This document shows positions 1 through 64,000 of a stretch of 64,000 nt of DNA, piece by piece. Below the pieces are notes generated by a model. It searched no databases, was not told the origin of the DNA, and worked only from the letters and a program-made list of their open reading frames with translations. Positions within the stretch are counted from its first letter, which is position 1, and every line of letters begins with the position of its first letter. This stretch comes from Acidimicrobiaceae bacterium. GTDB taxonomy: Bacteria > Actinomycetota > Acidimicrobiia > Acidimicrobiales > RAAP-2. The position numbers and the translations under genes are program-made. The DNA lies in NCBI GenBank assembly GCA_027314705.1, contig DAHVAJ010000047.1, forward strand, positions 1-64,000, written 5' to 3'.

Positions 1-93
1 CCGGCGGCGGGCGGGGCCTCACTCCCTGGGGGTCCGCCCGTGCGCCACGGGGCGACATGGGGGAGGGTATCGGCCACGGCGCCGGGAGGACCC

Positions 94-843
94 CTAGGGA
101 GTGAAGCGGTAGCCGATCCCCCGGACGGTGAGGATGTGGCGTGGCGCGGACGGCTCGGTTTCGATCTTCCGGCGGAGCCGCTTCACGTGGGTGTCGACCG
201 TCCGGCTCTGCCCGGTGGGACGGTCGCGCCAGATGCGGTCCAGGCACTGCCGGCGGCTCACGACGTGGCCGGTCTCGGACACGAGGAGGGCGAGCAGGCC
301 GAACTCCTTGGCGGAGAGCGTGACGTTCCGGCCGTCGACGGTCGCCTCTCGGCGGGCGACGTCGAGGGTGACCGGGCCGAGGCGGTAGATCCCGTCGGGG
401 GCGCCGGGCGGCGGCGCGGGCCGGGTGCCCGTGCGGCGCAGTACGGCCCGGAGACGGGCGCCGAGCTCACGGGACCGCACCGGTCTGGTGAGGTGGTCGG
501 CGGCGCCGGCGTCCAGGGCCAGCACGGCGTCGAGCTCGTCGCCGGTGGCGGTCACGGTCACGACCGGCACCTCGGGCACGGCCGCGACGATCTGCCGGAA
601 GACGCTGAAGCCGACCGGGTCGCCGAGCCGGGCGTCCAGCAGGACGAGGGACGGCGCCGGCGACGAGGCCAGGACGTCGAGGCCCTCCTCGCTGCCGTCC
701 GCGGTCATCACGTCGAAGCCCTCGACGGACAGGGTGGCGGCCAGGTCCCGGCGCCCGGCGCCGTCACCGGCGATGACGAGGACGGTCGGCGGCACCTCCC
801 CGGTGGGCTGCGACCGGTCGACTTCGCGGGACGCCAGGGTCAC
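94..843 (-). CDS. OmpR/PhoB-type response regulator transcription factor (receiver + winged helix)
   Basis: Translation has receiver (VLLDARLGDPVGFSVFRQI) and trans_reg_C signatures (FGLLALLVSETGHVVSRRQCLDRIW...RTVDTHVKRLRRKIE...ILTVRGIGYRF). GTG start at 843 chosen; the longer 342-aa ORF start looks spurious. Confidence 0.85.
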   Translation of the reverse strand: MTLASREVDRSQPTGEVPPTVLVIAGDGAGRRDLAATLSVEGFDVMTADGSEEGLDVLASSPAPSLVLLDARLGDPVGFSVFRQIVAAVPEVPVVTVTATGDELDAVLALDAGAADHLTRPVRSRELGARLRAVLRRTGTRPAPPPGAPDGIYRLGPVTLDVARREATVDGRNVTLSAKEFGLLALLVSETGHVVSRRQCLDRIWRDRPTGQSRTVDTHVKRLRRKIETEPSAPRHILTVRGIGYRFTP

Positions 844-1243
844 GACGGGCCCGTGGCGTCCCGGAACAGGACGCAACCGCCGGTGGCGCCGCTCCGGCGA
901 CGCGTCCGGGCGGTCGAGCCGCTGCTGGACCGCATGACCGGCGGGGCCGGGAGCGGCAGGGTTGCCGTGAGAGGCGGCGGGGGCCACGCCCCCGGACGCC
1001 AGGCCATCCCGGGGACCGGCGCCGTCCGCCGGCGGAGGTCCCGCACGGGGGTCGGGCAGTGGGCCTGGGGGTGGACTGCCATCACCGGTCACCCTACGGA
1101 GGTCGGGTGAACGGACCCTCACCGACGGGTCACCGGAAGGTGATCACTCGGTAATTCCTCATCGCGGTGCCGCAGGGACCCCTACAGTCGCCTCCCGGGG
1201 CCGTCACCCGACCCCCGGAGGCACGAGACGAGGAGGCAGGGCC

Positions 1244-2899
1244 ATGGACGCGAGCGTGGCGGAGACGGACATCACCTCCACCGAGGAGTGGCGCGCCGTG
1301 CAGGCGCGGTTCGAGGAGGTGCGCGCCCGGCACCTCCGCCGGTTCTTCGCCGACGATCCCGAGCGGGGGACACGCCTGGTCGCCTCGGCCGGGGACCTCG
1401 TCCTCGACTACTCCAAGCACCGGGTGGACGACGGGGTCCTCGCTGCGCTGGCGGCCCTGGCCCGGCGGGCTGGGGTGGCCGAGCGACGTGACGCCATGTT
1501 CGCCGGTCGGCGGATCAACGCCACCGAGGACCGCGCCGTGCTCCACGTGGCCCTGCGCATGCCGCGGGGCACCACCCTCGAGCTCGACGGGCGCGACGTG
1601 GTGGCCGACGTGCACGCCGTGCTCGATCACATGGCCGAGGTGGCCGTGCGCATCCGGTCGGGGTCGTGGACCGGCCACACCGGCCGGCGCATCCGGGCCG
1701 TGGTCAACATCGGGATCGGCGGCTCCGACCTCGGTCCGGCCATGGCCACCGCCGCCCTGGCCGACTACGCCACCCCGGAGATGACCTTCCGGTTCGTGTC
1801 CAACGTCGACCCGGTCGACCTGTGGGCCAAGACCCACGACCTCGATCCGGCCGAGACGCTCGTCGTGGTCTGTTCCAAGACGTTCACCACGCTCGAGACG
1901 CTCACCAACGCGGCAGCGGCCCGGCGGTGGCTCCTCGACGGGCTCGGCGCCGGCGAGGAGGCGGTGGCCCGGCACTTCGTGGCCGTCTCCACCAACGACG
2001 CAGGCGTCCGGGCCTTCGGCATCGACCCGGCCAACATGTTCGGTTTCTGGGACTGGGTCGGCGGGCGCTACTCGTTCGACTCGGCCATCGGCTTCGCCCT
2101 CATGGTGGCCATCGGCCCCGAGGCCTTCGCCGACATGCTGGCCGGCTTCCACACCATCGACCGTCACTTCGCCACGGCCCCCTTCGAGGCCAACCTGCCC
2201 GTCCTCCAAGGGGTCCTCAACGTCTGGTACCGGGACTTCTTCGGTGCCGAGACCCACGCCGTCCTCCCCTACAGCGAGCGCCTTTCCCGCTTCCCGGCCT
2301 ACCTGCAGCAGCTGGCCATGGAGTCCAACGGGAAGTCGGTCCGGCTCGACGGCACCCCCGTCACCACGGCCACCGGCGAGATCTTCTGGGGCGAGCCGGG
2401 GACCAACGGCCAGCACGCCTTCTACCAGCTGCTCCACCAGGGGACGACGCTGGTGCCGGCCGACTTCCTCGTCTTCGCCGAATCGACCCGTGAGGACGCC
2501 GACCGCCACGACCTCCTCGTGGCCAACTGCCTGGCCCAGACCAAGGCCCTGGCCTTCGGCCGGACGGCCGAGGAGGTGGCGGCCGACGGCACGCCCGCCG
2601 GCGTGGTGCCCCACAAGGTCATGCCCGGCAACCACCCGAGCTCGACCATCCTGGCCCCGAAGCTCACCCCCTCCGTCCTCGGTCAGCTCGTGGCCCTCTA
2701 CGAGCACACCGTCTTCGTGGAGGGCGTCATCTGGGGGATCGACTCGTTCGACCAGTGGGGCGTCGAGCTCGGCAAGGTCCTGGCCGGCCAGCTCGGCCCC
2801 CTCCTCACCGCCACCGGGCCGCCCGACCTGTCCGGCCAGGACAGCTCCACCGCGGGCCTGGTCGACCGCTACCGCAGGCTGCGGGGCCGCTCCGTGTGA
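1244..2899 (+). CDS. pgi: glucose-6-phosphate isomerase
   Basis: 551 aa; [37 protein letters not shown] and WGVELGK motifs of PGI. Confidence 0.97.
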
Positions 2900-2934
2900 G
2901 CCCGCCGCCGGATGCCGGCACGGGGACGGCGGGC
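2900..2934. terminator. stem-loop between convergent pgi and desaturase
   Basis: GCCCGCCG (2900-2907) pairs with CGGCGGGC (2927-2934), 19-nt loop. Confidence 0.4.
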
Positions 2935-2939
2935 CCCGG

Positions 2940-3884
2940 TCAGGCCGAGGCCAGGGCCCGCCACAGCGAGCGGTAGCCGGGGTAGGTGATGCCCGGGGTC
3001 ACGTAGCCGGCCCGGACCAGCTCCTCGTGGTAGCGGGGCAGGTTGCGCCAGGGGACTCCCATGTCGACGTGGTGGGCGAGGTGCCAACCGGAGTGGTAGG
3101 GCACCAGCCAGAACCGGGCGAGCCATCCCTGCCGGACGTTGTGGGTCGTCGCCCGACGGTCGGGGCTGGTCGTCAGGCCCCCGTGCTCGGCCACGGAGCG
3201 GAGCCGGTTGAGGACGCGCCACTGCGTCATCCACGGGAGCCACCACAGGACGGGGTAGACCCACCAGCGCCCGGTGGCGACCCAGAGCACGGTCCACAGG
3301 ACGGCCTGGACGGCGAGGATGGTGAGGGAGACCCTCCGGTAGGCCGGGAGCCGCACCGACCGCAGCAGCGGCCGGAAATTCTTCCATCCCGAGATGCCCA
3401 CCGCGTCCCGCACGAGCCGGCGGGCCAGGGCGCGCCGGTCGCAGGGGTAGCCGCCGTAGAAGGCGAGGTCGGGGTCGTCGGGACCGAACTCCTCCCGGTG
3501 GTGGGCGAAGTGGCCCCGCCGGTAGCGCCCGATGGGCGTCCAGGTCGGAGTGGCCACCAGCCAGGTGCCCACCCAGTCGTTCACCCGCTTGTCGGTGAAG
3601 AGGAGCTTGTGGGCGGCCTCGTGCATGAGGATGGCGAAGCGGGTGTAGAGGGGACCCATGAGCAGGAAGGCGACGACGTACGACCACCACCGGTCGAGCC
3701 AGACGGCCCCACCGATGACGACCGCCACCCACAGCCAGAGCGAGGCCACGGTGCCGGCGTTGCGGACGTCGTCGATACGGCGCAGGTCGCGCCGGACCTC
3801 GGGCCGGGCCATGCCGTTGCCGAGGAGCCGGTCGGTGGGGAGGACGTCGGGGCGGTCGGCCGGATCGGCCACCATCGTCGTCAT
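2940..3884 (-). CDS. membrane fatty acid desaturase family protein
   Basis: His boxes HEAAHK, HFAHHRE and HLAHHVD with hydrophobic segments. Confidence 0.88.
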   Translation of the reverse strand: MTTMVADPADRPDVLPTDRLLGNGMARPEVRRDLRRIDDVRNAGTVASLWLWVAVVIGGAVWLDRWWSYVVAFLLMGPLYTRFAILMHEAAHKLLFTDKRVNDWVGTWLVATPTWTPIGRYRRGHFAHHREEFGPDDPDLAFYGGYPCDRRALARRLVRDAVGISGWKNFRPLLRSVRLPAYRRVSLTILAVQAVLWTVLWVATGRWWVYPVLWWLPWMTQWRVLNRLRSVAEHGGLTTSPDRRATTHNVRQGWLARFWLVPYHSGWHLAHHVDMGVPWRNLPRYHEELVRAGYVTPGITYPGYRSLWRALASA

Positions 3885-3910
3885 GGGGGAACATTACAAT
3901 CTCCTGCCAG

Positions 3911-4690
3911 ATGACGCAATGGAGTAACAGCCACCCGGCCGCCGCACACCCCTTCACGGCCCGGTCGGTCCTGGCCAGCGCCCTTCTCGGCGAGGACCCT
4001 CCGGAGCTGCCCGTGGCCCACCTCGTCCACCTGGCCGGACTCTTCGGCATCGGCGAGAACCGGGCCCGGGTGGCCCTCAGCCGCATGGTGGCCTCGGGGG
4101 AGGTGACCACCGACGGATCCGGTCGGTACCGGCTGGCCGGCCGCCTGCTCGACCGCCGGGCCCGCCAGGCCGCCAGCCTGACCGGGGCGACGGCACCCTG
4201 GGACGGGTCGTGGCGCCTGGTGGTGGTGGTCGCGCCGGCCCGCTCGGCCGACCAGCGGGCCGCTCGGCGCCGGCGGCTGGCCGAGGCCCGCCTGGCCGAG
4301 CAGCGCGAGGGCGTCTGGCTCCGACCCGACAACCTGGTGCTCCGGCCCGACCCGGCCGAGGACCCGGACCTCGTGGCCTACGCGGCCGTGCCCGGAGGCG
4401 ACCCCACCGCCCTGGCCGCCTCGCTCTGGGACCTTCCGGCCTGGGCGTCGCGGGCCGACGCGCTGTGCGCCGAGCTCGCGGTCCACCCGCCCGTCGGCCC
4501 CGACGACCTCGCCCCCGGCTTCGTGCTCGCCGCCTCGGTCGTGCGCCACCTGGTCGCCGACCCGCTCCTTCCGGCCGCCCTCTTGCCCGCCGGATGGCCC
4601 GGGGCGGAGCTGCGGAGCACCTACGCGGCGTGGGACCGCCGCTACCGGCGGGTCCTGCGGGCCTGGGGGCGCAGCGTCGAACCGGCCTAG
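3911..4690 (+). CDS. PaaX-family transcriptional regulator
   Basis: PaaX-like N-terminal wHTH (LLGEDPPELPVAHLVHLAGLFGIGENRARVALSRMVASGEV) and W-rich C-terminal half. Confidence 0.8.
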   Translation: MTQWSNSHPAAAHPFTARSVLASALLGEDPPELPVAHLVHLAGLFGIGENRARVALSRMVASGEVTTDGSGRYRLAGRLLDRRARQAASLTGATAPWDGSWRLVVVVAPARSADQRAARRRRLAEARLAEQREGVWLRPDNLVLRPDPAEDPDLVAYAAVPGGDPTALAASLWDLPAWASRADALCAELAVHPPVGPDDLAPGFVLAASVVRHLVADPLLPAALLPAGWPGAELRSTYAAWDRRYRRVLRAWGRSVEPA

Positions 4691-4728
4691 GCTCCCGGTC
4701 GGTCGGTCGGTCGCGCAGGGGAGGCACC

Positions 4729-5583
4729 ATGACGGAGTCGGTCGGGTCGGAGGAGTTCGCGGGTCGGGTGGCCGTCATCACCGGAGGTGCCCGCGGCCAG
4801 GGCCGGAGCCACGCGGTGGCGCTGGCCCGGCGGGGCGCCGACGTGGCCGTCTGCGACCGGTGCGCCGACCTGACCACGGTCGGCTACCCCCTGGCCACTC
4901 CGGACGACCTGGCCGAGACGGTCCGCCTGGTGGAGGCCGAGGGCCGCCGGTGCCTGGCGGCCCGGGTCGACGTGCGCGACCTCGAGGCCGTGGTCGGCTT
5001 CGTCGACGACGCCGCCGGCGAGCTGGGCTCGGTCGACATCCTGGTGGCCAACGCCGGGGTGTCCACCATGGCGTCGATCGACACCATGGACATGGCCCAG
5101 TGGAGCGAGACGGTCGACACCAACCTGACCGGCGTCTTCACGTCCCTCCGGGCCGCCGCCCCGCACATGCGCCGGGGTCGGTGGGGGCGGATGGTGGCCA
5201 TCTCCTCGATGATGGGCCGCTCCGCCAATCCGCTCATCGCCGCCTACGCCGCCTCCAAGTGGGGGGTCATCGGCCTGGTCAAGTCGGTCGCCTTCGAGCT
5301 CGCCCATGCCGGGGTGACGGTCAACGCCATCGCTCCGGGCAACGTGTCGACGGACATGCTCCACAACGAGGTGCTCTACCGGATCATGCGGCCCGACCTC
5401 GAGCACCCGACCCGCGACGACGTGGCCGGGCCGTTCGCCTCGCTGCACGTCCAGCCGGTGCCGTGGGTCGAGCCCGAGGAGATCACCGCCGCCCTGCTCT
5501 TCCTGTGCTCGGAAGGGGCCCGTCACATCACCGGCTCCGTCATCGACGTCGACGCCGGCGCCTCGGCCCGGTTCACGGCCTGA
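4729..5583 (+). CDS. mycofactocin-coupled-type SDR family oxidoreductase
   Basis: AVITGGARGQGRSHAVALARRGADVAVCDRC, NAGVS, YAASKWG; the long insert and the LHVQPVPWVEPEEIT segment are typical of the mycofactocin-coupled SDR subfamily. Confidence 0.88.
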   Translation: MTESVGSEEFAGRVAVITGGARGQGRSHAVALARRGADVAVCDRCADLTTVGYPLATPDDLAETVRLVEAEGRRCLAARVDVRDLEAVVGFVDDAAGELGSVDILVANAGVSTMASIDTMDMAQWSETVDTNLTGVFTSLRAAAPHMRRGRWGRMVAISSMMGRSANPLIAAYAASKWGVIGLVKSVAFELAHAGVTVNAIAPGNVSTDMLHNEVLYRIMRPDLEHPTRDDVAGPFASLHVQPVPWVEPEEITAALLFLCSEGARHITGSVIDVDAGASARFTA

Positions 5584-5605
5584 GCTCGGGCTCCGGGCCG
5601 CCCGG

Positions 5606-7909
5606 CTACTGGCGGGACATGGCGGACCGCTCGCCCGAGACGGCCTCGGCCCGCGGGCTGCGGCCGACCACGTCGATCTCGACCCTCTCCAGGGTGCCCT
5701 CGAAGGCGAACGGGGCGGCGTAGCGGGGGCTGACCGCCGACCCGTGGTCGTAGCCGACGCTCGGTCCCACACTCGACATCATGGTCATGGCGAAGGGCAC
5801 GGTCAGTGAGCCGTCGGGCTCGCCGTCCACGAGGAGGGTGAAGCCGCCCCCCCGGCCCTCGCGGTGGAAGCGCACGCCGAGCACGGTCGGACCGGACGGC
5901 ACGGTTGCCCCGGTCTCCACCAGGTGGTGGTCACCGAAACAGTTGTAGTCGAGGACCAGCCGGTCGTCCTGCACGAAGATGCTGATCCCCGAGTTGGCCG
6001 TGCCCGAGGCGTAGAGGACGCCGCCGGCCCCGGCCGGCCGGTCCACGACGGCCCGCAGCTCGAACCCGCGCCCGGTGAGCGAGGCGGCGACCTGGCCCGG
6101 CAACGGGGTCATCGGCGGGTAGTAGGTGTAGCGGCGGCTCGGGGGGTGGACCGATCGCTCGCGGTACCGGGTGAAGAAGAGCTCGATGGTGCGGTCGTCG
6201 AGGGGGAGGACCCCCTGGTCCTCGGCCTCGGTCCACCACAGGTCCACGAGCTCGGCCACCACCTCGGGGAGCTCGGCGGCCAGGTCGGCGCACTCCGAGC
6301 GGTCCGCCTCGAGGTGGTAGAGCTCCCAGACGTCGTCGTCGAAGGAGGTTCCCGGCTCGTGGCGGGTGACCGCCTTCCATCCGTCCCGGTAGACGCCCCG
6401 GTGCCCCATCATCTCGTAGTACTGCACGCCCTTGCGGCTCGGGACCCCGGGTGCGTCGAACGTGTAGCGCAGCGAGGTCCCCGAGACGGGTAGCTGCTCG
6501 ACGCCGCGGTAGACCTCGGGGGCCTCGACGCCGAGCACCTCGTAGATGGTCGGCGCGAGGTCGTTGACGTGGTGGAACTGGTCACGCACCTCGCCCCGGG
6601 CGGAGATGCCGTCGGGCCAGTGGACGATCAGGGGAACGTGGACACCGCCCTCGTGGGTGTTCTGCTTGTACCACTTGAACGGGGTGTTCCCGGCCTGGGC
6701 CCATCCCCAGGGGTAGTTGGCGTGGCTGTGAGGCCCGCCGATGTCGTCGAGGCGGGCCACTGCCTCGTCGGGCATCTCGACGAGGAAGTTGAAGTACTTC
6801 ATCTCGTGGAGGACGCCGAAGGGACCGCCCTCCTGGCTGGCCCCGTTGTCGGACAGCAGCAGGAGCAGGGTGTTGTCGAGCTCGTCGAGGCGGGCGAGGC
6901 CGTCCACCAACCGTCCGATCTGGTCGTCGGTGTGCTCGAGGAAGGCGGCGAAGGCCTCCTGCAGCCGCGCCGCCAGCAGCCGGTGGTTCCCGGGGAGGGT
7001 GTCCCAGGCCTCCACGCCGGGGTTGCGAGGGGCGAGCCGGGTCTCGGGCGGCAGGAGGCCGGAGGCCACCTGCTTGGCGAACCACCGGTCGCGGGCGGCG
7101 TCCCACCCGTCGTCGAACCGGCCGCGCCACTTCTCGAGGTACGAGGCCGGCGCCTGGTGGGGCGCGTGCATGGCCCCGAAGGCCAGGTAGGTGAAGAACG
7201 GGCGGTCGGGTCGGACCGACTTCGTGTCGTGGACGAAGCGCAGGGCGTGGTCGACGAGGTCCTCGCTCAGGTGGTAGCCCTCCTCGGGCGTGGCCGGCGG
7301 TTCCACCGCGTGGTTGTCGTAGACGAGTTCGGGGTAGAACTGGTCGGTCTCGCCCTCGAGGAAGCCGTAGAAGCGGTCGAAGCCCCGCTGGCAGGGCCAG
7401 TGGTCGTAGGGACCGGCGGCCGAAGCGTCCTGCATGGAGCAGAGGTGCCACTTGCCCACGGCGAAGGTGGCATACCCCTGGGCCCGGAGGACCTCGGCGA
7501 TGGTGGTGGCGCGCTCGGTGATGTGACCGCGCATGTGGGGGTAGCCGCTGTCGAAGTTCGAGATCGACCGCATGCCCACCGTGTGGTGGTTGCGACCGGT
7601 CAGGAGGGCCGCCCGGGTGGGCGAGCAGAGGGGGGTGACGTGGAAGTTGGCGTAGCGCAGGCCCCCGGCGGCCAGGGCGTCGATGCGCGGGGTGGTCAGG
7701 TCGGAGCCGTAGCAGCCGAGATGGGAGAAGCCGGTGTCGTCGAGGAGGATGACGACGACGTTGGGCGCGTCCCCTCCGGGGTGGGGCGGCGTGGGCCAGG
7801 CGGGCTCGGACTCGGTGTGGGTCCGGCCGATGACGCCGGCGAAGGGCTCGGGCTGGGGCATGGGCGGGTCCTCGTCCCGGGGCGGACGGTCGGCCCACCC
7901 CCTCGGCAA
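5606..7909 (-). CDS. type I (formylglycine-dependent) sulfatase / arylsulfatase
   Basis: LLDDTGFSHLGCYG; CSPTRAALLTGR (C-x-P-x-R); KWHL; LLLSDNGAS. A start at the internal Met (MPQPEPF) is equally possible. Confidence 0.92.
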   Translation of the reverse strand: MPRGWADRPPRDEDPPMPQPEPFAGVIGRTHTESEPAWPTPPHPGGDAPNVVVILLDDTGFSHLGCYGSDLTTPRIDALAAGGLRYANFHVTPLCSPTRAALLTGRNHHTVGMRSISNFDSGYPHMRGHITERATTIAEVLRAQGYATFAVGKWHLCSMQDASAAGPYDHWPCQRGFDRFYGFLEGETDQFYPELVYDNHAVEPPATPEEGYHLSEDLVDHALRFVHDTKSVRPDRPFFTYLAFGAMHAPHQAPASYLEKWRGRFDDGWDAARDRWFAKQVASGLLPPETRLAPRNPGVEAWDTLPGNHRLLAARLQEAFAAFLEHTDDQIGRLVDGLARLDELDNTLLLLLSDNGASQEGGPFGVLHEMKYFNFLVEMPDEAVARLDDIGGPHSHANYPWGWAQAGNTPFKWYKQNTHEGGVHVPLIVHWPDGISARGEVRDQFHHVNDLAPTIYEVLGVEAPEVYRGVEQLPVSGTSLRYTFDAPGVPSRKGVQYYEMMGHRGVYRDGWKAVTRHEPGTSFDDDVWELYHLEADRSECADLAAELPEVVAELVDLWWTEAEDQGVLPLDDRTIELFFTRYRERSVHPPSRRYTYYPPMTPLPGQVAASLTGRGFELRAVVDRPAGAGGVLYASGTANSGISIFVQDDRLVLDYNCFGDHHLVETGATVPSGPTVLGVRFHREGRGGGFTLLVDGEPDGSLTVPFAMTMMSSVGPSVGYDHGSAVSPRYAAPFAFEGTLERVEIDVVGRSPRAEAVSGERSAMSRQ

Positions 7910-8409
7910 TCAACTGTCAATGTGACTGACGATAGATAGCCCATCGACCCGTGTCCACCGGGCACCGGTCCGGGGCGCGCACGGAGCGGCGGCGGCGGCC
8001 GGCCGGTCACGGGGCCCCGGGATCGAGCCGTGCCGGCCGACCCCGGAACGCGGCGGGGGGTGCCGAGCTGCGGGGCCGGACCGGCCGGCCGGGGCGACCG
8101 GGAGCGGTCCGGGGAGGCCGACCCGAGGCGGGTCCGGGAGCGACCGCCCCCCGAGGCACCGGGCCGGTACGATGGCCCGCCCCGGTGCCCACGCGGGGCC
8201 CGCTCCTATCGCCGCCGGGCGTGGCATCCGGTCCAGCCCCGGATGCCCACGCCCTCCCGCCGGCTCCCTGGACCGCTGTGGCCCGGGATGTGTATCCACC
8301 GCCCGTGAGCGTCAGTATGGTCGCCGGAGCCCCGCAGTGCAACTACCAGTTGCAATATTTCTTCGATCGGGGAGGGCCGAGGTCCCTCCCCGGGCACGAT
8401 GGACGAGAG

Positions 8410-9252
8410 GTGAGCGCGGTGCGGACGAGGGGCAGGCAGGCATCGGGGCCGGCGGCGGGAGCGCGGTCCCCGCGCCAGAGCCGAGAGGATCTCCGGGCCC
8501 TGCTGCTGGCCGCCGGACGGTCCATCCTGCTGGAGGAGGGGCTCGGCGCCGGGGCCGAACCACTGACGTTCAAGCGGGCCTTCAGCCGGCTCGAGGCCGA
8601 GCGCGGGCTTCGGCTGACCCACGCCTCGGTCATCCGCCGGGTCTGGGAGAACCAGGCCGACTACCGGGCGGACGTGCTGGCCTCCGTCGCGCTCGACGAC
8701 GGGCTGGGCGAGTTCGAGGAGACGGTGACCACCGCGGCCGCCCTCCTCGGATCGGTCGACCGCTCGACACCGGCGACCCGGGCCACCGGCCTCCGGGAGA
8801 TCATCCGGGTCGGGGCGGAGGCGAGCATGCGGGCCTTCTCCGAGTCCCCCCAGCGGTCACTGTGGATCGGGGTGTGGGCGCTGGCCACCACGCCGGCCCC
8901 CTCCCCCTACCAGGAGCGGGTCCGCCACGCCCTGCTCGAGGGGTACGACGCGCTGACCCTCCTCTGGGAGGGGACCTACCGGGACCTCATGGCCTTCTTC
9001 GGCTATCGACTGCGTCACGGCTTCGATCTGCGGACCTTCACCCTGGCCGTCGGCGCCCTGGCCGAGGGATGTGCCCTCCGCCACCGCGTGGACGCTTCCT
9101 TCGGGAACGTTCCCCGACCCACCGGCCCCGACGGCGACGTGCAACCCTGGACGGTCTTCGCCATCGGGTTCGAGGCGCTCGCCGACCAGTTCTTCGAGCC
9201 CGAACCGGGATACCGCCCGCCCGACGACGCGCCGCGCCCCCCCACGCCGTAG
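8410..9252 (+). CDS. TetR-like transcriptional regulator
   Basis: N-terminal HTH-like segment (SREDLRALLLAAGRSILLEEGLGAG...FKRAFSRLEAERGLRLTHASVIRRVWENQADYRADVL); GTG start chosen. Confidence 0.6.
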   Translation: MSAVRTRGRQASGPAAGARSPRQSREDLRALLLAAGRSILLEEGLGAGAEPLTFKRAFSRLEAERGLRLTHASVIRRVWENQADYRADVLASVALDDGLGEFEETVTTAAALLGSVDRSTPATRATGLREIIRVGAEASMRAFSESPQRSLWIGVWALATTPAPSPYQERVRHALLEGYDALTLLWEGTYRDLMAFFGYRLRHGFDLRTFTLAVGALAEGCALRHRVDASFGNVPRPTGPDGDVQPWTVFAIGFEALADQFFEPEPGYRPPDDAPRPPTP

Positions 9253-9311
9253 GGGTGTGGCCGGCCGCCGGGGGAGGGCCGGCTCCGCCCGGAGGGGGCG
9301 AGGAGGAGAGA

Positions 9312-10376
9312 ATGGACCCGAGCATGTCCCGAGGAGCACCCATGACCGAGCCCACCCCGGGCGGCGACCGCTTCGACGTCCTCTGCGTCGGCGACGTCTG
9401 CGCCGACGTGTACCTGACCCCGGCCGCGGACCAGGTGGTGGTGGTCGAGGGTCCGGGCCGACCCCTCCTGGAGCTGCCCCTCGGCGGCAAGGTCCCCTGT
9501 GACGAGAGCGCGACCGTGGCCGCCGGGGGCAACGCCGCCAACGCCGCGGTGGCCTGCGCCCGGCTCGGCCTCCGGGTCGGGCTGGTGGCCTACGTGGGGG
9601 CCGACGGCCCCGGGCGCGACGCGGTGGACGCCCTGCACGCCGAAGGAATCGACTCCTCACTGGTCCGCCTCGACCGCCGGACGCCCACCAACAGGAACGT
9701 CGTGCTGCGCGTCGGGGCGGAGCGGACCATCCTCGTCCACCACGAACAGCATGAGTACCACTGGCCGCACCTCCGGCCTTCGGAGGTCCCGTCCTGGCTC
9801 TACCTGTCGTCGGTCGGCCGGGACGCCCACGCCTACGAGGAGCAGATCGCCGACTGGCTGGAGGAGCACCCCGACGTCTCGTTCGCGTTCGAGCCGGGGA
9901 CGTACCAGATCGCCCACGGGGCGGGGCGCCTGGCCCGCCTCTACCGGCGTGCCGACCTCGTGGTGTGCAACCGCGAGGAGGCGGCGGTGATCACCGGCCG
10001 GTCGCCCGGGGAGGCGGCCGGCTCGCTCCTCGCCGCCCTCGCCGACCTCGGCCCCGGGCGGGTGGTGATCACGGACGGCCCGTCCGGCGCCTACGGGGCC
10101 GACGGGACCGGGCGCTACCGGGTGCCGTCCTTCCCCGATCCCGCGCCGCCGGTCGACCGGACGGGCGCCGGGGACGCCTTCGCCGCCACCACCACCGCCG
10201 TGGTCGCCCGCGGTGGGTCGCTCGACGCCGCCCTGGCCCGGGCCGCGGTCAACTCGATGCGGGTCGTCCAGTCGGTGGGCAGCCAGTCCGGGCTGCTCCG
10301 GACCGCCGAGCTCGAGGCGGCCCTGGCGGCGGCGCCCGGCGGGTTCGCCGCCACGGCGGTCGGGGACGGGCAGTGA
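9312..10376 (+). CDS. PfkB-family carbohydrate kinase
   Basis: GGNAANAAVACARLGLRVGLVAYVGADGPGRD and C-terminal DRTGAGDAFAA signature. Confidence 0.9.
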   Translation: MDPSMSRGAPMTEPTPGGDRFDVLCVGDVCADVYLTPAADQVVVVEGPGRPLLELPLGGKVPCDESATVAAGGNAANAAVACARLGLRVGLVAYVGADGPGRDAVDALHAEGIDSSLVRLDRRTPTNRNVVLRVGAERTILVHHEQHEYHWPHLRPSEVPSWLYLSSVGRDAHAYEEQIADWLEEHPDVSFAFEPGTYQIAHGAGRLARLYRRADLVVCNREEAAVITGRSPGEAAGSLLAALADLGPGRVVITDGPSGAYGADGTGRYRVPSFPDPAPPVDRTGAGDAFAATTTAVVARGGSLDAALARAAVNSMRVVQSVGSQSGLLRTAELEAALAAAPGGFAATAVGDGQ

Positions 10377-11344
10377 CGCCGGGGCCGCGGCTCCGCCGCC
10401 GGCCCGTCGCCCGGACCGCCCTCGCCGTGGCCGCGGCGATGGCCGTGGCCGGACTCGCCCTCGCCGCCTGCGGTGGTCCGGCGGCCACCGGTCCGGATCC
10501 CGCCGGTGGCCGGGGGCAACCGACCACCACCACCATCCCCCCCCGACCGCCGGCCGAACGGGGCCTGGCCGTCACCACCAGCCAGGTCGAGTTCGTCGAC
10601 AGCACCCGGCAGGTGGTGCTCAACGGCACGGTGCTGGCCCCGGTGCGCGCCCTGCCGACCACCCTGTGGATCCCGGCCGGCACCGGGCGCGTCCCGCTGG
10701 TCGTCTTCGCGTCCGGTTTCGACGTCGGTCCGCCGACCTACGCCCGGTTCTGTGCGACCCTGGCCTCGGCCGGGTACCTGGTGGCCGCCCCGGCGTTCCC
10801 GCTGGAAGACCCGGCGCTGGGGTTCCCCCTCAGCCGGACCGATCTCCCCGATGAGGCGACCGACGTGTCGTTCGTCATCACCCAGCTTCTGGAGGGGTCC
10901 CTGGCCGGGCGCATCGCGCCGGGGGAGGTGGCCGTGGTCGGCCACTCGGACGGGGCCGACGTGGCCCTCATGACCGCCTACGAGGCCGGCCACGTCGATG
11001 CCCGGGTACAGGCCGTGGTGGCGATGGCCCCCGACCCCATCACCGACACCGTGGTCCCGTCGACGGTGCCGCTCCTGCTGATCCAGGGCACGGCCGACAA
11101 CGTGGTGCCCTACTCGGCCAGCGCCGCCGTCTTCGCCCAGGTCGAGGCTCCCCGGTACCGCCTCTCGCTCATCGGCGCCGGCCACCTCCCACCCATCGTC
11201 GGCGGCACGGCGTGGACGCCGGTCCTCGACAGCGCCGTGGCCGACTTCCTCGACGCCGTGCTGGCCGGGCGGGGCCCGGGGGTGACCGCGCTGGCCGAAG
11301 AGCTCGGGGCCTCCCCGCTGGCGCAGCTCCAGACATCGCCGTAG
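10373..11344 (+). CDS. secreted/lipoprotein alpha/beta hydrolase
   Basis: Signal with lipobox-like LALAAC; nucleophile elbow GHSDG; IQGTADNVVP; GTGA overlap with the upstream kinase stop. Confidence 0.82.
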   Translation: MTPGPRLRRRPVARTALAVAAAMAVAGLALAACGGPAATGPDPAGGRGQPTTTTIPPRPPAERGLAVTTSQVEFVDSTRQVVLNGTVLAPVRALPTTLWIPAGTGRVPLVVFASGFDVGPPTYARFCATLASAGYLVAAPAFPLEDPALGFPLSRTDLPDEATDVSFVITQLLEGSLAGRIAPGEVAVVGHSDGADVALMTAYEAGHVDARVQAVVAMAPDPITDTVVPSTVPLLLIQGTADNVVPYSASAAVFAQVEAPRYRLSLIGAGHLPPIVGGTAWTPVLDSAVADFLDAVLAGRGPGVTALAEELGASPLAQLQTSP

Positions 11345-11412
11345 GGTCGGCCCACCGGCCCGGCCACGGTCAGGTCGGCGCACGGGTGGGGCGGCGGACG
11401 CCGGAGCTTCCT

Positions 11413-11425
11413 TAGGAATTTCCTA
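11413..11425. promoter_or_regulatory. inverted repeat TAGGAA-T-TTCCTA upstream of serine protease
   Basis: Perfect 6-1-6 dyad in the intergenic region. Confidence 0.4.
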
Positions 11426-11512
11426 CCTTGTGCTCACCGGGTCCTTAGGCGTCGGGCGTCGAATGGACGGTGACGCCGCCACCCGCGGCACACGTCCCGG
11501 AGGTGGAACGAC

Positions 11513-13135
11513 ATGAGCGAGCAGTGGCCCCCTACGCCAGACCCCGAGGAACCGGCGGGTGCTGCTCCGACGCCACCGGCAGGGGCCGACCCGGGTGGGG
11601 CCATCCCCCTGCCGGGTCCGGCTGCCGAACCGGTCGCGTCCCCGCCGCCCGCTCCCCAGGCCTACCCCGCCTACCCGGTGGCCGACCCCTACGGGGGCCC
11701 GTCCTACGCCTCCGCCACCCCGGGTCCGACGCCCGCCGGGGGCTGGACCGCCCCGCCGCCCCCGCCTTGGGGCCAGACCGGGCCCCGGTGGGACCCGACC
11801 ACCCAGCAGTGGGACCCGGCCGCCCCACCGGCCGCCGCGGGCTGGGGGGGCCTCCCCGGCGGCGGCCCGCCGCCCGCCGGCGCCGTGCCTCCCTACGGCT
11901 ATCCCTACGTCCCGGCCCGCACCCGCGGCCACAACGGGGCGCTCGTGGGGGTGGCCGCCCTCGTCGCCGCCGTCGCCCTGCTGCTCGGGGCCGGCCTGGG
12001 CCACGCCGTGTGGCCCGCCGGCCAGGCCACCTCGGCGTCGGTGCCCACCGGGGGAGGCGCCCAGGGCGGGACGACCACCCCGTTCGGCGGCGCCTCGGGC
12101 AGCGGCTCCTCCACCGGTGCCGGCGCCCCGGCCGACATCGCCGGCATCGCCGGCAAGGTCGATGCGGCGCTGGTCGACATCAACACCAACCTCAGCTACC
12201 AGGACGCCCAGGCCGCGGGCACGGGCATGGTGCTCACCGCAGATGGCGAGGTCCTCACCAACAACCACGTCATCGACGGAGCCACCTCGATCAGCGTCAC
12301 CGACGTGGGCAACGGCAAGACGTACAAGGCCCACGTGGTCGGCTACGACCGCACCGGGGACATCGCCGTGATCCAGATGGAAGGGGCGAGCGGGCTCCAG
12401 ACCGTCACGCCGTCCAACCGTCCGGCCCAGGTCGGCCAGGCCGTGGTCGGCGTGGGCAACGCCGGAGGCACCGGTGGGACACCCAGCACGGCGGGCGGCT
12501 CGGTGACGGCCACCGACCAGTCGATCACCGCCAGCGACCAGGGTGGTGGCAACTCCGAGAACCTCACCGGACTCATCGAGACCAACGCCAACATCCAGCC
12601 CGGCGACTCCGGAGGGGCCCTCGTCGACACCAGCGGCCACGTGCTGGGCATGGACACGGCGGCGTCCACCGGCTCCTCCTACCAGATCACCGCAGCCCAG
12701 TCCTATGCCATCCCCGTCACGACCGCCCTCTCGGTGGCCCGGCAGATCTTGGCCGGCCATGCCAGCTCGACCATCCACATCGGACCGACGGGCTTCCTCG
12801 GCATCCAGGTCCAGGCCTCGACCGCCGGCTCGGCCCCCTCGGGCACCGGCGGCAACGGCTTCGGCTTCGGCACCGGTGGGGGCAGCGGCTCCACGGGCAC
12901 CGGCCAGGGTGCGGTGGTGGTCGGTGCGCTGGCCGGATCGCCGGGCGCCCAGGCCGGTCTGGGCCAGGGCGACGTGATCACCGCCCTCGACGGCAGCCAG
13001 GTGACCTCGGCCTCCGACCTCACCAACCTCCTCCAGGCGCACCACCCGGGCGACGTCGTGCACGTGACCTGGACGGACTCCTCTGGACAGACCCATACGG
13101 CGGCCGTCACGCTGACGACCGGTCCACCGGCCTGA
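11513..13135 (+). CDS. HtrA/DegP-like S1C serine protease with Pro-rich N-terminus, TM helix and PDZ domain
   Basis: TNNHVIDGA (His), DRTGDIAVI (Asp), NIQPGDSGGALVD (Ser), C-terminal PDZ (GSPGAQAGLGQGDVITALDG). Confidence 0.93.
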   Translation: MSEQWPPTPDPEEPAGAAPTPPAGADPGGAIPLPGPAAEPVASPPPAPQAYPAYPVADPYGGPSYASATPGPTPAGGWTAPPPPPWGQTGPRWDPTTQQWDPAAPPAAAGWGGLPGGGPPPAGAVPPYGYPYVPARTRGHNGALVGVAALVAAVALLLGAGLGHAVWPAGQATSASVPTGGGAQGGTTTPFGGASGSGSSTGAGAPADIAGIAGKVDAALVDINTNLSYQDAQAAGTGMVLTADGEVLTNNHVIDGATSISVTDVGNGKTYKAHVVGYDRTGDIAVIQMEGASGLQTVTPSNRPAQVGQAVVGVGNAGGTGGTPSTAGGSVTATDQSITASDQGGGNSENLTGLIETNANIQPGDSGGALVDTSGHVLGMDTAASTGSSYQITAAQSYAIPVTTALSVARQILAGHASSTIHIGPTGFLGIQVQASTAGSAPSGTGGNGFGFGTGGGSGSTGTGQGAVVVGALAGSPGAQAGLGQGDVITALDGSQVTSASDLTNLLQAHHPGDVVHVTWTDSSGQTHTAAVTLTTGPPA

Positions 13136-13163
13136 TCGTCCTCCCCCCCGACGATCAGCAAGC

Positions 13164-13198
13164 GCCGGGCGCCGTGGCCATCGGCCACGGCGCCCGGC
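13164..13198. terminator. bidirectional stem-loop between convergent genes
   Basis: Perfect 16-bp stem GCCGGGCGCCGTGGCC/GGCCACGGCGCCCGGC with 3-nt loop. Confidence 0.75.
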
Positions 13199-13226
13199 CG
13201 CGTCCGGGTCTCGGGCCCGGCGGTCC

Positions 13227-13769
13227 TCAGGCCAGGATCCGGCCCCATCCGCCGGGGGCGGGGGCCGCGAACACGGTGGTGAGGGCCATCGAGGTGTGCA
13301 GCCAGACCCCGTCGACCCGGGCGTAGGTGTCGTCCTCCCAGCCGCACAGCCACACCGGGGACCCGTCCCCGCGGGTGCACGGGCTGAGCAGGCCCCAGCG
13401 ACCGGTGGCCCGCTCCCCGTCGACCTCGATGAGCGGGGTCAGGAAGAGGTGGCGGGCGAAGGTCACCGTGGGGGACCGCAGGCGGGTGGCGATGGCCGAC
13501 CGGCCGCGGACCACGCCGAGGGACGGCCCCCCGTCCCACAGCGCGTCCTCGGTGAAGAGGGCGGCGGCGCCCTCGGCCGCGGCCGTCAGGGCGGCGTCGT
13601 CGACGGGCCGGCCCCCGGCGAAGCGGGCATCGACCAACGCGGCATACCGGGCCTTCAGGGCCTGGACGGCCAGGACGGCCTCGGTGGTCTCGACGCGGCG
13701 GCGCAGATCGGCCAGGTCGGTGGCCAGGTCGGCCGCCGTCCCGGCGCCCGGACCGGTCTCAGCTGGCAC
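13227..13769 (-). CDS. SnoaL/NTF2-like domain protein
   Basis: YAALVDARF...FTEDALWDGGPSLGVVRGRSAI...GRWGLLSP...GWEDDTYARVDGVWL pattern. Confidence 0.8.
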   Translation of the reverse strand: MPAETGPGAGTAADLATDLADLRRRVETTEAVLAVQALKARYAALVDARFAGGRPVDDAALTAAAEGAAALFTEDALWDGGPSLGVVRGRSAIATRLRSPTVTFARHLFLTPLIEVDGERATGRWGLLSPCTRGDGSPVWLCGWEDDTYARVDGVWLHTSMALTTVFAAPAPGGWGRILA

Positions 13770-14376
13770 GGACCGTGGCGACCCGGGTGAGGTAGCTCCA
13801 GGCCTTCGGACCCCGGCCGTAGAATTGGGCGAGGTCCACGACCTCGAAGCCCGCCTCCCTCACCAGGACCAACGGGTCACGGGTCAGGTGGCAGCCGTCG
13901 GCCAGGCGGCGCTGGAAGGGCTCGGCCCGGCGCTGGAAGGCCACCACCCGGTCGTCGGGAGCCAGGCCGTGCTCCAGGAGGTGGAACCGCCCGCCGGGAC
14001 GGAGCACCCGGCGCACCTCGGCCAGGGCCACCTCGGGCTCGGGGATGGTGCACAGGGCGAAGGTGCACAGGGCGGCGTCGCAGCTGGCGTCCTCGAGGGG
14101 CAGGTCCCGCCCGTCGAGGCCGACCTGCTCGACCGGGAAGGGGGCGGCCGCCACCCGGCCGGCGGCAAGCCGGAAGGCGGTGGCCGAGGGCTCGACGGCC
14201 AGCACCCGCTCGACCCCCTCCGGGTAGAGGGGCACGTTGAATCCCGAACCGAACCCGATCTCGACGACCCGACCGGAGAGGCCGGCGGCTGTCGCCTCCC
14301 GGAGGCCGCGGAACGCCTTGGTCCCGCAGGCCAGGGCCACCAGGCGGGGGACGATCTGCTCTCGGTAGAAGGCCAT
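13759..14376 (-). CDS. class I SAM-dependent methyltransferase
   Basis: VVEIGFGSGFNVPLYP; VRRVLRPGGRFHLLEHG. Confidence 0.9.
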   Translation of the reverse strand: MAFYREQIVPRLVALACGTKAFRGLREATAAGLSGRVVEIGFGSGFNVPLYPEGVERVLAVEPSATAFRLAAGRVAAAPFPVEQVGLDGRDLPLEDASCDAALCTFALCTIPEPEVALAEVRRVLRPGGRFHLLEHGLAPDDRVVAFQRRAEPFQRRLADGCHLTRDPLVLVREAGFEVVDLAQFYGRGPKAWSYLTRVATVRAS

Positions 14377-14579
14377 GCCCGCAGGCTAGCGAGGGCGGCC
14401 GGCGGCCGCCGGGCACTCTGGTGTCATCGACGCGGCCGGCACCCGGGCCACCGGGAGGGGTCGATGCCGTGCAGGTCGTGATCCTGGGCAGTGGGAGCCC
14501 CCAGCCCGCCCGCACGGGCCGGCCCGTCGACCCCGCCGGATGACCGGCCGGTCCTGACCGTGGGAGGCGTCGGGGGCGG

Positions 14580-15773
14580 TCAGACTCCCGTCCCGCGGGC
14601 GGCGAGGTCGGCCGCGGCGCCCGCCAGGACGGCGGCGCCGATGCGCAGGGCGGCCTCGTCGATGGCGAAGGTCGGACTGTGGTGGACCCCACCGGTGCCG
14701 TCGGCGGGTCCCGCGCCCACGGCGAGATAGCAGCCCGGGATCCGGTCGAGGAAGACCGACACGTCGTCGCTGGCCGCCACCGGCCCGGGCAGCTCGAGGG
14801 CGCCGTCCCCGACCACCCGACGGGCCGCAGCCATGGCCACGGCGGCCACGCCGGCGTCGTTGCGAACCGGGTCGGTGGACGCCATGGTCGTCACCTCGAC
14901 CTCGACGTCGAACTCGGCCCCGACCTCGGCCGCGAGCTCGGAGAGTGCGGCGAGGGCGGTGGCCCGCTGTGAGCTGTCGAAGGTGCGAAGGGTGGCGTCG
15001 ACGACGGCCACCGTCGGGATGACGTTCGACGCGGTGCCGGCCTCGAACCGACCGGGACTGCAGACGCAGCCCGTCCCGTCGGTGGCCATCCCGGTCACCA
15101 CGCCGTCGAGCCGGTCGGCGATGCGGGCGGCGGCGAGCACCACGTTGCCCCGGTGGGGCTGGAGGGCGCCGTGGCCACCGTCGCCCCGGGCCGTGATCCG
15201 CAGCCCCAGCGCGGCGGCCATGAAGACCCCGGCCCGGGTGCCCACCACTCCCGACGGGGCCATGCCGGCGACGTGGCACCCCACGGCGGCGACCGGTGCG
15301 ACGTCGTCGAGCAGGCCCCCCTCGACCATCGCCCGGGCCCCGTCCGCCAGCTCCTCACCGGGCTGGAAGACGAACAGGAAGTTGCCGGTCAGGCGCTCCG
15401 CCACCCCGGCCAGGGCGCCGGCCACGCCGAGGAGCATGGCCGTGTGCGCGTCGTGACCGCAGGCGTGCATGACCCCGTCCACCGTCGAGGCGAAGGAGAG
15501 CCCGGTCGCCTCCGTGACCGGGAGGGCGTCGATGTCGGCCCGGAGCAGCACCGTCGGGCCCGGCCGGCCGCCCCGGAGGGAGGCCACCGCCCCGGTCGGC
15601 GTGGGGCAGGGGCGCACCTCGAGGCCGAGCTCGGCCAGCCGCCCGGTGACCAGGGCCGTCGTGCGGTGTTCCTGGAAGGAGAGCTCGGGCTGGCGGTGGA
15701 GCTGGCGTCGGGTGTCGACGATCTCGTCCCGGCGTGCGTCGACTCCGTCCAGGATCGCTGTGGCGAGGTCCAT
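14580..15773 (-). CDS. M20-family amidohydrolase (hippurate/IAA-amino acid hydrolase-like)
   Basis: LRADIDALPV, HACGHDAHTAMLLG, FQPGEE, GCHVAG, GGVHHSPTFAID. Confidence 0.92.
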   Translation of the reverse strand: MDLATAILDGVDARRDEIVDTRRQLHRQPELSFQEHRTTALVTGRLAELGLEVRPCPTPTGAVASLRGGRPGPTVLLRADIDALPVTEATGLSFASTVDGVMHACGHDAHTAMLLGVAGALAGVAERLTGNFLFVFQPGEELADGARAMVEGGLLDDVAPVAAVGCHVAGMAPSGVVGTRAGVFMAAALGLRITARGDGGHGALQPHRGNVVLAAARIADRLDGVVTGMATDGTGCVCSPGRFEAGTASNVIPTVAVVDATLRTFDSSQRATALAALSELAAEVGAEFDVEVEVTTMASTDPVRNDAGVAAVAMAAARRVVGDGALELPGPVAASDDVSVFLDRIPGCYLAVGAGPADGTGGVHHSPTFAIDEAALRIGAAVLAGAAADLAARGTGV

Positions 15774-15898
15774 CGGGCCAGCCTACGGGGTCACGCTGGC
15801 CGGCACCGCCGGCACCACCGGCCGCCGGGTCGCCTTCGGGACGTTGGGCCCTGGCCGGTGGACGCCCCGAGGTGCAGCATGCAAGGGAGGTGAGGACG

Positions 15899-16435
15899 AT
15901 GCGGACGGTCGTGATCTTCGAGTCCATGTACGGCAACACCCATGTCGTGGCCGAGGCCCTGGCCGCCGTGGCCCGCGCCCGGGGCGACGCGGTGGTGATC
16001 CCCGTGGCCACGGCCGACGCCGCCACGGTGGAGCGGGCCGATCTCGTGCTCGTGGGGGGCCCCACCCACGCCCACGGCATGACGTCGTCGACCTCGCGCA
16101 AGGGGGCGGTCACCGACACGCCCGCCAGGAAGGGCCTCGAGGTCGAGCCGGGGGCGGAGGGACCGGGCCTGCGGGACTGGTTCCAGAAGGTCGGGCGGGC
16201 GCCGGGAACCTTCGCCGCCGCCTTCGACACCCGGCTCCAGGGACCGCCGGCCCTGACCGGCCGGGCCTCCCGCGGGATCGCCCGCCGGCTGCGTCGTCAC
16301 GGGTTCACCGAGGTGGCCGCCCCGATGAGCTTCCTCGTCGACTCGACCAACCACCTTCTCCCCGGCGAGGAGGAACGGGCCAGGCAGTGGGCCGGCTCGG
16401 TCCTCGACTCGTTGGTGGCCGACGTCGCCAACTGA
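15899..16435 (+). CDS. flavodoxin family protein
   Basis: VIFESMYGNTHVVAEAL flavodoxin signature; LVGGPTHAHGMTS. Confidence 0.88.
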   Translation: MRTVVIFESMYGNTHVVAEALAAVARARGDAVVIPVATADAATVERADLVLVGGPTHAHGMTSSTSRKGAVTDTPARKGLEVEPGAEGPGLRDWFQKVGRAPGTFAAAFDTRLQGPPALTGRASRGIARRLRRHGFTEVAAPMSFLVDSTNHLLPGEEERARQWAGSVLDSLVADVAN

Positions 16436-16465
16436 GCAGCCGGCCCGGCGGGCCGAGGGACCGGA

Positions 16466-17668
16466 TCAGGCGGCCCGCTCCAGGATGTGGAGCCCGCAGG
16501 CCGAGCCCAGGCCGATGACGTGGGTCAGGCCGACCCGGGCGCCCTCGATCTGACGGTCGCCGGCCTCGCCGCGCAGGTGGGTGGCCACCTCCCACACGTT
16601 GGCGATGCCGGTCGCGGCGATGGGATGGCCCTTCGACTCGAGACCGCCGGAGACGTTGACGGGGAGGCGGCCGTCGCGCCAGGTGGCGCCCGACTCGAAG
16701 AAGTCGACGGCCCCGCCGTGCTCGCAGAGCATGAGGTTGTCGTAGTGGACGAGCTCGGCAGTGGCGAAGCAGTCGTGCAGTTCGACCAGGTCGAGGTCCT
16801 CGGGGCCCACCCCGGCCTGCTCGTAGGCCTGGGCGGCGGCGTTGCGGGTGAGCGTGTTGACGTCGGGGAGGATCTGGCAGGACTCCTCCCAGGGATCGGT
16901 GGTGAGCACCGACGCCGAGATCTTGACCGCCCGACGCTGCTGCTCGAGCGAGAGGGTGCGCAGCTTGGTGCCGCCGACCACCACGGCGGCGGCGGCCCCG
17001 TCGCAGTTGGCCGAGCACATGGGCCGGGTGTTCGGGTAGGCGATCATGACGTCGCCCATGATCTCGTCGAGGGTCATCCGCTTCGAGTACGCGGCCAACG
17101 GGTTGAGCACCGAATGGGCGTGGTTCTTCTCGCTGATGCGGGCGAACAGCTCGAAGCTCGTCCCGCCGAACCGTTGGCCGTACTCCATGCCGATCTGGGC
17201 GAAGACGCCGGGCATCGTCTCGGTGCCGACGCGCCCGTCCACCGGCGCCACCGCGCCGAAGCGACCGGACGGACTCCAGGTCCCCGAGTCCTGCGAGCGG
17301 GAACCGCCGGCCAGGAGGCCGGCCCCGGCCAACTTCTCGACGCCGAAGGCCAGGCCCATGTCGGCTTCGCCCGCCTTGACGGCCATGAGCGCCACCCGCA
17401 GGGCGGTGGCGCCGGTGGCACAGGCGTTGGCCACGTTGTAGACGGGGATGCCGGTCTGGCCGAGCTGCTTCTGGAGTTGCTGGCCGACGCCGGCGTTGGC
17501 CGCCATGAGGTTGCCGGCCCCGATGATGTCCATGTCGGACATGGCGACGCCGCCGTCGGCCAGGGCGCCGAGCACGGCCTCGGAGGCCAGGTCGACGAGG
17601 TCCTTGTCGGGGTGCTTGCCGAACTTGGTCATGTGGATGCCGAGGATCCACAGGTCGTCGGATGCCAT
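16466..17668 (-). CDS. thiolase-family protein (acetyl-CoA acetyltransferase / lipid-transfer-like)
   Basis: NVANACATGATAL active-site Cys region; VELHDCFATAELV; SKGHPIAATG. Confidence 0.9.
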   Translation of the reverse strand: MASDDLWILGIHMTKFGKHPDKDLVDLASEAVLGALADGGVAMSDMDIIGAGNLMAANAGVGQQLQKQLGQTGIPVYNVANACATGATALRVALMAVKAGEADMGLAFGVEKLAGAGLLAGGSRSQDSGTWSPSGRFGAVAPVDGRVGTETMPGVFAQIGMEYGQRFGGTSFELFARISEKNHAHSVLNPLAAYSKRMTLDEIMGDVMIAYPNTRPMCSANCDGAAAAVVVGGTKLRTLSLEQQRRAVKISASVLTTDPWEESCQILPDVNTLTRNAAAQAYEQAGVGPEDLDLVELHDCFATAELVHYDNLMLCEHGGAVDFFESGATWRDGRLPVNVSGGLESKGHPIAATGIANVWEVATHLRGEAGDRQIEGARVGLTHVIGLGSACGLHILERAA

Positions 17669-17670
17669 CG

Positions 17671-18069
17671 TCAACCTCCCAGGGGCTCGAAGCCGAACCC
17701 GATCGCTTCGGTGCCCTGCTCGTCGGTGCCGATGACCTCGGTGGCCAGGCGGACGCGCATCCCGAGGCTGACGTGCTCGGGGTCGGGCGGAACGTTGATG
17801 AGATTGGCCCGCACGCTCGTACCGCCGCAGTCGACCATGGCGGCCACGAAGGGCACCGGGATCCCCGGCGCGGCGAACGACACGATGGTGAAGGTCCGGA
17901 CCTCGCCTTCCGTCGGGACGTCGGCCGTGGTGAACTCGGTGCGGCCGCAGCCGGCGCAGGCGTTGCGCCGGTCGAAGAACCGGGCGCCGCACGAGGTGCA
18001 CTCGTGGGCGACGAGGTGGGGCTCGTCACCGAGCACCAGGTAGTCGACCAGGGGGATCTGGTTGGCCAT
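17671..18069 (-). CDS. OB-fold/zinc-ribbon (DUF35) protein, partner of thiolase
   Basis: CTSCGARFFDRRNACAGCGR zinc ribbon, OB-fold tail, 2-nt gap to thiolase. Confidence 0.88.
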   Translation of the reverse strand: MANQIPLVDYLVLGDEPHLVAHECTSCGARFFDRRNACAGCGRTEFTTADVPTEGEVRTFTIVSFAAPGIPVPFVAAMVDCGGTSVRANLINVPPDPEHVSLGMRVRLATEVIGTDEQGTEAIGFGFEPLGG

Positions 18070-18188
18070 CTCCGTCCTTCACGTCCGTCGGGTGGGTCCG
18101 CCGACACCGTAGCGCCGTCGTCCGGCCGCCGCGAGCAGGACTGCGCCGTCTTGTAGCGTCGTCGCCGGGACGTCACGGAGGAGGGTCG

Positions 18189-18647
18189 ATGCTCATCGAG
18201 GACGTGGTCGACCGCTGGCACCGCCATCTGCGGGGCGAGTTCCCCGGCGGCCTCGACGAGCTCCTCGACGAGGACGTGGTGTTCTACTCGCCGGTGGTGT
18301 TCACGCCCCAGCGGGGCAAGGCGGTCACCTCCCTCTACCTGGCCGCCGCCGCCCAGACGCTTCCCGGGGACACTCCGGCCGAGCCCGGACCGCCGGGCGG
18401 CACGGGCGCTGACGCCGGTGCGGGCACCGGCGGGTTCCACTACACCAAGCAGGTCCTGGCCGGTGACACCGCCGTGCTCGAATTCGAGACCACCCTGGAC
18501 GGCACCTACGTCAACGGGGTCGACATCATCCGCTGCAGCGAGGCCGGTCGGATCGTGGAGTTCCGGGTCATGCTCCGTCCGCTCCGGGCCCTGACCACCG
18601 TGCAGCAGCGGATGGCCGCCGCCCTGGAACGCAGGGGCGGGGGCTGA
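18189..18647 (+). CDS. NTF2/SnoaL-like protein
   Basis: LLDEDVVFYSPVVFTPQRGKAVTSLYLAAA...VLEFETTLDGTYVNGVDIIRCSEAGRIVEFRVMLRPLRAL. Confidence 0.8.
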   Translation: MLIEDVVDRWHRHLRGEFPGGLDELLDEDVVFYSPVVFTPQRGKAVTSLYLAAAAQTLPGDTPAEPGPPGGTGADAGAGTGGFHYTKQVLAGDTAVLEFETTLDGTYVNGVDIIRCSEAGRIVEFRVMLRPLRALTTVQQRMAAALERRGGG

Positions 18648-18673
18648 GCCCGGACCCGACCTGTCGGTCCACG

Positions 18674-19489
18674 TCAGACCCTCCGCGACGCGTGCTTCAT
18701 TGCCTCACGCCAGGCCTCCGGATGGTCCCGGTGGTCGAAGGAGCGGCTGACCGGGGGTCCGACCGGGGCCGGAGTCTCGGAGCGGTCCAGGCGTTCGAGC
18801 TGCACGGTGAGGGCCCGGATCTCCCGGTCGCGGGCTCCGGCTCCGGGATGGATCCCGGCGTACTCGGCCCGCAGGGACGTCCCGGTGGCGCCCGTGACCC
18901 GCTGGTCGGCCAGGACCCGTGCGGCGGGGGTCCGGGCGGCGTCGTCGCGCTCGGTGATCGCGGCCCCGTGGCGCTGCTCGGCGACCTGCTCCGGCCGGGC
19001 GAGCGGGTGATCGGTCGAACGCTGGTCGAGGGCTGAGCTGCCGTTCAGCACCTCCAGCTCGGCCTCGGTGCCGAAGGGCAGGGAGCCGACCGGTTCCCGG
19101 AGGTGGGTCCCGTGCGTCCGCTCGACGTGGGCTCCGCCGTCCCCGGTGCCCGGTCGGGACCGGGTGGAGGTGATCCGGTGACGGTCGCAGTCGGCGAGGA
19201 GGTGGTGGGTGCCGAACCCGGACCCGTCGATCGGGAAGGGGGACCGGCCGATCACGTGCGGAGGCGCCTCGAACACCCGGATGGCCGCCTCGTTCTTCAC
19301 CGACCCGATGATCGTCCAGACCGAGGCGATGACTGGGTCTGCGCGGAGGTTTCGCACCGGGGCCGCCCTCGACCGGTCCACCCACCGGTGCCGGATCATC
19401 GGGACGAGGGGCGGGCTCCTGTCTCCGGGCGACCAGGACCGATCATCGCCGGGACGGTCGTCGTCTGGCCCACCGCCCGGGTCTGGCAC
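18674..19489 (-). CDS. hypothetical ORF of unknown family
   Basis: Open for 271 aa, co-directional and 3 nt from the upstream DUF1905-like gene; no recognised domain; composition atypical (His/Arg/Thr rich). May be spurious. Confidence 0.3.
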   Translation of the reverse strand: MPDPGGGPDDDRPGDDRSWSPGDRSPPLVPMIRHRWVDRSRAAPVRNLRADPVIASVWTIIGSVKNEAAIRVFEAPPHVIGRSPFPIDGSGFGTHHLLADCDRHRITSTRSRPGTGDGGAHVERTHGTHLREPVGSLPFGTEAELEVLNGSSALDQRSTDHPLARPEQVAEQRHGAAITERDDAARTPAARVLADQRVTGATGTSLRAEYAGIHPGAGARDREIRALTVQLERLDRSETPAPVGPPVSRSFDHRDHPEAWREAMKHASRRV

Positions 19490-19492
19490 ATC

Positions 19493-19987
19493 TCATCCAC
19501 GCCCGGCACCATCGCCTGCTGCGGTGGTGCCGGCATCGCCGTGCTCGCCGGCCTGACCGCGCAGGGCGGCGATGGTGGTCTCGATTCGCCGCTGACGAGT
19601 CCCGGGTCTCCTGGCGGCGTCGATCGCGTGCACGAGCATGCGGCGGCGGCTGTGGGTCAGGCCGTCGTAGGCGGCCCGCGCGACCGGGTCGGTGTCGAGG
19701 GCCTGCGCGAAGTCGAGTGGTTCGGCCACCGTCGCGGGCTCGGCATCCAGTTCGACCTCGACCTCGACCGTGTCGCCGGTCGCGACGCCGGCGGCCAGCC
19801 GGTTGGCGTTGGACAGACCGATGAGACACCGGCCGCGCATGATCGCGATTCGCGTCTTCCACGAGTGGCCGTTGACGGTGACGGTGACCCGTGGCCGCTT
19901 GCCGCCTCCGAGCGCCTCGACCATGTCCGGGGCGAGCTCCAGGCCGCGCATGGGCTGGTTGGGTTCGACCGCAGTTCTGAACTTCAC
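19493..19987 (-). CDS. YdeI/DUF1905-like protein
   Basis: MKFRTAVEP...GGGKRPRVTVTVNGHSWKTRIAIMRGRCLIGLSNANRLAAGVATGDTVEVEVELD; C-terminal 'THSRRRMLVHAIDAARRPGTRQRRIE' typical of YdeI/OmpD-associated proteins. Confidence 0.85.
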   Translation of the reverse strand: MKFRTAVEPNQPMRGLELAPDMVEALGGGKRPRVTVTVNGHSWKTRIAIMRGRCLIGLSNANRLAAGVATGDTVEVEVELDAEPATVAEPLDFAQALDTDPVARAAYDGLTHSRRRMLVHAIDAARRPGTRQRRIETTIAALRGQAGEHGDAGTTAAGDGAGRG

Positions 19988-20859
19988 CGGACCCCCGTTG
20001 CTCGCGTTGGCCCGAGGTCGGCGTCGATCTCCATCGTCGCGAGCACCTCGGGGTCGGCGATCAGCTCGATCTCGCGCACCAGGCCGGCCTCGATCTGGAA
20101 GAGGAATGCCACCTTGACGGTGCCGCGGACCAGCCAGGCTCCGGCGCGGTCGCCGTCAATGGTGACCGCAGAGGCGCCCTGGGCGCCGTCGAAACGTGCC
20201 GCCACGGACGCAGCGCCTTCATAGACCGGGTTGGCACCCAAGCGTTGGCCGATCAGGTCGGTCCGCATCATCGCGTCGGGGGCCAGGAGCGACAGCAGGG
20301 CCGCCAGGTCGCCTCCGTGCGCCGCATCGAGGAAGGCGTCAACGACTCGGCCGTTCTCGGTTCGCGCCGCGCGTTCTGCGGTGGACTCCGGGACGCCCCG
20401 AACCTTGCGTCGGGCGCGGCTGGCCAGTTGGCGTACCGCTGTACCGGAGCGGCCCAGCACCGCGCTGATCTCCTCGAACGGGTACCCGAAGACGTCGTGG
20501 AGCACGAACGCTGCTCGCTCGGCTGGTGCGAGGGTGTCGAGCACTCTCTGCATTGCGTCGCTGACCCGCTCGGTGGTCAGCGCATCCGCTTCAGGATCGC
20601 CCGAGGCCTCCGCTCCGGAGGCCCCTTCCAGGATCTGGGCCTCGACGGCGGCTCGCGTGCCTCGCTTCCGAAGATGGTCGAGGCACAGTCGTTTCGTCAC
20701 GGTGGTGAGCCAGGCCGGCAGATCTTCGACGTCGTCGGTGGCCGCGAGACGCAGCCAGGCTTCTTGGAGCACGTCATCGGCATCGGCGGCCGAGCCGAGG
20801 ATCCGGCTCGCGATGGCCGTGAGCCGGGGCCGCTGCGCCTCGAAGTCCGCTGGGTTCAT
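19984..20859 (-). CDS. ECF sigma factor with C-terminal NTF2-like domain (SigJ/ECF41-like)
   Basis: Sigma2 (ADADDVLQEAWLRL), sigma4 (LAPAERAAFVLHDVFGYPFEEISAVLGRSGTAVRQLASRARRKV), SnoaL-like C-terminal extension. Confidence 0.9.
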   Translation of the reverse strand: MNPADFEAQRPRLTAIASRILGSAADADDVLQEAWLRLAATDDVEDLPAWLTTVTKRLCLDHLRKRGTRAAVEAQILEGASGAEASGDPEADALTTERVSDAMQRVLDTLAPAERAAFVLHDVFGYPFEEISAVLGRSGTAVRQLASRARRKVRGVPESTAERAARTENGRVVDAFLDAAHGGDLAALLSLLAPDAMMRTDLIGQRLGANPVYEGAASVAARFDGAQGASAVTIDGDRAGAWLVRGTVKVAFLFQIEAGLVREIELIADPEVLATMEIDADLGPTRATGVR

Positions 20860-20947
20860 GACGTCCGCACAGGGTAGCCGTGGGCCAGCCGGACTGTGAG
20901 CGCCCGATCGGCCGTCACATCGTCGTCGCGGCGCACGTCAACAGGAC

Positions 20948-21286
20948 ATGAACACCTTCGACAACATCATCTACACGACCACCGACCTCGAGACGGCCAA
21001 GGCCATCCACCGGGCCCTGCTCGGCGTCGAGCCGCACACCGACCAGCCCTACTACGTCGGGTTCAACGTCGACGGGGTCGAGATCGGTCTCACCCCCCGA
21101 TCGCCGGACAGCCGTACGGTTCCGGTCGCGCACATCCGCGTGCCCGACCTCCGGGCGGCCCTGGCGGAGCTCCAAGGTGCCGGCGCTGCGCTCGTCGATG
21201 AGCCGCGAGACGTCGGAGGCGGCACCGTTGTCGCGGCGGTCAGCGATCCTGACGGCACCGTCCTGGGCCTGGTCCAGCGCAGCTAG
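20948..21286 (+). CDS. VOC-family (glyoxalase-like) protein
   Basis: IIYTTTDLETAKAIHRALLGVEPHTDQPYYVGFNVDGVEIGL...VSDPDGTVLGLVQ. Confidence 0.85.
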   Translation: MNTFDNIIYTTTDLETAKAIHRALLGVEPHTDQPYYVGFNVDGVEIGLTPRSPDSRTVPVAHIRVPDLRAALAELQGAGAALVDEPRDVGGGTVVAAVSDPDGTVLGLVQRS

Positions 21287-22275
21287 CCCCAGACCGCCGG
21301 GGCGGGGTGACCGTCGGATCTCCCGCCTCGGACGGGCGCGCTGACCGCCGGCGCGAAACCGGCCGACGACCGACGACTGACGAACCGTCGTCCACCCCCG
21401 TCCCGCCGGCGGGCGCGCCGACTTCGGACGACCGAGCGCCGGCGGCCCACCGCCCGCACGATGGCCGCCGGTGATCTCGACCTGCCCCGACGACACCAGG
21501 GAGGACGCAGAGACGGCACCGTCGGGGCGATCCGGCACCGCCCGTTCCCGAGGCCGGGAAGGCGATCGGCGAGCTGGTCCTCGCCATCCCCACCGGGGCG
21601 TTCCCTCGACGACGCAGGTGCCTCTGCGCACGTCGGCCGCGCCGATCGGTGGAAAGGCCCTGAGCTGGGAGTATTGGCGTCGACGCCGTCGACCATCCCC
21701 CGGTCGTGGGGGCGGTCCCGTCCCTCGCGCCGCCGGCCGCGAGCATCGGACCGGGCCTGCTGCGACGGCCCGCCGGTCTGCCCTCCACGGCATCCCGTCC
21801 GCCGTGGCCATCGGCGGCGCCCACCGCGACGGCCCGGTGATGATCGCCCCACCGTCGCCACGCCCGAGCGGGAGGACCGCCCGCCCACCGCGGGACCCTC
21901 TGGCCGGACCGTGGTCACGACGCCGGCGTCGCCCGGGAACGCCCCGCCGAGCGAGACGTCGATGACGCCGTCATCGCCGGGAGGCGAACCAGGGGACTTC
22001 CGGGGCGCAGACGGACCAGCCGACGGGAGTGCGTCGGCCCGTCGAGCGCACCAACCCGTGGCCCTCGGACTCCGGACCCCGGCGGAGGGACACCGACCGC
22101 AGGAACGTCCACCGGCTCGCTCGGCTGCCGCCGGCCATCGTGTTCGTGCCCGTCGCCAGGCTCATCGACGGGCGGAAGCGCTGGTCACCGGCACCGCCGC
22201 CCATCCGCCGAGGTGCTCAGGCGAGTCAGCGCGCCCGACGCGCGGCCAAAGGACGCCGGACGTACACTCCCTGGT

Positions 22276-22608
22276 ATGTACTACGGGCACGCCTCGTGGG
22301 TGGTCCTCGTCCCGTTGGCCATCGTCCTGCTGATGCGCCTCCTGGGCAGCCGCCGCGGCCGCCCGGTCCGGGGTCGCCCCGGGATGCCCCCGTCGGCCCG
22401 GTCGTTCGCCGCACCCCGTCTGCCGCCCCCCGCTCCCTCCCCGGGCGCCGCCCCGGGCGCCTCGGGCACCCCGGCCGGGTGGTTCGTCGACCCCTTCGCC
22501 CGCCACGACCAGCGGTACTGGTCGGGTACGGTCTGGACCGAGCACGTGACCGACGGCGGCGTACCGGCCAGCGACCCCCCGCCCGCCCCACCCGGCCCGG
22601 CCGGCTGA
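22276..22608 (+). CDS. DUF2510-containing small membrane protein
   Basis: N-terminal TM, Pro-rich linker, C-terminal GWFVDPFARHDQRYWSGTVWTEHV motif. Confidence 0.75.
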   Translation: MYYGHASWVVLVPLAIVLLMRLLGSRRGRPVRGRPGMPPSARSFAAPRLPPPAPSPGAAPGASGTPAGWFVDPFARHDQRYWSGTVWTEHVTDGGVPASDPPPAPPGPAG

Positions 22609-22620
22609 GCGGCCAGGGCG

Positions 22621-22932
22621 GTGGGTCACGTCCAGGTCCAGTTCGCGCTCGACGACCCCGAGCGGGCCGACGCCATCGTCGAGGAACTGCTGGCCGGCCG
22701 CCTGGTGGCCTGCGGCCAGCGCCTCGGGCCCGTCGTCAGCCGCTACCGGTGGCGGGGCGCGACGGAGCGGGCCGAGGAGTGGCTCGTCCTGGTCAAGACC
22801 CGGGCCGAGCTGGCCGACCGGGTGGTGTCCGCCGTGGTCGCCGCCCACCCCTACGAGACGCCCGAGGTCCTGGTCCTCGGCGTCGCCGGGGGTGCGCCCG
22901 GCTACCTGGCCTGGATCGACGCCGAGACCTGA
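22621..22932 (+). CDS. cutA: divalent cation tolerance protein CutA
   Basis: LVACGQRLGPVVSRYRW...EEWLVLVKTRAEL...HPYETPEVLVL...YLAWI. Confidence 0.88.
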   Translation: MGHVQVQFALDDPERADAIVEELLAGRLVACGQRLGPVVSRYRWRGATERAEEWLVLVKTRAELADRVVSAVVAAHPYETPEVLVLGVAGGAPGYLAWIDAET

Positions 22933-22965
22933 CCCGCCCGGACGCCGGATCGGCGCCGGCCGGCG

Positions 22966-23631
22966 TCAGTCCACCAGACCTGAGATGCTCCGGGCGACGA
23001 GGTAGGACCCGGCGACGAGCGAGACGGCCACGATCGCCTGATCGGTGTGGGAGTCGATCCAGGACCGGAGGTGGGCGATGCGCTCCCGGGTCCACGCCGG
23101 CCGGAAGGCGGCCGTGAGCTCAAGCACGAGGTAGACGCCCGAGGCCACCACGCAGAAGAGGAGAAGGGCCACGCCGCTCGCCCACGACTCGAGGCCGGCG
23201 TTGACGACGACGGCCACCCCGGAGGCCACCAGTCCCCAGGGCTGGACCAACGGTCCGAGCGCGAGGGCGAACCAGGGGGACACGTCGTCCACGCCCGCCT
23301 GCCACCGGGGGGTCCTCCTCGGCTTCTTGGGCCGGGCCATGCGTCGTCGCTGGCGGACGGCCACGAGGACGAGGGCCACGCCGACGGCCAGCTTGACGGC
23401 CAGGGAGGCGACCGACGGCGCGCTCGAGGGGGCCGGAGGCCGGTTGCCGGTGGCCACCAGGGTGCCCGCCACCACGACGGCCAGGGAGGCGAACCAGCCG
23501 AACAGGAAGGCGGCTCCCTTGCGGACCCCCGACGTCGAGACGACCAGCAGCAGGAAGGCGGTGAGGGGGATCGGCTCGAGCGTGATGGCGAGGCCGATGA
23601 CGAGGAGGTCGAGGACGAGCATCAGGCCCAA
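22966..23631 (-). CDS. GAP-family (sulfolipid-addressing-like) membrane protein
   Basis: Six-TM-like pattern; LGLAITLEPIPLTAFLLLVVSTSGVRKGAAFLFGWFASL and central SPWFALALGPLVQPWGLVASG. Confidence 0.75.
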   Translation of the reverse strand: MGLMLVLDLLVIGLAITLEPIPLTAFLLLVVSTSGVRKGAAFLFGWFASLAVVVAGTLVATGNRPPAPSSAPSVASLAVKLAVGVALVLVAVRQRRRMARPKKPRRTPRWQAGVDDVSPWFALALGPLVQPWGLVASGVAVVVNAGLESWASGVALLLFCVVASGVYLVLELTAAFRPAWTRERIAHLRSWIDSHTDQAIVAVSLVAGSYLVARSISGLVD

Positions 23632-23966
23632 CCGAGCTCGTCGAGGCGCTCGTCGTCGATGCCGAAGTGGTGGCCGATCTCGTGGATGACCGTGGTACGG
23701 ACGAGGCGGGCGAGGTCCTCGACGGTGTCGGCGGCCGCGCAGAGGGTCCCCATGAACACGGTGATGCGGTCCGGGGCCACCCCGCTGTACCCGTTCAACC
23801 GCTCGGTGAGGGGCACGCCCTCGTAGCGCCCGAAGAGGGCCCCCGGCGGGCTGGCCGCGTCGACCAGCACGGCCACGTTGTCGATCCGGCCACGCAGGCC
23901 CTCGGGGATGTCGGCCAGGGCCTCGGTCACCAGGTCCTCGAACGCCGCCACGGTGATCGCCACCAC
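23622..23966 (-). CDS. zincin-like metallopeptidase family protein
   Basis: TTVIHEIGHHFGIDDERLDELGW (HExxHH-like); GTG start chosen. Confidence 0.85.
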   Translation of the reverse strand: MVAITVAAFEDLVTEALADIPEGLRGRIDNVAVLVDAASPPGALFGRYEGVPLTERLNGYSGVAPDRITVFMGTLCAAADTVEDLARLVRTTVIHEIGHHFGIDDERLDELGWA

Positions 23967-24012
23967 GGGTCGATCCTCCCAGACCCGGGCAGCCGATGCC
24001 CGGTGGGTGCCG

Positions 24013-24672
24013 TCAGTCGCAATGGATGAGGGTGGCGAGCAGCACCCCTGCACCGCGGAGGGCGACGACGTCCTCGGTCTCGACGACGGACTCGAGGTCG
24101 AGCAGGGCGCGGTAGAAGGCGGCCGGACCGGCGGGGTCGAAGGCGTCGAGGGAGACGGCCGCCCGCCGGGCGATGGGAGCCACGCCGTCCAGTCCATCCG
24201 GGTCGGCCCGGCCGGGCAAGCCGGACGCGCCGGGTCGATCGGTCCGGGGCCGACGCCACCCTGACTGGTCGGCGACCGGGCGCGGTCGGCCGAGGTGCCA
24301 GGCCTTGGCCCGGGTGAAGCCCTCGTCACTCAGCTGTCCGGCGTCGCGCAGCTGCGCTGGCTCGGCCAGTCGGTCGGCGGAGGACCCACCGGCGGCCTGC
24401 CGGACGGGCCCGTCGAAGGCCCGGTGCTCACGACGGGCCCGCCGGGCGCTGCGCTCGGTCATGCCGTGGCCCCGTGCGACGAGGTACGCGAACACCCCGA
24501 GGAGGGGGATCACGACGACGAACAGCACCCACATCGCCTTGGCCGGCCCGCCGACGTCGTGGCCCCGGAAGATGTCACTGAAGATCATCGCCAGGAGCCA
24601 GATCCAGACGATGAAGCCGAAGGAGATGAGCATCGACGAGAAGTGGTCGAGCAGGGGGTAGGTGGTGGCCAC
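24013..24672 (-). CDS. PLDc_N + SHOCT protein with C-terminal partial VOC-like extension
   Basis: IVWIWLLAMIFSDIFRGHDVGGPAKAMWVLFVVVIPLLGVFAYLVARGHGM; SHOCT-like LAEPAQLRDAGQLSDEGFTRAKAWHLG; C-terminal VSLDAFDPAGPAAFYRALLDLESVVETEDVVALRGAGVLLATL. Confidence 0.75.
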   Translation of the reverse strand: MATTYPLLDHFSSMLISFGFIVWIWLLAMIFSDIFRGHDVGGPAKAMWVLFVVVIPLLGVFAYLVARGHGMTERSARRARREHRAFDGPVRQAAGGSSADRLAEPAQLRDAGQLSDEGFTRAKAWHLGRPRPVADQSGWRRPRTDRPGASGLPGRADPDGLDGVAPIARRAAVSLDAFDPAGPAAFYRALLDLESVVETEDVVALRGAGVLLATLIHCD

Positions 24673-24762
24673 GGGTTCCTGGCCTCCCTCCGACGGTGCG
24701 GCCGGCCCGTCGCCGCCGCGGGGACCTCCCGACCTTGGGCGCGAGGAAGGACCGCTGGCCGC

Positions 24763-25731
24763 CTAGGACGCGCAGCAGACGTGGGTCGTGAGCGGCCGGC
24801 CGCCGTTCCAGGCCAGCGCGTCGCCGAAGGCAGCAGCCAGGTCGAGCTCCCGGCCGTCGTCCTCCGCGTAGGCGCGGTGGAGGTTGAGGACGATGCGCTC
24901 GGCGTCGGGCCATCCGGCGAATTCCCCGAGCCCGGCCCGACGTGCGGCCTCGAGCGGCCCGAGCCCGTCCCGGCGTCCGGCGGCGGCCGTGTCGAGGACG
25001 AACCGGTAGTAGCGGGCGTGCTCGCCGAGCACCCGGGGCAGGTCCGCGCCGGTGACGAGCGGGCCGTGACCCGGCACCACGAGCGCGGGGTCGAGCGCGG
25101 CCAGCCAGTCGAGTGACCGGAGGGCGCCGTCGACCGAGCCGGCGAAGACGAGCGGCGTGAGGCCGTGGAAGACGAGGTCGCCGGCGAAGAGGACCCGCTC
25201 GCCGGGTAGCCAGGCGACCAGGTCGCCGGTGGTGTGGGCCGGATGGCCCGGGTGGAGGAGCTCGAGGTGGCGCCCGCCGAGGTGGACGGTGAGGTCGCCG
25301 CGGGTGACGAGGTCGGGTACCCGTCTGGTCACCGGTCCCCACTCGGGCAGGGGCTCCCAGGCGGGCGGGCACCCGTCGATCACCGGGTCCACCAGGAGCT
25401 TCGCCCGCATGTTCTCGTGGCCGATGAGGACGGTGGCCTCGGGAAGGAGGCTGTTGCCGTAGGTGTGGTCGCCGTGCTCGTGGGTGTTGACGGCCGCCCG
25501 GACCGGGGCCCCGCCGGTGGCCGTGGCCAGGGCGTCGAGGAATCGCCGGGTGCGGATGGCCGTGGCACAGGTGTCGATCACGAACGTGCCGTCGGACCCG
25601 GTGACGGCGCCCGCGTTGCTGACCCACCAGGTGCCGTCGGGCTGGACCCAGGCATAGACGCCGTCGCTCACCTCGTGCAGGGCGCCGGTCCCGATCGTCG
25701 GGTCCGGCACCCCGTGCCTATGGCCGGCCAC
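24763..25731 (-). CDS. MBL-fold metallo-hydrolase
   Basis: NTHEHGDHTYGN; HPGHPAHTTGDLVAWLP; GDLVFH; VPGHGPLV. Confidence 0.92.
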   Translation of the reverse strand: MAGHRHGVPDPTIGTGALHEVSDGVYAWVQPDGTWWVSNAGAVTGSDGTFVIDTCATAIRTRRFLDALATATGGAPVRAAVNTHEHGDHTYGNSLLPEATVLIGHENMRAKLLVDPVIDGCPPAWEPLPEWGPVTRRVPDLVTRGDLTVHLGGRHLELLHPGHPAHTTGDLVAWLPGERVLFAGDLVFHGLTPLVFAGSVDGALRSLDWLAALDPALVVPGHGPLVTGADLPRVLGEHARYYRFVLDTAAAGRRDGLGPLEAARRAGLGEFAGWPDAERIVLNLHRAYAEDDGRELDLAAAFGDALAWNGGRPLTTHVCCAS

Positions 25732-25831
25732 ACACCGACGGTAGCGCGCCGGACCGACGTGGACACGGGCCGCCGCCCCGGCCCCGGCCCTGCGCTGCGC
25801 GGCGAGGGGAGCTACCTGTCAGAATTGCGCC

Positions 25832-26578
25832 ATGCCAGAACCCACGACAACCGAGACCGACCGGGCCACCTCGACGGCCATCCACGACCTCGGGTCCGCC
25901 TTCATGTTGCACGCCGACACGATGCGCCGGGCCGCCGAGTACGGCTACGAGAACCCGTTCGCCTTCTACTTCGCCGGACGGGGCGGTGTGCTCGGCGACG
26001 TCGACGCCGAGGTGGTCTACGCCGCCTTCGGGTGGTTCGCCCCGACCGTCGTCCGGCCGATGTGGGAGGAAGGCCAGGCCATCCACGGAGCCACCGGGGC
26101 GGCCACCCGCTACTTCGCGGCCTGCGGCGAGTGGGGACGTGACCACCTCGCCGAGTGCGACGGCCTCGAGCGGTTCGCCGACCTGGCCGAGCGGGTGGTG
26201 GACGGGGCGGAGACGTCCGGCCGCTCGCTCTTCGCCGGCTGGAAGCGGGCGCCCCGGGAGGCCGACGGCGCCGGACGGGCCATGCAACTCGTCCACGTGC
26301 TCCGGGAGTGGCGGGGGGCGAACCACCTGGTGGCCACCACCGCGTCGGGCCTCAGCCCGCTGGAGTCCATCCTGGCCGGCGACGGCCCGGACCGTGCCAC
26401 GTTCTTCGGTTGGGCCGAGCCGTTCCCCGAGGTGACCGAGGAGCAGCGTGCCCTGCGCCGGGAGGCCGAAGCGGTCACCGACCGACTCTGCGCTCCGGCC
26501 TTCGCCGTGCTCTCGGGAACGGAGCGGGAGGAGTTCGTGGCCCTGGTGCCCGCGCTCCTGGCCGCCGGGACGGCGTAG
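25832..26578 (+). CDS. SCO6745-like conserved actinobacterial protein
   Basis: YENPFAFYFAGRGGVLGDVDAEVVYAAFGWFAPTVV... resembles the SCO6745 family. Confidence 0.65.
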   Translation: MPEPTTTETDRATSTAIHDLGSAFMLHADTMRRAAEYGYENPFAFYFAGRGGVLGDVDAEVVYAAFGWFAPTVVRPMWEEGQAIHGATGAATRYFAACGEWGRDHLAECDGLERFADLAERVVDGAETSGRSLFAGWKRAPREADGAGRAMQLVHVLREWRGANHLVATTASGLSPLESILAGDGPDRATFFGWAEPFPEVTEEQRALRREAEAVTDRLCAPAFAVLSGTEREEFVALVPALLAAGTA

Positions 26579-26652
26579 CCCCGGGACCGGCAGGTTCCCC
26601 GACGGTCCGGGGCGACGGTCCCGGACCCCGGGCCGGTCGGCCGGTGGCCGGT

Positions 26653-28338
26653 TCAGGCCGAGGTGAAGAACTGTTCGCGCAGCTCGCGCTTGAGGATCTT
26701 GCCCGACGGATTGCGGGGCAAGCGGTCCTCGGTGAAGGCGATCCGGCTCGGGATCTTGAAGGCGGCGAGCCGCTCGGACAGGAAGTCCTGCAGTTCGGTG
26801 GCGGTGAGCGTCTCCCCCGCCTTGGCGTGGACGACGCAGGCCACCTCCTCTCCCAGCCGTTCGTGGGGAACACCCAGCACGGCGGCCTCGTAGATACCGG
26901 GGTGGTCGTAGACGGCGCTCTCGACCTCGGCGCAGTAGACGTTCTCGCCGGCCCGGAGCACCATGTCCTTGGCTCGGTCCTCCACGTAGAGGAACCCCTC
27001 CTCGTCGACCCGGCCGAGGTCGCCCGAGGCGAGCCAACCGTCGACGATGGTCTCGGCCGTCTCCTTGGGCCTGTGCCAGTACCCACGGATGAGGATCGGA
27101 CCCTTCATCCAGATCTCGCCGCGCCGGCCCACCGGTACCGGCCGGCCCGCCTCGTCCCGGATCTCGACGTCCATGATGGTGGTGCGGGCTCGACCCGTCG
27201 ACGTCGGATGGGCCACGTAGTCGTCGCCGTTGTTCCCCGGGCCGAAGCCGTTCGTCTCCGTCATGCCGTACCCGATGTTGGGTCGGCCCTGTTGGAACCC
27301 CTGCTCGACCCGGTCGACGAGCTTGGCCGGGGCGGGGGCGCCGCCCCCGCCGACGGTGGTGAGCGACGAGGTGTCGTACCTCGAGAACGCGGGGCTCTCG
27401 AGCAGGTCCCAACTCTGGGTGGGGACGCCGACGAAGGCGGTCACCCGCTCGGCCTCGATGAGTCGGAGGGCGGTCTCGGGCTCCCACCGGTGCATCATCA
27501 CCAACTTGAGCTTCAGGCCGAAGCACGTGAGCATGACCGGGACACAGCCGGTCACGTGGAAGAGCGGAACGATGAGGATGAAGCAGGGCGGGTGGCCGCC
27601 CCCGCCGAGGGGGTCGGTCCCCTGGCGGGCCGAGGCGATGGTGGCGTTGGCCCAGAAGGCCATGAGCGCCTGGGTCACGGCCCGGTGGGTGGAGACGGCG
27701 CCCTTGGGGAACCCCGTGGTGCCCGACGTGTACAGGATGGTGGCGTCGTCGTCGGGCGCCACCTCGACCGCGGGCATGGGGTCGCCGAGCGTGATCACGT
27801 CCTCGTAGCGCAGCACGCCGGTGGGCACCGGCTCGAGGCGGTCGGAGCGGGCCACGATGAGCGGGATCCCACGGTCGGCGGCGGTGCGGTGCGACCGCTC
27901 GACGCGCTCGGTGTCGACGAAGAGCAACGACAGACCCGAGTCGTCGACGGCGTACCCGACCTCCTGCTCGGTCCACCAGGCGTTGAGGGAGACCGAGACG
28001 GCACCGACCGAGACGATGGCGGCGAACGCCACGATCCACTCGGGCAGGTTCCGCATGGCGATGCCGACCCGGTCACCGGGGGAGATGCCGAAGTCGTGGA
28101 CGAGCGCGTGGGCCAGGGCGTCGACGTGGCGCATGGTCTCGTCGAAGGACCACCGTTCGTCCTCGTAGACGACGAACGTCCGCTCGTCGCCCCGGGCGCC
28201 GGCGAAGACGTGGCCCAGCGTCTCCGGTGCATTCTTGAACAGGCGGTAGTCGAGCCCGCCGATCGTCCCGTCGACGACCTCGAACGGCTGGCCCGGACCG
28301 GTCACGTGGGCGGTGGCTTCCTCGTAGGTGAGCGGCAC
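26653..28338 (-). CDS. class I adenylate-forming enzyme (acyl-CoA synthetase)
   Basis: ILYTSGTTGFPKGAV, GYGMTETNG, ASGDLGRVDEEGFLYVEDRAKDMV, NPSGKILKRELR; GTG start chosen. Confidence 0.93.
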   Translation of the reverse strand: MPLTYEEATAHVTGPGQPFEVVDGTIGGLDYRLFKNAPETLGHVFAGARGDERTFVVYEDERWSFDETMRHVDALAHALVHDFGISPGDRVGIAMRNLPEWIVAFAAIVSVGAVSVSLNAWWTEQEVGYAVDDSGLSLLFVDTERVERSHRTAADRGIPLIVARSDRLEPVPTGVLRYEDVITLGDPMPAVEVAPDDDATILYTSGTTGFPKGAVSTHRAVTQALMAFWANATIASARQGTDPLGGGGHPPCFILIVPLFHVTGCVPVMLTCFGLKLKLVMMHRWEPETALRLIEAERVTAFVGVPTQSWDLLESPAFSRYDTSSLTTVGGGGAPAPAKLVDRVEQGFQQGRPNIGYGMTETNGFGPGNNGDDYVAHPTSTGRARTTIMDVEIRDEAGRPVPVGRRGEIWMKGPILIRGYWHRPKETAETIVDGWLASGDLGRVDEEGFLYVEDRAKDMVLRAGENVYCAEVESAVYDHPGIYEAAVLGVPHERLGEEVACVVHAKAGETLTATELQDFLSERLAAFKIPSRIAFTEDRLPRNPSGKILKRELREQFFTSA

Positions 28339-28858
28339 GACTCCCCCCTTCCCGGCAGCCCACCCGGCCACGTGGACCGCAGGAGCCGCCGGGCGGGGAT
28401 GGTAGCAGGGGGGCGACGGGGGTCGGCGGCCCGTGGTGGAGGTGGCGCCGGCACGCGAGGGCGGGCGGCCCGGGCCGGACCCGCGGGCCTGCCCCTGGTG
28501 ACGGTCGGGCGTCGCGGGGCGCCACGTGGGGGCTCCCCGGGGCCGGAGCGGACGTCGGCCGACGGAGAGCCGCACCGGTCTCCTCGACGTGATATCCGGT
28601 TCCTGCCCGGTGCCCGGTGCCCGGTGCCCGGCTAGCCCGGCCCCGGCGACCCGCTCCCCAGGCGGTACCGGCTCACCGCGGATCGGGCGCGGGCCGGACC
28701 GAAGAGTTGTCCCCACTTCACGTGGTTGTCATGTGGGAGGGTCAAAATGGCCGAGATGTCGCCGGAACCGCACCGTTGAGAGTCCCCGTGGCCGCCGCTC
28801 CTCCGTCCTTGTGCCCCGGGGTGGGCGACGCCCCATGCCCCGACCGAGGGACCCCCTG

Positions 28859-30259
28859 ATGTCCTCGGTCACCTTCGACCCGCTGGCGGAGCCGACCGTG
28901 CGGCGGAAGGTCAAGCGGACCGCCCCGAGGTCCCGGCCCGGCCCGCCTCCGCGGCCCTGGGTCGGCCCCCTGGCGCTCACCGTGGCCGCGTTCGGCCTGG
29001 TCCTCACGGTCTGGTCGGCGGTCGGTGCCGAAACCGGGAGCGAGCTGTCGGCACCGGGGGGTCCGGCCATCTTCATCGGCAGCTTCACCGGGCTGGTGGG
29101 GACGTATCTCGCCCTCCTCATGGTGCTCCTGGTCAGCCGCATACCGGCGGTGGAGCACCTCCTGGGCCAGGACGGACTGGTCCGCTGGCACCGGCGTCTG
29201 GCGCCATGGCCGCTGAGCCTGATCGGCCTCCACGCCGTCTTCATCACCATCGGGTACGCGCAGTCCGCCAAGGCGGGCACCTGGCACGAGCTCGGCGTCC
29301 TGGTCAAGAGCTACCCCGACATGCTGGCGGCCACCGTCGGTCTCGCCCTGATGGCCCTGGCCGGGATCACGTCCATCCGGGCCATCCGCAGCCGACTGCG
29401 CCGGGAGACCTGGTGGGTCATCCACCTCTATCTCTACCTGGCCATCGCCCTCTCCTTCGCCCATGTCCTGGCGCTCGGCCCGTCGTTCGTCGGCCACCCC
29501 CTGGCCAGAACGATGTGGACGCTGGCCTGGCTGGCCACGGCCGGCACGGTCATCGGCTTCCGGTTCGTGGTGCCGCTGGTCCGGAGCCTGCGGTACCGCC
29601 TCGAAGTCCAGGAGGTGCGGCCCGAAGCGCCGGGCGTGGTGTCCGTCGTCTGCTCGGGGCGCCATCTGGAGAAGCTCGCCATCTCCGGCGGCCAGTTCTT
29701 CGAGTGGAGGTTCCTGGCCCGCGGGCTGTGGTGGCAGGCCCATCCCTACTCGGTCTCGGCCCTCCCTCGGCCCCCCTACCTGCGCCTGACGGTCAAGTCC
29801 GTGGGTGACCATTCGGCCGCCGTGGCCCGCCTCCGCCCGGGTACCCGCATCGTGGTGGAGGGCCCCTACGGTGCCTTCACCCGTCATGCCCAGCGCCAGC
29901 GGACGGTGGCCCTCATCGCCGGAGGCATCGGGCTCACCGCCCTGCGTGCACTGCTGGAGGACCTGGCCCCGAGGACGGCGCCTCAGGTGGTGGTCCGGGT
30001 GACGAGGCCGGAGGAATTCGTCTTCCGCTCCGAGGTCGCCGAGCTGGTCCGTCGTCGCAAGGGACAGGTCCACGAGGTCGTCGGGGGTCGGAACAGGGCC
30101 AGATTCGACGCCGCCGTGCTCCGGAGCATGGTCCCCGACATCGCCCGGCGGGACGTCTTCGTCTGCGGCTCTGAGCAATTCGTCGAGCAGACGGTGGCCA
30201 AGGTGCGCAGTCTGGGTGTGGACCCGAAGTCGATCCACTACGAAGTGTTCGGGTTCTAG
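28859..30259 (+). CDS. ferric reductase-like transmembrane protein with FAD/NAD(P)-binding domain
   Basis: TM helices with heme-ligand-type His (RLAPWPLSLIGLHAVF; WWVIHLYLYLAIALSFAHVLALG), FAD motif HPYSVSALP, GPYGAFT, IAGGIGLTALRALLEDL, C-terminal VFVCGSEQF. Confidence 0.9.
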   Translation: MSSVTFDPLAEPTVRRKVKRTAPRSRPGPPPRPWVGPLALTVAAFGLVLTVWSAVGAETGSELSAPGGPAIFIGSFTGLVGTYLALLMVLLVSRIPAVEHLLGQDGLVRWHRRLAPWPLSLIGLHAVFITIGYAQSAKAGTWHELGVLVKSYPDMLAATVGLALMALAGITSIRAIRSRLRRETWWVIHLYLYLAIALSFAHVLALGPSFVGHPLARTMWTLAWLATAGTVIGFRFVVPLVRSLRYRLEVQEVRPEAPGVVSVVCSGRHLEKLAISGGQFFEWRFLARGLWWQAHPYSVSALPRPPYLRLTVKSVGDHSAAVARLRPGTRIVVEGPYGAFTRHAQRQRTVALIAGGIGLTALRALLEDLAPRTAPQVVVRVTRPEEFVFRSEVAELVRRRKGQVHEVVGGRNRARFDAAVLRSMVPDIARRDVFVCGSEQFVEQTVAKVRSLGVDPKSIHYEVFGF

Positions 30260-30285
30260 GCCATGGTGAACGACGGGACTGCCAC

Positions 30286-30792
30286 GTGAGACGGGCGCCG
30301 TTGGTCGCCGGGGTGACCCTGCTCGGTCTGATCGGGACCCTGACCTACCACCCGCCGCCCACGTCGTCGCCGGTGCTGGCCGCGCCCAAGAGCCAGATCC
30401 AGACCAAGAGCCCGTCCACCACGGCACCGAGCACGACCACCACGACGGCGGCCCCACCGGCGCAGCCGGGCGCGTCGACCCCTCCGTCGAGCGCCCCCCC
30501 GGCCGCCCCGGTGCTGAGGAGCGCCACGGGGCCCAACGAGCAGTACGGATACGGGACGCTCGCCGTCAAGGTGACCGTCAGCGGCAAGAAGATCACCGAC
30601 GTATCGGTCCAGAACCTCCAGACCGCGGATCAGTACTCCCAGCAGCTGGCCGCACAGGTGATCCCCATGCTCCGTTCGCAGGTGATGCAGGCCCAGAGTG
30701 CCAACATCAACGGGGTGTCGGGAGCGACGTACACGGCACAGGCGTACGCGACGTCCCTCCAGGCCGCGCTCGACTCCCTCCACGTTCCTTGA
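30286..30792 (+). CDS. FMN-binding domain protein, exported, Thr/Pro-rich linker
   Basis: N-terminal hydrophobic segment; KVTVSGKKITDVSVQNL; flavinylation-type motif GVSGATYT. Confidence 0.88.
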   Translation: MRRAPLVAGVTLLGLIGTLTYHPPPTSSPVLAAPKSQIQTKSPSTTAPSTTTTTAAPPAQPGASTPPSSAPPAAPVLRSATGPNEQYGYGTLAVKVTVSGKKITDVSVQNLQTADQYSQQLAAQVIPMLRSQVMQAQSANINGVSGATYTAQAYATSLQAALDSLHVP

Positions 30793-30923
30793 CCGGAAGC
30801 TGGGTCGGTGGCCAGGTTCCGGACCAGGACGCGACCAGCAACGCGATCGGGCCGGGCCGGGAGCTCGACGGACCCGGCGCCCTCGGATCGATCGACCCAA
30901 CCGCCAAAGCACAGACTCGGAGG

Positions 30924-31706
30924 ATGCCAACCGTGAACCCGTTCGCCCACGCAGAGACAGGTCCGAACGTGCCCGCCGGGGCCACCTCCTGGTGGGCACG
31001 GGTCGGCACCAGCATTTCGATCCGCACGCAGCGCCGGATGTGGGGGGAACGTGCCGAGACGTGGGACCGGCACAACGATGTCGGCATGGCCGATGTTGCG
31101 GCCACGGCCATGGACGCCTGTGACCTGCGGCCGGGCATGGACTGCGTCGACCTCGGCTGCGGAACCGGTCGGCTCGCGCTGATGCTGGGCGAGGCCGGAG
31201 CCAACGTCATCGGTGTCGACGTGAGCCCCTCGATGATCAAGCAGATGGAAGTGCTGGCCGAGGAGAAGGGCATCCACACCGTCCGCGGCATGGTGAGTCC
31301 TGTGGAGCGGCTCGACCTCCCGGAAGGGAGTGTCGACCTGATCGTGACCAACTACGCACTCCATCACCTACGCGACGCCGACAAGGAGAAGGTCGTGACC
31401 GCGGCCCTCGGGTGGTTGCGGCCGGGAGGCCAGCTGGTGGTGGCCGACATGATGTTGGGCAGGGGCGCCTCCCGTCGCGACCGTGAGATCATCGCCGGCA
31501 AGGTCCGGGTCATGGCCAAGAAGGGCCTGCCCGGCTACTGGCGGATCGCCAAGAACGCCGGTCGCTACCTCATTCGCGTGCACGAACGGCCCATCACCCC
31601 TGAAGCGTGGATGAAGCTCTTCGAGCAGGCCGGTTTCGGGGAGGTCGACAGCACCATGGTGGTGAACGAGGCCGCCGTGGTCACGGGCGTCAAACCCGGC
31701 AGCTGA
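30924..31706 (+). CDS. class I SAM-dependent methyltransferase
   Basis: VDLGCGTGRLALML; GVDVSPSMIKQ; LGWLRPGGQLVVADMM. Confidence 0.9.
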   Translation: MPTVNPFAHAETGPNVPAGATSWWARVGTSISIRTQRRMWGERAETWDRHNDVGMADVAATAMDACDLRPGMDCVDLGCGTGRLALMLGEAGANVIGVDVSPSMIKQMEVLAEEKGIHTVRGMVSPVERLDLPEGSVDLIVTNYALHHLRDADKEKVVTAALGWLRPGGQLVVADMMLGRGASRRDREIIAGKVRVMAKKGLPGYWRIAKNAGRYLIRVHERPITPEAWMKLFEQAGFGEVDSTMVVNEAAVVTGVKPGS

Positions 31707-31799
31707 CCGGGCGGTTCGTTCGTTCGACCCCGGCCCCTCGCTCCGTCTCCTGACCTGCCGATCGGGCCGTCACGCGCTCCGCGCCGTCGTGCCCCCGGG

Positions 31800-32624
31800 T
31801 CATGACACCACGTGGATCCCCGGGCTCCATCGCTCGGTGCCGTCGGGCCGGATCAGGTAGGCGTCGTACCCGTCGAGACCGTCGATCCGGTCGAAGGCCT
31901 CATCACCACCGACGGCGAGCGCAGTGGCGTAGGCGTCGGCGAGGGCCAGGCTGGGGCCGGTGACCGATGCCGACGCGGCGCGGACCGCGGGCGTGCCTCG
32001 GTGGGGATCGATGAGATGGAGGCCCCGTTCGTAGGCCCCCGAGGTGGCGATGGCGCCGTCGACTTCGACGATGCATGCGAGCGCCTCCTGATTCCAGGGA
32101 TGGCGGATCCCGATGCGCCACGCGTGGAGCGAGGGCGGGTGTCCCGACGTGGCGATGTCACCACCACCGTTGACCATCGCCGTGGTCAGCCCGGCGTCGA
32201 TCAGGACGGCCAGGGCCCCCTCGACGGCCCATCCCTTGACCAGCCCGGTGGGGTCGTAGCCACCGGGCAAGGCCCAGGGGTCGAACCATCCACCCGAACG
32301 ATCCCGCGCACGGGCGCACAGTTCGGCCACGTCGGCGAACTCCGGCGGGCACGAGCCAGCAGGCAGTGCACCGCGTCGCAGCCGGCTGAGCGGAGTGGAT
32401 GGATCCCAGGTGCTGAAGAGTGCGTCGGCGTGGTGGAGCCGGCCGCACGCCGCGCGAAGGGCTTCGTCGATCTCGGGACCTCGGCCGCCGTCGGGGTAGA
32501 CGGTGAACGACACCACCGTCCCCATCACCTGCTCGAGATGGACGACCGGAGCCGTCGCATCCGGGTCGACCTCACCGGACCGCTCGGATCCGGTCGCACC
32601 GTGCCTGGCCGGCCGCTGTCCCAT
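31800..32624 (-). CDS. apbE: FAD:protein FMN transferase (ApbE family)
   Basis: EQVMGTVVSFTVY; DPTGLVKGWAVEGAL; TAMVNGGGDIATSG; VDGAIATSGAYERG. Confidence 0.9.
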   Translation of the reverse strand: MGQRPARHGATGSERSGEVDPDATAPVVHLEQVMGTVVSFTVYPDGGRGPEIDEALRAACGRLHHADALFSTWDPSTPLSRLRRGALPAGSCPPEFADVAELCARARDRSGGWFDPWALPGGYDPTGLVKGWAVEGALAVLIDAGLTTAMVNGGGDIATSGHPPSLHAWRIGIRHPWNQEALACIVEVDGAIATSGAYERGLHLIDPHRGTPAVRAASASVTGPSLALADAYATALAVGGDEAFDRIDGLDGYDAYLIRPDGTERWSPGIHVVS

Positions 32625-32746
32625 ACCGGCAGGCTTGCAGGTCCAGATGACGGCGGCGTGAACGGCCCCGCGGTCCGACCGACCCGGCGGACCCCGGGGA
32701 CGGAACCTGCCCCCCGGCCGTGTGTCCGGACCCGTACCCTGGTCGG

Positions 32747-33493
32747 GTGTCCGTTCCCCTCCCCGAGCCCTCACCTCCCGCCGGACTCCAACCCGAGGCG
32801 GTCGACGCCTACCGGCAGCCGACCGAGTATCTCGATTCCGAGACTGCCGCGGTCGTGGAGTTCGCTCGACGGGTGACCGCCGGGGCGAGCCACGATGCCG
32901 AACGCGCCTCGCTCCTCTTCACCGCCGTCCGGGACGGCATCCGCTACGACCCCTATCGGGTGTCGGGCCACCGGGACGACTATCGGGCGTCGAGCGTCGT
33001 CGGTGTGGACGCTGCCTACTGCGTCCCCAAGGCGGTGCTGCTCGGCGCCTCGGCTCGCGCCGTGGGCATCCCGGCTCGGATCGCCTTTGCCGACGTCCGG
33101 AACCATCTGCAGAGCAAGAAGTTGTTCGAGCAGATGGGCACCGATCTCTTCGTCTGCCACGGATTCACCGAGCTCCATGTCAACGGCCGTTGGCTCAAAG
33201 CCACCCCGACCTTCAATGTCGAGCTGTGCGAGCGGTTCGGCGTCGCCCCACTCGCCTTCGACGGTACGGCAGATGCCGTGCTGCACGAGTACGACGCCCG
33301 TGGCGGGCGCCACATGGAGTACGTCAGGTTCCGGGGGGCCTTCGTGGATCTTCCGTTGGACTGGCTCCTCGCCGTGCTGCGCTGGCACTACGGAGACCGG
33401 TTCCCGACGGTGTCGACGGATGCAGCACGGCGCACCGATCAGATGTTCGCCCCCACAGGCCCGCGAGAGTCCGAACGCGGTACCCGGGCGTAG
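32747..33493 (+). CDS. transglutaminase-like domain protein
   Basis: AVRDGIRYDPY; YCVPKAVLLGASARAVGIPARIAFADVRNHL; HGFTELHVNGRWLKATPTF. Confidence 0.85.
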   Translation: MSVPLPEPSPPAGLQPEAVDAYRQPTEYLDSETAAVVEFARRVTAGASHDAERASLLFTAVRDGIRYDPYRVSGHRDDYRASSVVGVDAAYCVPKAVLLGASARAVGIPARIAFADVRNHLQSKKLFEQMGTDLFVCHGFTELHVNGRWLKATPTFNVELCERFGVAPLAFDGTADAVLHEYDARGGRHMEYVRFRGAFVDLPLDWLLAVLRWHYGDRFPTVSTDAARRTDQMFAPTGPRESERGTRA

Positions 33494-33647
33494 CCGTCGG
33501 CCGGGAGACGCAACCTGGCGATCCTTCCGCTCCCCGCTCGCTCTCCGCTCGCTCCAGGCCGGCGCGCCGTGGGCGGCGAGGAGCGGGTCCATGGTCGCCG
33601 CGGACCACCCACCGGTGTTCCCGGCCGGCACCCACCGGCATCCCCGG

Positions 33648-34799
33648 TCAGGCCTCGATCAGGTGGCCCAGGCCCTGTACCGACTCGATGAACTCATCGA
33701 TCATGTCGTACACCACCTCGGCCGCTGGCCGCACCCGGTTCATCGTGCCCACGACCTGGCCCACGAAGTAGTTGACGAGTTGCTCGGAGCCGGACCCCTT
33801 GCGATAGGCGGCCCGGCTGATGCGGGTGAGCGCGTCGGCGACCAGGACCGGCTGCAGGGGCATGCCCAGCGGCATCGGGGTCTCCGGGTTCTCCCACTCG
33901 TCGGTCCACGCGGTCCGCAGCTGGCGGGCCGGCTTGCCCGTCAGCGAGCGGGAGCGGACGGTGTCGGCCGACGTGGCGCGCAGGAACTTCTCCTTCACCA
34001 CCGGATGGGTCTCGGCCTCCTCGGTGGTCAGCCACACCGAGCCGCACCAGACGCCCTGGGCGCCGAGCACCATGGCGGCGGCCATCTGCCGGCCGCGACC
34101 GATGCCGCCGGCGCCCAGGACCGGTGTGTCGCCGACGGCGTCCACGATCTCGGGGATCAGCACCATCGAGCCGATCTCGCCGGTGTGACCTCCCGCCTCG
34201 GAGCCCTGGGCGATGATGAGGTCGACGCCGGCGGCCACGTGGCGCTCGGCGTGATGGGCCGCCCCGGCAAGGGCGCCGACCTTCCGGCCCGCCTCCTTGG
34301 TGCGCTCGATCATGTGCGGCGGCGGTGGCCCGAGGGCGTTCACCACGAGCGCGGTGTGGTGGTCGAGCGCGATGTCGAGCTGCGGACCTGCCCGGTTGGC
34401 CGAGAACATGGCATCCCCTTCGGGACCGAAGCGCTCGGCGCCTGCGGCGCCACGGTCGTCACGCTCCTCGAGTGCCGGGACGTCGTAGCGGCGCAGGATG
34501 TCGTCCACGAAGGCGAGGTGCTCGGCAGGGAGGTGGGCCCGGATGTCGGCGACGGTCAGGCCGCCCTCGTCCGAGCCGGCGTACCTGGCCGGCACGATCA
34601 GATCGACCCCGTACGGGCGGTCTCCGACCTGCTCCTCGATCCAGTCGAGATCGATCCGGAGCTGCTCGGGGGAGTGCGAGACCGCCCCGAGCACCCCCAT
34701 GCCGCCCGCCTTGGACACCGCAGCCACCACGTCGCGGCAGTGGGAGAAGGCGAAGATGGGAAGGTCGATGCCGAACAGGTCGGTGGCGGTGGTCCTCAT
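33648..34799 (-). CDS. NAD(P)H-dependent flavin oxidoreductase / nitronate monooxygenase
   Basis: KAGGMGVLGA; AAGVDLIIAQGSEAGGHTGEIGSMVLIPEIVDAVGDTPVLGAGGIGRGRQMAAAMVLGAQGVWCGSVWL. Confidence 0.92.
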   Translation of the reverse strand: MRTTATDLFGIDLPIFAFSHCRDVVAAVSKAGGMGVLGAVSHSPEQLRIDLDWIEEQVGDRPYGVDLIVPARYAGSDEGGLTVADIRAHLPAEHLAFVDDILRRYDVPALEERDDRGAAGAERFGPEGDAMFSANRAGPQLDIALDHHTALVVNALGPPPPHMIERTKEAGRKVGALAGAAHHAERHVAAGVDLIIAQGSEAGGHTGEIGSMVLIPEIVDAVGDTPVLGAGGIGRGRQMAAAMVLGAQGVWCGSVWLTTEEAETHPVVKEKFLRATSADTVRSRSLTGKPARQLRTAWTDEWENPETPMPLGMPLQPVLVADALTRISRAAYRKGSGSEQLVNYFVGQVVGTMNRVRPAAEVVYDMIDEFIESVQGLGHLIEA

Positions 34800-34856
34800 G
34801 GGCTCGGTGCTCCTTCTGGCGGTGGTCGTGGTCGGTGGGCCGGGCGGCCCTGTGCA

Positions 34857-35642
34857 CTAGGAGGCAGGCTCGCCTCGCCCGGGTGGGACCCACGGGGCCG
34901 GCCGCTTCTCGAGGAAGGCGGCGATGCCCTGGCGGGCCTCGTCCCCGGCGAAGAGCCGGCCCGACACTTCCGAGGTCCAGGCGAACGCATCGTCGACGTC
35001 CAGGTGCGGTACCCGGTCGAGGAGCTCCTTCGATGCGGCGATGGCGCCGGGACCGCCGGCGAGGAGGTCGCCCACCACCGCGTCGACTTCGATGTCGAGC
35101 CGGTCGTCGGGAACGGCCGTGTTGATCAGACCGATCCGGGCCGCCTCGGCCGCACCGAAGCGGTTGCCGCGCAGGAAGGCGGCCCGGGCGTCGGCATCCC
35201 GGAGCTTGGGGAGGCACACCACCGAGATCATGGCCGCAGCGACGCCGATCCGGACCTCGGTGAAGCCGAACCTCGCGCTCTCCGCGGCCACGGAGATGTC
35301 CATGGCCGCGGCCAGACCCATCCCGCCGGCGACGCAGTGGCCGGCGATCCTCCCCACGTAGGGTTTGGGCGACCGGCGGAAGCGGGCGAACAGTGCCTCG
35401 GGGCGGTGCCGGGCCGGTGGCAGCGCCGGCGAGCCGGCCCGCTCGGCCAGGTCGGCACCCGCGCAGAAGACACGGCCCCGGTTGGTGAGGACGACCACGC
35501 GCACGCCCGGGTCGGCGTCGGCCCGGTCGAGGGCATCGACGAGCTCCCCCACCAGCCCCCTCCCCAGCGCGTTGCGGTTGGCCTCGTCGGCCAGTGTGAC
35601 GGTCAGCACCCCGTGGCGGAGCTCCGTCTCGACGAGGGCCAT
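34857..35642 (-). CDS. enoyl-CoA hydratase/isomerase family protein
   Basis: FCAGADLAERAG; RIAGHCVAGGMGLAAAMDISVAAESARFGFTEVRIGV. Confidence 0.93.
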   Translation of the reverse strand: MALVETELRHGVLTVTLADEANRNALGRGLVGELVDALDRADADPGVRVVVLTNRGRVFCAGADLAERAGSPALPPARHRPEALFARFRRSPKPYVGRIAGHCVAGGMGLAAAMDISVAAESARFGFTEVRIGVAAAMISVVCLPKLRDADARAAFLRGNRFGAAEAARIGLINTAVPDDRLDIEVDAVVGDLLAGGPGAIAASKELLDRVPHLDVDDAFAWTSEVSGRLFAGDEARQGIAAFLEKRPAPWVPPGRGEPAS

Positions 35643-36478
35643 CAGTCCGCCCCCCACGCCGGCCCCGGCGGAGCCCCCGCCCGCCGAGCGCCGGTGGCGG
35701 GCCCGGGGCACGCCCGTCCGGGTCCCGCCGGCAGGCCGCGCAGGACGATGTCGACGACGGCGTCGGCTGCGTCCTTCGGGGACGACCGCAGCGTGGGGAT
35801 GACGTCGGGCCGGCTGAAGTCGCTGCCCAGGCCGGCGATGACCCGCCCCACCGCGGAGACGTCGAGATCGGCGATCTCCCCCTGCTCGACGGCCAGCTCG
35901 AGGAGGGTGCGCGTGACGGCGAAGAGGTAGTGGTTGTGGCCGGCTCTCAACCGGCGGGCGGCCTCCACCGCTTCGAGGTCCCGGGTGAACGCCGGGGTGG
36001 CTCCGCTGACGGCCACGGTGGCGGCCCCGAGGTAGGCGCGCAGAGCGTCGAGGGGCGCCATGCCGGGGTCGATCGCATCGCGTGCCGCCCGGCCGATCCG
36101 CCACAGGTTGCGGTCCACCACCATCAGCACCAGCTCGTCTCGGCTGTCGGCCAGGGAGTACAGCGTGCGCAGGGAGCAGCTCAGCGTGGCGGCCAGCTCG
36201 GCCATGGTGATCTGGGCGAACCCGTCGTCGAACATGGTGCCGAGCTGGTCGAGGATCTGGCGCTGGCGGTCGGTGAGCGACTCCTCGCGCCGCCGGTCGA
36301 GGACGGGGCGGGGAGCGGTGACGGCCCGGATGCGCCGGGCCATCTCGCCGCCGCCCGCCGCCCCGGTGGCCCCGGCATCCACCACTGCGGCTCCGGCGAC
36401 GCTCACCGACCGCTCACCGTCGCGCTCACCGGTCCCCGCTTCCGGGCGGCACGTGGCGGACGTCTCCCGCCGTGCCAC
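35642..36478 (-). CDS. TetR-family transcriptional regulator (true start probably ~36343)
   Basis: RQILDQLGTMFDDGFAQITMAELAATLSCSLRTLYSLADSRDELVLMVVDRNL; ATGA overlap with ECH gene. The long ORF overlaps the upstream gene, so an internal Met (MARRIRAV) is favoured. Confidence 0.85.
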   Translation of the reverse strand: MARRETSATCRPEAGTGERDGERSVSVAGAAVVDAGATGAAGGGEMARRIRAVTAPRPVLDRRREESLTDRQRQILDQLGTMFDDGFAQITMAELAATLSCSLRTLYSLADSRDELVLMVVDRNLWRIGRAARDAIDPGMAPLDALRAYLGAATVAVSGATPAFTRDLEAVEAARRLRAGHNHYLFAVTRTLLELAVEQGEIADLDVSAVGRVIAGLGSDFSRPDVIPTLRSSPKDAADAVVDIVLRGLPAGPGRACPGPATGARRAGAPPGPAWGAD

Positions 36479-38249
36479 CGGCTGAGGAACCGAGCAGGGC
36501 GGCGGGAACGTCGGTCACCCGGGCCCGCAGCCACTCGCCCAAGCTCTTGGCCTGCGCATCCTGGCGGGTCGACGCGGCCACCCCCTCCTGGAGGAGGCCG
36601 TGGACGACGAAGTTGAGCGAGCGCAGGGCAGGAAGCCGGAACCGTTCGACCTCCAGCGGCGCCGTCTCGGGGAGCAGTTCGGCCAGACGCTCGAGTGTCA
36701 GGAAGCCGTCGAGCCACGTCCACCCCTCGTCGGTGCGGGCGAAGACCCCGAGGTTGGCGTTGCCCCCCTTGTCCCCCGAGCGGGCACCGACGACGCGGCC
36801 GATCGGCACCCGGACGGTCTCCGTGAGCCGAGTCGAGGACGGAGCCGGACCGGGTAGCGGATCGACGGTCACCGCGCCCGGCGGCGCCACCGAGTCAACC
36901 ACGGTGCGCTCCCCGCCGAGAACCACGACGTGCTGGGGCACGAGATCGGCCGGAATGACGGCTGGGCGGTAGATGCCGTAGGGGCGGGCGCGCGGCCCAC
37001 CGGCCCCCACGCCGAAGAATCCCGGGATGGTGGAGAGGCTCAGCTCCACGGTGGTGTCGAAGATGGCGCGCCCCACCTTGCGCTCGTCCGGATCTTTGAG
37101 GGTCAGGCGCCAGAGGGCGACCGCCTCTTCGTTGGTGCCCGGGTCCTCCTTGTCCGTGCGCACCACGGTGGTGGAGACCCCGGCGAACTCCTCCGGCCGG
37201 TGCGGGCAGGCCGCCCAGAACGCCTCCTCCACGAGCTGCGCCTTGGCCTCGATGTCGAGTCCGGTCAGGGCGATGGCGATGTCGTGCCGATAGCCCCCGA
37301 GCTCGTTCATGGCCACCTTCAGCGTGCTGGGCGGCGGCTCGCCCCGGGTGCCGGTGATGCGCACCCGGTCCGGCCCGGCCTCGGCCAGCTCGACGGTGTC
37401 GAAGCGGGCGGTGACGTCGGGTCCGAGGTAGGCAGGGCTGGCGATCTCGTAGAGGAGCTGCGAGGTGACGGTGCCGATCGACACCTCCCCGCCGGTGCCC
37501 CGGTGCTTGCCGATGACCGCGGAGCCGTCGGAGCCGATCTCCGCCCACGGGAAGCCGGTGCGGACCATCCCGGGCACCTCGGTGAAGAAGGCGTAGTTGC
37601 CCCCGGTGGCCTGGGTGCCGCACTCGACGACGTGCCCGGCCACGACGGCGCCGGCCAGTCGGTCCCAGTCGTCCCGTGCCCACCCGTGGTGCCAGGCGGC
37701 GGGGCCGCACACCACGGCCGCGTCGGTCGTCCGACCGGTGACGACGATGTCCGCCCCACGCTCCAGCGCGTCGACGATCCCCCAGCACCCCAGGTAGGCA
37801 TTGGCGCTGATGAAGCGCGACAGGTCGCCCACCGGCTCGCCTGTCTCGAAGTGGGCCAGGTCGACCCCGGCGGCGACGAGGTCGTCGAGGCGGCCCATGA
37901 GATTGTCCCCGTCCACGTAGGCGACGGTCGGCGCCAGGCCCAGCCGGTCGGCGACCTCGGCGACGGCCTCGGCACAGCCGGCCGGATCGAGACCACCGGC
38001 ATTGGAGACCACCTTGATCCCCCGGTCGAGACAGGTGCCCATCACCTGCTCCATCTGGGTGACGAAGCTCCGGGCGTACCCGGCACCGTCCCGTGTGGCC
38101 TGGGAGCGGGCCAGGATGAGCATGGTCAGCTCGGCCAGCCAGTCGCCGGTCAGGACGTCGATCGGACCCCCCTCGACCATCTCGCGGGCGGCCGACAGCC
38201 GGTCACCGTAGAAGCCCGAGCAGTTGGCGATGCGGATCGGATCGGTCAC
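36426..38249 (-). CDS. acyclic terpene utilization AtuA / DUF1446-family protein
   Basis: RIANCSGFYGDRLSAAREMVEGGPIDVLTGDWLAELTM; VSNAGGLDP; GRVVGARSGDKGGNANLGVFAR. Confidence 0.9.
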   Translation of the reverse strand: MTDPIRIANCSGFYGDRLSAAREMVEGGPIDVLTGDWLAELTMLILARSQATRDGAGYARSFVTQMEQVMGTCLDRGIKVVSNAGGLDPAGCAEAVAEVADRLGLAPTVAYVDGDNLMGRLDDLVAAGVDLAHFETGEPVGDLSRFISANAYLGCWGIVDALERGADIVVTGRTTDAAVVCGPAAWHHGWARDDWDRLAGAVVAGHVVECGTQATGGNYAFFTEVPGMVRTGFPWAEIGSDGSAVIGKHRGTGGEVSIGTVTSQLLYEIASPAYLGPDVTARFDTVELAEAGPDRVRITGTRGEPPPSTLKVAMNELGGYRHDIAIALTGLDIEAKAQLVEEAFWAACPHRPEEFAGVSTTVVRTDKEDPGTNEEAVALWRLTLKDPDERKVGRAIFDTTVELSLSTIPGFFGVGAGGPRARPYGIYRPAVIPADLVPQHVVVLGGERTVVDSVAPPGAVTVDPLPGPAPSSTRLTETVRVPIGRVVGARSGDKGGNANLGVFARTDEGWTWLDGFLTLERLAELLPETAPLEVERFRLPALRSLNFVVHGLLQEGVAASTRQDAQAKSLGEWLRARVTDVPAALLGSSAGGTAGDVRHVPPGSGDR

Positions 38250-38250
38250 C

Positions 38251-40272
38251 TCAGCCCCCCTCCGCCACCGGCCCCGTCGGACCGGCGCCGTCCTGCTCGA
38301 ACACCACCAGGAGCTGGCCGTTCTCCACCTGCTGGCCGGTGGCCACCAGGATCTCCGCCACCCGCCCGGCCGAGGGCGCCTTGACGTGGTGCTCCATCTT
38401 CATCGCCTCGAGCACCACCAGGGTCCGCCCCGCCCCGACCTCTTCGCCAGGGACGCAGGCCACCTCGAGCACCACCCCGGGCATCGGCGCCCGGAACCCG
38501 CCGGCCGCGTCCGCTCCCCCGGCTCCGGGAGGTGTGAACCGGGGGACGACGGCGAAGTGGACGGTGCCCCGTTCCACTTGGACGTGGAGGTGCTCCTCGC
38601 CACCGCCACCGCCAGCGGTGATCTGCATCCGGGCCCGCCGGCCGTCGATCTCCACGTCGATCTCCTCCGGCGACCACCGGTGGACCAGGGCGCTGCCGGA
38701 TTCGCCGATGACGAAGGAACCGTCGCGCCGGGCCCGGTAGCGGACCTCGACGGTCTGGTCCCCGAAACGCAATTCGACCTGCTGGGCCGGAAGACGGGCG
38801 TTCCGCCACCCACTCGGGAGCCCGGTGAGGACGGTTGCGCCGGTCCGGTTGCGGCCCTGGAGCCACAGGGCGGCGGCGACGGCGGTGCGGTGGACCTCGT
38901 CGGAGGCGAGCACCAACCGGGTGGCCGGTGCATGACGGTCGATGAAGTCGGTGGTGGTGTCCCCGGCCAGAAAGGCCCGGTGGCGCAGCGTCGCCGCCAG
39001 GAAGTCGCGGTTGGTGGTGACGCCGCCCAGATGGAGTCGCTCGAGGGCGAGGGCGAGCCGACCGGCCGCCGCCGAGCGGGACGGGGCGTGGGCGACGACC
39101 TTGGCCAGCATCGGGTCGAAGTCGACCCCCACCACCGAACCGACCTCCACGCCGGAGTCCCAGCGCACCGCCGGCGCCGCCGCCGGGGCGAACGCCCGGA
39201 GGGTGCCGGTGGCAGGGAGGAAGCCGGCGTCCGGGTCCTCCGCGTACAGGCGGGCCTCGATGGCGTGGCCGGTGAAGGTGACGTCGTCCTGGGTGTAGCC
39301 GAGTGGCTCGCCGGCGGCCAGGCGCAGCTGTTCGGCCACCAGGTCGATGCCGGTCACCTCTTCGGTGACCGGGTGCTCCACCTGGAGGCGTGTGTTGACC
39401 TCGAGGAAGAAGAACTCGCGACGCTCCTCGTCGAACAGGAACTCGACGGTCCCCGCCGACCGGTAGCCGATGGCGCGGGCCAGGGTGAGGGCTGCGTCGC
39501 CCATGGCCAGCCGCAGCGCCGGGTCGACGACCGGGGACGGAGACTCCTCGATGATCTTCTGGTGGCGGCGTTGGACGGAGCACTCCCGCTCACCCAGGTG
39601 GACCAGGTTGCCGTGGTGGTCGCCGAGGATCTGGATCTCGAGGTGGCGCGAGCGGGCCACGTAGCGCTCGAGGAACACCCGGTCGTCACCGAACGCCCCG
39701 GCCGCCTCGCGCCGGGCGGCGGCGACCGCCTCGGCGAGGCCGCCCCGGGCCTCGACCACCCGCATGCCCTTGCCGCCGCCGCCCGCCGCCGCCTTCACCA
39801 GCAGCGGGTAGCCCACCGCACCGTCCTCGGTGGGGTCGTCGGACGACGGCAGCGTGGGCACACCTGCTTCCACGGCGGCTCGCTTGGCGGCGAGCTTGTC
39901 GCCCATCACCTCGATGACCTCGGGTGGGGGGCCGACCCACACCAGGCCGGCAGCGAGGACCGCGATGGCGAAGCCGGCGTTCTCCGACAGGAACCCGTAG
40001 CCGGGATGGACGGCGTCGGCGCCGCACCGGCGGGCCGCGTCGACGATCTCGGGGATGTCGAGGTACCCGCCGGCGAGCCGGATCGCCTGGTCTGCGTCGC
40101 CCACGAACGGTGCGTCGGCGTCGGCGTCGGCGTAGACGGCGACGCACCGCAGGCCGAGCTGGCGTCCGCTGCGGATGATCCGTCGGGCGATCTCCCCGCG
40201 GTTGGCCACCAGTAGCGTGGTGAACGGCCCGGTGGTGGGCAGGTCGGAGGGCGTGGGCGGCGCGAAGGTCAT
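38251..40272 (-). CDS. biotin-dependent acyl-CoA carboxylase alpha subunit (biotin carboxylase + BCCP)
   Basis: LLVANRGEIARRIIRSGRQLGL; GGGGKGMRVV; EVNTRLQVEHPVTEE; C-terminal VLEAMKMEHHVKAP biotinyl motif. Confidence 0.95.
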   Translation of the reverse strand: MTFAPPTPSDLPTTGPFTTLLVANRGEIARRIIRSGRQLGLRCVAVYADADADAPFVGDADQAIRLAGGYLDIPEIVDAARRCGADAVHPGYGFLSENAGFAIAVLAAGLVWVGPPPEVIEVMGDKLAAKRAAVEAGVPTLPSSDDPTEDGAVGYPLLVKAAAGGGGKGMRVVEARGGLAEAVAAARREAAGAFGDDRVFLERYVARSRHLEIQILGDHHGNLVHLGERECSVQRRHQKIIEESPSPVVDPALRLAMGDAALTLARAIGYRSAGTVEFLFDEERREFFFLEVNTRLQVEHPVTEEVTGIDLVAEQLRLAAGEPLGYTQDDVTFTGHAIEARLYAEDPDAGFLPATGTLRAFAPAAAPAVRWDSGVEVGSVVGVDFDPMLAKVVAHAPSRSAAAGRLALALERLHLGGVTTNRDFLAATLRHRAFLAGDTTTDFIDRHAPATRLVLASDEVHRTAVAAALWLQGRNRTGATVLTGLPSGWRNARLPAQQVELRFGDQTVEVRYRARRDGSFVIGESGSALVHRWSPEEIDVEIDGRRARMQITAGGGGGEEHLHVQVERGTVHFAVVPRFTPPGAGGADAAGGFRAPMPGVVLEVACVPGEEVGAGRTLVVLEAMKMEHHVKAPSAGRVAEILVATGQQVENGQLLVVFEQDGAGPTGPVAEGG

Positions 40273-41906
40273 GGTCGGAACACCCCGTAGGCGGCGGCGC
40301 CCTCGACCGGCCGGTTGCGCACGACCGACAGACACAGTCCCAGCACCGTCCGGGTGTCTCGGGGGTCGATGATCCCGTCGTCGCTGATGGCGCCGGTGGC
40401 GACCAGGGCGAGCGAACCCTGCTCCTGGATCTCCTCCACCATGGCCACGATGCCGGCGTCCTCTTCCTCGTCGAAGGGGATGCCCTTGCGGGCCGCCTGG
40501 CCCCGTCGTACCTGGGACATGACCCCGGCGATCTGCTTGGGGCCCATGACGGCAATCTTGGCGGTGGGCCACAGGAAGGTGAACCGGTTGCCGAACGCCC
40601 GACCGGACATCCCGTAGGTGCCCGCGCCGTACGAAGAGCCGATGACCACGGTGAGATGGGGGACGGTGGAGTTGCTCACCGCGTTGAGCATCTCGGAGCC
40701 CTTGGTGATGATGCCCGCCGCCTCGAAGTCGCGACCGACCATGTAGCCGGTGATGTTCTGGAGGAACACCAGCGGGACATCGACCTGGTTGCACAGCTGG
40801 ATGAACTGGGTCGCCTTCTCGGCCGCCTCCGGATAGAGCACCCCGTTGTTGCCGAGGACGCCGATCGGGTAGCCGTGGATCGACGTCCAGCCACAGACCA
40901 GGCTCGGGCCGTAACGCGGTTTGAACTCCTCGAACCGGGAGCCGTCGGCGACGCGGGCGATCACGTCGCGGACGTCGACCGGCTGACGAAGGTCGCGGCT
41001 CACCAGTCCGAGCAGCTCCTCGGGGTCGTACCTGGGCTCCTCCGCCGCGATCGAGGGCGGCGGGCCCGCCTTGCGCCAGTTGAGGTGGCCCACCACCTGG
41101 CGGCAGATCCGGATGGCGTCCATCTCGTCCTCGGCGAAGTAGTCACCCAGCCCCGACACCTCGGCATGGAGGCGGGCACCCCCGAGCTGCTCGTCGTCGC
41201 TCTCCTCGCCGGTGGCCATCTTCACCAGGGGCGGCCCGGCGAGGAAGATCTTCGAGTGCTCTTTCACCACGATGACGTAGTCGGAGAGTCCGGGTTGGTA
41301 GGCACCGCCGGCCGTCGACGAGCCGAACACGACGCACACCGTCGGCACGCCGAGCTTCGACAGCTCGATCAGCTCGTAGAACTGCCGGCCCGTCTCGGCG
41401 AAGTGGGTGGTCTGTACTTTGCGCCCGCCGCCGGCCTCCACCCGGAGGTCGGCGCCGGCCGACTCCACGAAGCTCACGTAGGGGATGCGGTTGTCCCGGG
41501 CGATCTCGATGGCGCGGGTCCACTTCTTGGCGGCGTAGGGGGTGAGTGCGCCCCCGAGCACCGACGGGTCGTTCCCCATCACCACGCACTCGACCCCGGC
41601 GATGACCCCGATGCCCACGACCATGCCGCCCCCGAGCGCATAGTCGGAGCCGTAGCCGGCCAGCGCGCTGATCTCGAGGAAGGGGGTGTCGGGGTCGAGT
41701 GCGTTGGCGATGCGTTCCCGGATGGGCAGCTTGTCCCGTGCCCGCATCCGCTCCATGGCGCCGGGCCCGCCGCCGGCCTCGGCCTCGTCGAGCAGCCGGT
41801 CGATCTCCGCCAGTTGTTCGGTCATGTCGGCCGTGTTCCGGCGGAACGCCTCCCCCCGGGTGTCGAGGGACGAGGGGAGGGGTGGGGCCAGCAGGGCGCG
41901 CCGCAT
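40269..41906 (-). CDS. acyl-CoA carboxylase beta (carboxyltransferase) subunit
   Basis: RERIANALDPDTPFLEISALAGYGSDYALGGGMVVGIGVIAG; SSTAGGAYQPGLSDYVIVVKEHSKIFLAGPPLVK; FLQNITGYMVGRDFEAAGIITKGSEMLNAVSNSTVPHLTVVIGSSYGAGTYGMSGRAF. Confidence 0.95.
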   Translation of the reverse strand: MRRALLAPPLPSSLDTRGEAFRRNTADMTEQLAEIDRLLDEAEAGGGPGAMERMRARDKLPIRERIANALDPDTPFLEISALAGYGSDYALGGGMVVGIGVIAGVECVVMGNDPSVLGGALTPYAAKKWTRAIEIARDNRIPYVSFVESAGADLRVEAGGGRKVQTTHFAETGRQFYELIELSKLGVPTVCVVFGSSTAGGAYQPGLSDYVIVVKEHSKIFLAGPPLVKMATGEESDDEQLGGARLHAEVSGLGDYFAEDEMDAIRICRQVVGHLNWRKAGPPPSIAAEEPRYDPEELLGLVSRDLRQPVDVRDVIARVADGSRFEEFKPRYGPSLVCGWTSIHGYPIGVLGNNGVLYPEAAEKATQFIQLCNQVDVPLVFLQNITGYMVGRDFEAAGIITKGSEMLNAVSNSTVPHLTVVIGSSYGAGTYGMSGRAFGNRFTFLWPTAKIAVMGPKQIAGVMSQVRRGQAARKGIPFDEEEDAGIVAMVEEIQEQGSLALVATGAISDDGIIDPRDTRTVLGLCLSVVRNRPVEGAAAYGVFRP

Positions 41907-41913
41907 GGGGCGG

Positions 41914-41942
41914 ACTCTAGTGCGGTAATCTCGTCCTGTCAT
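41914..41942 (-). promoter_or_regulatory. candidate sigma70-type promoter of the carboxylase/atuA operon
   Basis: Minus strand: ATGACA (41942-41937), 17-bp spacer, TAGAGT (41919-41914), 7 nt to ATG at 41906. Confidence 0.55.
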
Positions 41943-42262
41943 TGTTACCGGCTTCCCCGGCGGCGACCGTCGAAGCCGGCCGGTGGCGACGGGGACCCGT
42001 GGGCGACGCGGCCCCGGTCACCGCCGGCGGGAGCTGTGGTCCCCGGGGGAGGACGGCCGGCCGCCGGCACGGCCGGGGTCACCGGTGGCCAGCTCGGCCA
42101 TCAGGCCGCCGGGCCGGCCGGCCGCCGCAGGGCGGGGGCGGGCAGCCGCGGCGTCCGCCCCGGCGCGAACGGCGCCGAAGGGGTTGGCCCCCGGCACGCC
42201 GGTGCGAGAGCGCACAGGGGATCCGGGTGTCCGAGACCCGGGCCGGGCCGTGGGGACTGCCG

Positions 42263-42336
42263 TGGAGCGGGTGACGGGAATCGAACCCGCGTTCTCAGCT
42301 TGGGAAGCTGATGTTCTACCATTGAACTACACCCGC
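42263..42336 (-). tRNA. tRNA-Gly (anticodon CCC), CCA encoded
   Basis: Minus strand GCGGGTGTAGTTCAATGGTAGAACATCAGCTTCCCAAGCTGAGAACGCGGGTTCGATTCCCGTCACCCGCTCCA; 7-bp acceptor stem, T-loop GGTTCGATTCC, anticodon loop TTCCCAA. Confidence 0.95.
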
Positions 42337-42490
42337 AGCGAGGGGTCAGCCTACCGCGACCGCCCCGACCGCCCCTTCCGTCCGCCGGGACCCGGCCCAC
42401 CCCCGGGGAGCGCGATCAGGCCGGCGCCGGGACGTACCCGACGCCGGGAAGTACGCCGGAGCTGCCGGTCCCCACTATCGTCTGTCCGTC

Positions 42491-43054
42491 ATGGTGCTCT
42501 CCGACCGATCCATCCGCGAAGCACTCGCCTCCGGCCGGATCTCGATCGTCCCCGTCGACGAGTCGTGCATCCAGCCCTCGTCGGTCGACCTCCACGTGGA
42601 CCGGTACTTCCGGCTGTTCCGCAATCACACGAGCCGCGTCATCGACGTGCGCGAGGACCAGGAAGACCTCACCGAACTGGTCGACGTGGGCGACGACCCC
42701 CTCATCCTCCACCCGGGCGAGTTCGTGCTCGGCTCGACGACGGAGAAGGTGACCCTCCCCGACGACCTGGTGGCCCGCCTCGAGGGCAAGTCGTCCCTCG
42801 GCCGCCTCGGTCTCCTCATCCATTCCACGGCCGGCTTCGTCGATGCCGGGTGGGACGGTCACCTGACACTCGAACTCTCCAATGTGGCCAATCTGCCCAT
42901 CACCGTCTACCCGGGCATGAAGATCGGGCAGATCAGCTTCCTGCAGATGACCACGGCGGCCGAGCACCCCTACGGTTCCGAGAGCCTGGGCTCGAAGTAC
43001 CAGGGCCAATGGGGCCCGACCCCCAGCCGCTACGCCGACAACTTCCGCCCGTGA
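42491..43054 (+). CDS. dcd: dCTP deaminase
   Basis: [61 protein letters not shown]. Confidence 0.95.
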
Positions 43055-43092
43055 CCGCGCACCTGCCCCGCAGGGCCGGCCACCGGTAGCGT

Positions 43093-43110
43093 AGTTACCC
43101 AGCAGTAACT
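43093..43110. promoter_or_regulatory. operator-like inverted repeat AGTTAC-CCAGCA-GTAACT
   Basis: Perfect 6-6-6 dyad directly upstream of the RBS (AGGAGGA) of the Fe-S protein gene. Confidence 0.5.
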
Positions 43111-43125
43111 CCTAGGAGGAACGCA

Positions 43126-45159
43126 GTGGCCGTCAGACTCGCCCTCGGACTCGGTGTGACCGTCGTGATGCTCGCCATCGCCGGACGCCGGTTCTTCTGG
43201 CTCTTCCAGCTCATCGCCTCGGGCCAGCCGGCCACGCCGAGCCGCGTCCGGGACGTGCCCGCCCGGGTCAAGGCCGAACTCGCCGAGGTCGCCGGCCAGC
43301 GGAAGCTCCTCCAGTGGACCGTCCCCGGCGTCGCCCACTTCTTCACCATGTGGGGCTTCACGGTGCTGCTCCTCACCATCATCGAGGCCTTCGGCGCCCT
43401 CTTCCAGCGGGACTTCCACATCCCGGTCATCGGCCGGTGGGCGGCGATCGGCTTCCTCGAGGACTTCTTCGCCGTGGCCGTGCTCGTCTCCCTGGCCGTC
43501 TTCGTGGTCATCCGGGTCAGGCACTCACCCAAACGGGAGAACCGCCGGTCCCGGTTCTTCGGCTCCCACACCGGGGCGGCCTGGCTGGTCCTCCTCCTCA
43601 TCTTCGGGGTGATCGCCAGCCTGCTCCTCTACCGGGCCGCCCAGGTGAACACCGGGAACTTCCCCTACGGCTGGGCCGCCTTCGCCTCCCACGCCCTCGC
43701 CAAGGCCCTCGCCCCTCTCGGCACCGGCGTGAACAGCGTCATCGAGACGACGTTCCTCGTGGTCAACATCGCCATCATCACCGGTTTCCTCGTCTTCGTC
43801 TCGTACTCGAAGCACCTGCACATCTTCCTGGCCCCCGTCAACGTGGCCACCTCCCGCCGACCCCGGGCCCTCGGTGCGCTCGCCTCCACCCCGGACATGT
43901 CGATGGAGGACGTCGGCGACGACGACGAGGTCGTCTTCGGGGCCGGCCGCATCGAGGACTTCTCCTGGAAGCAGCTCCTCGACCTGGCCACCTGCACCGA
44001 GTGCGGTCGGTGCCAGTCGCAGTGTCCGGCCTGGAACACGGGCAAGCCCCTCTCTCCCAAGCTCTTGATCATGGACCTCCGGGACAACCTCTTCGCCAAT
44101 GCCGAGCGCGTCATGGCCAAGAACCGGGCCGCCGGCCAGGAGGTCGAGAACCTCGTGGGCACCGTCATCGATCCCGACGTCCTCTGGTCGTGCACGACCT
44201 GCGGCGCCTGTGTCGAACAGTGCCCGGTCGACATCGAGCACATCGACACCATCGTCGACATGCGTCGTTACCAGGTCCTCATGGAGTCGGACTTCCCGAG
44301 CGAGGCCGGCCTCATGCTCCGCAACGTCGAGAACCAGGGCGATCCCTGGGGCCTCGGTGCCTCGAAGCGGACCGACTGGATCGAGTCCCTCGACTTCGAG
44401 GTCCCGGTGATCACCGGGACCATCCCCGAGGACATCGAGTACCTCTACTGGGTCGGTTGTGCCGGCGCCCTCGACGAGCGGGCCCGCAAGGGAGCCCAGG
44501 CCACGGCCCGCATGCTGCACCGGGCCGGTGTGACCTTCGGCATCCTCGGGCCGAAGGAGTCCTGCACCGGCGACCCGGTCCGCCGGCTGGGCAACGAGTA
44601 CCTCTACCAGGAGCAGGCCCAGAAGAACATCGAGACCCTGACCGACGCCGGCGTGAAGAAGGTCATCGCCACCTGTCCGCACTGCTTCAACACCCTGGCC
44701 AACGAGTACCCGGGCCTGGGCGGGGACTTCGAGGTCATCCACCACAGCCAACTCCTCGACCATCTGGTCCGGGCCGGCAGGATCACCCCCGGCGGCGGCT
44801 ACGCCGGCTCGGTCACCTACCACGATCCCTGCTACCTGGGCCGCCACAACCGGGTCTTCGATGAGCCCCGCAGCGTCATCGACGCCATTCCTGGTGCCAC
44901 CCAGATCGAGATGCGGCGCTGCCGGGAGAAGGGCTTCTGCTGCGGTGCCGGTGGCGCGCGCATGTGGCTCGAGGAGAATCTCGGCAAGCGGGTCAACATG
45001 GAACGGACCGAGGAGGCCATCGGCACCGGCGCCGACGTGGTCTCGACGGCCTGCCCGTACTGCATGATCATGCTGGACGACGCGGTGCGGGCCAACGCCA
45101 AGGAGGACGAGGTGCGCGTGCTCGACCTCTCGCAGCTCCTCGAGGAGTCCCTCGGTTAG
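43126..45159 (+). CDS. membrane-anchored (Fe-S)-binding heterodisulfide reductase-like protein
   Basis: N-terminal TM segments; CTECGRCQSQCPAW and CTTCGACVEQCPV 4Fe-4S motifs; CCG-domain segments (CPHCFNTLANEYP; CCGAGGARMW). Confidence 0.9.
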   Translation: MAVRLALGLGVTVVMLAIAGRRFFWLFQLIASGQPATPSRVRDVPARVKAELAEVAGQRKLLQWTVPGVAHFFTMWGFTVLLLTIIEAFGALFQRDFHIPVIGRWAAIGFLEDFFAVAVLVSLAVFVVIRVRHSPKRENRRSRFFGSHTGAAWLVLLLIFGVIASLLLYRAAQVNTGNFPYGWAAFASHALAKALAPLGTGVNSVIETTFLVVNIAIITGFLVFVSYSKHLHIFLAPVNVATSRRPRALGALASTPDMSMEDVGDDDEVVFGAGRIEDFSWKQLLDLATCTECGRCQSQCPAWNTGKPLSPKLLIMDLRDNLFANAERVMAKNRAAGQEVENLVGTVIDPDVLWSCTTCGACVEQCPVDIEHIDTIVDMRRYQVLMESDFPSEAGLMLRNVENQGDPWGLGASKRTDWIESLDFEVPVITGTIPEDIEYLYWVGCAGALDERARKGAQATARMLHRAGVTFGILGPKESCTGDPVRRLGNEYLYQEQAQKNIETLTDAGVKKVIATCPHCFNTLANEYPGLGGDFEVIHHSQLLDHLVRAGRITPGGGYAGSVTYHDPCYLGRHNRVFDEPRSVIDAIPGATQIEMRRCREKGFCCGAGGARMWLEENLGKRVNMERTEEAIGTGADVVSTACPYCMIMLDDAVRANAKEDEVRVLDLSQLLEESLG

Positions 45160-45303
45160 CCGGCGGCCGTGGGGAGTGCAACCGGAGAGACCCCGGCCCC
45201 GGGGGGCCCCGCCGGCGAGTGAGCGAACCGCTCCGGCAGCGGTGCTGACACCCTCGGCCGCCGCGGACGGCCGCAGGCCGCCGAGGGGCCGCCGCGACCG
45301 GGC

Positions 45304-45726
45304 TCAGTCGTAGGCCAGGGCGTCGGCCTCGCGCAGACGCCTGGCGATGGCGGCGAGCATCTTGCGGGCGATGGTGGGCACCGAGTCGATCAGGGTGTTG
45401 AACTGCCGCTGGGAGAGGACCAGCAGGTCCATGGGCGTCTCGGACTGGACCGACGCCGACCGGGGCCGCCGGTCGAGGAGGGCCAGCTCACCGAAGTGGT
45501 CGTTGGCCCCGAGGGTGGCCACCTTCTTGCCGCTGCGGGTCACCGCGGCGGTCCCGTCGACGATGATGAAGAACTCCATCCCGACCCGGCCCTCCTCCAC
45601 GAGGAGCTTGTCTGCCGGGACCTGGACCTCGTCGAGGGAAGCCCGGATCTTGCGCAGCTCGGCGTTGGTGCAGCCCGAGAAGAGCCAGATGGACTTGAGG
45701 TCGGTGGCCAGAGGTCCGCGTGCCAT
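45304..45726 (-). CDS. cyclic nucleotide-binding domain (CRP-like effector) protein without HTH
   Basis: LFSGCTNAELRKIRASLDEVQVPADKLLVEEGRVGMEFFIIVDGTAAV...FGELALLDRRPRSASVQSETPMDLLVLS; ends without DNA-binding domain. Confidence 0.87.
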   Translation of the reverse strand: MARGPLATDLKSIWLFSGCTNAELRKIRASLDEVQVPADKLLVEEGRVGMEFFIIVDGTAAVTRSGKKVATLGANDHFGELALLDRRPRSASVQSETPMDLLVLSQRQFNTLIDSVPTIARKMLAAIARRLREADALAYD

Positions 45727-45870
45727 GGGCCGAGGGTAGCCGCAGGTGGCAAACCGTGTCGGTCTTCCGTCGGCCCGGCCCCGACGGCCGGCACCGCCCG
45801 GACCACTGGTAGCATCCGGCGATCCAGAACCCGGTACCGCCCGGGCATGTGGGAAGGGGTCGTGAGGCAG

Positions 45871-46464
45871 ATGGCCGCACCGGAGCACACGGTTCCCCTT
45901 CGCCGGGTCACGGCACCCGGGCCAGACGCCCCGGTGGGAACCCTCCGGGGCGCCGGGGTCCAGGTCGACGCCGGCCGGGTCGGCCGTGTGGCCGTGGCCG
46001 TGGCCGTGGTGGCCGTGGCCGTGACCGCCGTCGTGCTGGCGGTGGCCGGCAACCAGAAGAACGCCGATATCACCGCCCTGCGTGACCACGGCGTTCCGGT
46101 CGAGGCGACGGTCGCCGACTGCCTGGGCCTGATGGGGGGCAGCGGCAGCAACCTGGCCGGCTTCGAGTGCACCGTCCGCTACACAGTGGACGGCCGCACG
46201 TACCACGAGGGGCTCCCCGGCAACGCGCCGGCCGTCGTCGGTACCACCGAGCGCGGGATCACCGTGGCCTCCGACCCGGCGCTCTTCTCCACGCCGTCCG
46301 TGCTGGCCTCCGAACACGCCTCGTGGCGTGTCTACGCGGTGCCGGCCGCCCTCGTCGTCCTCCTGCTGCTGGCCACGGGGGCGATCCTGGCGGTGCGGCG
46401 CCGCAGAGGGCCGCCTCGCCCGGCCCTCGACGACCGGGTTACCCTGTCGCATGAGCGGACCTGA
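45871..46464 (+). CDS. hypothetical membrane protein (DUF3592-like)
   Basis: Two TM segments flanking a soluble FECTVRYTVDGRTYHEGLPG region. Confidence 0.6.
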   Translation: MAAPEHTVPLRRVTAPGPDAPVGTLRGAGVQVDAGRVGRVAVAVAVVAVAVTAVVLAVAGNQKNADITALRDHGVPVEATVADCLGLMGGSGSNLAGFECTVRYTVDGRTYHEGLPGNAPAVVGTTERGITVASDPALFSTPSVLASEHASWRVYAVPAALVVLLLLATGAILAVRRRRGPPRPALDDRVTLSHERT

Positions 46465-47086
46465 CGACGGAGGCGCCGAGGCGCCTGATCCGGGCCGGTG
46501 GCAGCGCCTCCTCGGCTGGGCCCAGCGTCCCGCGCCGGAGGGCACGCCCGCCGGCGGGGTCGAGGAGCCGGGGACGGTCGAGGAGCTCGAGGTCGCCATT
46601 GCGCGTGCGGACGACAAGGAGCGCCTGGTGGGGCTGGTGGCCGCTCCGCTGGCCGGCATGATCGCCGTGCTGGTCACCAGCAGCCTGATCGCCAACGACC
46701 CGAAGGCGACCACGGCCACGGGCGTCCTCAACCCGCACCACGTCAACCCCAGCCTCTACCTCGAGGTGGGTGCGGCCTCCCTGGCCCTCGCCGTGATCAT
46801 GCTGGCCACGGCCTGGTTCCGCAAGCGCCTCTACCTGGGTATCGCCATGTCCCTCTACGGGCTGTCCATCTTCAACCTCCACTTCTGGGGGTTCGGGGTG
46901 CCCTTCCTCCTCGGGGGCGCCTGGTACCTCGTACGCGCCTACCGGCTCCAGCAGAAGCTGAAGCTGGCACGAGCCGGCGACACCGGCTCCCGTGGCGGCA
47001 CCCGACCGGGTGCCAACAAGCGCTACACGCCGCCGACGCGCCCCCCCCGGGCCAAGCCGGGCGACGACGAGCGCAAGGCCGGCTGA
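46451..47086 (+). CDS. hypothetical membrane protein
   Basis: ATG at 46451; several TM segments and basic C-terminal tail. Confidence 0.65.
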   Translation: MSGPDDGGAEAPDPGRWQRLLGWAQRPAPEGTPAGGVEEPGTVEELEVAIARADDKERLVGLVAAPLAGMIAVLVTSSLIANDPKATTATGVLNPHHVNPSLYLEVGAASLALAVIMLATAWFRKRLYLGIAMSLYGLSIFNLHFWGFGVPFLLGGAWYLVRAYRLQQKLKLARAGDTGSRGGTRPGANKRYTPPTRPPRAKPGDDERKAG

Positions 47087-47215
47087 AGCGTCCCGCCGTC
47101 GGGCCTCGAGCCCGGCACCGAGCCGTCACGTCGCACCTCCCTGCACCCCCCCGCCTCGTGGCGCGCCGCGCTCCGGAACGGCGGCCCACCCCCGCCGGAT
47201 AGGCCGGAAGGGCTG

Positions 47216-47242
47216 TTCACACGCTGGTAACACTGGCGTGAC
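47216..47242 (+). promoter_or_regulatory. GlnR-like phased boxes upstream of amt
   Basis: TTCAC-N6-GTAAC-N6-GTGAC with exact 11-bp period, ~135 bp upstream of amt start. Confidence 0.4.
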
Positions 47243-47376
47243 CGAGCCGAAATCCCCACCCTGCATTGTTGGCGGCGGCAGAGCGAACCTGTCTGCGCTC
47301 GTGGCGTTGCCGTGGCCCCGTGGCCGCAGGAGCGGAGCGGGCCATCGATGCATCAGAGGAGAGGAGCACCGAGACC

Positions 47377-48924
47377 GTGCTAACAGTCATCACGCAGGTC
47401 CCCTATCCGAGTTGGCTCAATGTCGGAGACAACACGTGGCAGCTCGTGGCCGCCACGTTCGTCGGCCTGATGAGCCTGCCCGCCCTGGCGGTCCTGTACG
47501 CCTCGCTCGTCCAGAAGAAGTGGGCGGTGAACGTGCTCGGCATGATGTTCGCCGGCTTCTCGATCGTCATGGTCTGCTGGTACCTCTACGAGTACAAGAT
47601 GGGCTTCGGGCCCAACTCGTGGGGCGGCGGCGTGAAGAACGGGGTCCAGACGCAGTTGAGCGGTGTGGGGGGGTGGACGCACTTCATCGACAACCTCTGG
47701 GGCAAACCGGGCTCCATCACCAGCCCGGCGGGCGAACAGGGCCAGGCGATCTCGGCGGCCAATACGGCGATCCCCTTCCACTTCCCGACCTCGACGCTGG
47801 CCTACTTCCAGTTCGTGTTCGCTGCCATCACCCCGCTCCTGTTCATGGGCAGCGTCCTCGGGAGGATCAAGTTCAGCGCCTGGTGCCTGCTGGTGCCGCT
47901 GTGGTCGACGTTCGTCTACAGCATCGATGCCTTCCTGCTCTGGGGTGGGGGCTACTTCGCCCAGGAGGGCGCGCTCGACTTCTCGGGCGGCTACGTGATC
48001 CACATGTCCGCCGGCGTCTCGGGCTTCGTGGCGGCATGGGTCCTCGGGCCCAGACTGCTTCGAGACAGACAGCACGCCATCCCCAACAACCTGGTGATGG
48101 CGGCAGTCGGCGCCGGCATCCTGTGGCTCGGGTGGAACGGCTTCAACGGCGGTGACCCCTACTACGCCGGGGCCGACGCTGCAGCGGCGGTGGTCAACAC
48201 CAACCTGGCGACGGCGGCCGGCGTGCTGGTGTGGGTGGCCATGGACGCCTGGTTCACCAAGGAGAAGAAGCCGACCTTCCTCGGGGCCGTGAACGGCATG
48301 ATCTGCGGGCTGGTGGGGATCACACCGTCCGCCGGCTGGGTCAACGGCCAGGGGGCCATCGCCGTCGGTGTCATCTGCACCGCCGTGGTGTGGGTGGCCT
48401 GGAACTACCTCTCGAAGGTCCGCCCGTTCTCCAAGGTCGACGACGCCCTCGGGGTCATCTACACCCACGGCATGGCCGGCCTGATCGGTGGGCTCCTGGT
48501 CGGTGTCCTCGGCGACCCGAACATGGTCGAGTACGGCTGTGGCCACCTGGACGCCGCCGGGCAGGTCGTGGCCACGACCCAGAACTCCTACGTGGCCACC
48601 TCCGCCCACTGCACGCCCTTCTCGGTGAGCGGGCTCATCTACACCGGCTCGGCCCACCAGCTGTGGGAACAGTTCCGGGCCGCGGTGTGGGTGATCCTCT
48701 GGTCGGCCGTCATCACCTTCATCCTCATGAAGCTGATCGGCCTGGTGCTCCGGGGCGCCCGCTACAAGGACGAGGTCCTCGAGGTCGGCGACCTGGCCAT
48801 CCACGGCGAGGAGGCCTTCCCGGAGGCCACCCTGGCCGAGCGGGTCGGGGCCTTCTCCATGGCCGGCGTCACCTCCTCATCGGAACCATCCGAGGAGCTA
48901 CCGTCCGACAGACCCGGTAGCTGA
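47377..48924 (+). CDS. amt: ammonium transporter
   Basis: Amt core: GGYVIHMSAGVSGFVAAWVLGPR, WLGWNGFNGG, NTNLATAAGVLVW, CGLVGITPSAGWV, HGMAGLIGGLLVG; GTG start chosen. Confidence 0.93.
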   Translation: MLTVITQVPYPSWLNVGDNTWQLVAATFVGLMSLPALAVLYASLVQKKWAVNVLGMMFAGFSIVMVCWYLYEYKMGFGPNSWGGGVKNGVQTQLSGVGGWTHFIDNLWGKPGSITSPAGEQGQAISAANTAIPFHFPTSTLAYFQFVFAAITPLLFMGSVLGRIKFSAWCLLVPLWSTFVYSIDAFLLWGGGYFAQEGALDFSGGYVIHMSAGVSGFVAAWVLGPRLLRDRQHAIPNNLVMAAVGAGILWLGWNGFNGGDPYYAGADAAAAVVNTNLATAAGVLVWVAMDAWFTKEKKPTFLGAVNGMICGLVGITPSAGWVNGQGAIAVGVICTAVVWVAWNYLSKVRPFSKVDDALGVIYTHGMAGLIGGLLVGVLGDPNMVEYGCGHLDAAGQVVATTQNSYVATSAHCTPFSVSGLIYTGSAHQLWEQFRAAVWVILWSAVITFILMKLIGLVLRGARYKDEVLEVGDLAIHGEEAFPEATLAERVGAFSMAGVTSSSEPSEELPSDRPGS

Positions 48925-49317
<393 letters not shown>

Positions 49318-49357
49318 GGCCCCGCCCTCCTCCCCGGGGCTGGGGATCGGTGCCGCA

Positions 49358-49389
49358 CGAGCGGCCGGCCCCCCCCGGCCGGCCGCTCG
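49358..49389. terminator. second stem-loop between convergent glnK and gpmA
   Basis: Perfect 13-bp stem CGAGCGGCCGGCC / GGCCGGCCGCTCG with C6 loop. Confidence 0.7.
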
Positions 49390-49420
49390 GCGCGTCCGGG
49401 GGGCCGCCGTCGCGGCTCGG

Positions 49421-50176
49421 TCAGCCGGCCTGGCGGCGGACGGCCTCGGCTGCGGCTGCGGCTGCGGCCGGGTCGCCGAGGAACCCCTGGGCCACGACCG
49501 AGAGGTCGTCACCGAGCTCGTAGCGGAAGGGGATGCCGGTCGGGATCTCGAGGTCGACGATGGCATCATCGTCGATGCCCTCGATGTGCTTGCGCAGGGC
49601 CCGCAGGCTGTTGCCGTGGGCCACGACGAGCACGGCCCCACCCCGACGGCCCTCGGCCAGGAGGTCGGGCACGATGGCGTCCTCCCAGTAGGGGACGGTG
49701 CGGGCCACCACGTCGGCCAGGCACTCGGTGAGGGGCAGGGCGTCGGAGGGTACGTCCCGGTAGCGAGGGTCACCCGACGGGTCGTGCTCCGTCCCGCGGG
49801 CCACGGCCGGTGGCGGGGTGGCGTAGCTGCGGCGCCACTCCCGCACCATGGCCTCGCCGTGGCGGCCGGCCGTCTCCTTCTTGTCGAGCCCCTGGAGCGC
49901 CCCGTAGTGGCGCTCGTTGAGCCGCCAGCTCCGCCGCACCGGCAGCCAGGTGCGGCCCACCACCTCGAGGGTGAGCTGGGCGGTGCGGATGGCCCGGGTG
50001 AGGAGCGAGGTGTGCAGGACCCGCAGGTCGGGTCCCCGGTCGCCCCCGAGGAGCGCGCCGGCGGCCCGGGCCTCGTCCTCGCCCCGTGGGGAGAGGTCGA
50101 CGTCGACCCAACCGGTGAAGAGGTTCTCGGCGTTCCAGCGGGACTGACCGTGGCGCAGGAGGACCAGTTCGGGCAC
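49421..50176 (-). CDS. gpmA: 2,3-bisphosphoglycerate-dependent phosphoglycerate mutase
   Basis: [64 protein letters not shown]. Confidence 0.95.
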
Positions 50177-50232
50177 GTGGAGAGCGTATCCCCGCCGGTC
50201 CCGACGGTGATTGATTATAACGATTCAATAAA

Positions 50233-50253
50233 CTTGCATCAAGGCTACTCAAC
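50233..50253 (+). promoter_or_regulatory. HAIR (HspR-associated inverted repeat)-like operator upstream of dnaK
   Basis: CTTGCAT-N7-ACTCAAC versus consensus CTTGAGT-N7-ACTCAAG: 11/14 with exact N7 spacing; hspR is in the same operon; TATACT -10-like hexamer at 50259-50264. Confidence 0.7.
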
Positions 50254-50442
50254 TTTGCTATACTGGTCCTCGGAGTCCCGGGCGCGTCGGGGCTCCGGGA
50301 CCACCCGAACCGGGGGCCGGCCGTGCGCCTGGCGGCCGGCCGGCGGGACCCGCAGAGGGACGACCGGGCGGTAGCGCACCGGACGAGACGCACAGCAGCA
50401 ACGGACCCGGGCCCGAGAGGGCCGGGAGTAGGAGGCAACAGC

Positions 50443-52278
<1,836 letters not shown>

Positions 52279-52284
52279 TCGGCG

Positions 52285-52911
52285 GTGGCGGCAGCTGACC
52301 AACCGCGCCCGGCGCCCGGCCCGGACGACATCGGTCCCTCCGGGCCCGGGCCCGGGCCCGACGACGACGAGGTGCTCGAGGCCGAGCTCGTCGAGGAGCC
52401 GGACGCCTCCCCCGAGGAGAGCGAGGTGCTGGAGGGCGACGTGGTCGAGGTGGATCCCGTCGCCTCGGCCCTGGCCCAGCGGGACGAGTACCTGGACTCC
52501 CTGCGACGGCTCCAGGCAGAGTTCGAGAACTACAAGAAGCGCGTGGTCAAGCAGCAGGCCGACCAGGTGGTCCGGGCGGCAACGACCCTGGTGGACAAGT
52601 TGCTGCCCGTGCTCGACGCCCTCGACCTGGCGGTCGAGCACGCGGGCGACCCCGACTCGGGCGACGCCAAGGCCCTGGTGGCCGCCTCCGGCCTGCTGCA
52701 GAGCACGCTGGCCAAGGAGGGCCTCGAGCGCATCGATCCCCAGGGCGAGGCGTTCGACCCGACCGCCCACGAGGCCGTCGGTCACCTGCCGCCGGGCGAG
52801 GACGAGGACGCGGCCGGCCCGGGCGAACCAGTGGTGGCCCAGGTCATGCGGGCCGGTTACCGCTTCGGCGGCACGGTCATCCGGCCGGCCATGGTGACCG
52901 TCCGGGGCTAG
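52285..52911 (+). CDS. grpE: nucleotide exchange factor GrpE
   Basis: LQAEFENYKKRVVKQQ; LLPVLDALDLAVEH; C-terminal VMRAGYRFGGTVIRPAMVTV. Confidence 0.95.
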   Translation: MAAADQPRPAPGPDDIGPSGPGPGPDDDEVLEAELVEEPDASPEESEVLEGDVVEVDPVASALAQRDEYLDSLRRLQAEFENYKKRVVKQQADQVVRAATTLVDKLLPVLDALDLAVEHAGDPDSGDAKALVAASGLLQSTLAKEGLERIDPQGEAFDPTAHEAVGHLPPGEDEDAAGPGEPVVAQVMRAGYRFGGTVIRPAMVTVRG

Positions 52912-52977
52912 GGCACCGATCGGCAAGGTGGAACGAGCGACAGGACGCTGAGAGCAGCGAGCCAGAGAAGAGACACG

Positions 52978-54084
52978 GTGGCGCCGCAACGCGAATGGTT
53001 CGAGAAGGACTACTACAAGACCCTCGGCGTGCCGAGCACCGCCACGGCCAAGGAGATCACCAGCGCCTACCGGAAGCTGGCCAAGCAGCACCACCCGGAC
53101 GCCAGCCCGGGCAGCGACGAGATGTTCAAGGAGATCTCGGCCGCCTACGACGTCCTCGGTGACGCCGACCGCCGCAAGGAGTACGACGAGGTCCGGGCCA
53201 TGGGACCGGCCGCTGCGGGCGGCTTCCCCGGCGGCTTCCCCGGGGGCGGCACCACGTTCCGGGTCGAGGACATGGGCGATCTCGGCGACCTGTTCGGCGG
53301 CTTGTTCGGGCGGGGGCGTCGGGGTGCGGGCACCCAGCCCCAGCGCGGCGCCGACGTCGAGACCGAGCTCCACCTCTCCTTCGAGGACGCGGTCCAGGGG
53401 GTGACCACCTCGGTCAACGTGACCACGGACGTCCGGTGCCACACCTGCTCGGGCTCGGGCTCGGCCCCCGGCACCCGACCGGACCGCTGCCCGCGCTGCG
53501 GCGGGAGCGGCACGCTCCAGGACGACCAGGGACTCTTCTCCCTGAGTCAGATCTGTCCGCAGTGCGGGGGCCGGGGGACGATCGTGACCCATCCCTGCCC
53601 GACCTGCTCGGGTAGCGGAGTCGAGCATCGCAACCGCTCGGTCAAGGTCCGCGTCCCGGCCGGCGTCGAGGACGGCCAGCGAATCCGGGTGAAGGGCCGG
53701 GGCGCGGCCGGCCGGGGCAACGCACCGGCCGGAGACCTGTACGTGATCGTCCGCGTCGGCAGCCACGGTGTCTTCGGGCGCCGGGGCCGCAACCTCACGC
53801 TGACCGTGCCGGTCTCCTTCGCCGAGGCCGCCCTCGGAACCACCCTCACCGTGCCCACCCTCGCCGACCCGGTGACGCTGAAGGTGCCTGCCGGCACCCC
53901 CTCGGGTCGTACCTTCCGGGTGAAGGGCCGGGGTGTGCCGGCGGGAAGGAAGTCCGCCACGGGTGATCTGCTGGTGACCGTCGAGGTGGCCGTCCCCGGG
54001 GAGCTCACCGACGAACAACGCACCGCGGTGGAGGCACTGGCCCAGGTCATCGTGCCACCCGCCCACAACCGGCTGGGGGTATGA
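52978..54084 (+). CDS. dnaJ: molecular chaperone DnaJ
   Basis: J-domain with KQHHPDASPG; four CxxCxGxG-type zinc repeats; GTG start. Confidence 0.96.
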   Translation: MAPQREWFEKDYYKTLGVPSTATAKEITSAYRKLAKQHHPDASPGSDEMFKEISAAYDVLGDADRRKEYDEVRAMGPAAAGGFPGGFPGGGTTFRVEDMGDLGDLFGGLFGRGRRGAGTQPQRGADVETELHLSFEDAVQGVTTSVNVTTDVRCHTCSGSGSAPGTRPDRCPRCGGSGTLQDDQGLFSLSQICPQCGGRGTIVTHPCPTCSGSGVEHRNRSVKVRVPAGVEDGQRIRVKGRGAAGRGNAPAGDLYVIVRVGSHGVFGRRGRNLTLTVPVSFAEAALGTTLTVPTLADPVTLKVPAGTPSGRTFRVKGRGVPAGRKSATGDLLVTVEVAVPGELTDEQRTAVEALAQVIVPPAHNRLGV

Positions 54085-54085
54085 G

Positions 54086-54496
54086 ATGACCGGCGACCTC
54101 CGCACCAGGGCGGTCTACGTGATCTCGGTGGCCGCCGAGCTGGCCGGAGTCCACCCGCAGACCCTGCGCGTCTACGAGCGCCGGGGCCTGCTCGAGCCCA
54201 CGCGGACCCAGGGGGGCAGCCGGCGGTTCAGCGAGGCCGACCTCGAGCGCCTCCGCCGCATCCAGGCCCTCATCCAGGAGGGCCTCAATCTGGAGGGCGT
54301 CCGTCGGGTCCTCGAGCTCGAGGCCGAGGTGGCGCGGCTCGAGCGCGAGGTGGCCGCCACCCGGGCCGCGGCCCGTGAGGCCGTGGCCGTGACGCACCGG
54401 CAGTACCGACGCGAGCTCGTGCCGCTCTCGCAGCTGCCGGCCCCGACCCGACCGCAGCGGCGCAGCACGACCCACGGAACAGGAGGTCTCCGATGA
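54086..54496 (+). CDS. hspR: MerR-family heat shock repressor HspR
   Basis: [69 protein letters not shown]; located 3' of dnaJ. Confidence 0.93.
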
Positions 54497-56985
54497 GTGT
54501 GAACCCCGAACGGTGGACTCTGAAGACCCAGGAGGCGGTGGCCGGCGCCGTGGAGAAGGCGCGGGGGGCGGCCAACGCCGAGGTCACGCCGGACCACCTG
54601 CTTGCGGCCGTCCTGGACCAGCCCGAGGGCATCGCCCTGCCCATCCTGGCCCGCGTGGGGGTGGAGCCGGCCGTGGTGTCCAGGCGCATCGGCGACCGGC
54701 TCGGCCGGCTGCCCAAGGCCTTCGGCGGGGCGGAGCCGTCCGTCGACCGTGAGCTCCGCGACGCCCTGGAGGCGGCCGATCGGCAGCGGGCCGAGATGGG
54801 CGACGAGTACGTCTCGGTCGAGCACCTGCTACTGGTCCTGGCCGATCGCCTCGGCGTGGACAAGGACGCGCTGCTCACCGCCCTGCGCTCGGTGCGGGGC
54901 AGTCACCGGGTGACCAGCCAGAATCCCGAGGAGACCTTCCAGGCCCTCGAGAAGTACGGCCGGGACCTGACCGCCCTGGCCCGCCAGGGGAAGATGGACC
55001 CGGTCATCGGCCGGGACGAAGAGGTGCGCCGGGTCATCCAGGTGCTCTCCCGCCGGACCAAGAACAACCCCGTCCTCATCGGTGAGCCCGGCGTGGGCAA
55101 GACGGCCATCGTCGAGGGCCTGGCCCAGCGCATCGTCGAGGGTGACGTTCCCGAGAGCCTCAAGGGCAAGCGGGTGATCAGCCTCGACATGGCCTCGATG
55201 GTGGCCGGGGCCAAGTACCGGGGCGAGTTCGAAGAGCGGCTGAAGGCGGTGCTCAAGGAGATCGCCGACGCCGAGGGCGAGATCGTCACCTTCGTCGATG
55301 AGCTCCACACCATCGTGGGGGCGGGCGGGGGCTCGGAGGGGGCGATGGACGCGGGCAACATGATCAAGCCCATGCTGGCCCGGGGCGAGCTCCGTCTCAT
55401 CGGGGCCACCACCCTCGACGAGTACCGCCAGTACGTCGAGAAGGACGCCGCCCTCGAGCGCCGCTTCCAGCAGGTCTTCGTGCCGCCCCCGTCGGTCGAG
55501 GACACGATCGCCATCCTGAGGGGCCTGAAGGAACGCTACGAGGTCCACCACGGCGTGCGCATCCAGGACGCGGCCCTCGTGGCCGCGGCCGTGCTGTCCG
55601 ACCGGTACGTGACGGGCCGCTTCCTTCCCGACAAGGCCATCGACCTGATGGACGAGGCAGCCAGCCGGCTCCGCATCGAGATCGACTCGATGCCCACCGA
55701 GCTCGACGTGGTCACCCGTCGGCTCCGCCAGCTCGAGATCGAGCGCATGGCCCTGGCCAAGGAGACCGACCCGGCATCGGCGGAGCGGCTGGCCCGGCTC
55801 GACGAGGAGGCGGCCAATCTCCAGGAGGAGTCGGCGGCCATGACCGCCCACTGGCAGGCCGAGAAGGACGCCATCACCACCATCCAGTCCCTGAAGGGCC
55901 AGCTCGAGCAGAAGCGGAGCGACGCCGAGCGCCTCAGCCGTGAGGGGAACCTGGCCGAGGCCTCGGAGATCACCTACGGGGTGGTCCCCGAGCTCGAGCG
56001 CCAGGTCGAGGAGGCCACGGCCGCCCTCGACCGCCTCCAGCTGGGCCAGCGCTTCCTGAAGGAGGAGGTCGACGCCGAGGACGTGGCCGAGGTCGTGAGC
56101 CGGGCCACCGGCGTGCCCGTGAGCCGCCTGCTCGAGGGCGAGGTCGAGAAGCTCGTGCGGATGGAGGACGCCCTCCACGCCCGGGTGGTCGGTCAGGACG
56201 AGGCCGTCTCGGCCGTGTCCAACGCCATCCGGCGCAGTCGGGCCGGCCTTTCGGACCCGCACCGGCCCATCGGCTCGTTTCTGTTCATGGGGCCGACCGG
56301 GGTGGGCAAGACGGAGCTGGCCCGGGCCCTCGCGGAGTTCCTCTTCGACGACAGCCGGGCCATGGTGCGTATCGACATGAGCGAGTACATGGAGCGCCAC
56401 TCCGTGGCCCGCCTCGTCGGCGCGCCCCCGGGGTACGTGGGCTACGAGGAGGGCGGCCAGCTGACCGAGGCCATCCGCCGCCGGCCGTACGCGGTGGTGC
56501 TCCTCGACGAGCTCGAGAAGGCCCACCCGGACGTGTTCAACACCCTCCTCCAGGTCCTGGAGGACGGGCGCCTGACCGACGGCCAGGGCCGGACCGTCGA
56601 CTTCACCAATACGGTGCTCATCATGACCTCGAACATTCCCGGCGAGCCCATCGAGCACTTCAAACCCGAGTTCGTCAACCGCATCGACGAAATCGTCCGC
56701 TTCCACCCGTTGACCGAGTCCGACCTCAACAGGATCGTCACCATCCAGCTGCAGGGTCTGCGTTCGCGGCTGGCCGACCGGCGCCTCACCCTCGAGGTCA
56801 CCCCGGAGGCCGAGTCGTGGCTGGCCCACGCCGGCTTCGACCCCGACTTCGGGGCCCGGCCGCTGCGCCGGCTCGTCCAGCGCCAGGTCGAAGATCCCCT
56901 GGCCCTCGCCCTGCTGGAGGGGCGCTACCCCGAGGGCTCGACGGTCATCGTGGACGCCAAGGACGACGCCGTCGTCCTGGTGTGA
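54493..56985 (+). CDS. clpB: ATP-dependent chaperone ClpB
   Basis: [37 protein letters not shown]; coiled-coil middle domain; [18 protein letters not shown]. Confidence 0.95.
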
Positions 56986-57082
56986 CGTCGACGCCGTCGT
57001 CCTGGTGTGACGTCGACGCCGTCGTCCTGGTGTGACGTCGACGCCGTCGTCCTGGTGTGACGTCGACGCCGTCGTCCTGGTG
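56965..57082. repeat. 25-bp tandem repeat, 4 full copies plus an 18-bp partial copy
   Basis: Unit GACGCCGTCGTCCTGGTGTGACGTC at 56965, 56990, 57015, 57040; partial at 57065-57082. Confidence 0.98.
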
Positions 57083-57093
57083 ACCTCCGCCGG

Positions 57094-58134
57094 TCAGGCG
57101 CCTCGGTAGGTGGCGGCGTACCCCCCGGCATCGACCAGGGCGCAGAAGGTGGCCGAGGCGCACGACACCGACGCCGCGGCCACCGTCCCGCCGCGGAGCA
57201 CCGGGACCGGTGCGGCCCAGACACCGTCCTGCCAGGTCACGGCCGTGCCGTCGGAGCGGGCGGCCACACAGAACGTGGTCGTCGGGCAGGAGACCGAGTA
57301 GACCAAGGCGGGGGAGCCGGGGACGGATGGCCTGGCGGTCCACCGGTTGCCGTGAGAGGTGACGACCGCACCATCCAGGCCCACCGCCGTGCAGGAGGCC
57401 TGGGCGGGGCACGAGACGCTCTTCAACGGGCCGGCGACCGGCGCGGGCGTCGTCGACCAGGACCGACCGTCGAAGGTGGCGATGCGTCCGGTGGTCCCGA
57501 CCGCCACGCACCAGGTGGGGCCGGCGCACGACAGACCGAGGACGGCCTGCGTCCCGCCGACGGTCTCGGAGGGCACCGGGGGCGACCACGACCTGCCGTC
57601 GAAGGTCGCGGCCGCACCAGCGCTGCCGACGGCCATGCAGAACGTGGGCGACGTGCACGAGACCAGCGTCACCGGTGCCACCGGCCCCGTCGGTGCCGGT
57701 CCGACCGTGACCCCCGTCGACCAGGTCGTCCCGTCGAAGGCGACCGCCCGGGAGGCCGAGGTGGCCACACAGAAGGTCACGGTCGGACAGGACACCGAGT
57801 TCAGCGTGCCGCCGGCCTGGAGCTGCCGGGGCGGCGACCACCGATCCCCCAGGAAGGTGGTGGCAGCACCGTTCGCGTCCACGGCCACGCAGGAGGTCCC
57901 GGTGGCACAGGACACCCCGTAGAGTCCGGTCGCGCTGGGACTGCCGGCACCGGGCTCCACCGCCACCGGTGCCGACCAGGTTCCTCCGGCGGCCACCGTG
58001 GTGGCGGCCGGCCCGGTGCAGCCGCAGGCGACCGCGGCGACGACCGCTCCGGTCACGAGGACGAGGGCCCGGGACGTCGGGCGGCGACCGGGAGCCCGCC
58101 ACCGCGGCCCATCGCATGCCGGCGCCCGCGTCAT
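57094..58134 (-). CDS. exported protein with seven ~45-aa repeats (predicted seven-bladed beta-propeller)
   Basis: N-terminal signal/lipobox-like region; seven W..P/S...SC-x5-C.AV...G.A.TF.G repeats. Confidence 0.85.
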   Translation of the reverse strand: MTRAPACDGPRWRAPGRRPTSRALVLVTGAVVAAVACGCTGPAATTVAAGGTWSAPVAVEPGAGSPSATGLYGVSCATGTSCVAVDANGAATTFLGDRWSPPRQLQAGGTLNSVSCPTVTFCVATSASRAVAFDGTTWSTGVTVGPAPTGPVAPVTLVSCTSPTFCMAVGSAGAAATFDGRSWSPPVPSETVGGTQAVLGLSCAGPTWCVAVGTTGRIATFDGRSWSTTPAPVAGPLKSVSCPAQASCTAVGLDGAVVTSHGNRWTARPSVPGSPALVYSVSCPTTTFCVAARSDGTAVTWQDGVWAAPVPVLRGGTVAAASVSCASATFCALVDAGGYAATYRGA

Positions 58135-58183
58135 GGGGCGACCCTACGCCCCTCGGAGGCCGCCCACCCCCGGGCTACACTGA

Positions 58184-60800
<2,617 letters not shown>

Positions 60801-60804
<4 letters not shown>

Positions 60805-62111
60805 TCCCGCGCTACGCACCCCGGGAGATGGCCGACCTCTTCACCGACGAGGCCCGCTTCGCCATGTGGCTCCGGGTCGAGCTGCTGGCCACCGACGGCT
60901 GGGTCGAGGTCGGTGACGTGCCGGCCGAGGTGGCCGAGGCCTGCCGGGCCCGGGCTCCGGTGGTCGACGCGGCGTTCGTCACCGCCGTGGCCGAGCGCGA
61001 GCGGGTCACGGACCACGACGTGGCCGCCTTCGTCGACGTCGTCCAGTCGTCGGTCGGTCAGCCCGAAGGCTCGTGGATCCACTACGGCCTCACCTCCTCC
61101 GACGTGGTCGACACCGCCCTGTGCGCCACCCTGACCCGGGCGGCCGACCTCCTGGTGGATGCGGCCGAGGGCCTCATGCGGGCCTGCGCGACCCGGGCCC
61201 GGGAGACGATCGACGTCCCGGTCACCGGGCGCACCCACGGCATGCACGCCGAGCCCACCACGTTCGGGGCGAAGTTCGCGCTCTGGGCATTGCAGGCCGG
61301 GCGCGACGTCGAGCGCCTGCGGGCGGCACGTCGACGGGTGGCGGTGGGCAAGCTCTCGGGGGCGGTCGGGACCTACTCGAACATCGACCCCCGGGTCGAG
61401 GCCCACGTCTGTGAGGCCCTCGGTCTCGAACCCACCCCGGCCACCCAGGTGGTGGCCCGGGACCGCCACGCCGAGTACCTGTGGGCCTGTGCCTCGGTCG
61501 GCACCACCATCGAGACGATCGCCACCGAGGTCCGCCACATGGCCCGCAGCGAGCTCGGCGAGGCCGAGGAGCCGTTCACGTCCGGCCAGAAGGGCAGCTC
61601 GGCCATGCCCCACAAGCGGAACCCCATCCTCTCGGAGCGCCTGTGCGGCCTGGCCCGGGTGCTGCGGGGCTACCTCTCGGCCGGCCTCGAGGACGTGGCC
61701 CTCTGGCACGAACGGGACATCTCGCACAGCTCGGTCGAGCGCGTCGTCCTGCCCGACGCCTCGACCCTCACGCTCTACATGCTCCAGAGGGCGACCGGTC
61801 TGGTCGAGGGACTGGTGCTCCACCCGGAACGGGCCCGAGCCACCCTGACCGAAGGCAGCCACGGCCTCGTCTTCAGCCAGTCGGTGCTCCTCGCCCTCGT
61901 GGCCGCCGGCCTCAGCCGGGACGCGGCCTATCGCATCGTGCAGCGGGACGCCCGGTCGGCCTGGGAGGAGGGCCGGTCACTGCGGTCCGTGCTCGAGGCC
62001 GACGCCGAGGTCACCCTGACCCCGGACCAACTGGACGACGCCTTCGACCTGGCGCGTACGCTGCGCAACGTCCACCGGTTCACCGACGCCCTGGAGGAGC
62101 TCGACCCATGA
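60801..62111 (+). CDS. purB: adenylosuccinate lyase
   Basis: IPRYAPREMADLFTDEARFAMWLRVE; GRTHGMHAEPTTFG; GQKGSSAMPHKRNPILSERL. Confidence 0.96.
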
Positions 62112-63007
62112 CCGATCCGACCCCCCTTCCGCTCCTCTCATCGGGCAAGGTCCGAGAGCTCTACGACGCCGGCGACGACCGCATCCTCATGGTCGCCTCC
62201 GACCGCATCTCGGCCTTCGACGTCGTCATGGCCGAGCCGATCCCCGAGAAGGGTCGGGTCCTCACGGCCATGACGGCGGCGTGGCTGGAGGAGCTCTCGG
62301 ACCTCGCCCCCAACCATCTCCTCAGTGCCGACGTGGCCGACTTCCCCGAGGGGGCGGCCGCCCTTCCGGGCGGGACCGCCTACCTGGCCGGCCGCTCCAT
62401 GCTCGTGCGCCGGGGCGACATGCTGGCCATCGAGTGCATTGTCCGCGGCTACCTGGCCGGCTCGGCCTGGAAGGAGTACGAGCGGGCGGGCACCGTGCAC
62501 GGCATGGCCGTACCGCCCGGCCTGCGCCACGCCGAGCGCCTTCCCGAGCCCATCTTCACCCCGTCGACCAAGGCCATCGAGGGCCACGACGTGAACATCG
62601 GGATGGACGAGGCCCGCGACCTGGTGGGCACGGAGGCGGCCGATGCCGCGGCCGAGCTGTGCCTCGCCGCGTACGCCCGGGCGGCGGCCCGGGCCGAGGA
62701 GCAGGGCATCGTCATCTGCGACACCAAGTTCGAGCTCGGGTGGATCGACGGTGAGCTGGCCATCTGCGACGAGGTGCTGACCCCGGACTCGTCCCGCTTC
62801 TGGCCGGCCGACGACTGCGCCCCGGGCACCAATCCACCCTCCTTCGACAAGCAGCCGCTGCGCGACTGGCTCGAGGCCCAGGCCTGGGACAAACAGCCGC
62901 CCCCACCGGCCCTGTCCGAAGCCGTCGTCACCGCCACCTCGGAGCGGTACATCGCCGCCTACGAGCGGGTCTGCGGTCGTTCGCTCACCGACTGGTACGG
63001 TGCCTGA
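62108..63007 (+). CDS. purC: phosphoribosylaminoimidazole-succinocarboxamide synthase
   Basis: [76 protein letters not shown]. Confidence 0.97.
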
Positions 63008-63009
63008 AG

Positions 63010-63282
63010 ATGGCCGCGATGCGACAGTTCGACGTCCGGGTCGAGGTCCTCCTGCGTGCCGGGATCGCCGATCCGCAGGGGGCGACCATCGAGCGGGCCC
63101 TCCCCGCCCTCGGGTTCGCCGGGGTGACCGGGGTGCGTTCCGGCAAGTCCTTCCGCTTCCGGGTCGACGCGGCCGACGGTTCCGTGGCCCGGGCCCGGGC
63201 CACCGAGGTGGCCGACCGGCTCCTGGCAAACCCCGTCATCGAGGAGTCGGTGGTCACGGTCGAGCCGGCGAGCACCCCCTGA
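63010..63282 (+). CDS. purS: phosphoribosylformylglycinamidine synthase subunit PurS
   Basis: Small protein [46 protein letters not shown]...[12 protein letters not shown]. Confidence 0.93.
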
Positions 63283-63965
63283 TGGCCCCCCGCGTCGGGG
63301 TGGTCCTCTTCCCGGGGACGAACTGCGAACACGACGCCACCCTGGCCGTCGGGCAGCTGGGCGGGCGGGCCGACCTGGTCTGGCACCACGAGACGTCGGT
63401 CGCCGGTTTCGACGCCCTGATCCTGCCCGGCGGGTTCGCCCACGGCGACTACCTGCGCCCCGGGGCCATCGCCCGCTTCTCGCCGGTGATGGGGGCGGTG
63501 GCCGAGTTCGCCGCCGCCGGCGGCCCGGTGGTGGGCATCTGCAACGGGTTCCAGGTCCTGACCGAGGCCGGCCTGCTGCCGGGCGCCCTCCAGAAGAACC
63601 GGGGCCTGCGCTTCCTGTGCACGACGGTGCCCGTCCGGGTCGAGCGAGACGACACCGCCCTCACCACCGGTGTCCCGGTCGGCACCGAACTCGGCCTTCC
63701 CATCAACCATTTCGAGGGGAACTACACCTGCGACGCCCGCACCCTGGCCCTGCTCCGGGACGAGGGACGGGTGGTCCTGCGCTACGCGGACAACCCCAAC
63801 GGATCGCTCGACGACATCGCCGGGGTGTGCAACGAAGGCCGCAACGTGGTCGGACTCATGCCCCACCCCGAGCGGGCCTCGGACCGCCTGCTGGGCTCGG
63901 ACGACGGCGCCGTGCTGCTCACCGCCCTGCTCCGGTCGGCCGGGGCGACCCCGGCAGCTGCCTGA
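63282..63965 (+). CDS. purQ: phosphoribosylformylglycinamidine synthase subunit PurQ
   Basis: [69 protein letters not shown]. Confidence 0.97.
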
Positions 63966-64000
63966 TTCGCCCCGGTCCGGAGGCGGTCAGCCCCGGGTGC

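Follow-up and report, generated by a model that had tools for sequence, protein, structure and literature searches.

Flavinylation-based electron-transfer systems of the MsrQ-like type have been described in Actinobacteria (Meheust et al. 2021, PMC8238504), with a structural follow-up (PMC11334425). These systems are recognised by a two-heme membrane protein of the PF01794 family, an exported or anchored FMN_bind protein bearing an [S/T]GA[S/T] motif, and a clustered ApbE, and a C-terminal NAD-binding domain is frequent in them, though not universal (PMC8238504). Since the 2021 survey kept genomes with a leader on either the FMN_bind protein or ApbE, an extracytosolic ApbE is not a strictly defining feature (PMC8238504). 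Two further relatives provide points of comparison: SaFMN3 of Streptomyces azureus, the parent protein of the structure 8P2A, which carries three covalent FMN by mass and has an Em of -184 mV (PMC10339131), and SpNOX (8QT6), which uses NADPH and works without a flavinylated partner.

We examined a 64,000-nucleotide stretch of an Acidimicrobiaceae genome (contig DAHVAJ010000047.1; the window) and found, by Pfam domain matches, genes for a reductase-like membrane heme protein with a C-terminal FAD/NAD(P)H domain (28859-30259, + strand, 466 aa), an FMN_bind protein (30286-30792, + strand, 168 aa) starting 26 bp 3' of the reductase gene, and an ApbE FMN transferase (31800-32624, - strand, ATG at 32624) lying ~1 kb from the FMN_bind gene. 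The original prediction had placed this trio together within 4 kb. All three proteins are indeed encoded there, but the set is not one operon, because a gene for a SAM-dependent methyltransferase (30924-31706, + strand, 260 aa; Pfam Methyltransf_25, 2e-21) lies between the FMN_bind gene and apbE, and apbE is convergent, on the opposite strand.

Based on the observed gene content, conserved cofactor residues, folds and linkage, we consider it very probable that this locus encodes an MsrQ-like transmembrane electron-transfer system based on flavinylation, leading from NAD(P)H through FAD and two hemes to an outer, covalently bound FMN. The chain of NAD(P)H, heme and flavin put forward in the original prediction is supported as far as the sequence can be read, in that all of the needed features are present and conserved and their arrangement matches the published MsrQ-like system; the proposal is right but not new, as the arrangement had already been described (PMC8238504). 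Like the described actinobacterial systems, the window has a six-helix, two-heme PF01794 protein with a C-terminal NAD domain, an FMN_bind protein with an SGAT motif and a sequence-read anchor, and a clustered ApbE. Unlike them, it has an inverted apbE on the far side of the methyltransferase gene, and the encoded ApbE lacks a signal peptide and a lipidation site. Counting against the MsrQ-like reading are this leaderless ApbE, the inverted position of its gene, an Asn at position -6 of the flavinylation motif, and a match to NAD_binding_1 that falls below the cut-off.

The membrane protein matched PF01794 (Ferric_reduct; 54 bits, E 2e-14) and FAD_binding_8 above the cut-off, and scored 20.7 bits against NAD_binding_1 (PF00175), slightly below the 22-bit cut-off. 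Its predicted heme ligands make up two bis-His sites in a six-helix core (H111/H125 and H189/H202), spaced as would be expected of a two-heme protein of the FRE/NOX kind. We aligned the window protein with 12 homologues of the same order (36-62% identity) and found all four histidines to be invariant (13/13). In the FAD motif HPYS (residues 295-298) and the NAD(P) motif GGIGLT (residues 355-360), P296, G356, G358 and T360 were also invariant (13/13) and H295, like S300, nearly so; the key FAD and NAD residues were kept in 12-13 of the 13 proteins. The best structural match to an AlphaFold2 model of the protein (mean pLDDT 76) was SpNOX (8qt6, 8qta; E ~1e-15, TM-score by target up to 0.74), with further matches to DUOX1 and the human phagocyte oxidase, and a sequence profile search agreed with these matches. 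The C-terminal fold of the model matched the dehydrogenase domain of SpNOX. SpNOX is thus the closest fold to the window protein, sharing the six-helix heme core and FAD/NAD(P)H domain asked of a bacterial NOX, although the two are only ~17% identical.

We considered that the membrane protein might be mainly an NADPH oxidase, reducing O2 to superoxide or peroxide, with the FMN_bind protein as an accessory or a second O2-reducing site, based on the ranking of SpNOX, DUOX1 and the phagocyte oxidase among its structural matches as well as evidence that reduced SaFMN3 can pass electrons to dioxygen (PMC10339131). We think this unlikely, since the FMN_bind gene directly adjoins the reductase gene in nearly all loci, while neither SpNOX nor the eukaryotic oxidases depend on a flavinylated partner.

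The FMN_bind protein matched PF04205 above the cut-off (E 1.9e-8), with the domain at residues 88-163. Its N-terminus, VRRAPLVAGVTLLGLIGTLTY, has a twin-Arg start and a single hydrophobic segment, which a Pro/Ser/Thr-rich linker joins to the FMN_bind domain, and the protein is predicted to be exported and membrane-anchored. The GVSGATYT motif that had been pointed out in this protein spans residues 143-150, with SGAT at 145-148 and Thr148 (codon 30727-30729, + strand, in NGVSGATYT) as the predicted FMN acceptor. Every order homologue with an intact reading frame keeps the [S/T]GA[S/T] core except one, a natural variant with SGPT in place of SGAT (L038). A separate match of the window protein to CsgF (E 5e-4) was below the cut-off and was rejected as chance.

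In a profile search the FMN_bind domain matched 8P2A, the Streptomyces azureus FMN domain, with the alignment running through SGATYTS (E 1.1e-27), and its predicted fold likewise matched 8P2A. The window protein shares with SaFMN3 the FMN_bind subtype with an SGATYTS site and an N-terminal membrane anchor, but has one FMN domain where SaFMN3 has three, and Asn where SaFMN3 has Asp at position -6 before the acceptor Thr (PMC10339131); related Streptomyces-like loci have a reductase gene and apbE beside 2-3 FMN domains. Position -6 is occupied by N, Q, E, S, Y or D in relatives of the window protein. A review lists the -6 Asp as strictly conserved, yet reports for one protein that replacing it by Ala changed little (PMC12052999).

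The window ApbE matched PF02424 (134.7 bits, E 5.6e-39), and the GGD motif together with the Asp and Thr of DAYAT was found in all 13 ApbEs compared (the window protein and 12 related ones). None of these 13 has a hydrophobic leader, and the window ApbE has neither a signal peptide nor a lipobox, a point absent from the original prediction. Since the ApbE is leaderless and its substrate is predicted to be exported, there are two options for the site of flavinylation: either it is cytosolic and precedes export, or the ApbE reaches the outside by an unrecognised route. There are precedents for cytosolic ApbEs (PMC12052999). The window ApbE poses a concrete question, namely how an exported protein gets flavinylated by a leaderless enzyme. 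We also note that the ApbEs of two other clusters in the genome (L005 and L006, described below) are without a signal peptide though their presumed substrates are exported.

Linkage of the genes is conserved in relatives. Among 58 other genomes of the order we found 15 other FMN_bind loci, and 11 of these have a full-length reductase gene, then the FMN_bind gene, then apbE, all on one strand. In a twelfth (L028) the gene order is the same, with a short MsrQ-like protein replacing the full-length reductase; another (L027) is cut by a contig end, and two have no adjacent apbE, although one of the latter genomes (G029) encodes a same-subtype ApbE at another site. Similarly, at nine loci of the window ApbE subtype taken from a sample of the phylum, FMN_bind adjoins apbE in all nine and the reductase gene lies directly upstream in seven; two 9-Mb Streptomyces-like genomes in this sample have 1-3 FMN_bind matches per locus. 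The grouping on which the original prediction was built therefore recurs in relatives rather than dissolving there. The source genome itself (2.69 Mb, 131 contigs, 93% complete), searched family by family, yielded a single FMN_bind gene, two genes for Ferric_reduct proteins and three copies of apbE. Thus, the clustering is not chance, because the families have few copies in this genome and occur together in most FMN_bind-bearing relatives. The methyltransferase, in contrast, probably lies outside the system and is incidental: we rejected it as a component, as it recurs beside a reductase gene at a single other locus (L034). The homologue at that locus (L034:4011-4682, 46% identical) is divergent from the reductase gene beside it, by chance or by a loose association.

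In a tree of ApbEs, the FMN_bind type (n = 23; 22 linked to FMN_bind and the unlinked one of G029) and those linked to the tail proteins described below (n = 36) were split by one change with 100/100 support, in 100% of bootstrap trees; since the rows were picked by their neighbours, the tree shows two groups, not the behaviour of every ApbE. These results bear on whether the window apbE might serve some other protein, with the FMN_bind protein holding FMN non-covalently or left unmodified by this ApbE, as might be thought from the convergent apbE beyond a methyltransferase gene, the two further apbE genes in the genome and the missing -6 Asp. We regard this as highly improbable, since the window FMN_bind gene is the only one in the genome, both other apbE genes sit in FMN_bind-free clusters, and ApbEs of the window subtype accompany FMN_bind genes in relatives and make up a separate group in the tree.

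If the locus is an MsrQ-like electron-transfer system, then NAD(P)H, with the NAD(P)+ potential near -320 mV, would reduce the membrane protein's FAD at the cytosolic face, and electrons would cross one by one via two stacked hemes to the outer face. On the FMN_bind protein, Thr148 would carry an FMN attached by ApbE through a phosphoester bond; this FMN would take up the electrons, and the FMN_bind protein, tethered to the membrane by its flexible Pro/Ser/Thr-rich linker, would hand them to an extracellular acceptor. We infer the covalent flavinylation, the direction of flow and the donor from characterised homologues. The inward flow of electrons, from an extracellular donor to FMN and through the membrane protein to the cytosol, is possible in principle according to published work (PMC8238504), but is barely credible here, since the cytosolic domain is of the ferredoxin-reductase/NOX family, its best matches oxidise NAD(P)H, and reduction of NAD(P)+ by an FMN near -184 mV (PMC10339131) would be unfavourable. 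That ferric iron is the final acceptor would be a guess, and "ferric reductase" is here a family name only. No iron transporter was found among nine neighbouring proteins scanned with Pfam, and no VIT1 iron transporter in the window; VIT1 is on another contig (C18).

The window module adds a further example of a redox system that is common in Actinobacteria and for the most part uncharacterised, and is a tidy single-FMN model for the NADPH-FAD-heme-heme-FMN chain; comparison with its sister clusters may matter more than the module itself. The other two apbE clusters of the source genome (L005 on contig C2 and L006 on contig C39) are without FMN_bind. At L005 a PF01794 protein is encoded together with a NuoF-like one (Complex1_51K 5e-30, NADH_4Fe-4S), and L006 encodes a membrane protein with only weak PF01794-type similarity and a NuoF-like protein recognised only through similarity to relatives. 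Directly upstream of apbE, L005 has a gene for a membrane-anchored, low-complexity protein (L005:7757-8242, + strand) that ends in ...QQQVPVVSGSS, and L006 a gene for a similar tail protein (L006:9638-10147, - strand) ending in ...TATTGASAARP. Two tail proteins were compared with Pfam and NCBIfam, and neither had a family match. Clusters of this type share with the window an ApbE, a PF01794-type membrane protein and an anchored exported protein with a low-complexity linker, but differ in having a separate NuoF-like NADH subunit, a domain-free acceptor with a C-terminal [S/T]G[G/A]S tail, and an ApbE of the other group.

We think it fairly likely that in these FMN_bind-free clusters of ApbE with an MsrQ-like protein (with or without a NuoF-like one), found in the source genome and widely in Actinobacteria, ApbE has a new kind of substrate: an anchored, disordered, Pro/Ser/Thr/Gly-rich protein that would be flavinylated at its terminal [S/T]-G-[G/A]-S, so that the last serine of a flexible tether would bear the FMN. 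In the window, the FMN_bind protein would then be the folded-domain alternative to the tail. Tail genes were picked for their position upstream of apbE, a single hydrophobic segment and their composition; the motif played no part in the choice. In the source genome and order loci (L069-L107 in the order), 25 of 34 tail genes end in G, an optional A/S/G, and S/T, no more than two residues from the terminus, compared to 3.3 expected from shuffled tails (maximum 9 in 2000 shuffles). Similarly, the terminal motif was present in 11 of 23 tails from the phylum sample, compared to 1.7 in shuffles (maximum 7). In a set of 80 named loci (L179-L258; Streptomyces, Amycolatopsis, Nocardia, Pseudonocardia, Klenkia, Microbacterium, Gordonia, Nocardioides, Dormiibacterota and others), the filter retained 66 genes, and G[ASG]?[ST] forms the exact terminus of 54 of them, against a mean of 4.9 and a maximum of 13 in 5000 shuffles. 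Control ORFs passing the same composition and hydrophobicity filters rarely had the motif (3/291 for same-strand ORFs away from apbE, 14/272 for those on the opposite strand), a comparison slightly weakened in that many of these ORFs need not be genes. Both the shuffles and the filter-matched ORFs led us to reject the possibility that the motif simply reflects the Ser/Gly-rich composition of the tails. By position in the named set, S/T occurs at -4 in 62 of 66 tails, G at -3 in 41, G/A at -2 in 56 and S at -1 in 58, a pattern close to the ApbE target [S/T]GA[S/T].

In most tail proteins a net positive charge precedes the hydrophobic segment, and the tail is therefore predicted to lie outside the cell. 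The KRxHPA..R anchor of the FMN_bind proteins of L027 and L028 resembles that of the tail proteins of L073, L075, L083, L093, L099, L102 and L141, as if one anchor type could be fitted with a folded FMN domain in some proteins and a bare tail in others. No ApbE substrate of a disordered, proline-rich or C-terminal-tail kind was found in a limited literature search. Tail-type clusters could have been missed by the 2021 survey because it dropped genes without signal peptides. Flavinylation of the tail proteins, if real, would provide many "orphan" ApbEs with a substrate, mean that ApbE acts on unfolded chain ends, and make a domain-free, tethered flavin carrier testable in culturable Streptomyces, Amycolatopsis or Nocardia.

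We also note two features of the neighbourhoods of tail genes. At L005, genes for a membrane protein and a two-component pair (a response regulator, PF00072/PF00486, and a histidine-kinase-like ORF; L005:4451-7809, + strand) precede the tail-type cluster, which suggests that its expression is regulated. In addition, a second anchored protein, with an Asp/His/Glu-rich tail that usually ends in DDD or DDDD, recurs beside the tail gene, and is encoded upstream of it at L073, L087, L093, L094, L096, L097, L099, L107, L148, L153 and L171; the composition of this tail looks metal-binding and hints at metal reduction.
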